DNA of 39,025 bases from a virus: positions 1 through 39,025 of IMG/VR virus record IMGVR_UViG_3300032224_001922; one strand, 5' to 3'. The stretch's first letter is position 1. Each line of letters opens with the position of its first letter. Under the pieces are notes generated by a model. The model was not told the origin of the DNA and did no database searches. It was given only the letters and a program-made list of their open reading frames with translations. The position numbers and the translations under genes are program-made. This document shows positions 1 through 39,025 of this stretch, piece after piece.

Positions 1-90
1 AGGCGGTCTGACTAAATGAACTGGTTAATGTGTATGAAGCGCTTAAGGCGGTCTGACTAAATGAACTAGTTAATGCATATGAAGCCGTTA
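1..90 (-). repeat. Two 45-bp tandem repeats inside the tail-fibre gene
   Basis: Bases 1-45 and 46-90 are nearly identical, differing at a few positions, and encode a 15-residue unit containing LTSSFSQTALSA-like sequence. Shorter related blocks recur around 70-105, 381-415 and 717-735. The repeat keeps the reading frame, so expansion or contraction would change fibre length without breaking the gene. Confidence 0.8.
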
Positions 91-895
91 ATGAATAACT
101 ACTTGAAACTGTGTATGAACTGCTTAGAGCAACATCAGTATAACTGGATGTTAGTGCGTAACTTGCACTTGCCACTAAACCAACTATGTTACTTGATGTG
201 ACATATGATGCGGTTTGTGATAAATTAACGTAACTAGCAGTTAATGCATTACTAGAACTCCGAGCAAAATTTGTATAACTGCTAGTTAAAGAGTAACTTG
301 AACTTACACTATACTCAGCCCAGCTAGATGTTATAGGATAATAACTACCAGTGACTAATGTAGTACCACTACCAGCATTTAGTGCGTATGAAGCCGTTAA
401 TGAATAACTACTTGATACTGAATAAATAGAATTGATAGCATCAGATATACTTCCTGAAAAATAACTAGCCGTTGCTGCCAAACTGCTTGAATATGCAAAT
501 GCACTGCTTAAAGCCGTGGATGCAAAACTAGATGATAATGCATATGAACTACTTATAGAACTTGATGCAAAACTAGAACTCACTATATAACTGGAAGTTA
601 TGATGTATGAAATTGAAGATGTGGTGGAATAACTACTTGAAATTGCCCAACTTGCAGTAATTGGATAAGTAGATCCTGTGATTAATGCACCACCTCCGCC
701 TGTTCCACCATTTAATGCGTATGAAGCAGTTAATGCGTAAGAAGATGATATTGATATACTAGAGCTATCAATATAACCAACATATCTTTTTGCAAAAATT
801 GTACCACTGACACTAATATTTGAAGCGGTAATAGAACTCCTAAACGTATAGGGTTCACATACTATATTTTTTCCAATGTATTTAAAATCTGACAT
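1..895 (-). CDS. Tail fibre-like Ser/Ala/Tyr repeat protein (3' part beyond window)
   Basis: The frame opens with ATG at 893-895 and stays open to base 1, giving at least 298 codons; the C-terminus lies outside the window. The first 45 residues are ordinary sequence (starting MSDFKYIGKN), after which the protein is a long run of imperfect motifs such as SSSYALTASYAL and SSFSQTALSASY. This low-complexity repeat is typical of tail-fibre or adhesin proteins of large environmental phages, where it probably forms an elongated shaft; that assignment is from memory of such proteins. The gene follows the 104-codon gene upstream by one base, so the two are probably co-transcribed and work in the same structure. 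Confidence 0.75.
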   Translation of the reverse strand, partial: MSDFKYIGKNIVCEPYTFRSSITASNISVSGTIFAKRYVGYIDSSSISISSSYALTASYALNGGTGGGGALITGSTYPITASWAISSSYSTTSSISYIITSSYIVSSSFASSSISSSYALSSSFASTALSSAFAYSSSLAATASYFSGSISDAINSIYSVSSSYSLTASYALNAGSGTTLVTGSYYPITSSWAEYSVSSSYSLTSSYTNFARSSSNALTASYVNLSQTASYVTSSNIVGLVASASYALTSSYTDVALSSSYTVSSSYSLTASYALTSSFSQTALSASYTLTSSFSQTA

Positions 896-896
896 A

Positions 897-1211
897 TTAT
901 GTTAGTTCAGTTATGCTAGCAAACACATCTACAGTTCCAGTATTAGTTTTAACTTTTAGTAAATTTCTTGATAACATATTTATTTCTTTATCAATAATAA
1001 CTGTACATTGAGGAAGCAAAGTTGTTTGTCTTGACAAATAAAAGTCCAAATCATCTATAGTAATTACCAAATCAAATTGTAATTCAACATCAGTTTTGTT
1101 TGAAAAATAGATTGATTTTAGTATTGAAGTTGAATTTACAGGAACAGTATATATTGTCTCAAATGTGGTTCCTATATCACTTCTTGCTGTATTTTTGTAC
1201 AAAGTTGCCAT
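897..1211 (-). CDS. Conserved hypothetical virion-associated protein
   Basis: This 104-residue protein begins MATLYKNTARSDIG and is predicted to be mostly beta-strand, with alternating hydrophobic residues and no signal peptide or cysteine motif. Small proteins of this type often precede fibre genes in large phages and may form a fibre base or connector, but that is inference from position. Its stop codon (897-899) lies one base before the fibre start, which implies co-transcription. ATATTTATT occurs 12 bases upstream of the start, a looser version of the element seen before other genes here. Confidence 0.65.
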   Translation of the reverse strand: MATLYKNTARSDIGTTFETIYTVPVNSTSILKSIYFSNKTDVELQFDLVITIDDLDFYLSRQTTLLPQCTVIIDKEINMLSRNLLKVKTNTGTVDVFASITELT

Positions 1212-1254
1212 AAATATCTTTCAAATAAATATTAAAATTTAATATAATCATGTT

Positions 1255-1263
1255 ATATTTATA
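1255..1263 (+). promoter_or_regulatory. ATATTTATA start-proximal element
   Basis: ATATTTATA ends 7 bases before the ATG at 1271. The same nonamer, or one with a single change, recurs before at least eight other start codons in the window. Confidence 0.5.
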
Positions 1264-1270
1264 CTTGATT

Positions 1271-1885
1271 ATGAATAGACCAGAAAAAATCCTTGAAGAA
1301 CAATTAATTGAAAAAATTGAAGAAATTTATGCGGACAGTGGTCTTGGTAGATGGTTTGGTAAAGGTGGTGTAGGTAGTAGTTCTGGTGGCGGGTGGGATA
1401 GATATGACAGTACAGGTAAAAAAGCAGGTAAATGTGGTGATGCTAAGAAAGGTAGTAGTTATAGTGCGTGTTTAGGTAAGAAATATGTAGCTAGATTAAG
1501 ATCTAAGGGTGGTAAAAAAGCTATTGCAAATTGGGTAAAAAGAAAGAAATCAGCTCAAAATAAAGCAGGCAGAGGAGAAAAAGGTAGTGGTGGTAAAGGT
1601 AAAGCTCCTGTAAAAGTAAGTTATAAAGAACAATTGTGTGAAATTTTTATAATAAATCATAGAGAACAGTTAAAAAAAGATTTAATAAAATTTATACAAC
1701 AAGAATTTCAAAAAGATAATCTAAAATCACTTCATGCTGGTTTAAGTATTACTGATTATAAGCCAGAAGATTGGTATAGCGCCATTGCAGATAATATTTT
1801 AAATAGATTATTACAATACTTTGATATTATACGTGGACAAACAGAAAGAAATCTAAAATCTTCCATTCCACTTTCTAAAGATTAA
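1271..1885 (+). CDS. Basic Gly/Lys-rich protein with WDRYDSTGKKAGKCG motif
   Basis: The product is about 204 residues from ATG 1271, chosen over the earlier ATG at 1250 because the upstream ATATTTATA element sits at the usual distance. An acidic N-terminal helix is followed by a strongly basic Gly/Ser/Lys segment (roughly residues 25-115) containing GKCGDAKKGSSY, then SACLGKKY and a KRKKSAQNKAGRG tract, then a helical C-terminal part. The middle segment resembles a small basic module I recall from viral proteins (DUF5872-like), function unknown. The charge suggests nucleic acid binding or packing in the virion. The family name is uncertain. Confidence 0.6.
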   Translation: MNRPEKILEEQLIEKIEEIYADSGLGRWFGKGGVGSSSGGGWDRYDSTGKKAGKCGDAKKGSSYSACLGKKYVARLRSKGGKKAIANWVKRKKSAQNKAGRGEKGSGGKGKAPVKVSYKEQLCEIFIINHREQLKKDLIKFIQQEFQKDNLKSLHAGLSITDYKPEDWYSAIADNILNRLLQYFDIIRGQTERNLKSSIPLSKD

Positions 1886-1886
1886 A

Positions 1887-1908
1887 TTTATAATTGTTTA
1901 ATTATAAA
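1887..1908 (+). other. AT-only inverted repeat between two plus-strand genes
   Basis: A 9-bp stem (TTTATAATT / AATTATAAA) with a 4-base loop follows the stop codon of the preceding gene. It has no G or C and no T-run after it, so it is at best a weak terminator or mRNA end-stabilising hairpin. Confidence 0.3.
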
Positions 1909-1913
1909 AAGTA

Positions 1914-1922
1914 ATATTTATA
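1914..1922 (+). promoter_or_regulatory. ATATTTATA start-proximal element
   Basis: A perfect ATATTTATA ends 6 bases before the ATG at 1929 of the lipoprotein gene. Confidence 0.5.
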
Positions 1923-1928
1923 ATTAAT

Positions 1929-2882
1929 ATGAAAAAGTTTCTCACACTAACCGTATTTATACTATTTTTAACTGGTTGTTCTACCGTTATTCCTGGCAAA
2001 CAAGTAAGTATCGCACAAGATGCAATTGCCAAACAAGAAAAGAAAATAGATAGTACATCTGATGAATTAGTCAAAAATGATAAGGGTAAAAGAATACAAA
2101 CCGCAGTATTAGCCCAAGGTATTCAATATTCATTACAACAAGTAACAAATACATCTATTCAAGTAGAAACTGCAAAGAATCTAAATGAAAGAGTTATTAG
2201 CATTGTAGGTTCACCACATTTGGATGAAATTAAAAGAATCAAAGCTACAATTGATTTACTCAATTCATCTATAGAAGAAGAAAGAAAGAAGGGTGGAGAA
2301 TTATTGGGTCAAAGAGATAGTGTAATTGATAAATTACAAAAAGAAAAAGAAGAATTAAAGAGTCAATATGATGACCAACTTTGGCAAATGACTGATAAAG
2401 CCAAAGAAGTTGCCAAAGATTCTGATGAAAAACAAGCAACCATTGATAGTATGGGTGGTATGTTTGGTTTAAATGCAGTTTTCTGGGGACTTAAAAAGTT
2501 TTTCTTTAGTGCTTTAACCGCAATTGTTATATTTGTTGTAATATTTGCTTTATTAAGAATATTAGCAAGTGTACATCCAGCTGCTGGTGCAGCATTTAGT
2601 ATATTCAATATGATTGGTTCTGGAATATTAAGTTTGATTAAAGGATTAACACCAAAAGCATTTGAATTGGCTAATTTCACATCAAAAGACAAAGTTGATG
2701 AATACAAATCACCACTTACTAAGATTGTTGATGTAATTCAAGAACTTAAAGAAAAACAAAAAGAATCACCAAAAAAATCTTATGTTTTAACTGAAATATT
2801 GAAGAGATTTGATAATGAAATGGATAGTCATGAAAAAGATTTGATTGATGATATCTTAAAAGAACAAAAGTGGATAAAGTAA
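1929..2882 (+). CDS. Coiled-coil membrane lipoprotein
   Basis: The 317-residue protein starts with a classic lipoprotein signal (MKKFLTLTVF, hydrophobic core, lipobox FLTGC with Cys17), so the mature N-terminus is probably lipid-anchored. Residues about 20-175 are polar and helical, with heptad-like stretches rich in E, K and Q, consistent with a coiled coil. Residues about 185-240 hold two hydrophobic segments (FFFSALTAIVIFVVIFALL, and one around SIFNMIGSGILSLI) that should cross a membrane. The C-terminal 70 residues are charged. A lipid anchor plus internal membrane helices is odd and could span the periplasm, as in superinfection exclusion or lysis proteins, but no family is recognised. 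Confidence 0.75.
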   Translation: MKKFLTLTVFILFLTGCSTVIPGKQVSIAQDAIAKQEKKIDSTSDELVKNDKGKRIQTAVLAQGIQYSLQQVTNTSIQVETAKNLNERVISIVGSPHLDEIKRIKATIDLLNSSIEEERKKGGELLGQRDSVIDKLQKEKEELKSQYDDQLWQMTDKAKEVAKDSDEKQATIDSMGGMFGLNAVFWGLKKFFFSALTAIVIFVVIFALLRILASVHPAAGAAFSIFNMIGSGILSLIKGLTPKAFELANFTSKDKVDEYKSPLTKIVDVIQELKEKQKESPKKSYVLTEILKRFDNEMDSHEKDLIDDILKEQKWIK

Positions 2883-2896
2883 TAAATTATAAATAA

Positions 2897-2924
2897 TTGA
2901 ATATAATTTGTAACGTGGTATAGT
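2897..2924 (+). promoter_or_regulatory. Sigma70-like promoter with extended -10
   Basis: TTGAAT (2897-2902), a 16-base spacer, and TATAGT (2919-2924) preceded by TGG give an extended -10 arrangement (CGTGGTATAGT). It points to the plus-strand genes from 2941 onward. The CGTGGTA core is shared with promoters near 16160 and 22815 on the other strand. Confidence 0.5.
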
Positions 2925-2940
2925 TCATATATATAAACAT

Positions 2941-3243
2941 ATGAGATACTATATTATAGACAATACTGTTAAAAAAGAACCATTCATTTACAATTCTGTT
3001 AGTGAGATAGTCAAACATTTGGAAACAACTGTTCAACGTAAATTTCGTCAAAATAGACAACAATACATGCAAAACCTAATTGATTTAGGTCATGGATATG
3101 ATGATCCTCAAGGTAAGGTATTTACACAATCACTTGGTGAATATTTTAATATTGGCACCGTAAGAAAAGACGGTCAACTTATAAAAGGTAATATTCATGA
3201 AGTAGAACAGTATAGTAAATACAGAACTGAAATGGGTGATTAA
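2941..3243 (+). CDS. Hypothetical protein preceding the helicase
   Basis: A 100-residue protein (MRYYIIDNTV...) with a mixed hydrophilic composition, a basic helix around KFRQNRQQYMQN and no membrane segment or metal-binding pattern. It is first in a tight plus-strand cluster behind the promoter at 2897-2924 and ends 2 bases before the helicase start, so co-expression with the helicase is likely. A helper or DNA-binding role is possible but not shown by the sequence. Confidence 0.65.
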   Translation: MRYYIIDNTVKKEPFIYNSVSEIVKHLETTVQRKFRQNRQQYMQNLIDLGHGYDDPQGKVFTQSLGEYFNIGTVRKDGQLIKGNIHEVEQYSKYRTEMGD

Positions 3244-3245
3244 AC

Positions 3246-4859
3246 ATGATTAATTTGGACGTAAAATGGAGTGATGTTTATGAGATTGAATCTAAGAATG
3301 GAATACCACTTTGGACAAGACATTGGTTGATTCCTGTGAATTGTCGTAATGAATTCTTTGTTTATTGGAAGGGTAATAGTTTTAAGTTAAAAGAAAAAGG
3401 TTATGGTGTTAAAAAAATAGATAATGATTGGTTATTGACAGAAACACATACAACTGAAGGTCAATTTTCTAAAAAGAAAATAGTGAATACAGTTAAATCT
3501 GACGAACCACTTAAATCATATGAAGTTAAAACAACTGATGGTTTACGTCCTTGGCAAGTTAATGCGGTTTCAAAATTGTGTTCTGCCATTAAGAAATGGG
3601 GATGTGCAATTGATGGTAGTGACGTAGGCGTAGGCAAAACATATAATGCATGTGGTACTGCAAGAGAATTAGATATGGACATTGTTGTAGTATGTCCAAA
3701 AGCAGTAATGGAATCTTGGAAACGAGTAATTAAGAATCATTTTAAGATGAATCATAGATTGATAGGTGTTATCAATTATGAAATGTTAAGAATGGGTAAA
3801 AAAGATAGTATGATTGCGTCTTATGTCAAGCGAAGAGATACTAGACGTAATGAATTTGTTTGGAATATTCCTAAATCTACATTAATCATTTGGGATGAAA
3901 GTCAAAAACTAAAAGGTGCAAATACAAAAAACAGTGAAACTTGTTTATCCGCATTAAAACAAGGTTATAAGATGTTATTTTGTAGTGCAACTAATGCAAC
4001 TAATCCACTTGAGTTAAAGACAGTTGGTATGGCAATTAAGTTGTTTGAAAATAGTAAACAGTATTATACTTGGTTATATGCGCATGGTGTAACTAAAGGT
4101 AGATTTGGATTGCAATTTAATGGTAATAAAGAAGTATTGAAAAAACTTCATGAAGATATATTTGTTAATAGAGGAGTAAGATTAACCAGAGATACAATTC
4201 CTAATTTTCCAGAAAGTCAAATTGATGCTGAATGTTATGATATGGAAGAAGATGCTCAAAATAAAATTAATAACATTTATTCAGAAATGGAGGCTGAATT
4301 AGCTAAGTTACAAAAGAAGATAAAGAAAGAAAGCAAGGAAAATACTAGTGAATTGACTGCAATTCTTAGGGCTAGACAAAAGATAGAATTAGTTAAGGTT
4401 CCATTATTCATTGAAATGATTGAAGAAGCAATTGAAAATGGAATGAGTGTGGTAGTATTTTGTAATTTTACTGAAACTATTGATGCTTTATCAGAAAGAC
4501 TAAATACTAAATGTATTGTTAACGGTGAAGCTAAGTATGCTAAAGATAGACAACAAAATATTGATGATTTTCAGGCGGATAAAGAAAGAATAATATTAGT
4601 TAATATTCAAGCTGGTGGTGCTGGATTAAGTTTACATGATTTGAATGGTAATCATCCACGTATGTCATTGATTAGTCCTAGTTATTCTGCAGTATTAATG
4701 CGTCAAGCTACTGGCCGAGTTTGGCGTGACAGTGCTAAAAGTAAAAGTATACAAAAGATTGTATTTGTTGCAAAAACCGTAGAAGAAAAAGTTTGTGATA
4801 GTGTAAAGCTTAAACTTGAAAATATGGATTTACTAAATGACGGAGATTTAACAACATGA
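3246..4859 (+). CDS. SNF2/DEAD-like superfamily 2 DNA helicase
   Basis: The 537-residue protein has the full SF2 motif set. A Q-like segment RPWQ sits near residue 101; Walker A reads DVGVGKT (126-132); motif II is WDESQ (216-220); motif III is CSAT (246-249); and motif VI is QATGRVWR near residue 487. The divergent DESQ box and the C-terminal GGAGLSLHD motif are typical of phage SNF2-like translocases, which drive replication, recombination or transcription-related remodelling. The helicase stop overlaps the next start as ATGA, so translation is coupled. No nuclease domain is visible. The ATPase role is firm; the precise pathway is not. Confidence 0.92.
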   Translation: MINLDVKWSDVYEIESKNGIPLWTRHWLIPVNCRNEFFVYWKGNSFKLKEKGYGVKKIDNDWLLTETHTTEGQFSKKKIVNTVKSDEPLKSYEVKTTDGLRPWQVNAVSKLCSAIKKWGCAIDGSDVGVGKTYNACGTARELDMDIVVVCPKAVMESWKRVIKNHFKMNHRLIGVINYEMLRMGKKDSMIASYVKRRDTRRNEFVWNIPKSTLIIWDESQKLKGANTKNSETCLSALKQGYKMLFCSATNATNPLELKTVGMAIKLFENSKQYYTWLYAHGVTKGRFGLQFNGNKEVLKKLHEDIFVNRGVRLTRDTIPNFPESQIDAECYDMEEDAQNKINNIYSEMEAELAKLQKKIKKESKENTSELTAILRARQKIELVKVPLFIEMIEEAIENGMSVVVFCNFTETIDALSERLNTKCIVNGEAKYAKDRQQNIDDFQADKERIILVNIQAGGAGLSLHDLNGNHPRMSLISPSYSAVLMRQATGRVWRDSAKSKSIQKIVFVAKTVEEKVCDSVKLKLENMDLLNDGDLTT

Positions 4860-5164
4860 AAAAAATAACTGTTAAGGGACATGATTGGATTGAAACAATA
4901 AACGTAGATAATACTATATTTGATGATTATATAATTGAAGCGTGTACTCAAGCATTGGAAAAAAAAATATATGAAGGTATTTTACAAGTTACTCCTGTCA
5001 TTCAAGCGTGGGAAGAAAATAAAAACAAAAAAATCAAACCAACTGTATACAATACTTATAAATTGTTAACAAATGCTGGTTTTCATACAAAAGCAGAGTT
5101 ACTCAGATTATTCTTTTTACATGAAACAAAAATTGATTTAGCCAAAGAACCTATTAAAGCTTAG
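4856..5164 (+). CDS. Hypothetical protein coupled to the helicase
   Basis: This 102-residue soluble protein (MKKITVKGHDWIET...) starts inside the helicase stop codon (ATGA at 4856-4859), an arrangement that usually links translation of partners. It is helical in its C-terminal half, with a hydrophobic stretch LLRLFFLHE, and has no recognisable motif. Coupling suggests it works with the helicase, for instance as a loader or regulator; this is inference only. Confidence 0.65.
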   Translation: MKKITVKGHDWIETINVDNTIFDDYIIEACTQALEKKIYEGILQVTPVIQAWEENKNKKIKPTVYNTYKLLTNAGFHTKAELLRLFFLHETKIDLAKEPIKA

Positions 5165-5167
5165 TAT

Positions 5168-5932
5168 ATGAATCCAATTGATATTAATGTTATATTATCT
5201 CAGATGGCTGAAATGCAGAAACAGTTATCTGAATTGCAAACTCTTAAACAAGACGTAAAAGAGATTAAACAAATTAACAGTTTTGGTGAAGATGTTGCAA
5301 AAGAAATTGCGGCAGAAGTTAAACAATTACAAGAAAATGGTATTAGTATTCCACATTTAGAAAAACAAGCAGAATTATTTTTATTTCCAAAGAGAGGTAA
5401 AAGAGGTAAGGCAGCAAGACCATTACTTGAATCTGAAATTAGAGAAGCAAGAGCAAAATCACAAAGTGCAAAAGAAACTGCTAGAAGATTAGGAGTTACA
5501 TATATAACCTATAAAAAATATGCAAAAATGTATGGTTGTCATGAAATATGTAAAACAAATTTAAGAAGAAAAATTCAAAATGCAATTAATCCTGGTAAAG
5601 GCAAATATCCATTGCATAAAATACTTAACGGTCAATTTCCTAATTTTCCTATTCACAGATTAAAAGATAAATTGATACGTTCTGATACTAAAAAATCTGA
5701 ATGTGAACAATGTGGATTTCATGAACGTAGAGTAACTGATGGTAAAATTCCATTATTGTTATGGTTTGAAGACGGTGATAAACACAATCATAAATTAGAA
5801 AATCTAAAGATTGTATGTTATAATTGTATGTTTTTATCTGGTAGAGGATATATTAGAAGAGGAACAGTACATTACAACATGGATCCTGATGTTATGCAAG
5901 GTGCAAAAAAACCAATCAAAGCAAGATTTTAA
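5168..5932 (+). CDS. HTH and HNH-derived zinc-binding protein
   Basis: Residues 8-35 form a coiled coil (MAEMQKQLSELQ). Residues about 95-120 look like a helix-turn-helix (SAKETARRLGVTYITYKKYA). Residues 179-225 resemble an HNH zinc module, with CEQC at 179-182, then WFEDGD, LENLKIVCYNC and Cys217/Cys220. In active HNH enzymes the His-His-Ile-Asp-Gly element supplies catalytic histidines; here it reads WFEDG, so the nuclease residues appear lost while the zinc cysteines remain. A DNA-binding regulator or structural role is therefore more likely than cutting. It sits 3 bases after the preceding gene in the helicase cluster. Domain reading is by eye. Confidence 0.65.
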   Translation: MNPIDINVILSQMAEMQKQLSELQTLKQDVKEIKQINSFGEDVAKEIAAEVKQLQENGISIPHLEKQAELFLFPKRGKRGKAARPLLESEIREARAKSQSAKETARRLGVTYITYKKYAKMYGCHEICKTNLRRKIQNAINPGKGKYPLHKILNGQFPNFPIHRLKDKLIRSDTKKSECEQCGFHERRVTDGKIPLLLWFEDGDKHNHKLENLKIVCYNCMFLSGRGYIRRGTVHYNMDPDVMQGAKKPIKARF

Positions 5933-5956
5933 AATTAAATTTAAAATGTTATTGTG

Positions 5957-5965
5957 ATATTTATA
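5957..5965 (+). promoter_or_regulatory. ATATTTATA start-proximal element
   Basis: A perfect ATATTTATA ends 4 bases before the ATG at 5970. Confidence 0.5.
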
Positions 5966-5969
5966 TAAT

Positions 5970-6455
5970 ATGAACGACTTAGATCATTTAATTGCAAAAC
6001 ATGGAGTAATGTCATCCTTTAGTATTGCACGGAAAATTTCTAAAAATGAATTTAAGTTGATGAATCAAAAAATTAAAAAAAATTGTAAAACTAAAAAAGA
6101 GTTTGACTTATTACTAAAAAAAGAGATAATCAAGAAAACTAATGAAAGTATTAATTTAGGTAAAATACCAGGATTAGTAGTTCCTTATCAAGAAAAAAAG
6201 AATATTGATAAAAAATCAAGTAAGTTGTTTTTGGATGATACTAAAAGAACTGCACTATTAAGTATTTTTGGTGCTTCTATTGTAGAAAAGGTTATTCATA
6301 AAAAACTTAAAAAAGATGAAATGTGTTTTTTGGTACTTACAATAGTTAATTTGCTAAAATTATCTGATTACGATTTTAAATCATTTCATCAGAAAAATGA
6401 AGAATCTATTGATGATGAAGATTTTGATGATGAAGATTTTGATGATGAAGAATAA
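5970..6455 (+). CDS. Lysine-rich hypothetical protein with acidic repeat tail
   Basis: The 161-residue protein is lysine-rich and helical for its first 145 residues, then ends in an acidic tail built from repeated DDEDF units. A short hydrophobic patch (MCFLVLTIVNLLKL) near residue 110 looks like a buried helix rather than a membrane segment. Acidic tails of this kind occur in single-stranded DNA-binding and other phage nucleoproteins, but no OB-fold is evident here. Function is unknown. Confidence 0.6.
   Translation: MNDLDHLIAKHGVMSSFSIARKISKNEFKLMNQKIKKNCKTKKEFDLLLKKEIIKKTNESINLGKIPGLVVPYQEKKNIDKKSSKLFLDDTKRTALLSIFGASIVEKVIHKKLKKDEMCFLVLTIVNLLKLSDYDFKSFHQKNEESIDDEDFDDEDFDDEE
6411..6450 (+). 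repeat. 15-bp in-frame tandem repeat (acidic tail)
   Basis: GATGATGAAGATTTT is repeated twice and followed by a 10-base partial copy. It encodes the DDEDF tail of the preceding protein and is a likely site of replication slippage in units of five residues. Confidence 0.85.
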
Positions 6456-6463
6456 TTACGGGT

Positions 6464-7588
6464 ATGAATGAAAAAGATGTTATTATGGATATATACAATA
6501 TAAATGATGTTATTAGAGAAAATAAAATTGAAAAATTAGTATTTATAACAGGTGTTACTGGCCAAGATGGTAGTCTTCTGGTTGATTATTTACTTAAAAA
6601 TACTGATTATTTTATAATCGGTGGTGCAAGACGTTTAAGTATTAAAAACCATGAGAATCTTGCACATTTGGATAATAATCCACGTTTTAAATTAGTTAAT
6701 TTTGATTTGAGTGATACGCACAGTATTAATAAAATTGTGGATAAACTAAAACCTGATTATTTTATTAATTTAGCAGCTCAAACATTTGTTGGATCATCAT
6801 GGGATTTTCCAGCACAAACATGGGAATGTAATACTACTGCTATTATTCATATTCTTGAAGCTATCAGACAACATAAACCAACTTGTAGATTTTATAACGC
6901 GGGCAGCAGTGAAGAATATGGTGATGTTGAATATATTCCGCAAGATGAAAAACATCCATCTAAACCACGTAGTCCATATGGAGCAAGTAAATCCGCCGCA
7001 AGACAATTAGTTAAAGTATACAGAGAAAGTTATAATCTATATGCAATTCAAGGATTATTGTTCAATCATGAAGGCACTAGAAGAGGTGAAGAGTTTGTTA
7101 CACGTAAAATTACAAAGGGAGTATCTAGAATTAAAAAAGCTATAGTTGAAGGTAAATCATTTGAACCTATTGAATTGGGTAATGTAAAAGCCAAAAGAGA
7201 TTGGAGTGATGCAGAAGACTTTGTTGATGGTATCTGGAAAATGTTAAACCAAAAGGCTCCAAATGAATATGTACTTTCCAGCAATGAAACACACACCATT
7301 GCAGAATTTGTATGGCATGCATTTAAAGCGGCTGATATTGAAGGTACATGGCACGGACAAGCTGAATCTGCTGAATTTAGTATTAGTACAAAAGATGCTA
7401 TTAAATATGAACCAGTGTCTTCTGTATTGGTAAAAATCAATCCTAAGTTTTATAGACCTGCTGAAGTGGACTTATTACTAGGTGATAGCACCAAAGCCAG
7501 AAAAGAATTGGGATGGAAACCAGAAACTTCATTTGAACAACTGGTTGATAAGATGGTTAAAAATGACTTAAAACAAATCGGACTATGA
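6464..7588 (+). CDS. gmd: GDP-mannose 4,6-dehydratase
   Basis: This short-chain dehydrogenase-type enzyme converts GDP-D-mannose to GDP-4-keto-6-deoxymannose, precursor of fucose, rhamnose and perosamine. The 374 residues match the usual length. The NAD(P)-binding loop TGVTGQDGS is at 29-37; the catalytic Ser/Glu region reads GSSEEYG (147-153); and Tyr172/Lys176 form the YxxxK pair in SPYGASKSA. Later signature elements NHEGTRRG, KRDWSDAEDFV and YRPAEVD are all present. No GMER or perosamine synthase is in the window, so the product may feed host enzymes or phage glycosyltransferases. Its stop overlaps the iscU start as ATGA. An internal ATG at 6485 is an alternative start. Confidence 0.95.
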   Translation: MNEKDVIMDIYNINDVIRENKIEKLVFITGVTGQDGSLLVDYLLKNTDYFIIGGARRLSIKNHENLAHLDNNPRFKLVNFDLSDTHSINKIVDKLKPDYFINLAAQTFVGSSWDFPAQTWECNTTAIIHILEAIRQHKPTCRFYNAGSSEEYGDVEYIPQDEKHPSKPRSPYGASKSAARQLVKVYRESYNLYAIQGLLFNHEGTRRGEEFVTRKITKGVSRIKKAIVEGKSFEPIELGNVKAKRDWSDAEDFVDGIWKMLNQKAPNEYVLSSNETHTIAEFVWHAFKAADIEGTWHGQAESAEFSISTKDAIKYEPVSSVLVKINPKFYRPAEVDLLLGDSTKARKELGWKPETSFEQLVDKMVKNDLKQIGL

Positions 7589-7986
7589 GTGACTCTTATA
7601 CATTATATAATGAAAAAGTAATAGATCATTTTATGAATCCACGAAATATGGGTGATTTGAAGGATGCGGATGGTGTGGGTGAGGTGGGAGCCGCCGCATG
7701 TGGTGATATCATGAAAATCACTCTTAAAATTGATGATGATACACAAACAGTAACTGATGCTAGATTTAAGACATTTGGTTGTGGTAGTGCGATAGCTGCT
7801 TCCAGTATGGCTACGGAACTAATAAAAGGCAGAACTATAGAAGAACTTCAGAAAAATTTTAACAATGATGATATTGTTACTGCGTTGGGCGGCCTCCCAC
7901 CAGTAAAAATTCATTGTAGCGTTTTGGCCACTGAGGCACTTAATGCTGCATTAGAAGATTACAAAAAGAAAAAGAAAATTAAATAA
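7585..7986 (+). CDS. iscU: IscU-type iron-sulfur cluster scaffold
   Basis: The 133-residue protein is a full-length IscU/NifU N-terminal scaffold, on which Fe-S clusters are built from IscS-derived sulfur. All three ligand cysteines are present: Cys39 in AAACGDIMK, Cys66 in TFGCGSA and Cys111 in KIHCSVLA. The adjacent Asp41 and His110 are kept. The LPPVK motif at 104-108, which the HscA chaperone recognises in bacterial IscU, is intact, so the phage protein could plug into a host Isc machine. Translation is coupled to gmd through an ATGA overlap. No cysteine desulfurase or chaperone lies in the window. The identification is firm; the role in infection is inferred. Confidence 0.95.
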   Translation: MSDSYTLYNEKVIDHFMNPRNMGDLKDADGVGEVGAAACGDIMKITLKIDDDTQTVTDARFKTFGCGSAIAASSMATELIKGRTIEELQKNFNNDDIVTALGGLPPVKIHCSVLATEALNAALEDYKKKKKIK

Positions 7987-8155
7987 ATCTACTGTTCATA
8001 AATAGGATTAAATTGTTATAATACTTTTCTAATCCTTTTTTTGTTACTCTTTTTTTTGTACTATTGATTTTATATGCGTTGATCATGTCACTTGTAACTT
8101 CCAAGTCACTTTCTTCATTCAACAGTCGAATTTTATCAATTTTATTTTTACGCAT
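7979..8155 (-). CDS. Small lysine-rich hypothetical protein (58 codons)
   Basis: An open frame from ATG 8155 to TAA 7979 encodes a 58-residue basic, helical protein (MRKNKIDKIRLLNEE...). It fills the otherwise empty 225-base gap after iscU and overlaps the iscU end by 8 bases on the opposite strand. A hairpin lies just upstream, and no clear ribosome site is seen. It is plausible as a gene but not proven. Confidence 0.4.
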   Translation of the reverse strand: MRKNKIDKIRLLNEESDLEVTSDMINAYKINSTKKRVTKKGLEKYYNNLILFMNSRFI

Positions 8156-8156
8156 A

Positions 8157-8195
8157 AAAAACTTCTGATGAATAACTATAACATCAGAAGTTTTT
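8157..8195. terminator. Bidirectional intrinsic terminator
   Basis: A 14-bp stem (8157-8170 and 8182-8195, core ACTTCTGATG / CATCAGAAGT) surrounds an 11-base loop and has A- and T-runs at its ends, so it can work on both strands. It lies past the end of the HNH gene on the minus strand and about 170 bases after iscU on the plus strand. Confidence 0.75.
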
Positions 8196-8210
8196 GTTAT
8201 AACTTTTTTA

Positions 8211-8852
8211 TTAAATAGTCAAAAAATGTTTCCAAGTATGATGTTTTGCTTCTCTAATAAAAGCAGAAATTGGCATTGGATTTGGTTCAATAGGATCTTT
8301 TCTTAATTTGATTCCAATTTCACTGTTAAGTTTATTACCCTTTTTACTATTCAATTCTTTTTCACATACAACCATATTAGTCCAAGTATCACCGCCACCT
8401 TTACTACGAGGAATAACATGGTCAATTGTAGATTGATCCTTTGACAATTTCTTACCAGTATATTGACAAATACCTTGATCTCTATTCCAAATACCATCTT
8501 TGCTAGGTTTTCCTTTAAATGTCTTAATAGGCATCTTATTGAAATTTGTAGCAATGATGACGGTTGGAACTCTAATGCTTCTTGTAGGACTATTTATGAA
8601 CAAATCCCACGGTCTAATAGACAACAACATCCATTCATCCCATGAAACGGGATTCATACTCTTTGCTTCATCAAAGATTGGTTGTCCACTATCATCCAAT
8701 TCATATTCAATATCCAATGCTAATGTAGATGGTTTACCATAAGATTCAGAACCACAAAGATCCACAATAGCATCTTTTACGGTTTTAAATCCGACTGGCT
8801 GCCAGTTAGCATTAAGATTCAAACATATAAGTTTATTTGCAACATTATTCAT
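8211..8852 (-). CDS. HNH endonuclease
   Basis: The 213-residue protein carries an HNH module in its second half: CQYTGKKL, then STIDHVIPRSKGGGDTWTNM with the catalytic His, then a C..ELNSKKGN tail. The IDHVIPRSKGG and WTNMV elements match the HNH family seen in free-standing bacterial and phage nucleases, which nick or cut DNA with one metal ion. The usual zinc CxxC pairs are incomplete (single Cys in CQYTG and VCEKE). The N-terminal 100 residues resemble the extension commonly found in this subgroup. A good Shine-Dalgarno (AAGGTGAG) lies just before the ATG at 8852. It may be a homing-type element or have a packaging or defence role. Confidence 0.88.
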   Translation of the reverse strand: MNNVANKLICLNLNANWQPVGFKTVKDAIVDLCGSESYGKPSTLALDIEYELDDSGQPIFDEAKSMNPVSWDEWMLLSIRPWDLFINSPTRSIRVPTVIIATNFNKMPIKTFKGKPSKDGIWNRDQGICQYTGKKLSKDQSTIDHVIPRSKGGGDTWTNMVVCEKELNSKKGNKLNSEIGIKLRKDPIEPNPMPISAFIREAKHHTWKHFLTI

Positions 8853-8879
8853 AACTCACCTTGTAAAAATAAGTATAGT

Positions 8880-9212
8880 TTACTTTTTATAAAGGTCAAG
8901 AGAAATTTTTTCTTTTGGTTGTAGACTTTCATCTACTCTATCAATAACCATCTGTAAACTGCCAATTTCAAACCATTCATTTTTAATGTTGGTTGCAAAA
9001 TGCTTCATTTGTTCATGTATATCTTTTTCGGCACTATAACAGTCTGGATGATGTATATAATACTCTATTTTGTAATTTCGTAAAGGACTACTTGTTTGAT
9101 ATGTACGTAGTCTTGATTTAATGTCTTCAGTGACCCCTATCTTATAATAAGACGGAAAGTTACTGTTACTAATTACATAAATATAACCTGATTTTTGTCT
9201 TTTTTCACCCAT
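8880..9212 (-). CDS. GIY-YIG-like T5orf172/MUG113-type protein
   Basis: The start is placed at ATG 9212 (110 residues) rather than the TTG at 9233, because ATATTTATT lies 6 bases before that ATG. The protein matches the T5orf172/MUG113 family, a relative of GIY-YIG nucleases: GYIYVIS at the N-terminus, YYKIGVTEDIKSRLRTYQT in the middle and a conserved AEKDIHEQ segment, ending with EWFEI. Family members occur in many phages, often in mobile or regulatory proteins. Nuclease activity is inferred from the fold. It sits between the HNH gene and a small zinc-finger gene on the same strand. Confidence 0.85.
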   Translation of the reverse strand: MGEKRQKSGYIYVISNSNFPSYYKIGVTEDIKSRLRTYQTSSPLRNYKIEYYIHHPDCYSAEKDIHEQMKHFATNIKNEWFEIGSLQMVIDRVDESLQPKEKISLDLYKK

Positions 9213-9218
9213 TTGTCC

Positions 9219-9227
9219 AATAAATAT
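9219..9227 (-). promoter_or_regulatory. ATATTTATT start-proximal element
   Basis: On the minus strand, ATATTTATT ends 6 bases before the ATG at 9212. It supports that ATG over the upstream TTG. Confidence 0.45.
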
Positions 9228-9280
9228 AGACAAATTGTAATTTTCTTTTTATTTATTTTAAGTGATACCCCTGCCACCCT

Positions 9281-9475
9281 TTATTTTTCATTCACATACA
9301 CATATTCATCACTGAACATACTATATAAATAATCATGATGTTTATCATCTAATAAATATTCATTAACATCAATAATACGACGGTCATCATCACAATGACA
9401 CTGCATATGAATTTTATCACGTTTTATCTTTGTCGCTGTATTACAGTAATTGCAGGATATAATTATATCTTCCAT
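9281..9475 (-). CDS. Small cysteine-motif hypothetical protein
   Basis: The 64-residue protein has SCNYCNT near residue 8 and MQCHCDDD near residue 29, a spacing that could bind one zinc ion, followed by an acidic, tyrosine-rich C-terminus. Such mini zinc ribbons are common among small early phage genes, but no specific family is recognised. Confidence 0.55.
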   Translation of the reverse strand: MEDIIISCNYCNTATKIKRDKIHMQCHCDDDRRIIDVNEYLLDDKHHDYLYSMFSDEYVYVNEK

Positions 9476-9511
9476 ACTACATAAAATATCACACTAAATG
9501 CAAAAGAAAAG

Positions 9512-9535
9512 GGGTGTAACTTAATTGTTACACCC
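9512..9535 (-). terminator. Intrinsic terminator after the glycosyltransferase operon
   Basis: A 9-bp stem (GGGTGTAAC / GTTACACCC) with a 6-base loop lies 28 bases beyond the stop of the minus-strand gene at 9563. On the minus strand it is followed by a T-rich run (CCTTTTCTTTT). Confidence 0.65.
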
Positions 9536-9562
9536 AACACAATATTGTAACAATTTTATTAT

Positions 9563-10441
9563 TTAAAATGTACAATTATTTAATAAATTTAAAAAAACTG
9601 ATTTTGTAGTCAAGTGCTTAGTAGTATGTTCAATACATTTACTACAGTATTCATTGTATATATCAATGTTTAGATTTCCGTTATTTATAAATTTATTTAT
9701 TTCTATAATTAGATTTTTTGGAAATTTTTCCATTGTAAATGGTGGACATTCTTCTATATTTGGAAAGTATGGAATACAACCATTCATTAAAATTTCATAA
9801 TGCCTTAAACAATCCCACCCCCCTTTTTTAAAGGTTAAACCAAAATATGATTTTTGATAATCTTTAAAGTAAGGAATTTCATCAATAAAAATATACGTAG
9901 AAGGATTACCAGGAATTACTTCACCGTAATTTTTTTCTTTAGTGGGAATTTTATTAACAATTAATTCTTCTGGAATACTAAAGTTAATAGGATGTAAATA
10001 ATTTGTTGGATTATGAATCAATTCTCTTTTAAAATATATTCCCTTATTAATATAATATGATCTTATTTCAGAATCATCTTCTCCATCAATAATAACAATA
10101 TTATTTTTATTATAAATTGATGACACTACATCAAAAAAAATATTACATCTAACAATTGATCCGTATATTATTATATCAAAAAATTTATTTTTTATTTTTT
10201 CATATAAATTTGATCTGTCTATATTAATTTTTGGTAATCTTCCATATAATGTAAATCCTCTTCCATATGACATTCCATTTTCTGGTACTCTATGATTCCA
10301 ATACTGTTTCATATCATCATACATGTACCAAGCTTCATTATAATCTACACAATTTTCACCAAATAAAGTTCTTGCACCATGAAAAATCATGTCATTTTGA
10401 AAATCAGGAAGATCAAAATTTGAAATATAGAGTATCTTCAT
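9563..10441 (-). CDS. Probable GT-B-like glycosyltransferase
   Basis: The 292-residue protein starts MKILYISNFDLPDFQ, like the N-terminal Rossmann strand of GT-B transferases. Its C-terminal part contains KGGWDCLRHYEILMNGCIPY, followed by EECPPFTMEKFPK. That pattern (Glu in a helix, then a Gly-Cys-Ile-Pro turn) resembles the sugar-nucleotide-binding end of viral and bacterial glycosyltransferases and exostosin-like proteins. Substrate and linkage are unknown. It overlaps the metallophosphoesterase stop-to-start by 4 bases, so the two are coupled. A non-catalytic homologue cannot be excluded. Confidence 0.6.
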   Translation of the reverse strand: MKILYISNFDLPDFQNDMIFHGARTLFGENCVDYNEAWYMYDDMKQYWNHRVPENGMSYGRGFTLYGRLPKINIDRSNLYEKIKNKFFDIIIYGSIVRCNIFFDVVSSIYNKNNIVIIDGEDDSEIRSYYINKGIYFKRELIHNPTNYLHPINFSIPEELIVNKIPTKEKNYGEVIPGNPSTYIFIDEIPYFKDYQKSYFGLTFKKGGWDCLRHYEILMNGCIPYFPNIEECPPFTMEKFPKNLIIEINKFINNGNLNIDIYNEYCSKCIEHTTKHLTTKSVFLNLLNNCTF

Positions 10442-11220
10442 TTTATATCAATATAATTCTTTAACTCCATCTTACCATTCATGATAGTAATATACTGACT
10501 AAGATTACAATCAATACAAATGTTATTTGCATCAACAATACTAACAAATCCTTCTCTGTGATATTGTGCAGCTTTACCTGTTTCCCATTGATTAGTATGT
10601 CCAACAATTTGTCTCAAATCATCAATAGGTTGAAACTCATGATCAAAATCACACCATACAATACCACCAGTCTTCAAGTTACCGCCACGAGCATGACCAG
10701 CACCATAAAACCAATGTAAGTCATCAATCTTTAATTTGGTTCTAGCATCATTATCATTTTCATCCAGATACTTGAAGATAACTTCATTTGTGTCACAAAT
10801 TGGAGGCAAAAATCGTCTATCCAAACCAGCGTGGGTTAATAGAATATCATCTACAACAATAGACCAGTGAAACTTATCTTGTACGTCTCCTCTAACTTTA
10901 CCAATAACTTTATCTATAGCATCATACTTCCATTGTTCATAACCACTACACCAAGTAGTGGGAGAATTAAACAGATAATGTAGATCATGATTACCAAATA
11001 GAGTGTAGTTCTTTGGGTTAGGAAGAAATACATCCTTTAGATATTTTGCTGTAGCAATATAATTACTAGTATCATCGAGTGTGAAACTGTCAAACCAGTC
11101 ACCCAAACAAATATTGATATCACCATCTTCTTTAGAAAGAATTGTATCAAGCTTTGTATGATTGTTATGCGGATCAGCAACAATTACAATTTTTTTATTA
11201 TTGGAACTTAACTTTAACAT
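10438..11220 (-). CDS. Calcineurin-like metallophosphoesterase
   Basis: This 260-residue enzyme has the binuclear-metal signature of the calcineurin superfamily: DPHNNH (16-21), GDWFDS (40-45), GNHD (76-79), a THAG block near residue 133 and GHTN near 207. The full metal set is present, so activity on a phosphoester is likely. Relatives include serine/threonine phosphatases, Ap4A hydrolases and phage polynucleotide phosphatases; the substrate cannot be told from sequence. A strong promoter lies at 11227-11255, and the downstream glycosyltransferase start overlaps the stop. Confidence 0.9.
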   Translation of the reverse strand: MLKLSSNNKKIVIVADPHNNHTKLDTILSKEDGDINICLGDWFDSFTLDDTSNYIATAKYLKDVFLPNPKNYTLFGNHDLHYLFNSPTTWCSGYEQWKYDAIDKVIGKVRGDVQDKFHWSIVVDDILLTHAGLDRRFLPPICDTNEVIFKYLDENDNDARTKLKIDDLHWFYGAGHARGGNLKTGGIVWCDFDHEFQPIDDLRQIVGHTNQWETGKAAQYHREGFVSIVDANNICIDCNLSQYITIMNGKMELKNYIDIK

Positions 11221-11226
11221 ACTGAA

Positions 11227-11255
11227 AGTATAACATGAATTATTTTAAAAGTCAA
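11227..11255 (-). promoter_or_regulatory. Sigma70-like promoter for the metallophosphoesterase operon
   Basis: On the minus strand TTGACT (11255-11250), a 17-base spacer and TATACT (11232-11227), with TG upstream of the -10 (TGTTATACT), form a near-consensus promoter. The ATG at 11220 follows very closely, implying a short leader. Confidence 0.7.
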
Positions 11256-11274
11256 ACTATTTTTGATGAAATTT

Positions 11275-11520
11275 TCATAAATCTGAACTTTTTGATTTTA
11301 CTTTGATTAGTAACCATTTTACCATTTCTTTTTTGGTTGGAGTTTGACCGTCATTTTTAATGTTATAATAATCTAACTCCAAATCAAATAGTCTTTTGGT
11401 TGGCTCTAATTTAGATATCCATTTATCTGATATTGTTTCATCTGATGAAGATATGTATAATTCTTCTAACAAAAGAATAATGAATTCATATTCCACCTTT
11501 GAAACAATAATTTTTTTCAT
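11275..11520 (-). CDS. Hypothetical 81-residue protein
   Basis: A helical, charged protein (MKKIIVSKVEYEF...) with no membrane segment after the short hydrophobic IILLLEELY stretch. Its ATG overlaps the TGA of the upstream small lipoprotein (ATGA), so it is translated with it. The C-terminal TPTKKEMVKWLLIKVK looks like an amphipathic helix. No family is recognised. Confidence 0.6.
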   Translation of the reverse strand: MKKIIVSKVEYEFIILLLEELYISSSDETISDKWISKLEPTKRLFDLELDYYNIKNDGQTPTKKEMVKWLLIKVKSKSSDL

Positions 11521-11639
11521 TTAATGACTAATTGTATTTGGTTATTTTTTACATCATTTTTAAAATGACCATATCCCAGATTTTTATCATTCATACATCC
11601 ACTACTAAGTAGTAACAATAACAATATTATAGTTTTCAT
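11517..11639 (-). CDS. Tiny lipoprotein (40 residues)
   Basis: The ATG at 11637-11639 opens a 40-codon frame encoding MKTIILLLLLLSSGC followed by a 25-residue polar tail. The n-region, Leu-rich core and LSSGC lipobox (Cys15) make a complete lipoprotein signal. It fills the gap between the Mom-like gene and the 81-residue gene exactly, ending in an ATGA overlap with the latter. That arrangement argues for a real gene despite its size. A mature 26-residue lipopeptide could sit in the periplasmic face of a membrane; function is unknown. Confidence 0.7.
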   Translation of the reverse strand: MKTIILLLLLLSSGCMNDKNLGYGHFKNDVKNNQIQLVIK

Positions 11640-11646
11640 ATATTTA

Positions 11647-12447
11647 TCAAAAAAATTCACCAGTTATAACATCTTTTGTAGATACTTCAATTTTTTGAAT
11701 TTCAGGAGTCATTTTGTCAATATCAGGATATTCAGATTCAATTGGATGTTTGATATTATTCAAAATGTGTTTTTTATCTTTTTTGTTTGTTGGCAATACA
11801 TAGATGTATCTTAGTTTCTTTAACTTCTTTTTAATCCAAAATGTTTTACCAATAGTCTTTTTTAGGTTTTCAACATCATTACTACCATACTTTTCAGTTA
11901 AAGTTCTACTATGAATCCAATTATAATTGGGAGGACCATCCAAACTTACAACGGAATTTTCATATGCACAAATTTCTTTTGCGTCTTGATATAACCAATT
12001 AGTTGCTTGATAGATTTTACCTGAATGTCCTTGTTCTGGATCAGCATAACTAATTAAACACTTAATATCAGGTCTATTTTGACGCAACCAATCAAAACTT
12101 TTGCCCAATGAATATGATTCAATATTCTTACCATATCCATCCGCAATCCAAAGTCTTGTTAGTTCAAATACTTGTTGAGGTTTAATAACAGTACATATAC
12201 TAGATGCACTGTCTCTACCAACAGGATGACCATATATAATAGCCCCAATCAATTTTTCACCTGCATCAAAATGTACATTGATATCAGTATACTGTTTATA
12301 ATATACACCTAAAGCAACACTACACATGGTCCATCTATGTGAATAATGATTCTTCACAATGATATCTTTTGCTACTTTTTTAGTTACTTCTCTAATAACT
12401 ACATTGGATGTTACTACAAAATTTTCTTCAGACATAATATGATTCAA
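11647..12447 (-). CDS. Mom-like DNA adenine modification enzyme
   Basis: The 266-residue protein matches the Mom family, GNAT-fold enzymes that turn adenine into N6-methylcarbamoyl-adenine in phage Mu DNA and shield it from restriction. Family hallmarks seen are KNHYSHRW (32-39), GAIIYGHPVGR (68-78), ELTRLW (95-100), SYADPEQGHSGKIYQ (133-147) and ATNWLY (148-153). The C-terminal 100 residues are basic and could bind DNA. The gene overlaps the preceding 1241-codon restriction-like gene by 20 bases (8 if ATG 12435 is used). No com-like translational activator is recognised. Recognition sequence and chemical product are unknown. Confidence 0.85.
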   Translation of the reverse strand: MNHIMSEENFVVTSNVVIREVTKKVAKDIIVKNHYSHRWTMCSVALGVYYKQYTDINVHFDAGEKLIGAIIYGHPVGRDSASSICTVIKPQQVFELTRLWIADGYGKNIESYSLGKSFDWLRQNRPDIKCLISYADPEQGHSGKIYQATNWLYQDAKEICAYENSVVSLDGPPNYNWIHSRTLTEKYGSNDVENLKKTIGKTFWIKKKLKKLRYIYVLPTNKKDKKHILNNIKHPIESEYPDIDKMTPEIQKIEVSTKDVITGEFF

Positions 12448-15400
12448 TGATACTAATCTGAGAATCAGATAACTTCAAGTATTTATATAGTGATTCATTT
12501 GTCCATTCTTGATTTAAATCAATAGACGGAAGATTATATACCACAGTATTTGTATTAAATCCACTCCATTGTGTAACATCAATAATGAATTGATAAAACT
12601 TCAATTTGAGAATATTAGTCAAATTCTTTGCTTGTTGTTCATTATCAACACAATTATAAATAGCATGATGCGTTCCAGTACAATTACTATCATACCAAGG
12701 ATTCAATCCACCAGTTCCAATTGAAATGAATACTTTAAACTGATTGTAATCAGGAATACTCTTAATAGGCTTGCCATATTTAATTGTATTTTGGTTATGA
12801 CTAACCCTTACTGTATAAATATGTTTGTTATCAATATTCAATTCATCAGAATCAATCATGTCATTGTGTTCTTTTGAATGATAATGTCCCTTCTTGTATG
12901 AGAAATCAAACTTCTTAACACGATTATTAAAAATCACATCATTAAATACACCTTGAATATCTGAGTTGAATACTGTTGGAATACAACTATCAATATCAAA
13001 TTCAACGTCACTAATTACAGTTTTATTTTTTGACATACATTCAACTTTTGTTGGGTGTGACTTCTTAATTTTACGATACAAGAAATAACAAGTATGTTTT
13101 GAATATTCAATAAAATCCTTTTGCATAGAATTGATATTCAAATATTCCAATTGATTGATCTTGATCATCTTTGGAAAGAATTGATTCTTCATGGAATTAT
13201 AAATCATCCAATTGGGGCCACTCAATCCAACAATGTATCCACCATCTTTTACAAGACCGTGTTGACGTTCAAAAAATACATCAAACTTATCAGTTTCTTT
13301 GATTGGAGGAAATGAAACAATAACGTCAAATTCCTTGGTGATATTATGAGTCAATGTATTTACACGAATGACATTATCACTGTATCCATTTTGGTTATAA
13401 CGTAACTTACTTAGAATAACATTACGTTGTTGAATCTCAAACGCATAGATCATATTCTCAATGATATGCTTTTCACGTTGTTCTGGATTAACAATGATGT
13501 TTTCAAGACCTTTCATCAGTTTGTTCTTGATAGCAATCAAAATTGAACCAGAACCACTAGAAGTATCTGCAAACTTCTTGGTTAAGTCAGTAAATTCAGA
13601 ATCAGGAATCAAATCAACCAACTTGGTTGCTTGCGCAACTGTCAAATACTTGTCACCATATTCCTGAATTGAATAATCATCTTCAGTAAGATAATTAACA
13701 ATCTTTTCAGGATTTTCCTTGGCAAATTGATTGAAGAATACAATTTTTTGATTTAGTTGCATCTTATCAACAACATAAAGATCCATGATCTTAATATAAG
13801 TCTCAATATCAACCTTATTGATCATTTCAAATTCTTCACAGATAACGTCATTCTTACGAAGTTCCATTATCAATTCATGATACGTATTGAACTTGAAATT
13901 GGTCAAAATACACGCCCAGGGCCAATTAGAAAGAAGAAATTGCGCCTTCAATTCAGGATCTTTTTCCTTTTTAGTCTTTTTGCCTGTAATCTTTACTTTG
14001 AGATCCTTATTTTTTCCGGTATTAATACCATTACCAGTAAGATCAGCAATAAAATCATTGACCTTTGGTTTCTTAATAAATGTAGATAGATTATCAACAA
14101 GATCTTTTACTTCACTGTTAAAGTTGGTGATAACACCACTAGTAGTAAAGTTCTTGATACCCATAATATCAATAAACTGTTGATGCAATTGTTTGATAAA
14201 GGTATTAGGAGAATCCAATTCAACAAAATTAAACCCATCATTACTGATTTGAACAGGTGATGACTTCAAACGTTTTTCTAGAATAACCTCATAACTCAAC
14301 TTCTTATGAAGATGACTATAGTGTACTGATGTAGAATACATCTCCAACATACGTGACGGTAGAGTGTCAATTACAATTACCTTCTTACGGTCAGGTCCAG
14401 CAGTACGGCAACGATAACTGGTCTGAATATAATTAGCATATGACTTAGTATCATCACTGTGAATGACACAATCACACAAACGTAGAGTCACACCAACACG
14501 ACATTGATCAACAACAATGATAATAGACTTCTTTTCCTTTGTAGGCATGAAGTCACTATTCATTTTTGCCAACAACTTCTTATTGTTAGATTCCAACTTA
14601 GAATTGGTGATGTGAATATTATAATTATCTGAAATGGTTGGAATTGAATACAACAGTTCCCGCAACTTTTCTTGTGTAGGAATCTTATCTACTGTAATAA
14701 GAATAGAACGTGGATTATGCATCAGAATAGGGCTACCATCCATTGCAATGTCAGATCCAACACCAAACATCTTACGATAGAAGTTATAAATTGCCAACTT
14801 ATACTTGAATTCATCATCTTCAATGGTAAATGCCTTTGACCAAGTGAAAAATTCATTCTTAGTGAAATAATTGCCAAGGTTCTCCTTAAGAAGTTCTGTA
14901 GCATTCAAACCATACCAATTAATTGTAGGAAATTGTGTATAACGTGCATCAACGGACTTATACGTCTGTTCATCTTCCATATCATACAAGTCAGTGTTTT
15001 CAACGTTGAATGATCCAAGAATCAGATTCTTTTCAGGTGTTGCAGATGATCCAAGAACATACTTGAACTTAAGTGTACAGAGTGCTTCTTTAACTTTGTC
15101 AGTTTCAGCACCATAATGTACTTCATCAATGATGACTACATCAAAAGAATAATTAGAGAAGTTCTTGAACTTGGGTTTGTCAAAATCCTTAAAATCTTGA
15201 AGTGAGACCAAAACAAAGTTTATACTGTCAGACTTAAGTATAATTTCTTTAATATTGTCATGTGAAACATTAATCACATTCCATCCTTCAAAAACAGTAT
15301 AATTGTTGATTGTAGCTTCCCACTGAGCATTCAGAATAGGAAAGTGGGTAAGAAGAAGAATATTCTTAGCATTTAACTTCTTAGCCATATAACAACAAGT

Positions 15401-16153
15401 AATAGACTTACCAGACCGTGGCAAATGATTGAACAAATAGCTAAGAGACTTGTTCTTAGTGTTATTGTCAAAGTATGCAGCACAGTTATTATGTGCATTA
15501 ACTTGATGTGGCATCAAATCAAGAACTGCTCGCTCACCACGGATGTATTCATTGTAATTGTCATTATCAAAGTTTACGTCACTAAACACTTCAATCAGCT
15601 TATTGAAAATCTGACTAATGTCTTTAAGATCAATGATAATTACCTTGTTACGAAGTTCTTTGATGTATGACGGTGCAGAAGATAGAGATAATTCATTCTT
15701 ATCCTTGACAATTGCACCATAATAAATATTGAACTTTTTGTATCCGTCCATGGTTTCAATCAAACGAAGACCATCCATTTCCAAGTCAGACCATGTGGTT
15801 GTGTTGGTGGAATTAAAGTTCTTAATCTTGGAACTGAACGCAAAGATTGTTTCTGAATTTGGTTCAATGCCAAGGATGTCAATACGACCACTTGACTTGG
15901 TGCCAAATGAAACGTTCTTGATGTTAGTTACGGTTTGATTCTGTTCAATGAGGAAGATTTGATCCTTGACCCCAAAATTAAAGGTTGACAGATCAATTTT
16001 GGACAGAATTGACAACTTGATGACAGCTTCAACAAATTTACCAATTTCAGATTCAGAACATTGAGAAATCAAAGTCTCAAAGGTTCCGTTGAAATTGGTG
16101 AACTTGGAAATGTCCTTGGTCTTGAGAAAATCTTTAACTAGTGTCTCAGTCAT
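12428..16153 (-). CDS. Nuclease-like/SF2 helicase/adenine methyltransferase-like fusion protein
   Basis: This 1241-residue protein has the layout of single-polypeptide restriction enzymes. Residues about 85-115 hold a PD-(D/E)xK-like segment (GRIDILGI, then FAFSSK) in which the usual Glu/Gln before Ser-Lys is Ser. The SF2 ATPase follows, with Walker A PRSGKS (245-250), DEVH (343-346), SAT (370-372) and motif VI QTSYRCR (577-583). An Eco57I-like methyltransferase region has motif I ADTSSGSGS (862-870), but motif IV is SFPPI (947-951) instead of (N/D)PP(Y/F). The C-terminal 250 residues resemble a target-recognition domain. It shares an operon with the Mom-like gene. Helicase activity is likely; cutting and methylation are doubtful. 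Confidence 0.85.
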   Translation of the reverse strand: MTETLVKDFLKTKDISKFTNFNGTFETLISQCSESEIGKFVEAVIKLSILSKIDLSTFNFGVKDQIFLIEQNQTVTNIKNVSFGTKSSGRIDILGIEPNSETIFAFSSKIKNFNSTNTTTWSDLEMDGLRLIETMDGYKKFNIYYGAIVKDKNELSLSSAPSYIKELRNKVIIIDLKDISQIFNKLIEVFSDVNFDNDNYNEYIRGERAVLDLMPHQVNAHNNCAAYFDNNTKNKSLSYLFNHLPRSGKSITCCYMAKKLNAKNILLLTHFPILNAQWEATINNYTVFEGWNVINVSHDNIKEIILKSDSINFVLVSLQDFKDFDKPKFKNFSNYSFDVVIIDEVHYGAETDKVKEALCTLKFKYVLGSSATPEKNLILGSFNVENTDLYDMEDEQTYKSVDARYTQFPTINWYGLNATELLKENLGNYFTKNEFFTWSKAFTIEDDEFKYKLAIYNFYRKMFGVGSDIAMDGSPILMHNPRSILITVDKIPTQEKLRELLYSIPTISDNYNIHITNSKLESNNKKLLAKMNSDFMPTKEKKSIIIVVDQCRVGVTLRLCDCVIHSDDTKSYANYIQTSYRCRTAGPDRKKVIVIDTLPSRMLEMYSTSVHYSHLHKKLSYEVILEKRLKSSPVQISNDGFNFVELDSPNTFIKQLHQQFIDIMGIKNFTTSGVITNFNSEVKDLVDNLSTFIKKPKVNDFIADLTGNGINTGKNKDLKVKITGKKTKKEKDPELKAQFLLSNWPWACILTNFKFNTYHELIMELRKNDVICEEFEMINKVDIETYIKIMDLYVVDKMQLNQKIVFFNQFAKENPEKIVNYLTEDDYSIQEYGDKYLTVAQATKLVDLIPDSEFTDLTKKFADTSSGSGSILIAIKNKLMKGLENIIVNPEQREKHIIENMIYAFEIQQRNVILSKLRYNQNGYSDNVIRVNTLTHNITKEFDVIVSFPPIKETDKFDVFFERQHGLVKDGGYIVGLSGPNWMIYNSMKNQFFPKMIKINQLEYLNINSMQKDFIEYSKHTCYFLYRKIKKSHPTKVECMSKNKTVISDVEFDIDSCIPTVFNSDIQGVFNDVIFNNRVKKFDFSYKKGHYHSKEHNDMIDSDELNIDNKHIYTVRVSHNQNTIKYGKPIKSIPDYNQFKVFISIGTGGLNPWYDSNCTGTHHAIYNCVDNEQQAKNLTNILKLKFYQFIIDVTQWSGFNTNTVVYNLPSIDLNQEWTNESLYKYLKLSDSQISIIESYYV

Positions 16154-16158
16154 CCTTT

Positions 16159-16187
16159 AAATTTACCACGGATTTAGAGAAAATCAA
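16159..16187 (-). promoter_or_regulatory. Probable promoter for the restriction-like/Mom operon
   Basis: On the minus strand a TTGATT box, about 16 bases, then TAAATT preceded by CGTGG form a weak -35 with an extended -10. The stretch AATCCGTGGTAA is identical to one in the DNA ligase promoter near 22815. AAAGG lies directly before the ATG at 16153. Confidence 0.45.
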
Positions 16188-16930
16188 GAAGTTTTTGTTG
16201 GCTTTATGTTGAGTAAACCATTAATTATATTTTTGTTTTTATCTTCTATATATTCTTTGAAAGAATTATTGTTTCCGTGAATAAAACATGGTTTTGTGTT
16301 GTCAAGTGAATTTATTAATCTATTTTCAAAAATATTATATTGTGATATATCTCTACCATGTAAACAGAGTGCAATTGTACTATTTACATCATTTTTTGTT
16401 TTTATTCCTTCATTTATTAATCTTGTCATTAAGGACCATGCGTGTTGATCATCATAAAATTGAATGGTATCAATTGCAAAACTATAATCCATAAGTTTTC
16501 TAATTTTAGAATTTATACCCATATACATTCCACAATTAATATAGTCTTTATTTGGATAAAATTTATCTATATTATTTAACATAGGCCAACAATTCTTTTC
16601 ATGACCAAATACTATATCAGCGTTAAACAATTTAAATTTTTCTAATACTTCTTCTGGTCCTGTTAATGGGAATATATCAAAATGATCTATGTATAAAATA
16701 ATTTCATCATTATCATATTTTTCTAGTTCATTATAGAATTGTTTCATTTTAAAGTCAAAATATGATCCTGGTGAAGGTAGTTGGCCGTAACGGTCAGATT
16801 TGTACTCAATCTCAATCAGATCATAATCATAATTAAAATATTTAAGTTTATCAATTAATTTATTAAATAAAAATAATTGTAAACTTTGAATTTCTGTGTA
16901 TTTTTTGTTTATTAAAAGTACAGTTTTCAT
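16184..16930 (-). CDS. PLOD-type glycosyltransferase, copy 2
   Basis: The start is set at ATG 16930, which overlaps the upstream stop as ATGA and aligns with the start of the neighbouring paralogue. The 248-residue protein resembles the glycosyltransferase domain of lysyl hydroxylase LH3/PLOD and procollagen galactosyltransferases. Motifs seen are ILYIDHFDIF (DxxD, metal and nucleotide sugar), a conserved GHEKNCWP, FYPN and INCGMYMG, a DDQHAW acid pair, and a C-terminal FIHGN. These are GT-A enzymes that use UDP-sugars. The target is unknown. It is about half identical by eye to the gene directly upstream. Confidence 0.82.
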   Translation of the reverse strand: MKTVLLINKKYTEIQSLQLFLFNKLIDKLKYFNYDYDLIEIEYKSDRYGQLPSPGSYFDFKMKQFYNELEKYDNDEIILYIDHFDIFPLTGPEEVLEKFKLFNADIVFGHEKNCWPMLNNIDKFYPNKDYINCGMYMGINSKIRKLMDYSFAIDTIQFYDDQHAWSLMTRLINEGIKTKNDVNSTIALCLHGRDISQYNIFENRLINSLDNTKPCFIHGNNNSFKEYIEDKNKNIINGLLNIKPTKTS

Positions 16931-17655
16931 ACCCAAACTGATTTTATTGGTTCATTTAACATCATATCATTATATGTACCACCATTTGCATGTAGAATAC
17001 AAGGTTTAATTTTTGTATCTTTATTAATTAATCTATCATCAATAGTATCAAACTGATTTAAATCATTTATATCCAAGTTAAATATCAATTCACGGTTTAA
17101 ATCAACTTCAACTTTGATGCCTTCTCTCATTAGTTTGGTTAAAATTAGAAATGCGTGTTGGTCATCATAAAACCTTAGACAATTTAAATGCATGCAATAT
17201 TCCATCAATTTTCTGATCTTAGAGTTTACGCCTATATAAACGCCCGCATTAATAAAATCTCCGTTAGGGTAGAATTTGGGTTCATTATTTAGATTAGGCC
17301 AACAATTTTTTTCATGACCAAATACTATATCAGCGTTAAATGATTTAAATTTTTCTAAAATCTCATTTTCATCTGTTAAAAAATATGTGTCAAATGCATC
17401 AGTGTATAATATAATTTCATCTGGAGGATAATCACCTAGAATTTCATAAAACAATTCTAATTTGAAATTAAAAAATGAGTGTGGTTGTGGTAATGAAGGT
17501 TTATAATCTGGAAAATCTGAACTGACATAATCTTTTATATGCAGATCAAAATTGATATTTTTATCCTTTAATTTTTTTAAAAGTTTTGTATATGCGTCTT
17601 TATTATATCTATCAGACTTTTCATATTCTTTATTTAATAGTAATATTGTTTTCAT
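16927..17655 (-). CDS. PLOD-type glycosyltransferase, copy 1
   Basis: This 242-residue protein is a paralogue of its downstream neighbour, sharing the opening MKTILLLNK, the DxxD site ILYTDAFDTYF, NADIVFGHEKNCWP, the FYPNGDFINAGVY block, RFYDDQHAF and the C-terminal CILHANGG. A tandem duplication is the simplest origin. The same fold decorates hydroxylysine in collagens in animals and mimivirus, but no collagen-like Gly-X-Y protein is visible in this window. The two copies may act on different acceptors. Translation is coupled to the second copy through an ATGA overlap. Confidence 0.82.
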   Translation of the reverse strand: MKTILLLNKEYEKSDRYNKDAYTKLLKKLKDKNINFDLHIKDYVSSDFPDYKPSLPQPHSFFNFKLELFYEILGDYPPDEIILYTDAFDTYFLTDENEILEKFKSFNADIVFGHEKNCWPNLNNEPKFYPNGDFINAGVYIGVNSKIRKLMEYCMHLNCLRFYDDQHAFLILTKLMREGIKVEVDLNRELIFNLDINDLNQFDTIDDRLINKDTKIKPCILHANGGTYNDMMLNEPIKSVWV

Positions 17656-17661
17656 TAGTTA

Positions 17662-18000
17662 TTATTTCCACAAAATTTGTAATATTACAATAAATAAACT
17701 TAATCCTACCAATGTCATAGTTTTTAAAGTTAATCTTTCATTGAAATATATTTGAGTCAATACTGTGAACATTATGATGCCAATACTGAAAGTGAATATT
17801 CTGTTTGGCCAGATTTTACCTTCAAATACTTCAGCTAAAATTTTAGCTGCGTAAATTGATAAAATTGTATTTGGTATACTTAAAAATATTAAATACCATT
17901 GATACTTTTTGTAAAATTCATGAATAAATTGTCCATATAACTGGTGCCAACCAATTATATAGACAAATATTAATATAGCTAATGCAATTAATAATTTCAC
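17662..18000 (-). CDS. Small multispanning membrane protein (GTG start)
   Basis: This 112-residue protein starts with GTG, overlapping the stop of the upstream gene (GTGA at 17997-18000). It has about four hydrophobic segments: residues 2-17, 35-55, 70-85 and 93-111. The last two, separated by FNERLTLK, recall the last helix pair of small drug/metabolite transporters (SMR/EamA), though similarity is weak. Transport function is only a guess. Confidence 0.6.
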   Translation of the reverse strand: MKLLIALAILIFVYIIGWHQLYGQFIHEFYKKYQWYLIFLSIPNTILSIYAAKILAEVFEGKIWPNRIFTFSIGIIMFTVLTQIYFNERLTLKTMTLVGLSLFIVILQILWK

Positions 18001-18194
18001 AAACTATAACTTATAGAAGATACATCAAATACAAGAGTTTTTGTTGAACTGGTTGTATTAATTACATCTTTCACAAATTCTTCATAATCAATTGGATATG
18101 AAGAAGTAATTCCATATTTCTGGAATACATCTAGTAAAAGTTGTGTATTTACTTCTGTATTAACTGTTTGAATATTAGTTTGTTGGTTCATCAT
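17997..18194 (-). CDS. Hypothetical 65-residue protein
   Basis: A small, polar protein rich in Thr, Asn and Ser (MMNQQTNIQTVNTEV...) with no cysteine and no membrane segment. It overlaps the upstream gene by 20 bases and the downstream membrane-protein gene by 4, so it belongs to a compact operon. Function is unknown. Confidence 0.5.
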   Translation of the reverse strand: MMNQQTNIQTVNTEVNTQLLLDVFQKYGITSSYPIDYEEFVKDVINTTSSTKTLVFDVSSISYSL

Positions 18195-18657
18195 ACTGTT
18201 TTTCTAACCTTTGAATGTGATCTTCAAGTTGTTTAATATACATTTTCATATTGACGAATTGGTTTTTAACTTCAGACAATTCATCTTTATTTTTTAACGG
18301 ATTACTTTTTTTCAATTCTTCTGTGGTAAGACATGACAAATGATCAACACCTGCGAGATACTCACAATCTACATTGTAGGTATTTTTTCCACAAATACAA
18401 CATATCCACTTTTCTTTGTATTCTTCTTCAAAGATTTGTTTAATTCTATCAAGAGTTTCAACTACTTCTGCAGTTGAATCTGCATTAATAATATCATATG
18501 CCCAATTTAAAGCATTATCTTCACGATCTTTCAATTCGGGATAAAGTTTAATTAGTTCTTTCTCAATTAGTTCAATATATGGATCTATTTGTTCTGTTTG
18601 AATTCTACGTAATGCTTTTGCGTATGTAACTATGATGCTTTCACTTATTTTGTTCAT
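18175..18657 (-). CDS. Zinc-finger and coiled-coil hypothetical protein
   Basis: The 160-residue protein has a helical N-terminal half, a central zinc-binding pattern (WICCICGKNTYNVDC, later DHLSC) around residues 84-110, and a C-terminal coiled coil (KNQFVNMKMYIKQLEDHIQ). Spacing suggests a single C4-type finger. It may act as a small regulator or adaptor. It begins one base after the stop of the small membrane gene upstream. Confidence 0.6.
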   Translation of the reverse strand: MNKISESIIVTYAKALRRIQTEQIDPYIELIEKELIKLYPELKDREDNALNWAYDIINADSTAEVVETLDRIKQIFEEEYKEKWICCICGKNTYNVDCEYLAGVDHLSCLTTEELKKSNPLKNKDELSEVKNQFVNMKMYIKQLEDHIQRLEKQYDEPTN

Positions 18658-18658
18658 A

Positions 18659-18823
18659 TTATTTTTTTGTTAATTGTTTTAGTACTTCTCTTACTGTGAA
18701 ATAAAATATAGATGGAATTAATACTACAAAGAATATTGTAATTACCAATACAATTCCTATTGCAAATAGACTACCAAATATTAGTCCGATTATCAAGTCT
18801 ATAACTTTATATAATTTATTCAT
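18659..18823 (-). CDS. Small membrane protein (54 residues)
   Basis: A 54-codon frame encodes MNKLYKVIDL, a hydrophobic stretch of about 33 residues (IIGLIFGSLFAIGIVLVITI and onward) and a basic tail ending LTKK. It may form one long or two short membrane helices. Its start overlaps the stop of the upstream gene by 8 bases and its stop is one base from the next start, which strongly supports a real gene. Confidence 0.65.
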   Translation of the reverse strand: MNKLYKVIDLIIGLIFGSLFAIGIVLVITIFFVVLIPSIFYFTVREVLKQLTKK

Positions 18824-19088
18824 TTTTCAAAAATCTATTGTAAATTAATTTGCCTAGATTAGCAGCAAATTTACGGGCTTTCTTTTCTGGTAAATCATAC
18901 AAATGTGCATGAAATACTTCTTCAATTAATACATTAAGTTGTCTACGTGTTAACAATGTTGGATCTACAAGTATTGCGGGATTTTTAACGTCTGGATTAT
19001 CACACAAACCAGAAGCATTATATTTACCTGACGGTTTGTTATAATTTACTGTATATTCAATGCCTTCAAAATTCTTGAACTTCATCAT
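18816..19088 (-). CDS. Metallopeptidase-like small protein with EExxH motif
   Basis: Residues about 50-85 (VLIEEVFHAHLYDLPEKKAR) resemble the active helix of small phage proteins in which LIHExLHA carries an HExxH zinc site. Here the first His is replaced by Glu (EEVFH), so the canonical site is altered; a second His two residues later (HAH) might compensate. The rest, with KFAANLGKLIYN, fits the conserved C-terminal helix of those proteins. An inactive or altered metallopeptidase fold is likely. A weak Shine-Dalgarno (AAGGGA) precedes the ATG pair. Confidence 0.5.
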   Translation of the reverse strand: MMKFKNFEGIEYTVNYNKPSGKYNASGLCDNPDVKNPAILVDPTLLTRRQLNVLIEEVFHAHLYDLPEKKARKFAANLGKLIYNRFLKNE

Positions 19089-19124
19089 TTCCCTTTTTTA
19101 AAACTCTTTTTTATTAAACAAAAA

Positions 19125-19349
19125 TTAACAACAATGTCCTTTTTTATTATCTGCAGTAAAAGTATTAAGACAGTAATTGTCTGAACGTATATCACGTAAT
19201 CCATACAATTGTCTATACATATCGTATACAATGTGATCCAAATCTTTAACTATCATAGGAATACTTTTTGTTTTATCTACTTCTTGCATTTTTAAACAAT
19301 ATTTTTTGATAATAGAATCAATTTGCAAATCAACAATTTGTTCTTTCAT
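19125..19349 (-). CDS. Hypothetical 74-residue protein
   Basis: An acidic, helical small protein (MKEQIVDLQIDSIIKK...) ending NKKGHCC. The final two cysteines and one in KKYCLKMQ have no clear zinc spacing. Its ATG overlaps the TAA of the upstream lipoprotein gene by one base (TAATG). No homologue is recognised. Confidence 0.55.
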   Translation of the reverse strand: MKEQIVDLQIDSIIKKYCLKMQEVDKTKSIPMIVKDLDHIVYDMYRQLYGLRDIRSDNYCLNTFTADNKKGHCC

Positions 19350-19594
19350 TAATTTTTAGTAGTTTTACTAATTTTACCGTCCGTTGTGTAATATGCTCTA
19401 TAATAATTGGTGTGAATCACATATACACTATTAGTTGACGGTTCAATCATACTATAAGTAATATACCTATTATTAATAGCGTGAACTCTACTACAATTTG
19501 GTAGTGTTTCCAATGCTCTATTATAACTATATCTTAGATACATTCCACTAGTACATCCAGTAAACAACAATGTTGCAATCAATAAACTTTTCAT
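19349..19594 (-). CDS. Small lipoprotein
   Basis: The 81-residue protein starts MKSLLIATLLFTGC, a complete lipoprotein signal with Cys14. The mature part is tyrosine-rich (YLRYSYNR, VIHTNYYRAYYTT) and short, consistent with an envelope-anchored peptide. It overlaps the next gene upstream by 4 bases and lies in a run of membrane-directed small genes. Possible roles include superinfection exclusion or lysis control; the sequence does not decide. Confidence 0.65.
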   Translation of the reverse strand: MKSLLIATLLFTGCTSGMYLRYSYNRALETLPNCSRVHAINNRYITYSMIEPSTNSVYVIHTNYYRAYYTTDGKISKTTKN

Positions 19595-19815
19595 TCTAAT
19601 AATTCACGTTCTTCTACTGAATAATTATGACTGTCTTTGTACATATCACAATATTTCTGTGCGTTTTCTTTTTTTAAATATACCTTTTCAATTGCCAAAT
19701 CATTGCCTCTATATGACATGATTAGATATACCTTAATCTTAGGTGGTTCTACTGTCATAGCAGTCAATAGAATTGCTGCAAGACTACCCAACACAATTTT
19801 GTTAAAACGGTTCAT
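19591..19815 (-). CDS. Small membrane-anchored hypothetical protein
   Basis: The 74-residue product begins with a basic segment and a hydrophobic helix (IVLGSLAAILLTAM), which could be a signal peptide or N-terminal anchor. It is followed by a soluble domain of about 50 residues rich in Tyr, Lys and Glu. Overlaps of 4 bases downstream and 14 upstream put it in the same compact operon. Confidence 0.55.
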   Translation of the reverse strand: MNRFNKIVLGSLAAILLTAMTVEPPKIKVYLIMSYRGNDLAIEKVYLKKENAQKYCDMYKDSHNYSVEERELLE

Positions 19816-20041
19816 ATTGATCTAATCTTGATTGACATTTTTCCAATTTGCTTTTATATTTTTGAATTGTAATATAGTCTTCATCACCATATTCATTCAT
19901 CAATAACATTTGTACACCAAATCGTTCCACTTCATCACATAGATAACGAATATCTTCACACAACTTGGGATCAAGTGTAGTGTTACAATTGTTTTGTGTA
20001 AATTCTCGCAGTCTATTAACTACTTCTTTGTTAGTCTTCAT
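19802..20041 (-). CDS. Hypothetical 79-residue protein
   Basis: A helical, charged protein (MKTNKEVVNRLREFTQ...) with two cysteines (NCNTTLDPKLC) and a C-terminal amphipathic helix (KYKSKLEKCQSRLDQY). It overlaps both neighbours. No known domain is seen. Confidence 0.55.
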   Translation of the reverse strand: MKTNKEVVNRLREFTQNNCNTTLDPKLCEDIRYLCDEVERFGVQMLLMNEYGDEDYITIQKYKSKLEKCQSRLDQYEPF

Positions 20042-20222
20042 TTGTTGAATAAATTATTTTTTCTACTACAATACCCTTCTTAGATGACTTGGGACCATAT
20101 AATGCTCCATATTGGTTTCTGCTATTGATGTAAGTGATTAAATCTTTCTTAATAACTTCCGCATCAAGATCATCAAAATTTGCGGGTAGATTAACTTTTA
20201 AATAATATTTTGGTTTATTCAT
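20031..20222 (-). CDS. Hypothetical 63-residue protein
   Basis: A small basic protein beginning MNKPKYYLKVNLPANFDD, with a probable alpha/beta core and a lysine-rich loop (GPKSSKKG). It follows the next gene by only a few bases. Nothing identifies its function. Confidence 0.5.
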   Translation of the reverse strand: MNKPKYYLKVNLPANFDDLDAEVIKKDLITYINSRNQYGALYGPKSSKKGIVVEKIIYSTNED

Positions 20223-20227
20223 AATTT

Positions 20228-21040
20228 TTATTGATGATATTTTCCTTTTTTATGATCTTCCAGACTATATTGTTCATCCCTCAACCATAGATCATGACAT
20301 GAAAAAGGTGAAGGGCATATTGGATATTTGGTGCACTTTGGTACAAGACCATAATATTTAAATTCTAAATTAGAATATGGATAAAAAATATCTGAATCTG
20401 GTTTTAATACTGCATTCTTAATAATCTCAATTATTTTGAGATCAAGTTGTTCATTTTCAGAAAAATTCCCATCTACCAAGTTCCAATGCAAATCTTCCAA
20501 TGTTTCTACATCTGAATGAAGCACCGGTGATGGCTTTCTATCAATGTCAATCCATTTAAGATTTTTCAATGGAAAATAACTGTCACAATTATGACAATGA
20601 CACAACAAATTTAATTTTTGTTCACACGTATGAGGTTCAATTTCAGGTTCAACATAAGATTCATCACTATTAAATAATGCATCATACGCTTTTTTAACAT
20701 CTATTTTCTCTACTGTCTTATGAACACAATAACGTCTTTCAAAAAATTTGCTGATTTCTTCTTTAGAAAGTTTAAAATTAACGCGTGTGAAATATTCTTC
20801 ACATTTTTGTAATAAAACTTCATTAGGAATGTCCTTTACAATTGAAGATTCAAGTTCTTCAATATATGATTGATCCTCTTCTGATCGTGGTATCAACATC
20901 ACATGTTTTTCTTGATTCTCCACAATCTCTTGGAGAGTTAATCTTTTTTTAGAATCACTTTTGACGTATGGTTGTGACAAATAACTTACAGTGTGCATAG
21001 CTGTACCAATATTATTTGATTTTTTACTTTTCTTACTCAT
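20228..21040 (-). CDS. Cysteine/histidine-rich hypothetical protein
   Basis: The 270-residue protein has a basic N-terminus (MSKKSKKSNN) and an acidic helical region to residue 130. Two cysteine clusters follow: CEQKLNLLCHCHNC near residue 142 and CTKYPICPSPFSC near residue 240. These may bind zinc. Between them, IDIDRKPSPVLHSDVETL is polar. No nuclease or polymerase motif is evident. Its length and clusters suggest a structural or regulatory nucleic acid-binding protein, but this is weak. Confidence 0.55.
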   Translation of the reverse strand: MSKKSKKSNNIGTAMHTVSYLSQPYVKSDSKKRLTLQEIVENQEKHVMLIPRSEEDQSYIEELESSIVKDIPNEVLLQKCEEYFTRVNFKLSKEEISKFFERRYCVHKTVEKIDVKKAYDALFNSDESYVEPEIEPHTCEQKLNLLCHCHNCDSYFPLKNLKWIDIDRKPSPVLHSDVETLEDLHWNLVDGNFSENEQLDLKIIEIIKNAVLKPDSDIFYPYSNLEFKYYGLVPKCTKYPICPSPFSCHDLWLRDEQYSLEDHKKGKYHQ

Positions 21041-21044
21041 AATT

Positions 21045-21242
21045 TTACCAGTGATGTATAATGTTTGCGATAATGAAACCGCATGTAATAAAGTTTACCA
21101 TAACAATGGTGAACCTCAAGAGAAAACTAGTAAGAGCATAACTTACAGGCAATACAGGCACATCAGGCTTGCATTCATCTGTATGACCTACACGGTGGTC
21201 AATAGTTCTTGCTAGTGTCAAGAAAAATTTATTAGTCGTCAT
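21045..21242 (-). CDS. Small membrane protein (65 residues)
   Basis: The ATG at 21242 (MTTNKFFLTLARTI) is preferred to the one nine codons earlier, because it overlaps the end of the small upstream membrane gene by only 11 bases. The C-terminal half is one long hydrophobic stretch (ALTSFLLRFTIVMVNFITCG and onward), so the protein is probably an integral membrane protein with an N-terminal soluble part. No family is recognised. Confidence 0.55.
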   Translation of the reverse strand: MTTNKFFLTLARTIDHRVGHTDECKPDVPVLPVSYALTSFLLRFTIVMVNFITCGFIIANIIHHW

Positions 21243-21327
21243 TTTCTTTAGTAAGAATAAAAAATCCACTGATCATTAGTATTACACCGACAATACACAA
21301 TCCATAATATACTGTATCCACATTCAT
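21232..21327 (-). CDS. Tiny single-span membrane protein (31 residues)
   Basis: The frame encodes MNVDTVYYGLCIVGVILMIS, continues GFFILTKENDD and stops: one membrane helix with an acidic tail. It starts in an ATGA overlap with the upstream 62-residue gene and ends inside the next one, leaving no unused bases. Position and hydrophobicity support translation despite the length. Confidence 0.5.
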   Translation of the reverse strand: MNVDTVYYGLCIVGVILMISGFFILTKENDD

Positions 21328-21512
21328 ATAATGAGAAATCTTACAATTTGTAAATCACCATACTCATTCTTTGTTTCAAGAATTACATCAGGATGTGGAC
21401 GGTCACAACTAAGATATACCTTAGCATTAGGAATATTCAATTCCTTAATCATTTTCTTTTCCACTGCGTTTTTAACCCACTCAATAATATCTTTTGTTTG
21501 TACATTAGCCAT
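21324..21512 (-). CDS. Hypothetical 62-residue protein
   Basis: A compact alpha/beta protein (MANVQTKDIIEWVKN...) with SCDRPHPDVILE in its middle and no membrane segment. It lies between the ligase-linked gene and a tiny membrane gene in a continuous operon. No function is recognisable. Confidence 0.5.
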   Translation of the reverse strand: MANVQTKDIIEWVKNAVEKKMIKELNIPNAKVYLSCDRPHPDVILETKNEYGDLQIVRFLII

Positions 21513-21516
21513 AATT

Positions 21517-21708
21517 TTAATTTCCCATCCAATTACTTACATTCTCAGGTCCATTTTGCGTATGAATACCCAAATACTTTACCTTGGTTAAGTTCATAGG
21601 CATCTTGATGCGTTTCCAATCCCATAATGATGGCAAATCACTGTCATCATCTGATTCCCATTCAATGTCTAGTATAATTCTAGCACTTTTTGTTTTATTA
21701 TCATTCAT
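21517..21708 (-). CDS. Hypothetical 63-residue acidic protein
   Basis: The start is placed at ATG 21708, giving MNDNKTKSARIILDIEW; the longer frame to 21801 would lie wholly inside the ligase gene. The protein has an acidic run (ESDDDSDLP) and two tryptophans (SLWDWKR). It overlaps the end of the ligase gene by 8 bases, which suggests coupling. Function is unknown. Confidence 0.55.
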   Translation of the reverse strand: MNDNKTKSARIILDIEWESDDDSDLPSLWDWKRIKMPMNLTKVKYLGIHTQNGPENVSNWMGN

Positions 21709-22801
21709 AACTTTCACGGTCAATATTTGTGACATAAGGAAACCTTGGAATTTCATCACCAGGTGTAAAATTAAAATACTTAACCGTAGCACTCTTTCCA
21801 ATAAGCTTATTCTTGTTCTTCAATAGTTCTTTTAGGTATTCCCTAGTTCCCTTAATATTACTGTGGAACTCAATGTCCTTGTGATTCTTGAATACCATAT
21901 GTCCAGCCATACCACTTTTATTGCCTAGACCTTCAACAATATCAAGAATCTTGAATTCACTATCTTGAAACTCCTTACGCTTGAGAAGGCATTTACTACG
22001 TTTGTTTTCGTAGGGGCCATCCGTGCGAACCATCTGTCCTTCGTAACCTTCGGCAACATACTTTTCATACAATTCATTTAAATGTGTAATCGTGTCCACA
22101 AAGTGAGTCGGAACACGACGAACCACATTGTTATTAGTAAGATAAGTAGTAATGTCACTATTGCGGTCACTAAAAGTCTTCTGTACAATCCAGTCATATA
22201 CCCAATATTGAATATTTGTTGCACTGTCAACCAAATCTTCTGGTGTAGGCTTTGTCTTCTTTACTAAACTACAAATAGCATTAAAATCATTGGCAAACTT
22301 ATCAGCATACAATTCACCATCAAGAATTGCGTCAGGAAACTTATCAAAGAAAGGTTTCAATGCAACTAGTACGTGAGGAGCTGAAACAATATGTTTACCA
22401 TTACGACTCCACATTCCATCCTTCTTTACAACACAACGAATACCATCCAACTTTGGTTGACTATAAACAGGATACTTCAATTCATCCTTATAGTCATCAT
22501 AGTTCTTTGCCAACATTGGTTCCGTAAAACCAATACCATCAATATCATTGATGTTTTCAAAGTAACCACTTTCCTTCTTTTTCTTCCAAGTAGCCTTTGC
22601 TTCTTTTGTGGCTTGATCTTCTGCGGAAGTAGCATTCTTCTTTCCGGTATTTTTACCGTCACAAACTGTCCATTCAGTGATTTGAATTTTATCACTGTCA
22701 AGTTGACCGTAGTGAGTACGGTACTTATTTCCTTCAGCTTCAATAAGCCAAGTTTGAATAGCACCCGTATTTGTACGGGCAAACAACATAGGTAGTTTCA
22801 T
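21701..22801 (-). CDS. ATP-dependent DNA ligase with WGR-like N-terminal domain
   Basis: The 366-residue enzyme seals nicks in DNA using ATP. Nucleotidyltransferase motifs are clear: adenylated Lys117 in QPKLDGIR (motif I), WSRNGK (131-136), DGELY (161-165, motif III), EGYEGQMVR (251-259, motif IV) and LLKRKEF (motif V). Residues 1-80 resemble a WGR domain (NKYRTHYGQLDSD, then ATKEAKATWKKK), a nucleic acid-binding module known from PARPs and some bacterial proteins; this part is by-eye. A short OB-like C-terminus follows. Codon use looks less A/T-biased than in the nearby glycosyltransferases. A strong promoter lies at 22813-22841. Confidence 0.94.
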   Translation of the reverse strand: MKLPMLFARTNTGAIQTWLIEAEGNKYRTHYGQLDSDKIQITEWTVCDGKNTGKKNATSAEDQATKEAKATWKKKKESGYFENINDIDGIGFTEPMLAKNYDDYKDELKYPVYSQPKLDGIRCVVKKDGMWSRNGKHIVSAPHVLVALKPFFDKFPDAILDGELYADKFANDFNAICSLVKKTKPTPEDLVDSATNIQYWVYDWIVQKTFSDRNSDITTYLTNNNVVRRVPTHFVDTITHLNELYEKYVAEGYEGQMVRTDGPYENKRSKCLLKRKEFQDSEFKILDIVEGLGNKSGMAGHMVFKNHKDIEFHSNIKGTREYLKELLKNKNKLIGKSATVKYFNFTPGDEIPRFPYVTNIDRESYE

Positions 22802-22812
22802 ATCTTATAAAG

Positions 22813-22841
22813 AGATTACCACGGATTTTTCTGGAAGTCAA
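22813..22841 (-). promoter_or_regulatory. Sigma70-like promoter with extended -10 for the ligase operon
   Basis: TTGACT (22841-22836), a 17-base spacer and TAATCT (22818-22813) preceded by CGTGG on the minus strand. The AATCCGTGGTAA segment is shared with the promoter of the restriction-like operon. Confidence 0.65.
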
Positions 22842-22850
22842 CACCAAAAA

Positions 22851-23381
22851 TTAAAAAAACTTAGAATAACATCCCAGAACAATTCCACTCGCAGTTCCCA
22901 CGTTCAAACTACGGACAGTTCCCTTTCCGTTAATAGTCAAAATGTATGAACTGTTAGTCAAAATGTAGTCTGAAAGACCCTTTTGTTCCTCACCAAAAAT
23001 GAAAATTGGCTTAAAATTCTCCACGTTAACGTCATCCATAAACTGAAATAAATCTTGACACTCATAATTCACGTTATTTTCAATAGAGATCAGAGTGTAA
23101 CCCATATTCTTTATAGTGTCTACAAACTCTTCTTCAGTCTTAATAAAAGTAACGTCAATATAGTTGTGAGTGCCAACAGTACCCCGGCGGTCATATTGTT
23201 TCTTACCACCTACATAAAATACCTTTTCATAACCAAAAAAGTTACTGTTACGGATCAAAGTGGAGAGGTTGAAGTCTCCAGTCACGTGCATCATGGCGGA
23301 TGCAGCAGGAATGGTGTTATTAATGTAATGTTCCTTGATTTCAGGCACGGTCTTGGTCTTGAGGTGGTCCAAAACGTTCAT
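22851..23381 (-). CDS. TrmH/SpoU-family RNA 2'-O-methyltransferase
   Basis: The 176-residue protein carries the three SPOUT motifs of TrmH-type enzymes: NLSTLIRNSNFFG (38-50, with the catalytic Arg), FIFGEEQKGLS near 127 and the knot-forming RSLNVGTASGIVLG near 157. These enzymes use SAM to methylate ribose 2'-OH in tRNA or rRNA. It is a catalytic domain without an extra RNA-binding domain, close to TrmL/TrmH size. A phage enzyme might protect or retune tRNA or rRNA during infection. The start at 23381 is the only ATG near the domain edge. Confidence 0.92.
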   Translation of the reverse strand: MNVLDHLKTKTVPEIKEHYINNTIPAASAMMHVTGDFNLSTLIRNSNFFGYEKVFYVGGKKQYDRRGTVGTHNYIDVTFIKTEEEFVDTIKNMGYTLISIENNVNYECQDLFQFMDDVNVENFKPIFIFGEEQKGLSDYILTNSSYILTINGKGTVRSLNVGTASGIVLGCYSKFF

Positions 23382-23385
23382 AGCT

Positions 23386-23940
23386 TTATATAGAATTATT
23401 TATTAGAATTCCTAACCCATGGGAATCAGGGTAGTTGTAAAATTCCAATCCGTATTTTGTAGATAGATCATAACAGACTTTTTTTACTTCGTCAAATGAA
23501 ATCGTGTCATGAAAAATTACCACTTTTGAATGGTTTACCGCCCATTCACCACATTCATAAGTTTCATTGTATGTATGAACGATATCAATGTGAATCAAAT
23601 CATATATACTATTATTAGTTTTAATGTAATCTTGATATGATGACTGTATTAATTGAATATTTTTATAATTCTTCAATGTATTTTCAGTCATCTTATGATG
23701 ATTTTGTTTTATATATGAATGTATATCTCCTGTAAATGTATCCACACCAATTACTTTTGTGAAATAATTAGCTAATGCAGATGTTGAGTATCCATATTCA
23801 ACTCCAAATTCTAATGCAGTTTGTGGATTAACGTTAAAAGTTACTATAATATCTTTTATAATGGTTGGAATATCCCCCCAAGCACTTACTACATTTAATA
23901 TTTTTGGAGTGTCTCTTATTTTTGGAATGTATTCAATCAT
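23386..23940 (-). CDS. Class I SAM-dependent methyltransferase
   Basis: This 184-residue protein has the Rossmann SAM-binding glycine loop LEFGVEYGYS near residue 43, an acidic strand end VIGVD near residue 66, and a motif DLIHIDIVHTYN with a later VIFHDT, as in the Methyltransf_24 family found near glycan loci. It probably O- or N-methylates a sugar or small molecule. Its start overlaps the glycosyltransferase stop as ATGA, so it belongs to the glycosylation island. Confidence 0.8.
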   Translation of the reverse strand: MIEYIPKIRDTPKILNVVSAWGDIPTIIKDIIVTFNVNPQTALEFGVEYGYSTSALANYFTKVIGVDTFTGDIHSYIKQNHHKMTENTLKNYKNIQLIQSSYQDYIKTNNSIYDLIHIDIVHTYNETYECGEWAVNHSKVVIFHDTISFDEVKKVCYDLSTKYGLEFYNYPDSHGLGILINNSI

Positions 23941-24587
23941 GTTGTACGTATATCAGGCCACTTTTGTACTAGTCTTTCTTTGTATTCATTGTATCTACCC
24001 CAACATGATCCTCTTTTTGCAAATGTATATGAGTGATGGTTTAAAAATGACTTTGAATTTTTGTATACGTCATCATATCCAAGTGTTATTGGTGTTTCTT
24101 TTGAATCAATGAATATTGTATGTACACTTTTTTTACGTATACGTTGAATATTAGCACAATAATCTTCTACATATAAATGATAATCATCAAATGTAACGTT
24201 ATCAAATAATAGTTTGTCATCTGGTTTAATTACAATAAAACAACAATCTAATGTATCAAGCGGATAAATTTGTTGTGAATCTGACCAAAAGTAGTTGTTT
24301 TGTTTATCAACTCCAACCATACCAATTGCACCAAAATCAGGCAATGCACATATTGTCATTTTCAACTTATCTAACAAATTGGGTGAAAATGTAACATCTT
24401 GATGTGTAAGAATCAAATATGGAGTATTACACCTAGAAATTAAGTCATTATAATTTGTAGCTGGTATATTTTCATCTGATGTACTAAGAATATCAAATTC
24501 CCCTTCCAAGTTATCAATGCTTGGACCTAGATAAGTTTCATATACATACTTATTATGTCTGATATAACCTATTGTAAACTGTTTCAC
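23937..24587 (-). CDS. GT2-like glycosyltransferase
   Basis: The 216-residue protein resembles a GT-A family 2 transferase lacking a long N-terminus. It shows YLILTHQDVTFSP (the first acidic site, here HQD in place of DxD), FGAIGMVGVD, a VIKPD block and YHLYVEDYCANIQR with the Glu-Asp acid pair near the acceptor site. The C-terminus NHHSYTFAKRGSCWGR could bind the acceptor. Sugar and acceptor are unknown. It is coupled to the methyltransferase downstream by ATGA and overlaps the gene upstream by 4 bases. Confidence 0.75.
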   Translation of the reverse strand: MKQFTIGYIRHNKYVYETYLGPSIDNLEGEFDILSTSDENIPATNYNDLISRCNTPYLILTHQDVTFSPNLLDKLKMTICALPDFGAIGMVGVDKQNNYFWSDSQQIYPLDTLDCCFIVIKPDDKLLFDNVTFDDYHLYVEDYCANIQRIRKKSVHTIFIDSKETPITLGYDDVYKNSKSFLNHHSYTFAKRGSCWGRYNEYKERLVQKWPDIRTT

Positions 24588-24880
24588 TTTTCTTTATTTT
24601 TTAGTTTTGTGGAAGGTGACTTTGTTTTTGTTTCAGTTGATTCATTAAAGGTCTTTTTGTCAATAATACCTTTACTCTCCATCTTTTTTAACTGTTCATT
24701 CATTAGTGATTGATTTTCAAAATCTTTTTCAGCGGTTTCAATTACTTTTGCAAGAAATTCAGTTAAAATTCCGCTCATATTATTTTTTTCACTATCCTCT
24801 TTGACAGCTAACTGCTTCCACTTAGGCATTTGATTTAGAACATTATTATATGCGGTTTTGTAATTCAGAGAGTTCATCAT
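24584..24880 (-). CDS. Hypothetical helical protein in the glycosylation island
   Basis: A 98-residue charged, helical protein starting with two adjacent ATGs and ending with a lysine-rich tail (KSPSTKLKNKEK). No motif is visible. It follows a TTGACA box and the ATATTTATA element, so it may be the first gene of the downstream operon with the GT2-like gene. Confidence 0.55.
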   Translation of the reverse strand: MMNSLNYKTAYNNVLNQMPKWKQLAVKEDSEKNNMSGILTEFLAKVIETAEKDFENQSLMNEQLKKMESKGIIDKKTFNESTETKTKSPSTKLKNKEK

Positions 24881-24887
24881 ACTGTAT

Positions 24888-24896
24888 TATAAATAT
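24888..24896 (-). promoter_or_regulatory. ATATTTATA element with upstream TTGACA
   Basis: On the minus strand ATATTTATA ends 7 bases before the ATG at 24880. A TTGACA lies 16 bases upstream of the element, so here it could serve as the -10 of a sigma70-like promoter. Confidence 0.5.
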
Positions 24897-24920
24897 CACA
24901 TTTTTTACTGAATGTCAAGT

Positions 24921-25568
24921 CTATAGTAAAATTTTCTTTTCATGATTAACTACTACTTCAGGATTGATACTGACTTTATATCCTAAATCTTTTACCATAT
25001 GACAAAAACTTACGTCTTCCATTGTAAATTCTGTGACGTTACCAAATTTTTTCCATAATGGTCTAAACCAAGGATATTTTAATGATTCAAATACTCCTTT
25101 TTTGATCAAAATGAAACCAAATCCAGTATAATCTACATAAAATGGATTTTTTCTATTATTAATCAACTCTGATGTTAAAAATTCAAATGATCCATGTTTT
25201 ACAAAATAATTTTCATCCCAATTTTCAACAGTTGCATAATGTTTACCATCTTGCATCAAATATAATCCTGACGCAATATCTTCTTGCATGTTGTATAACT
25301 TAATAAAGTCATCAATTTGAAATACAATATCGCTATCAATCCATAACATATAATCATATTCAACTTTTCCTTGCCATGGTGTTTGATCTTCACCCGCAGT
25401 AGATGATCCTCCTAAACACATATTGCGTACATAGTAGATATTACATGATTCTCTACGACATACCATTATGTGTATGTTGTTACGTATACACCAATTATAA
25501 AAGGCAATAAAGTGGTCAAGAAATTGGCCTGAGAAGTTATTGCCTGGTAAACAAACAATTAATTTCAT
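24921..25568 (-). CDS. GT-A glycosyltransferase
   Basis: The 215-residue protein has a DxD site in YMLWIDSDIVF near residue 76, a conserved VRNMCLGG block typical of phage glycosyltransferases, and a C-terminal MEDVSFCHMVKDLGYKVSIN in which Glu-Asp is the presumed catalytic acid pair. It ends with NPEVVVNHEK, probably donor-binding. Substrate is unknown. It overlaps the next glycosyltransferase gene by 4 bases. Confidence 0.82.
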   Translation of the reverse strand: MKLIVCLPGNNFSGQFLDHFIAFYNWCIRNNIHIMVCRRESCNIYYVRNMCLGGSSTAGEDQTPWQGKVEYDYMLWIDSDIVFQIDDFIKLYNMQEDIASGLYLMQDGKHYATVENWDENYFVKHGSFEFLTSELINNRKNPFYVDYTGFGFILIKKGVFESLKYPWFRPLWKKFGNVTEFTMEDVSFCHMVKDLGYKVSINPEVVVNHEKKILL

Positions 25569-26311
25569 GAATTAAACATTTTACTTTGATTATAAAAATT
25601 ACCTTGGTAACCTTTCCATCCATAATGTGTTAAATTACAGGTGGTATTGACATATATTTTTCCGCCAATACTTCTATATAGATTGCAAAAACCATAATCT
25701 TCACTTTCATATTTTTTTGTTTCTGGATTTACTTTACACGGAAAAAAGTCATAGAAATTATCACCATAAGATGCATATCCATCAATGTCATTTTGATATT
25801 TAATATTAGGAACAGATCTAATTATTTGATTAAATACACATTTTTTAAACAACATAAATCCAGTTGCAGCATATTGTACTTCTTCAATCTCATTTAATTC
25901 ATTGGTATAAGAAATTTCTGTCGCAAAGTCTGTACACAATGATTCATAGTTAATGTCTAAAAATTTTGGACTTTTATCTGCTAATATTTTTACTTTGGAC
26001 GCATTAATATACTTTTTTGGATATAAACCTGAAACAACATCTTTATCACTTTTGAGTAATTTAAATACATCTTCTGATTTAAATGCTATATCACTATCAA
26101 TAAACAACATATAATCACATTCTGGTAGATTTAGAAAACAAGCAGCCGCTGCATTTCTAGCTCTTGCAATTAAACTTTCAAAATATATACAGTCCACACA
26201 AAATGATATACCTCTACGTTGACCGTCAAATACTAATTGCATCACACTAAGCATGAAATGTGATAAAACAGTGTGGTTGTAACATATGATAGGTAAATGG
26301 ATCTTAGTCAT
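25565..26311 (-). CDS. GT-A glycosyltransferase (second of pair)
   Basis: The 248-residue protein shares its layout with the downstream gene: ARARNAAAACF, YMLFIDSDIAF with the DxD site, GFMLFKK and a C-terminal YESEDYGFCNLYRSIGGK with the acid pair, ending in an HYGWKGY donor-site segment. It is longer by an insertion of about 30 residues in the middle. The two are probably old paralogues acting in one glycan pathway. The product sugar cannot be inferred. Confidence 0.84.
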   Translation of the reverse strand: MTKIHLPIICYNHTVLSHFMLSVMQLVFDGQRRGISFCVDCIYFESLIARARNAAAACFLNLPECDYMLFIDSDIAFKSEDVFKLLKSDKDVVSGLYPKKYINASKVKILADKSPKFLDINYESLCTDFATEISYTNELNEIEEVQYAATGFMLFKKCVFNQIIRSVPNIKYQNDIDGYASYGDNFYDFFPCKVNPETKKYESEDYGFCNLYRSIGGKIYVNTTCNLTHYGWKGYQGNFYNQSKMFNS

Positions 26312-26313
26312 AA

Positions 26314-26700
26314 TTAATTATATTTTTGATAACTCTTTTCTTCTACTAACTTAGAGTTGGTAACTTCATTCAAATTCTTTTTTATTCTTGCTCTTTCATC
26401 ATTTGTAAAATATACATCTCTAGCTAATTTAATAAATTCATCATCAAATTGTTTTGATCTTTCTTTGTCTCTGAGTTTATCTTCTACATTCCATAACTTT
26501 TCATTTACTGATTCTAATTCTTTAACCAAAGAATTTACCGTAGTGTTTGATTCATAACCAACTACATCAAGAAATGGTTTTAATTCATCCAATTCATTAT
26601 TGATGTTTTTTAACTTGACTGGATCAGTAATCATTTTTGATTTAATTACTAATATTGTAATTTTGTCTAATATTTCACCATTAGAAACTTCTATTTTCAT
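26314..26700 (-). CDS. DUF6165 family protein
   Basis: The 128-residue helical protein matches the DUF6165 pattern: IEVSNGEILDKITILVIKSK at the N-terminus, NEKLWNVEDKLRDKE in the middle and LARDVYFTNDERARIKKNLN toward the end, with a final EEKSYQKY. This family is found near LPS or glycan glycosyltransferases in bacteria and phages and has no established activity. Its position directly before two glycosyltransferases fits that association. It overlaps the GIY-YIG gene upstream by 20 bases. Confidence 0.85.
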   Translation of the reverse strand: MKIEVSNGEILDKITILVIKSKMITDPVKLKNINNELDELKPFLDVVGYESNTTVNSLVKELESVNEKLWNVEDKLRDKERSKQFDDEFIKLARDVYFTNDERARIKKNLNEVTNSKLVEEKSYQKYN

Positions 26701-26959
26701 AATTTTTAATAAGATATAACTTTTGTTGACGGGTCAATTGTTTGATTTGATACTCTCTCTTCATTGCTTCACTCTTACTATCAAAACATTCAGTATATAC
26801 TAATTTAACTGGTAATCGTGTCTTCGTATACTTAGCACCACAACCCTTATTATGATTACTAACTCGGTTTTCAACATTATTAGAATACCCACAATAAAGT
26901 TCTCCACCCCTACATTCTACTATATAACAACAATGATTATTGTCAACCACGAATATCAA
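26681..26959 (-). CDS. GIY-YIG endonuclease (YhbQ/UPF0213-like)
   Basis: The 92-residue protein is a stand-alone GIY-YIG domain: CYIVECRGGELYCGYSNN (the YIV-YCG core), VENRVSNHNKGCGAKYT with the catalytic Arg, a SEAMKREYQIKQLTR helix with the metal-binding Glu, and a terminal KLYLIKN. No ATG lies ahead of the domain, so a TTG at 26959 or a GTG at 26950 must be used, both close to the stop of the upstream gene. It may nick DNA or act as a free-standing homing nuclease. Confidence 0.85.
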   Translation of the reverse strand: MIFVVDNNHCCYIVECRGGELYCGYSNNVENRVSNHNKGCGAKYTKTRLPVKLVYTECFDSKSEAMKREYQIKQLTRQQKLYLIKNYENRSF

Positions 26960-27335
26960 CTATATCAAGTTTTGCTGTAGGATAATCCGTTCCTAATCCA
27001 ATAGTACCATTAGAAGCAATAGTCATCCGTGTATCTTTATTGCCGTAAAAACCATAATCTGTCTCAGTTTTAACAAAAGTTGGCTTTTTTAGTGGTGAAT
27101 GAATATTGATTGAAATATTCTCACTATTATTAACTCTTACTGTAAAGTTATCACTATCTTTAAACTGCATTACACAACTAGCACCACTACTATGTGTAAA
27201 TGCCAACTTATCACAAGTTAAAACCTTTTCTACAACTGGTGTTGGTTCTGATGCTTTTACACTTGTTCCAGCAACAACACCTGCAATTCCTCCAAATAGG
27301 GTGGAGAAAAACCCTTTACGATTTAGTTTTTCCAT
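26943..27335 (-). CDS. Exported fibre-like protein with Tat-like signal
   Basis: The 130-residue protein starts MEKLNRKGFFSTLFGGIAGV, which looks like a Tat-type signal with Arg-Lys instead of Arg-Arg, then a cut-like ASEPT. The mature part ends with MTIASNGTIGLGTDYPTAKL, a pattern known from phage tail fibres and bacterial surface proteins just before a chaperone or trimer tip. No catalytic residues are seen. A secreted, fibre-like protein made by a phage is unusual; it may be displayed on the infected cell. An inverted repeat sits at its start. Confidence 0.6.
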   Translation of the reverse strand: MEKLNRKGFFSTLFGGIAGVVAGTSVKASEPTPVVEKVLTCDKLAFTHSSGASCVMQFKDSDNFTVRVNNSENISINIHSPLKKPTFVKTETDYGFYGNKDTRMTIASNGTIGLGTDYPTAKLDIVDIRG

Positions 27336-27339
27336 AACA

Positions 27340-27356
27340 ATACTATATCATAGTAT
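27340..27356. promoter_or_regulatory. Operator-like inverted repeat
   Basis: ATACTAT and ATAGTAT are perfect complements separated by 3 bases, ending 5 bases before the ATG of the exported fibre-like gene. Its place over the ribosome-binding region suggests a repressor site or mRNA hairpin that could block initiation. Confidence 0.4.
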
Positions 27357-27374
27357 ATATGTTATATCAATATT

Positions 27375-27839
27375 TTAATTTGATTCTGTCTCAGATTCTT
27401 TCTTTTCTATAACGATATTAGTGTTACCCTCGTAATTTACACTGCCAATAACATTGATAATAAACGTGTTGGTAATAGTTCCTTCCAAATTACTTGTAAC
27501 AATATAACTTTCTTGTACACTACCATCAAGAAAAAACACAATCTTTGTGGCACTTGTGTCCAATATCTTTAAATCATTTGTTACAGCTTCCAATAAATAA
27601 AAGTCTTCAAATGAACTGTACATATTATAATCTGGGTCAAATGTTAACTCAAACTGTTTTTGTTGAAATGCTGATTGATGCTTTAAATTAATTAAATATG
27701 TCTTTAGATTTTCTCTAGCTTCAAAATATCTACTATTACCCACCATACTATCATAGTTAATAACAACTGCGCCAATAATACCAAGCAATATGGTTATGGC
27801 TAATACTAATTCTATTAATGTAAATGCTTTACGTTTCAT
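27375..27839 (-). CDS. Type IV prepilin-like pseudopilin (GspH/FimT type)
   Basis: From the ATG at 27839 the protein is 154 residues and opens MKRKAFTLIELVLAITILLG, the class III signal recognised by prepilin peptidase: basic leader, cleavage before Phe6, mature Glu5. A globular part follows, with IVFFLDGSVQE and IVTSNLEGTITNTF resembling the beta-sheet of GspH/FimT minor pseudopilins. If processed by the host peptidase, it could enter a type IV pilus or type II secretion pseudopilus. An earlier ATG at 27860 would lengthen the leader and overlap the deaminase gene. Finding one in a phage is rare. Confidence 0.85.
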   Translation of the reverse strand: MKRKAFTLIELVLAITILLGIIGAVVINYDSMVGNSRYFEARENLKTYLINLKHQSAFQQKQFELTFDPDYNMYSSFEDFYLLEAVTNDLKILDTSATKIVFFLDGSVQESYIVTSNLEGTITNTFIINVIGSVNYEGNTNIVIEKKESETESN

Positions 27840-27850
27840 ATGTTTATATA

Positions 27851-28213
27851 TTAAGCACAAACAATTTGACCATCCTTATTGCTGTAAAACACTTCATCAA
27901 TACCAAACTGTTTAATAACACTAGCACATCCAGTACAAGGCTTACTCATCATTAATTTCTTAGTCTCTTTACTTACTCTCAACACAACAATTTTGTAACC
28001 TTTAAAGTCTTCCCTTTGAGACTTGAAGATTACATCAACTTCAGCATGACGACCAACCATCCCGTCATGATACGGATGTTTAGTAGTAATTGGAACAGTT
28101 TTATTTTTGTTCCAACCAATATTTAAAATTTTATTTTTCTTGACAAGAAATGCAATATGACTACAACGGTGTTCCACATTATTAGGACACATTGCCTTGG
28201 CAATTTCAACCAT
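27851..28213 (-). CDS. Cytidine/deoxycytidylate deaminase family protein
   Basis: The zinc deaminase motifs are clear: GRHAEVDVI (His-Ala-Glu) and KPCTGCASVIKQFGIDEVF (PCxxC). The domain begins soon after ATG 28213, which is chosen because the promoter at 28247-28275 would otherwise overlap the longer frame starting at 28258. The product is about 120 residues. The substrate may be a free (deoxy)cytidine nucleotide, a base in RNA, or another aminated ring; the sequence differs from the true dCMP deaminase at 30.6 kb. It precedes the pseudopilin gene. Confidence 0.8.
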   Translation of the reverse strand: MVEIAKAMCPNNVEHRCSHIAFLVKKNKILNIGWNKNKTVPITTKHPYHDGMVGRHAEVDVIFKSQREDFKGYKIVVLRVSKETKKLMMSKPCTGCASVIKQFGIDEVFYSNKDGQIVCA

Positions 28214-28246
28214 ACGATTCAAAATTTTGACGTTCACTGTGATACT

Positions 28247-28275
28247 AATGTACCACAAGTTTTTTTAAAAGTCAA
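28247..28275 (-). promoter_or_regulatory. Sigma70-like promoter with extended -10 (deaminase-pseudopilin)
   Basis: TTGACT (28275-28270), a 17-base spacer and TACATT (28252-28247) preceded by TGTGG on the minus strand. Confidence 0.6.
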
Positions 28276-28282
28276 CAATTTT

Positions 28283-28897
28283 TTAATTTTTTGGTGGTGA
28301 GTATGAAAGCCATGAAATTAAAATGTGTTTATCATCTGATATTGGCATATTGCCTTTATGAAAGTATGGATAACCAGCAGGATGAACCAATAGAGTACCT
28401 TTTTTAGGTTGTATTTTCAAATTTGCATATAAGAATTCAGTTTCTCCACCTTCTTTAACGTCATTCAAATAAACCAAAAAAGCAAAAATGCGTTTACTCA
28501 TTGAAAAATTTCCAGATTCACAATGCCATGAATTATAATGACCTTCATTTGCTTTATATCTTTGTACTTGATACACTTCAAAATAATTGTCATCACTAAA
28601 CATATAATGTCTATCAATTTTATCTTGATGTGGAAATGATCCACAGTAACTTCCTACATGCTCTATAAAAGTCTTTTGGATTTCTGATACACATTCAGCT
28701 TCACCATCCAATCCACAACCTATTAATTGCCAATCTTTTGAATTTTTTATGTTATGGTTTACACCTAATCCGGTTAAACCATCATATAATTGATCTTTTA
28801 ACATTCCTGTGTAATATAATTTTAAAATTTTATCACATAGTTCATCACTAAATGCGTTTGGAATAATTCCTATTGTGTCTTTGAAAAATAAATCCAT
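28283..28897 (-). CDS. 2-oxoglutarate/Fe(II) oxygenase, P4H-like (copy 2)
   Basis: The 204-residue protein matches prolyl-4-hydroxylase-type oxygenases. The iron triad is His125/Glu127 in WHCES (HxE rather than HxD) and His180 in YFHKG, with Lys190 in DDKHILISW for 2-oxoglutarate. The preceding GGETEFLYANL and PKKGTLLVHPAG are the usual core strands. It should hydroxylate a protein or small molecule. It is about half identical to the gene directly upstream, a tandem duplication. The Glu in HxE is an accepted alternative in this superfamily. Confidence 0.88.
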   Translation of the reverse strand: MDLFFKDTIGIIPNAFSDELCDKILKLYYTGMLKDQLYDGLTGLGVNHNIKNSKDWQLIGCGLDGEAECVSEIQKTFIEHVGSYCGSFPHQDKIDRHYMFSDDNYFEVYQVQRYKANEGHYNSWHCESGNFSMSKRIFAFLVYLNDVKEGGETEFLYANLKIQPKKGTLLVHPAGYPYFHKGNMPISDDKHILISWLSYSPPKN

Positions 28898-28901
28898 ATT
28901 A

Positions 28902-29513
28902 TTAATTTGGTTGATTATATGATAAAACAGAAACTAAAATATATTTGTCATCTGATACAGGTACATTGCCTTTATGAAAGTATGGAAAACCGGCAGGATG
29001 TATAACTAACGTTCCTTTTTTAGGTTTGGTTTTTAACCCGGCATATAAGAATTCAGTTTCTCCACCTTCTTTAACGTCATTTAAATAAAGTAGAAATACA
29101 AAAATTCTACGACTCATTACATAATTTGAAGTCTCACAGTGCCATGAACCATAGTGACCACTACCTTTTTCATATCTGGTGACTTGAAAAAATTCAAAAT
29201 AATTATCAGCATTAAACATGTAATGTCTATCAATTTTATCTTGATGCGGAAATGATCCACAATAAATTCCTATATAATCAAGAAATGTTTTGTGTACAAT
29301 ACTTACACATTCAGCTGATTCAGGTAAATTAGATCCTAATAATCCCCAATCAACAGATTTTTTTACAGTATGATTTACACCATAACCTGTAAATCCTTCA
29401 TAGGATTCATTTTTATCCACTGCTTGGTGATATAACCCTATTAGTTTATCACAAAACTCGTTTGTAAATGCGTTTGGAAAAATTCCAACTGTGTCTCTTA
29501 ATAATAGATCCAT
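28902..29513 (-). CDS. 2-oxoglutarate/Fe(II) oxygenase, P4H-like (copy 1)
   Basis: The start at ATG 29513 (MDLLLRDTVGIFPNAF) lines up with the start of the downstream paralogue and gives nearly equal length (203 residues); the longer frame from 29543 adds an unrelated leader. It keeps the HCE pair in SWHCETSN, the GGETEFLYAGL core, PKKGTLVIHPAG, the distal His in YFHKG and Lys in DDKYIL. Both copies are followed by short intergenic space, so they are likely co-expressed. The substrates may differ. Confidence 0.88.
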   Translation of the reverse strand: MDLLLRDTVGIFPNAFTNEFCDKLIGLYHQAVDKNESYEGFTGYGVNHTVKKSVDWGLLGSNLPESAECVSIVHKTFLDYIGIYCGSFPHQDKIDRHYMFNADNYFEFFQVTRYEKGSGHYGSWHCETSNYVMSRRIFVFLLYLNDVKEGGETEFLYAGLKTKPKKGTLVIHPAGFPYFHKGNVPVSDDKYILVSVLSYNQPN

Positions 29514-29609
29514 AAAATTATAATTCAAATTCCTTTCCGTCAAAATAAGCTTTACATCTTACTCTGAAAGAACCTTATCAAGCAGTTTATTGTTAATAAT
29601 CATATATAC

Positions 29610-29637
29610 ATATTACCTCACCTTTTTTAAATGTCAA
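29610..29637 (-). promoter_or_regulatory. Sigma70-like promoter for the oxygenase pair
   Basis: TTGACA (29637-29632), a 16-base spacer and TAATAT (29615-29610) on the minus strand, about 95 bases ahead of the chosen start at 29513. Confidence 0.6.
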
Positions 29638-29669
29638 ACTTTTTTCTAACTTTTTTCTAACTTTTAATA

Positions 29670-29678
29670 CTATTTATT
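29670..29678 (+). promoter_or_regulatory. CTATTTATT start-proximal element
   Basis: A variant of the ATATTTATA element ends 3 bases before ATG 29682, with the same AGT-ATG ending as at 35875-35889. Confidence 0.35.
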
Positions 29679-29681
29679 AGT

Positions 29682-29825
29682 ATGGGTAGAAAGAAAAAAT
29701 ATATAACCAAAGAAGAAAAATGTCAATCAAATCGTGATAAGTTTATGCGATATTATTGGAAAAATGTAGATAAAATTAGAAAACAAAATTTAAAAAAATA
29801 TTATGATAAAAAATCAACCATATAA
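29682..29825 (+). CDS. Small basic protein, possible N-terminal part of HNH gene
   Basis: A 47-codon frame encodes MGRKKKYITKEEKCQSNRDK and then FMRYYWKNVDKIRKQNLKKY with a short tail. The basic YYxKNxxKIRxxN pattern is common at the N-terminus of phage HNH nucleases. It overlaps the next frame by 23 bases, so the two may be separate genes or one gene broken by a frameshift in the A-rich junction. Confidence 0.5.
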   Translation: MGRKKKYITKEEKCQSNRDKFMRYYWKNVDKIRKQNLKKYYDKKSTI

Positions 29826-30567
29826 AAAATTGAATTTAATAGGCAAAAAATTTGGGAAATTAACAGTAATTGATTATGAAGGAATTATAAATAAAAGAAG
29901 TACATGGCAATGTTTATGTGAATGTGGTACTACAAAAAGTGTAATTGGCACAAATTTGAAAAGAGGAAATACAAAATCATGTGGATGTAATTTTTCACAA
30001 ACAATAAAATATAATTTCAAAAATTTAACAAATCAAAAATTTGGCAAATTAATGGTGTTAAGAAAAACAGAGGAATATACTAAAACAAGAGGGATTATAT
30101 GGGAATGTTTATGTGAATGTGGTGGAATTATTAAATTACCAACAAATGCATTGACAAGTAAAAATAACACATCATGTGGAAACAAAAAAATTCATGCTCC
30201 AAATGGTAGATTTTACAAAGATTTGGTTGTAGGTGAAATTCCAATTTCTCATATAAATGCTATAAAACAAAACGCTATAAAAAGAAATATTCCATTTGAA
30301 ATAGACAATGAGTATTTATGGGAATTATTTTTAACACAAAATAGAAAATGTGTTTTATCAGGAGAAGACTTAACTTTTACAAAAAAATATCAAACAGGAA
30401 GAAATGAGACAACTGCGTCTCTAGATAGAATTGATTCTAATAAGGGATACATAAAAGGTAATATTCAATGGGTACATAAACACGTTAATAAGATGAAATC
30501 TAATAAAAGTGATTATGAATTTTTAAATTGGTGTAGGAAATGTTATTTACACAGTTTAAACAATTAA
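29803..30567 (+). CDS. HNH homing-type endonuclease with two zinc-ribbon repeats
   Basis: The 254-residue protein contains two copies of a DNA-binding unit (GKKFGKLTVI, WQCLCECG, a TKSCGC end; then KFGKLMVL, WECLCECG, a TSCGN end) and a C-terminal HNH-like nuclease (KCVLSGEDLTF, ASLDRIDSNKGY and NIQWVHKHVNKMKS). The Asp-Arg-Ile-Asp segment and the later His/Asn residues fit catalysis. The gene runs plus in a minus-strand region, as expected for a mobile homing gene. It is the probable free-standing type, since no intron or intein is visible around it. Confidence 0.83.
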   Translation: MIKNQPYKKLNLIGKKFGKLTVIDYEGIINKRSTWQCLCECGTTKSVIGTNLKRGNTKSCGCNFSQTIKYNFKNLTNQKFGKLMVLRKTEEYTKTRGIIWECLCECGGIIKLPTNALTSKNNTSCGNKKIHAPNGRFYKDLVVGEIPISHINAIKQNAIKRNIPFEIDNEYLWELFLTQNRKCVLSGEDLTFTKKYQTGRNETTASLDRIDSNKGYIKGNIQWVHKHVNKMKSNKSDYEFLNWCRKCYLHSLNN

Positions 30568-31068
30568 TTTTTTGCCATTCAAAAAGCCATCAATGTTTAA
30601 TTTTTGATTAAGAATTCTAAGTTTAATACCAGATTCTTCCATCATAGTTTTAGATATTTTAGATAAATCTTCCCAATCTGAATGTTTCATCTCTGGCCAC
30701 ATAGAATGAATTACAATGTCATTTATACCACTCTGTATTATAGACTTCATACAATTGTTACATGGCAACCCATTTGTATAAAGAGTTGATCCCAACGTTG
30801 AAATTCCAAATCGTGCAGCTGTTAATATACTATTATGTTCCGCATGAACTACATACTTATATTTTGTTTCTCTATTGAGATATCTATCTTGAGAATCTGA
30901 TACTCCGATAGGAAATCCATTATAACCAGTGCTAATTACACGATTATCCTTTACAATTACAGCTCCTATTTTACTAGACGGATCTTTACTTTTAGTAGCC
31001 GTCAAATAAACCATTCGCATGAATAGTTCATCAAATCCAGGTGTCTTATAATTTTCAAAAGTATCCAT
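30556..31068 (-). CDS. Deoxycytidylate (dCMP) deaminase
   Basis: This 170-residue enzyme converts dCMP to dUMP for thymidylate synthesis. The zinc site is HAEHNSIL with His-Ala-Glu and LPCNNCMKSIIQSGI (PCxxC); KSKDPSSKIGAVIV and SGTGYNGFP-like (STGYNGFPIG) are the usual substrate-binding segments. An unusually strong Shine-Dalgarno (CGGAGG, 5 bases before ATG) lies in codons left from a truncated copy just upstream. Its end overlaps the plus-strand HNH gene by 12 bases. Confidence 0.93.
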   Translation of the reverse strand: MDTFENYKTPGFDELFMRMVYLTATKSKDPSSKIGAVIVKDNRVISTGYNGFPIGVSDSQDRYLNRETKYKYVVHAEHNSILTAARFGISTLGSTLYTNGLPCNNCMKSIIQSGINDIVIHSMWPEMKHSDWEDLSKISKTMMEESGIKLRILNQKLNIDGFLNGKKLIV

Positions 31069-31186
31069 AAATCCTCCGGTCTTTAACCAAAATTGCTCCT
31101 ATCTTAGTCTTTGGATCTTTAGATTTACTAGCAACCCAATAAACCCCCTGCAGAAACCATTTGTTAAAACTAGTATTGTCTTTCAT
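31055..31186 (-). pseudogene. Truncated copy of dCMP deaminase N-terminus
   Basis: A 43-residue frame reads MKDNTSFNKWFLQGVYWVAS, then KSKDPKTKIGAILVKDRR and stops soon after. It matches the first 40 residues of the intact gene (FMRMVYLTATKSKDPSSKIG and onward) but lacks the zinc site, so it cannot be active. It retains a good promoter at 31194-31222 and its last codons supply the ribosome site of the intact gene. It is probably the remnant of a tandem duplication or recombination with a diverged allele. Confidence 0.75.
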
Positions 31187-31193
31187 TTAACTT

Positions 31194-31222
31194 AATCTAC
31201 ATCATATATATTACACTGTCAA
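31194..31222 (-). promoter_or_regulatory. Sigma70-like promoter for the dCMP deaminase
   Basis: TTGACA (31222-31217), a 17-base spacer and TAGATT (31199-31194) on the minus strand, 8 bases before the truncated frame. The -35 box lies next to the stop of the HD-domain gene. Confidence 0.6.
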
Positions 31223-31981
31223 TTTATATCTATCAACTAAAGTATTTATATTATTTTCTATCATTACAATATAATTACTAGAAGTATATTCATACAACGC
31301 ATAAAACTTATTATCAAGCAACGGTTTTACCAATTTATACCAAAATCCAGGCGTTTTTCTTATTAAATCATCTAATCCATTGTACATATTCAAATTGTGA
31401 TACTTCTGGAATTCATCAAATTCTTGATACAGTTTATCTAGTTTTTGTATATACTGTTCATCTCCCATTTGACTCAACCAATCTCCCAAAGCAACACAAG
31501 CACCTATATGATCTATTTCTAAATTTTCAACCTTTTTAAAATAATCCGTAACCATTATTAAACCACAAATTCTACTCTTTTCATCCTCTGTTAATATATC
31601 ATCAAAATTATTTCCCATGAAATGACATCCACGTTCTACATGCGTATTAATATATTGCGCTCCCGTTCCATCTTCATCTTCTTTTAATTTTAAGAAACCT
31701 ATATCATGGTACATTGTTGCTACAACACCACAAAAAAAATCAAATTCATTTTTCTCTATAATTTGTTTATTTACAATACCGGAATATACATCTAAAAATA
31801 CTGAAGTGCTTGTTAAGAAATGATATAAATCATGATATTTTGTTTCTAGTTTGTGGTATCTATCATCACCAAAATTACAAATGTTAATTAAGTAATTATA
31901 AAGTACTAATAGTCTTTCATCTTGTTTATTAAACAGTTGTAATGATGTATTTTTAATACTTCTTGGTGTTGCAAATTTCAT
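31211..31981 (-). CDS. HD-domain phosphohydrolase, PDE-like
   Basis: The 256-residue protein has an HD-superfamily metal site: KYHDLYH (48-54), YHDIGFLK (91-98) and VTDYF (144-148). The HDxxH spacing at the first site resembles the YHNxxH signature of class I cyclic-nucleotide phosphodiesterases, and other HD enzymes hydrolyse dNTPs or (p)ppGpp. The gene follows the ankyrin-cyclase and a 70-residue gene on the same strand, which suggests that it degrades the cyclase product. The substrate is inferred, not shown. No regulatory domain is attached. Confidence 0.8.
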   Translation of the reverse strand: MKFATPRSIKNTSLQLFNKQDERLLVLYNYLINICNFGDDRYHKLETKYHDLYHFLTSTSVFLDVYSGIVNKQIIEKNEFDFFCGVVATMYHDIGFLKLKEDEDGTGAQYINTHVERGCHFMGNNFDDILTEDEKSRICGLIMVTDYFKKVENLEIDHIGACVALGDWLSQMGDEQYIQKLDKLYQEFDEFQKYHNLNMYNGLDDLIRKTPGFWYKLVKPLLDNKFYALYEYTSSNYIVMIENNINTLVDRYKLTV

Positions 31982-31995
31982 AATTTTTTACTTTA

Positions 31996-32208
31996 TCATA
32001 TGAAATAAAATAATCCTTTTGAATTATAAACTACAATTTTAATCTTGGTATCATCAATTTTAGTGACACCCATTCTATCTGTAATTTGAAATGGATCTGG
32101 ATGATTACTCATAGGTGCAGCCATAACTCTATCTTTAATTTTATATATATCCAAATCTGTATTAACAATACTTGGGTGATATTGTCTTCCTAAAGGCATC
32201 ATTTTCAT
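31996..32208 (-). CDS. Hypothetical 70-residue protein after the cyclase
   Basis: A small mixed protein (MKMMPLGRQYHPSIV...) with a hydrophobic C-terminal strand and no known motif. It starts in a 4-base overlap with the cyclase stop, so it is translated with it. It could bind or regulate either enzyme, but nothing in the sequence shows this. Confidence 0.55.
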   Translation of the reverse strand: MKMMPLGRQYHPSIVNTDLDIYKIKDRVMAAPMSNHPDPFQITDRMGVTKIDDTKIKIVVYNSKGLFYFI

Positions 32209-33980
32209 ACTGGTTTATTTGTTGTTGGTTCTGCTTTTTTTACTCTACTTGATGGAAATGCTTTGTTGCCAAAGTCACTGCCATGTAAACTATATAAGTG
32301 CATCACTACACCATGTTTTACAATCACATCTCCTAAATCATTCACTAATACATATGCCGGTCTGTCATATTTTAACATTACATCTGAACTAACCAATAAA
32401 TGATTTGTTTCACCCGCATCCATTACTCTTTGAGCATAATTGATGCCGTCACCACTTATATTCAAATTACCATTGATGTCTTCCATTGGAATTACTGGAC
32501 CACAATGTACACCCATTCTCATTTGTAAGTCTGGTCTATCCTTTACTGCCTTAGCTATAGCAATTGCACAATTCATTGCATCTTCCAAATAAGTAAAGAA
32601 TCCCATTACCATACCATCACCAGTAGGTAATATAATTAACTTTTCAAGAGCGTTGGCTGTCTTATATTGCATTGTTGCTTTAACCAATACACCCAAATCT
32701 TTACATGCTTTCTTTTGTTCATCCGTAGTCTTCTTACTATAAGCCACAATGTCCATAAAGAATATAAAACCATCTTGTTCTACATCCAATTGTAATCTAC
32801 CTGATTTGACTTCTATATCAACTTGTTCAATTTTCTTGACAATTTGTTTAACGGGTTTAATGACTTCTACTTTCTTTTCTTCTTTCTTTTCTACAACTGG
32901 AATATCTTTAAGTTTCAAGAAATCTTTCCAGTTAATCTTCTTTGCAGGTGCATCTTTCTTTTTTGGTTCTTTTGCAGTTTGTTCTGCTTCTAGTTTTTTT
33001 ATTGCTTCTTCTTCACGATTACGCTTTTCAATGAATAACGCAATTTGTTTCTTAACTTCATCTGTAATATAAATGTTTACATCTTTACTGTTACCACCTG
33101 TGTCATGTTTTTTCTTTCTTAACGCACCTTTGGCTTGTAAATAACTTTGCATTTCTACGTTACCTGTCTTGAATGCGATGTCTAACGGAGCAATTTCTCC
33201 CTTAAAATCTGCACCATTAACATTTGCACCCAAATGTACCAAAAACTCCGTCATATCAACATCATTAGCATTAACAGCATAATGTAATGGCATCCAACCA
33301 TTCTTTTCATCTCTACAATTAATTTTACCGTCTTTATCAAAAAATGATTGTACACCTTCAAAATCACCTGTTTCAGCACAAAAATGAATATTAACACCAC
33401 CAGAAGATTTAGCACCGTTTTTATTTAATAACTTAACAATTTCACCTCTATTAACATTGGATAACACATCTATTGGATTGTTTTTGCCTAAGAAATCTTT
33501 CTTGTTGACATCTGCACCCTTAATGATTAAATATTCAACCAAGTGTTTTTGTCCGTAATTAACGGCATAATGTAGTGCAGTCCAACCTTTACCAGCGTCA
33601 ACTTCATTGATATCTTGTTTTTTACTCAACATTTCTTCAATAGAAACAATATCACCATTCTTAGCAGCCAAATGAAAACTGCTGCCACTACTATACTTCC
33701 CTCCTCTTTGTTGCAATAATTCTGAAATAGGTTTAAATCCCTTTTGTTCTGATATATCTAATGCGGTATTTTTGCTTGTCCAATCTTTTACATTTACATC
33801 CGCACCACGATTTAATAACAATTTTACTATTTCTATTTGATTTTCTTCTACTGCAACAACTAATGGCGGATTGCCAGTGTCATCATCTCTTTGATTAACG
33901 TCTACTTTTTCTTTTTCTATACAATTGTAAACATTATCAAATAAACCTCGTCTTATATGTGTAAAAATATTAATTGCCAT
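32205..33980 (-). CDS. Ankyrin-repeat class III nucleotidyl cyclase
   Basis: The 591-residue protein has about eight ankyrin-type repeats in residues 15-285 (units such as GWTALHYAVNYGQKHLVEYL), a Lys/Glu-rich coiled linker (300-390) and a class III cyclase domain (about 395-575). Catalytic elements are present: metal Asp410 in FFMDIVAYS, Asp455 in PTGDGMV, Asn514 and Arg518 in GINYAQR. The LPTGDGM, MRMGVHCGPV and DLGDVIVKHGV blocks match a bacterial cyclase subgroup. The usual Lys and Asp/Cys that choose ATP or GTP are not evident, so the product could be cAMP, cGMP or a cyclic pyrimidine. A GAGGA ribosome site precedes the ATG. Confidence 0.88.
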   Translation of the reverse strand: MAINIFTHIRRGLFDNVYNCIEKEKVDVNQRDDDTGNPPLVVAVEENQIEIVKLLLNRGADVNVKDWTSKNTALDISEQKGFKPISELLQQRGGKYSSGSSFHLAAKNGDIVSIEEMLSKKQDINEVDAGKGWTALHYAVNYGQKHLVEYLIIKGADVNKKDFLGKNNPIDVLSNVNRGEIVKLLNKNGAKSSGGVNIHFCAETGDFEGVQSFFDKDGKINCRDEKNGWMPLHYAVNANDVDMTEFLVHLGANVNGADFKGEIAPLDIAFKTGNVEMQSYLQAKGALRKKKHDTGGNSKDVNIYITDEVKKQIALFIEKRNREEEAIKKLEAEQTAKEPKKKDAPAKKINWKDFLKLKDIPVVEKKEEKKVEVIKPVKQIVKKIEQVDIEVKSGRLQLDVEQDGFIFFMDIVAYSKKTTDEQKKACKDLGVLVKATMQYKTANALEKLIILPTGDGMVMGFFTYLEDAMNCAIAIAKAVKDRPDLQMRMGVHCGPVIPMEDINGNLNISGDGINYAQRVMDAGETNHLLVSSDVMLKYDRPAYVLVNDLGDVIVKHGVVMHLYSLHGSDFGNKAFPSSRVKKAEPTTNKPV

Positions 33981-34062
33981 AATTTATTTCCTCTCTATTT
34001 AAATTGTTTATTGACATTATGATTAATAACAATTTATGAAAATAAAACTAGTCAATTATATT

Positions 34063-34083
34063 AAGTTATAATAAGTATAACTT
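34063..34083. promoter_or_regulatory. Operator-like palindrome upstream of the cyclase gene
   Basis: AAGTTATA and TATAACTT are perfect complements with a 5-base spacer. The site lies 83 bases ahead of the cyclase start and just upstream of a TTGACT (minus strand, 34055-34050), a position suited to an activator or repressor. No convincing -10 follows that box. Confidence 0.45.
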
Positions 34084-34097
34084 GAAAACTTTATTAG

Positions 34098-34481
34098 TTA
34101 TTCATTTTTTTTAAATCTGCTTAGGTCTAGATTTGGAAGCGGTTTTTCTATATTAAGACCAGCTAATCTTTCATTTTGAACCACTAATTTATTACCGCTT
34201 ACAACTTTTCCATCCACTATATCATATATGAAGAATACTGTTTTAGTTAATCCTACACGAATTATTCTACCAGGCTTACCGTCAACATATACCACGTCAT
34301 CTTCTTTATAATCATTTCCAATAAACATAAACAATGCGGCAGCCAACTTTTCAAGGCTGGATTTGAATATTAATATAACTAAACCAGCCAAGAACATCCA
34401 GACGTATTTACCCGTCATATCCTGTGCAGTTGATTCCAATACTTGTTGAGAAATTACGTGTGTTACGTTTGTATCTATCAT
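34098..34481 (-). CDS. MscS-like small membrane protein
   Basis: The start at ATG 34481 is preferred to 34529 because ATATTTATT lies 8 bases ahead of it; the product is about 127 residues. A hydrophobic helix (YVWMFLAGLVILIF, residues 26-39) and an Ala-rich second helix (KLAAALFMFIGN) are followed by a beta domain with DVVYVDGKPGRI, TVFFIYDIVDGK and LVVQNERLAG. That matches the pore helix and beta domain of MscS channels without the usual extra helices or a cyclic-nucleotide-binding domain. It precedes the cyclase gene on the same strand and may share its transcript. Channel activity is inferred. Confidence 0.65.
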   Translation of the reverse strand: MIDTNVTHVISQQVLESTAQDMTGKYVWMFLAGLVILIFKSSLEKLAAALFMFIGNDYKEDDVVYVDGKPGRIIRVGLTKTVFFIYDIVDGKVVSGNKLVVQNERLAGLNIEKPLPNLDLSRFKKNE

Positions 34482-34489
34482 AATATTAT

Positions 34490-34498
34490 AATAAATAT
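34490..34498 (-). promoter_or_regulatory. ATATTTATT start-proximal element
   Basis: On the minus strand ATATTTATT ends 8 bases before the ATG at 34481. Confidence 0.4.
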
Positions 34499-34530
34499 TA
34501 TAATAAATAACGTAACGTTCAATAAACAAA

Positions 34531-34554
34531 AAAACCGTGTTTTATCACGGCTTT
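34531..34554 (-). terminator. Intrinsic terminator upstream of the cyclase cassette
   Basis: AAAAGCCGTG, loop ATAAAA, CACGGTTTTT (one G-T pair) on the minus strand, followed by a T-run. It should end transcripts from the genes at 34.6-35.8 kb and separate the MscS-cyclase-HD genes from them. Confidence 0.65.
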
Positions 34555-34622
34555 TGCTATATTATTAAGGTTTATTTTTTTTATCTTTTTTTTCACCCCA
34601 ATTGATTTTATCAAAATTGGAA

Positions 34623-35027
34623 TTATAGGTTTTCTTGTTCACCGGTCTGGGAGATGATCCCTTCCCGTTCTGATGTGATTGATTGCTCATAAAACGATTG
34701 ATATCCTTTCTCTACTGTGTTAAAAAATTCTCCTTTATTAAACAATTCTTCTGATAAAATTGTATCACTCCGCATAAAATATGAATTTTGATGTTTAATG
34801 TAGAATCCATCTCCTTTTATATCCTTTTCATATCCAATAAACACAATATTAAATAGTTGTTCATCAAGATATGGACTTAATTCTGGATGTCCTTCTGGAA
34901 TATAAAAGATATTATCTTCTAACCATTTATCATTTTCACGGATACAAATACACAATTGAATTTCTTGTGATTCTCCAATTTTAGCTTTAAACGCAAATGC
35001 GTTAGGTTTTTCTATATTATTCTTCAT
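34623..35027 (-). CDS. Hypothetical 134-residue protein
   Basis: Starting at ATG 35027 (MKNNIEKPNAFAFKAK), it overlaps the upstream zinc-finger gene by 11 bases; a start seven codons earlier is possible. The protein is mixed alpha/beta (IQLCICIREND, LFNIVFIGYEKD) with a polar, Glu-rich tail. No known domain is recognised. Confidence 0.55.
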   Translation of the reverse strand: MKNNIEKPNAFAFKAKIGESQEIQLCICIRENDKWLEDNIFYIPEGHPELSPYLDEQLFNIVFIGYEKDIKGDGFYIKHQNSYFMRSDTILSEELFNKGEFFNTVEKGYQSFYEQSITSEREGIISQTGEQENL

Positions 35028-35196
35028 ATTTTTCAATACATTTACCACAAAGTTGACCAGCTCCTTCTATATAATTGAATCTAAAGTCAATGTGTTTATC
35101 TTTGGGTTCATTTGTTTCTACTCCACAGACAATACATTCATCCATTTCACTAACTTTAAAGTCACCGTTTGATAGTTTTTCAATAGTTTTATTCAT
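35017..35196 (-). CDS. Small zinc-ribbon protein (59 residues)
   Basis: An ATG at 35196 with a good ribosome site (AAAGGTGA, 6 bases upstream) opens a 59-codon frame. The product has DECIVCGVE near residue 20 and QLCGKCIEK near residue 49, a CxxC-x26-CxxC zinc ribbon. Many phage early genes encode such small ribbons. It overlaps the next gene by 11 bases, as coupled genes do here. Confidence 0.7.
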   Translation of the reverse strand: MNKTIEKLSNGDFKVSEMDECIVCGVETNEPKDKHIDFRFNYIEGAGQLCGKCIEKYEE

Positions 35197-35237
35197 AATT
35201 AATCACCTTTAATATAATTAGGTTCAAACTGCAAATT

Positions 35238-35810
35238 TTAATCCCATAATTGGAAATAATATTCTGCAAATAGTTGCATTCCTTTTTTACGTCGTTCTTC
35301 TAACTCAGCTGATTTTTCAAAGTATTCTTTCCAAGCTTGTTTTTGTTCTGGTGTTTTTTTCCGATTGATATTATCAATATATTTATTCATATCAATAATG
35401 TCATCTTTTATTCTAGGAAATGGATTGAATCGTTCTTCATCATTCATATATTCAAATGTCCAGATAATTTCATCCAATATTTCATTCCATTGTTCAGGTG
35501 TAATATCAGCTGGATGTGAATTAACATTTATTTTTTTAAAATGTTTCAGTCTGGGTAAAATAAACTTTGTAAATGTACAATCCAAACTCCAACATTCAGC
35601 ATCACTTACACCATAACGAATACGTTGGTATATATTAATAATCCACTGTCTTAATTCACCACACCTATAATATACACGCCAACCATATGGCACAGTATCA
35701 AGCAACCAATCAAAAAATCTATTGGTACGATACCACTTTTCATCAGAGTTAATGGGTGTGTTTTCTGATCTCTCCAACCGTTCATTAATTTCTTTGATAG
35801 GAACATTCAT
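35238..35810 (-). CDS. Conserved phage hypothetical protein
   Basis: The 190-residue protein contains RYGVSDAECWSLDCTFTKFI, HPADITPEQWNEILDEIIWT and a long C-terminal helix with FEKSAELEERRKKG. I recall closely similar proteins, with the GVSDAxCWSLD signature, from many large phages without a known function. It is soluble, and the Glu/Arg-rich helix at the end may be a coiled coil. It is transcribed from the TTGACA promoter directly upstream. Confidence 0.75.
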   Translation of the reverse strand: MNVPIKEINERLERSENTPINSDEKWYRTNRFFDWLLDTVPYGWRVYYRCGELRQWIINIYQRIRYGVSDAECWSLDCTFTKFILPRLKHFKKINVNSHPADITPEQWNEILDEIIWTFEYMNDEERFNPFPRIKDDIIDMNKYIDNINRKKTPEQKQAWKEYFEKSAELEERRKKGMQLFAEYYFQLWD

Positions 35811-35818
35811 ATATTTAA

Positions 35819-35846
35819 ACTATACTATAAAATATTAAATTGTCAA
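35819..35846 (-). promoter_or_regulatory. Sigma70-like promoter
   Basis: TTGACA (35846-35841), a 16-base spacer and TATAGT (35824-35819) on the minus strand, 9 bases before the ATG at 35810. Confidence 0.65.
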
Positions 35847-35874
35847 ACAAAAAATGTTAATCTATTATTAATGA

Positions 35875-35883
35875 ATATTTATA
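35875..35883 (+). promoter_or_regulatory. ATATTTATA start-proximal element
   Basis: A perfect ATATTTATA ends 3 bases before the ATG at 35887 on the plus strand. Confidence 0.5.
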
Positions 35884-35886
35884 AGT

Positions 35887-36096
35887 ATGAACAAAATTGC
35901 ATCTACAATCAAAGGGGAGTTTTATGGTATGGATGTAACTATTATTAATAAAAAAACAATAAGAGTTATGAACTATGATAATGTTCCAATTGCAGAGTTT
36001 AAACCATACGTTGATAAAATTGCGCAATACCTAATAGATGAGGGATATGTAACTGAATTGATTCCTAGAGTTGAAGTAGTGGTTCCTAAAGGTTAA
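35887..36096 (+). CDS. Hypothetical 69-residue protein
   Basis: A compact protein of alternating strands (GEFYGMDVTIINKKTIRV, then FKPYVDKIAQYLIDEGYV) with no cysteine. It is a lone plus-strand gene between minus-strand blocks and overlaps the metallopeptidase gene end-to-end by 11 bases. No function is recognised. Confidence 0.55.
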   Translation: MNKIASTIKGEFYGMDVTIINKKTIRVMNYDNVPIAEFKPYVDKIAQYLIDEGYVTELIPRVEVVVPKG

Positions 36097-36445
36097 ATAC
36101 ATCAAGTTTTGGATGTGTATATCCAAACTTCTTGATTAATTGTCCAGCTACCGCATTTGCTTCGTCTTCAATTGGTCCGCCAATATCTTTAACATTCTTA
36201 CTCAATTGTTTTTTCTGATTTTGTTGATGATGCACCAATTCATGAGCCGCACTTCTCATAATATCAATTAAAGCTCTTCCTTTCTTATAAACAGCCAATT
36301 CTCCTGTTTGTGGGTTGTAATAAGCAGTTGTTTTGAACTTACTACGGTCATTTGATAATACAACCTTATATGGATTAGTAATACTTAATTCATTAACAAC
36401 AAACTTAATGAACATTAAAAATGCGTATTTTTGTTTCTTAGTCAT
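36086..36445 (-). CDS. HExxH metallopeptidase-like protein
   Basis: The 119-residue protein has a zinc helix SAAHELVHHQQNQ (HExxH, about residues 67-71) and a later acidic helix GGPIEDEANAVAGQLIKKFG whose Glu could be the third ligand. That pair matches small phage metallopeptidase-like proteins seen in large myoviruses. The N-terminal part is basic. It may process a virion protein or act on the host. ATATTTATA lies 4 bases upstream of the start. Confidence 0.8.
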   Translation of the reverse strand: MTKKQKYAFLMFIKFVVNELSITNPYKVVLSNDRSKFKTTAYYNPQTGELAVYKKGRALIDIMRSAAHELVHHQQNQKKQLSKNVKDIGGPIEDEANAVAGQLIKKFGYTHPKLDVFNL

Positions 36446-36449
36446 TTGT

Positions 36450-36458
36450 TATAAATAT
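36450..36458 (-). promoter_or_regulatory. ATATTTATA start-proximal element
   Basis: On the minus strand ATATTTATA ends 4 bases before the ATG at 36445. Confidence 0.5.
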
Positions 36459-36460
36459 AA

Positions 36461-36494
36461 ACAAAAAACTCCACAGATTATTAATTCTGTGGAG
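36461..36494 (-). terminator. Intrinsic terminator
   Basis: A 9-bp stem (CTCCACAGA / TCTGTGGAG) with an 8-base loop, followed by a T-run on the minus strand, lies just beyond the stop of the gene at 36517. Confidence 0.8.
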
Positions 36495-36516
36495 CATCAT
36501 TTAGTTAACTTTATAA

Positions 36517-36831
36517 TTAAGCAACTGTTGCTGGATCACTATCACTAGCAGATTCCAAACGAGTAGCTTGGGCATTTACTAAATCAGCAGCAGCTTGAAT
36601 AGCTTCTTCACTTGGATGTGGAGTATTCAAAACTGTTACTGCAGTATCTGTTGCGGTTGCCAAACGATTCAATGCATCTTGTAGATTAGTTAGTGCTGAC
36701 ATAATATTATTGTACCTTTCAATGTGTTGTTTATTACTATCTAAAACAGCTCTCAATAAGAGATGATCATAACACTCATTATTATCTCCTTTACCAAAAA
36801 CTGATTTAAAAAACTTATTTATCATATTCAT
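36517..36831 (-). CDS. Hypothetical 104-residue protein
   Basis: The N-terminal 25 residues are basic and slightly hydrophobic (MNMINKFFKSVFGKG). The rest is helical, with an Ala/Thr/Asn-rich second half (LATATDTAVTVLNTP and onward) ending in an acidic Ser/Asp tail. No domain is recognised. It is separated from the next gene upstream by 9 bases and ends before a strong terminator. Confidence 0.6.
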   Translation of the reverse strand: MNMINKFFKSVFGKGDNNECYDHLLLRAVLDSNKQHIERYNNIMSALTNLQDALNRLATATDTAVTVLNTPHPSEEAIQAAADLVNAQATRLESASDSDPATVA

Positions 36832-36840
36832 ATATATTGG

Positions 36841-37080
36841 TTATCCTTTCAAAACTTTATTACATCCATGTGACAAAGAAAGAATTTCATCCAAACTCTC
36901 TTTTACCCTAATTGGATGCGTTGAATTATTCTTGGTAAAAATTAAACAGTGAACTACAGATTGTTCTACATTAATCACCATATCCAAATTAATTAATTGG
37001 GAATTATATTTTCTATTATTCTGGTTCTCAATATCATCATGACCAGGATCCAATACTGATAGTTTTACAAAGTGTGCCAT
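36841..37080 (-). CDS. Hypothetical 79-residue protein
   Basis: A small soluble protein (MAHFVKLSVLDPGHDD...) with a central beta-like segment (VVHCLIFTKN) and no clear metal site. It is first behind the promoter at 37108-37135 and directly precedes the 104-residue gene. Function is unknown. Confidence 0.55.
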   Translation of the reverse strand: MAHFVKLSVLDPGHDDIENQNNRKYNSQLINLDMVINVEQSVVHCLIFTKNNSTHPIRVKESLDEILSLSHGCNKVLKG

Positions 37081-37107
37081 ATATATTTTTTATTTAATCT
37101 TAATAAA

Positions 37108-37135
37108 ATACTAACATGATTTGAATTTTTGTCAA
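37108..37135 (-). promoter_or_regulatory. Sigma70-like promoter
   Basis: TTGACA (37135-37130), a 16-base spacer and TAGTAT (37113-37108) on the minus strand. An ATATTTATA on the plus strand (37135-37143) shares its edge, so the site is a divergent control region. Confidence 0.6.
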
Positions 37136-37166
37136 TATTTATATTCAAATAACAATTTTATAAATT

Positions 37167-37781
37167 ATGAGCGCAACAATTAATTGGAGAGTCGGGGTAA
37201 TGGAATGTTATCCCACATATGATCAAAACACTGACGTTGTATTTACTGTACACTGGGACTGCCTAGGATCAGAAACCGTAAGCGGAAGTACCTACAACGG
37301 TAGAGTTTATGGTGCAACCGGAGTAACATTTCACTCAGGTTCAGATTTCACACCATATGAAGATTTAACACAACCACAAGTACTTGGTTGGGTGTGGGAT
37401 GCAATGGGTTCTGGATCAAAAGAAAATTATGAAAATTCAGTTCAAACCCAAATCAACAATCTCATAAATCCAACTATTGTAACACCTCCTCTACCTTGGA
37501 GCTCACCTATAATCCTTAAAGATGTACAAAGTTTAACTGTTAATACAGGATCTACCGCAACCTTCACCGTTTCCGCTAGCGGTAAACCTAATCCAACATA
37601 TCAATGGATATTTAATGGTAATCAATTAACAGATGAAACTAATACCACTCTTGTAATTAATGATGTACAAGATGTAAACACTGGATCATATAACGTAGTT
37701 ATCTCAAATGATGTTGGTACCATAACAAGTAATACCGCAACACTAAGTATTTATTACTACCCACCACAACCACCTATCTAA
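37167..37781 (+). CDS. Virion protein with C-terminal Ig-like domain
   Basis: The first 110 residues (INWRVGVMECYPTY, FTVHWDCLGSE and onward) resemble a small conserved domain of marine phage structural proteins (similar to DUF7936, from memory). Residues about 112-195 form an I-set Ig domain: VQSLTVNTGSTATFTVSASG, the YQWIFNG tryptophan strand and TGSYNVVISNDVGT, as in phage decoration proteins that stick to surfaces or polysaccharide. A YYPPQPP tail ends the protein. It is a lone plus-strand gene closed by a strong terminator. A head or tail decoration role is inferred. Confidence 0.82.
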   Translation: MSATINWRVGVMECYPTYDQNTDVVFTVHWDCLGSETVSGSTYNGRVYGATGVTFHSGSDFTPYEDLTQPQVLGWVWDAMGSGSKENYENSVQTQINNLINPTIVTPPLPWSSPIILKDVQSLTVNTGSTATFTVSASGKPNPTYQWIFNGNQLTDETNTTLVINDVQDVNTGSYNVVISNDVGTITSNTATLSIYYYPPQPPI

Positions 37782-37795
37782 TAACCCAAAACAAT

Positions 37796-37825
37796 AAAAC
37801 CCCGTCATTAATTTGACGGGGTTTT
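37796..37825. terminator. Bidirectional intrinsic terminator
   Basis: A perfect 12-bp stem (AAAACCCCGTCA / TGACGGGGTTTT) with a 6-base loop and A/T runs lies between convergent genes ending at 37781 and 37834. Confidence 0.9.
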
Positions 37826-37833
37826 TTATTAAG

Positions 37834-38202
37834 TTAAGGTTGATGTTTCCGCATCATTGTAATATAACGTCCATAATCCATATAGTCCGTAAAAAATCTG
37901 TCAAATATATAAAGTTTTCCACCTGCATTTGATTGCGTCACAAAAAATGTAACATGAACAGAATTTGATAACTGAATACCATATAACTTTCCATACTTTG
38001 TATTAAACTTAAACTCAAATACACTACTTGTACCAGTAGCCATCCAATTTCTAACAATATCTCTTAAATTATTTATTTCAGTACTATGCCTAGTCTTAGC
38101 TTTTTGCTTCTCATTACGATAAGTATCAGTGCTTGTGATACGATCACCACCGCCCTGATTTCTACCCTTATAAGTAAGAGTTTGTTTGCTTTCCGTAATC
38201 AT
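37834..38202 (-). CDS. Hypothetical 122-residue protein
   Basis: A basic N-terminal half (GRNQGGGDRI, NEKQKAKTRH) precedes a beta-rich half (SSVFEFKFNTKYGKLYGIQL and VTFFVTQSN). No metal or catalytic motif is seen. Its ATG overlaps the stop of the 51-residue gene upstream (ATGA), so they are co-translated. The right-end cluster may belong to the virion or its assembly. Confidence 0.6.
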   Translation of the reverse strand: MITESKQTLTYKGRNQGGGDRITSTDTYRNEKQKAKTRHSTEINNLRDIVRNWMATGTSSVFEFKFNTKYGKLYGIQLSNSVHVTFFVTQSNAGGKLYIFDRFFTDYMDYGRYITMMRKHQP

Positions 38203-38354
38203 GCTATTTGATTCAAAATTTCTTCATCAGAAATATCAGATTCCTCATACTGAGTCAAAACAGCTTCATTCAACTCTGAACTAAGCTTTTTATGAAATTC
38301 ATCAAACTCTTTCTGTTCATTTATCTCTTCCATTATATCTTTTAACTTAATCAT
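38199..38354 (-). CDS. Small acidic helical protein (51 residues)
   Basis: A 51-codon frame encodes MIKLKDIMEEINEQKEFDEF and a second acidic helix ending EEILNQIA. It fits exactly between its neighbours, with an ATGA overlap downstream and 7 bases to the upstream stop. Its opening MIKLKDIMEEI recalls MISLTDILNEV of the next gene upstream, a common start among small proteins of large phages. Confidence 0.65.
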   Translation of the reverse strand: MIKLKDIMEEINEQKEFDEFHKKLSSELNEAVLTQYEESDISDEEILNQIA

Positions 38355-38361
38355 AAATTAT

Positions 38362-38808
38362 CTAATTTGATTTTTTAACGTAGTTATTTTCAACTGCACC
38401 ATATCCAGAACCATATGGAGCTGATTTACCAGATTCTGGATTGGATGTTTCTTTATTTAATTGTATGGTTTTTGCTTTTGATGCCTCTTTACGTTGTATA
38501 GCATAGTCTAAAGCAGTTTTTAACCTACTTTTAACATTTGGATCTTTTGCATTTTGATAAGCAGATCTAACTCTTTGATGTATAAGATTTATAATTTGAG
38601 ATTGTCTTTTGTGACTTTTTGATTTAAAAGCACTACTAGATAGTGTATCTTTAATGTCTTGTGATGTTCTAAATTTTACATGAACAGTATCCTTTGGATT
38701 TTCATCAGTATACAATCTTCTATCAGATCCTTTTGGCTTTTTACCAGTTCCAACTTTTGGATCTGATTCAGATAAAACTTCATTTAAAATGTCAGTTAAA
38801 CTAATCAT
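38362..38808 (-). CDS. Conserved basic phage protein
   Basis: The 148-residue protein has a central basic helical region (KSKSHKRQSQIINLIHQRVR, AYQNAKDPNVKSRL) that I recall from many uncultured large-phage genomes, with no assigned function. The N-terminus (MISLTDILNEVLSE) is an acidic helix; the C-terminus is Gly/Ser/Asn-rich. Nucleic acid binding is likely from charge. It is coupled by ATGA to the gene upstream. Confidence 0.65.
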   Translation of the reverse strand: MISLTDILNEVLSESDPKVGTGKKPKGSDRRLYTDENPKDTVHVKFRTSQDIKDTLSSSAFKSKSHKRQSQIINLIHQRVRSAYQNAKDPNVKSRLKTALDYAIQRKEASKAKTIQLNKETSNPESGKSAPYGSGYGAVENNYVKKSN

Positions 38809-39014
38809 TTTGCTAACTCATCCAGTTTAGATTGCATCTTCATACCACGCTTAACTTCAGGAGTACCACCACTATCTCTATTAAAATAACGCTTATAATT
38901 ACTTAATGCTACATCCAATTTAGCTTTATCAATAGGCTCTTTAGATAAAATCTCTTTTACCATTTTCAAATTATTAACCACTAATACATTGGTGTCATCA
39001 ATAACTTCATCCAT
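38805..39014 (-). CDS. Hypothetical 69-residue protein
   Basis: The ATG at 39014 is preferred to a TTG one codon earlier. The product is a charged helical protein (MDEVIDDTNVLVVNNLKMV...) with NYKRYFNRDSGG in the middle. The start lies only 11 bases from the window edge, so upstream elements cannot be judged. Confidence 0.5.
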   Translation of the reverse strand: MDEVIDDTNVLVVNNLKMVKEILSKEPIDKAKLDVALSNYKRYFNRDSGGTPEVKRGMKMQSKLDELAK

Positions 39015-39025
39015 CAATTTTAAAA

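Follow-up and report, generated by a model that had tools for sequence, protein, structure and literature searches.

Does a phage encode its own nucleotide signal, and if so, on what does that signal act? The question is raised by the viral record IMGVR_UViG_3300032224_001922, of which a stretch of 39,025 nucleotides has been analysed (hereafter, the window). A sequence-only reading proposed that four consecutive minus-strand genes encode an MscS-like mini-channel, an ankyrin-repeat class III cyclase (ankyrin-cyclase), a 70-residue protein and an HD protein resembling phosphodiesterases (PDEs), with which the phage may make and erase a nucleotide signal, perhaps to imitate, block or saturate the signalling or defence of the host. 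Cyclic nucleotides serve bacteria in physiology and in anti-phage defence, and phage-encoded cyclases have hardly been studied.

Organization of the locus

The four ORFs are present in the window, all on the minus strand and in the order proposed (Table 1). Chance or mis-called ORFs are ruled out by conservation across dozens of contigs and by a dN/dS of ~0.07; the median values are 0.070 for the ankyrin-cyclase and 0.064 for the MscS-like gene, compared with 0.14 for the capsid gene. The 70-residue protein does overlap the cyclase stop, its ATG sharing an ATGA with the stop codon, and from this arrangement it is predicted to be translationally coupled to the ankyrin-cyclase. Its gene is kept 3' of the ankyrin-cyclase gene in most relatives. 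The lipoprotein/coiled-coil gene is located ~31 kb from the MscS-like gene in the window, and it is uncertain whether it forms part of the module there. Matches to the T4-type late promoter (TATAAATA) do not fall at consistent positions.

Table 1. Features of the locus, with positions in the window
Feature	Position	Strand	Remarks
MscS-like mini-protein	34098..34481	-	127 aa, ATG at 34481
Ankyrin-repeat class III nucleotide cyclase (ankyrin-cyclase)	32205..33980	-	591 aa
Ankyrin region of cyclase	33117..33968	-	residues ~5-288, Pfam Ank families
Cyclase catalytic domain	32256..32783	-	residues ~400-575; D410, D455, N514, R518; L451 + N507
70-aa ORF	31996..32208	-	function unassigned; ATGA coupling to cyclase
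HD hydrolase, Npun_R2479 family relative	31211..31981	-	256 aa; Y49 H50 H54 H92 D93 H114 D167
Lipoprotein/coiled-coil membrane protein	1929..2882	+	homologues directly upstream of MscS-like gene in most relatives

The conserved gene pair

Linkage has been scanned in 70 viral loci seeded on the MscS-like protein, a locus being testable when more than 45 bases lie downstream of the gene. A class III cyclase gene follows the MscS-like gene in 66/66 testable loci, counts that are not independent because the phages share ancestry. This cyclase is the ankyrin-cyclase in 64 of the 66, and in the other two a second cyclase, AC2, replaces an absent ankyrin-cyclase. The conserved core is the MscS-like gene and a cyclase gene. 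Conserved co-occurrence in other phages, which was suggested as a check, is seen for this pair; the HD gene is outside the core.

The pair of MscS-like and ankyrin-cyclase genes is found in two genomic settings. In L008-type contigs it is located near the capsid gene, with the module on the opposite strand to that gene, and in the window and contig L002 it adjoins a dCMP deaminase and 2OG oxygenases. All carriers are large tailed phages whose sequences come solely from metagenomic data. Phage cyclases as such are already known from pelagiphages, and the pair adds a new variation to them.

The capsid proteins of the relatives are ~50% identical to those of Flavobacterium and Microcystis phages, and one Verrucomicrobial MAG holds an ankyrin-cyclase; neither observation settles the host. 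The ankyrin-cyclase has also been considered as a general Verrucomicrobial gene, and this was rejected since, at the thresholds used, neither the 289 genomes sampled from the phylum nor 145 relatives of that MAG gave another full-length copy.

The ankyrin-cyclase

The reading of an ankyrin-repeat class III cyclase with both metal aspartates and the Asn/Arg pair is borne out, as D410, D455, N514 and R518 are all found. These residues are invariant in 14 phage sequences, those outside the window being 77–94% identical to it, and the motifs are also found in the Verrucomicrobial homologue. The cyclase domain scores 24.0 bits against PF00211 (cut-off 21.9; E=3.2e-5), and each of the 16 viral records searched, the window among them, has a match above the cut-off. 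Bacterial relatives with a cyclase domain 38–44% identical have the same TGDG and N/R motifs, and no relatives of the domain were found in cultured phages and plasmids. No TM helix is predicted.

The ankyrin repeats (Pfam Ank_2, E=1.6e-34) form three repeated blocks of ~95 aa each, with ~28–34% mutual identity. The ankyrin region is 74–96% conserved across phages, which fits a slowly changing partner, and the domain may bind a host protein.

In class III cyclases, a Lys/Asp or Lys/Thr pair selects ATP and a Glu/Cys pair selects GTP. In an alignment to 3mr7, the base-selecting positions of the ankyrin-cyclase are L451 and N507, neither ATP- nor GTP-type, and such residues define the substrate and not membership of the class III fold. 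Because L451 and N507 replace Lys/Asp(Thr) or Glu/Cys, the substrate is not predictable; with these residues the enzyme could possibly be inactive. The ankyrin-cyclase falls in a TGDG-type group with such unusual base-selecting residues, which gives its product an interest that extends outside phage biology.

The MscS-like mini-protein

The similarity of the mini-protein to MscS channels is weak for each protein, yet common to all relatives tested, so the earlier description stands in this limited form. PF00924 matches the window protein with E=0.018 and 15.6 bits, under the curated cut-off of 20.2, and weakly matches 13/13 relatives, the best of which (E=0.011) is also below the cut-off. In hhalign, the protein aligns with TM3 and the beta-domain of E. 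coli MscS (MscS residues 108–178) with P=0.0013, at a probability of only 18.6%. The protein has one predicted transmembrane helix and a putative MscS-type beta-domain, and lacks the cytosolic alpha-beta cage. A low-confidence structure model (pLDDT 55) retrieves MscS and MSL10 at Z 5–7, mixed with unrelated beta-domains. The sequence is highly conserved among phages. No cyclic-nucleotide-binding domain was recognised in the protein, no relatives were found in cultured phages, and a literature search on phage MscS returned nothing.

The HD protein and the second cyclase

The YHDLYH site noted earlier in the HD protein is present as Y49-H50-D-L-Y-H54; relatives have YHNIDH at that place, the YHN form being seen in contigs L006, L018 and L033. 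Y49, H50, H54, H92, D93 and D167 are invariant in phage homologues and in bacterial homologues 24–30% identical to the window protein. The YHNxxH...HD...D residues typical of PF00233 are present, but HD-superfamily residues overlap with them, so they are not exclusive to that family. NF045583 (the Npun_R2479 family) matches the proteins of the window and L018 with E=1.2e-10 and 1.3e-14, respectively. At 41.1 bits against an equivalog cut-off of 400, the window protein is a relative and not an equivalog.

Searched against the PDB, the family profile mostly matches class I PDEs with marginal E values of ~0.05 and above, and a bacterial family member reaches 24.5 bits on PDEase_I (cut-off 24.8). 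No PF00233 (PDEase_I) match was found for the HD protein in four phage records. Class I PDEs also dominate the fold matches of its model (pLDDT 65), with Z ~4, under the level that separates helical folds from chance. An HD enzyme restricted to dNTPs is a conceivable but less favoured reading, no dNTPase family being listed among the matches, where PDE-type ones dominate. The family is an uncharacterised bacterial one, linked to class I PDEs by motif and profile and weakly by fold, and the HD protein is probably a cyclic-nucleotide phosphodiesterase. In five neighbourhoods inspected, no obvious cyclase genes lie beside the bacterial relatives; no relatives were found in cultured phages and plasmids, and a literature search on YHNxxH and Npun_R2479 found nothing. 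A match in a fecal phage polymerase gene (E=0.1) was judged to be chance.

AC2 is encoded directly upstream of the HD gene in 16/16 other contigs with sequence upstream of HD, and in relatives the AC2-HD pair usually occurs with an outer-membrane-barrel gene. In AC2, a canonical catalytic domain (PF00211, E=2.8e-27) is combined with two predicted TM helices, and the best PDB relative is CyaB 3r5g (E=5.6e-34). Its selectivity positions are K341 and T416, the kind of pair found in class IIIb adenylate cyclases. AC2 is therefore predicted to be a membrane-anchored class IIIb cyclase using ATP.

These results support the proposal of a make-and-erase pair only in part. The intact cyclase and the PDE-linked HD protein fit a cyclic-nucleotide module, but the pair as proposed is not supported: in relatives the HD gene pairs with AC2 and not with the ankyrin-cyclase, and most ankyrin-cyclase genomes have no HD gene nearby. 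The pair in the window, which has neither AC2 nor the outer-membrane-barrel gene, is a remnant in which these genes of its relatives are absent.

A putative second-messenger module

The intact catalytic residues, the strong purifying selection, the linkage of the cyclase and MscS-like genes and the PDE-tied HD family together argue for a working cyclic-nucleotide module. We give slightly more than an even chance to a phage-encoded second-messenger module formed by the MscS-like protein and the ankyrin-cyclase, with the HD phosphodiesterase where present. In such a module, the soluble ankyrin-cyclase would make a 3',5'-cyclic nucleotide during infection once its ankyrin domain meets its partner, and the signal and the mini-channel would jointly act on the host envelope and physiology. 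The signal might gate or tune the channel complex, the channel might condition the cyclase, or the receptor might be host cyclic-nucleotide-binding proteins. The HD protein would determine how strong or how lasting the signal is. Its gene stands beside that of AC2, a sensor cyclase predicted to use ATP, in relatives; in the window, where AC2 is missing, the substrate of the HD protein would be the nucleotide made by the ankyrin-cyclase or signals of the host. A narrower version, which we regard as rather doubtful, is a cyclase-controlled mini-channel, in which the product of the ankyrin-cyclase, or contact with this enzyme, opens or closes the 127-aa protein, giving the phage control of host membrane permeability through a second messenger of its own, possibly a non-canonical cyclic nucleotide. 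As a cyclase is always coupled to the MscS-like gene, sometimes with a second cyclase and a probable phosphodiesterase, the question of phage second messengers becomes testable with a few small genes.

Other readings assign the signal elsewhere. Both cyclases could raise cAMP or another cNMP that acts only on CRP-type host regulators, the MscS-like protein being an unrelated osmotic or lysis-timing protein and its linkage fortuitous. No cyclic-nucleotide-binding domain (PF00027) was found in 16 phage records of up to 174 kb, including the window, while the Verrucomicrobial genome with an ankyrin-cyclase of the same kind has nine matches. For the adenylate cyclases that pelagiphages encode close to T8SS and FecR, regulatory roles have also been proposed (PMC9599517). 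This reading is nevertheless fairly unlikely, as the MscS-like gene is never seen without a downstream cyclase where the region is visible, even when AC2 is the replacement or the genomic location differs. In another reading, of superinfection exclusion or a phage-carried Pycsar-like defence, the ankyrin domain would detect damage or a rival phage and switch on the cyclase, and the MscS-like protein, as membrane effector, would shut the cell down. This would suit the strict pairing of a cyclase gene with a small membrane protein gene, the strand opposite to capsid in L008-type contigs, and the pairing of cyclase and TM effector in Pycsar (PMC11224242). However, Pycsar membership was rejected: the PADLOC PycC models reach only E=0.02 (12 bits) on the window cyclase domain, whereas AC2, as a positive control, matches ten of them, up to E=2.8e-36. 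The lack of a recognisable cyclic-nucleotide-binding domain in the mini-protein, the high conservation of ankyrin and channel sequences, unlike competitor sensors that often diversify, and the restraint that a self-activating killer would need in a lytic phage also speak against it, and we consider it unlikely.

Two further readings take the ankyrin-cyclase out of signalling. Phage enzymes that destroy defence nucleotides exist, such as Apyc1 and Acb1, and with this precedent the HD protein could destroy host defence signals (cUMP/cCMP or others), with the ankyrin-cyclase serving as a decoy of low activity or as a sink for substrate. The window retains HD even though its usual partner AC2 is absent. 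On the other hand, a decoy need not keep the metal and transition-state residues, all of which are invariant, the cyclase encoded next to HD in relatives is predicted to produce cAMP, and HD is missing nearby in most ankyrin-cyclase genomes, making counter-defence very unlikely. The ankyrin-cyclase could also have given up catalysis and now form a conserved scaffold around a membrane complex of the phage, as the unusual L451 and N507 and the strongly conserved ankyrin region would allow; this is most improbable given the invariance of D410, D455, N514 and R518 and the sharing of the TGDG and N/R motifs with bacterial relatives.

Comparison with known systems

A Foldseek search against viral structures gave nothing significant. 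The mini-protein weakly resembles the MscS family in a TM3-like helix and beta-domain that can be aligned with E. coli MscS, and it differs in its small size, single predicted TM helix, missing cage and sub-threshold Pfam score. The phage HD protein has the YH[DN]xxH, HD and distal Asp of the Npun_R2479-like proteins and class I PDEs, but lies far below the equivalog cut-off and has no PF00233 match. Among bacterial proteins in general, the nearest to the cyclase domain are Verrucomicrobiota class III cyclases (G023, G177; ~38–44% identical), with (I/L)PTGDG...N(V/I)(A/S)GxGIN motifs; unlike the phage enzyme, these are fused to TolB-like/TPR regions, and ankyrin repeats are not seen.

As in Pycsar (PycC with PycTM or PycTIR), a class III-type cyclase adjoins a small membrane protein, but here the system is phage-carried, the cyclase is ankyrin-fused and no effector with a cyclic-nucleotide-binding domain was recognised. 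The adenylate cyclases of pelagiphages and methylophages (HTVC008M AGE60353, Melnitz QZI94833; PMC9599517), those of pelagiphages being annotations so far, are likewise class III genes in T4-like phages beside envelope or outer-membrane genes, and they give direct matches of 35–38% identity to AC2 of the relatives. Theirs are located in curli/T8SS-FecR clusters, whereas none of the genes next to the cyclase here was recognised as a curli gene, and the main cyclase is fused to ankyrin repeats and accompanied by an MscS-like partner and sometimes by an HD phosphodiesterase-like protein.

The window and the four genes

The window is a virus record of 39,025 bases with ~30% G+C, and its genes include those for a phage-type DNA helicase, an ATP-dependent DNA ligase, a dCMP deaminase and a 2OG-Fe(II) oxygenase. 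An ORF check confirms the four minus-strand genes that the sequence-only reading had described, for an MscS-like protein, an ankyrin-cyclase, a 70-aa protein and an HD protein. Its interpretation, in which the phage may make and erase a nucleotide signal, is partly supported. The best start of the MscS-like ORF, at 34481, gives 127 aa, and the start of the 70-aa gene sits within the cyclase stop codon (ATGA).

Other features of the window have been observed. The full dCMP deaminase gene is overlapped by a truncated deaminase-like start, with similar sequence in the related contig L002. A lone plus-strand ORF amid minus-strand genes, HNH-endonuclease-like by eye, has a homologue in the same place in L002. 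The genes for a 1241-aa ResIII/SNF2-type helicase, which has a C-terminal methyltransferase-like region, and a Mom-like DNA modification protein homologue overlap by ~20 bases; these are possibly an anti-restriction pair.

Coordinates of the four genes and of other features in the window and related contigs
Record	Positions	Strand	Feature
Window	34098-34481	-	MscS-like gene
Window	32205-33980	-	Ankyrin-cyclase
Window	31996-32208	-	70-aa ORF
Window	31211-31981	-	HD protein
Window	31055-31186	-	Short truncated dCMP-deaminase-like start
Window	30556-31068	-	Full dCMP deaminase
Window	29803-30567	+	HNH-endonuclease-like ORF
Window	12428-16153	-	ResIII/SNF2-type helicase
Window	11647-12447	-	Mom-like homologue
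Window	1929-2882	+	Lipoprotein
L008	5432-6397	+	Lipoprotein
L062	8661-9998	+	PAS-domain protein
L064	8635-9989	+	PAS-domain protein
L072	4867-6651	+	Full-length ankyrin-cyclase

Linkage of the MscS-like and cyclase genes

The strict linkage between the MscS-like mini-protein gene and a class III cyclase gene in these phages is the strongest new fact. A scan with the cyclase domain yielded 66 viral loci, and a second, seeded on the MscS-like alignment, yielded 70. A class III cyclase gene lies downstream of the MscS-like gene in 66 of these 70 loci, which are not independent events because the phages are related; the other four have at most 45 bases of sequence after the MscS-like gene. The downstream cyclase is the ankyrin-cyclase in 64 loci and, in the contigs of L004 and L100, AC2, a second, membrane-anchored class IIIb cyclase. 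The commonest order (43 loci) is lipoprotein, MscS-like, ankyrin-cyclase, 70-aa and Mom-like DNA modification gene, running opposite to the major capsid gene, and the capsid of these relatives is ~50% identical to Flavobacterium and Microcystis phage capsids. The pair is near the capsid gene in contigs of the L008 type. In the window and L002 its neighbours are instead genes for dCMP deaminase and 2OG oxygenase, so the two genes have stayed linked in two different genomic settings. Two extra genes separate the pair in L061, a further relative.

The lipoprotein combines a coiled coil with predicted TM helices, and in nearly all relatives (L008 in the table) its gene is immediately upstream of the MscS-like gene; the same lipoprotein is present in the window but is inverted and 31 kb from the MscS-like gene. 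In the relatives L062 and L064, the ankyrin-cyclase is followed by a PAS-domain protein that is probably membrane-anchored, and this protein and an outer-membrane-barrel gene take the place of the 70-aa gene or AC2-HD.

The ankyrin-cyclase and the MscS-like protein

In the ankyrin-cyclase (591 aa), three ankyrin blocks of ~95 aa each, with 28-34% mutual identity, are followed by a charged linker and then by the class III catalytic domain, which scores 24.0 bits against PF00211 (cut-off 21.9). The catalytic residues D410, D455, N514 and R518 are all in place and purifying selection is observed, which is consistent with an active enzyme. The base-selecting positions, placed by alignment to 3mr7, are L451 and N507, so neither ATP nor GTP can be assigned; similar residues occur in the wider bacterial (I/L)PTGDG cyclase group. 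The protein does not classify as a Pycsar cyclase (PycC), because PycC models reach only E=0.02 at best while AC2 matches ten of them.

The MscS-like protein has one predicted TM helix and a beta-domain. All 13 members examined match PF00924, each below the cut-off. Alignment to E. coli MscS with hhalign covers residues 108-178 (P=0.0013, probability 18.6%), and the structural matches of a poor model include MSL10, Flycatcher1 and MscS. Of the steps in the proposed mechanism, the sequences show the gene linkage, the intact catalytic residues and the purifying selection, whereas enzymatic activity, the identity of the signal, a channel function, a receptor and a benefit to the phage are inferred. 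No recognised cyclic-nucleotide-binding domain is found in the MscS-like protein, and no PF00027 domain in 16 phage records of up to 174 kb; this leaves a host protein, the MscS-like protein itself or an unrecognised factor as the presumed receptor.

The HD protein and AC2

The HD protein carries the motif residues Y49-H50-D-L-Y-H54, H92-D93 and D167. Alone it has no Pfam match, and it matches NCBIfam NF045583 (Npun_R2479 HD metalloproteins) with E=1.2e-10 in the window and 1.3e-14 in the related contig L018, far under the equivalog cut-off. Verrucomicrobiota homologues (24-30% identity) have Y49, H50, H54, H92, D93, H114 and D167 in common. Most PDB matches of a profile of phage and bacterial members are class I cyclic-nucleotide phosphodiesterases, with marginal E values of ~0.05 and above. 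On PDEase_I (cut-off 24.8) the score of one bacterial member is 24.5 bits, and the phage protein itself gives no match. For a medium-confidence model (pLDDT 65, pTM 0.66), the best structural alignments are to PDE4, PDE9, PDE1 and chains of this kind, at Z of only ~4, and Foldseek gives no significant match. No obvious cyclase genes lie beside the bacterial relatives in five neighbourhoods inspected. The HD protein is probably a cyclic-nucleotide phosphodiesterase.

The HD gene is part of a unit other than the MscS-like/ankyrin-cyclase pair, since it directly follows AC2 in each of the 16 contigs, other than the window, whose sequence extends upstream of HD. AC2 is usually preceded there by an outer-membrane-barrel-like gene, called by eye from a signal-peptide-like start and beta-rich sequence, which matches no Pfam family. 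AC2 is predicted to contain two TM helices with an intervening region, and its cyclase domain is canonical (PF00211, E=2.8e-27; CyaB 3r5g in the PDB, E=5.6e-34). In class IIIb cyclases, Lys and Thr at the base-selecting positions predict ATP. AC2 has K341 and T416, and its predicted substrate is ATP.

The ancestral order was likely MscS-like, ankyrin-cyclase, 70-aa, barrel, AC2 and HD, because one relative (L007) keeps the order ankyrin-cyclase, 70-aa and barrel gene, and in L018 the ankyrin-cyclase and barrel genes are separated by what appears to be the remains of the 70-aa gene after an internal deletion. The window likely lost the barrel gene and AC2: only 14 bases separate the 70-aa stop codon from the HD start, and no trace of the barrel gene or AC2 is found there. 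AC2 could also be located outside the window fragment.

The verrucomicrobial copy

A full-length ankyrin-cyclase, 69% identical and with a GC3 of 80%, is found on L072, a high-G+C contig of a Verrucomicrobiales MAG; judged by eye, this contig also has kdsB- and ligA-like genes. The cyclase lies downstream of the ligA-like gene. In the cyclase-domain tree this copy falls inside the phage sequences, with the L061-L064 phages (support 98/98), and the gene has likely been exchanged between phages and Verrucomicrobiota, in either direction. Alternatively, the contig may be misbinned. The MscS-like gene was not found in the genome of this MAG, and, at the thresholds used, no other genome among a 289-genome phylum sample or 145 relatives has the full-length ankyrin-cyclase.

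Comparison with known systems

The literature search, of partial coverage and thus weak evidence of absence, found no report of a phage ankyrin-cyclase, an MscS-like/cyclase pair or a phosphodiesterase-like partner. The MscS-like protein differs from MscS by being without its cytosolic cage. Adenylate cyclases are annotated in HTVC008M and Melnitz, and the T8SS/FecR clusters of pelagiphages are reported to include adenylate cyclase genes (PMC9599517).
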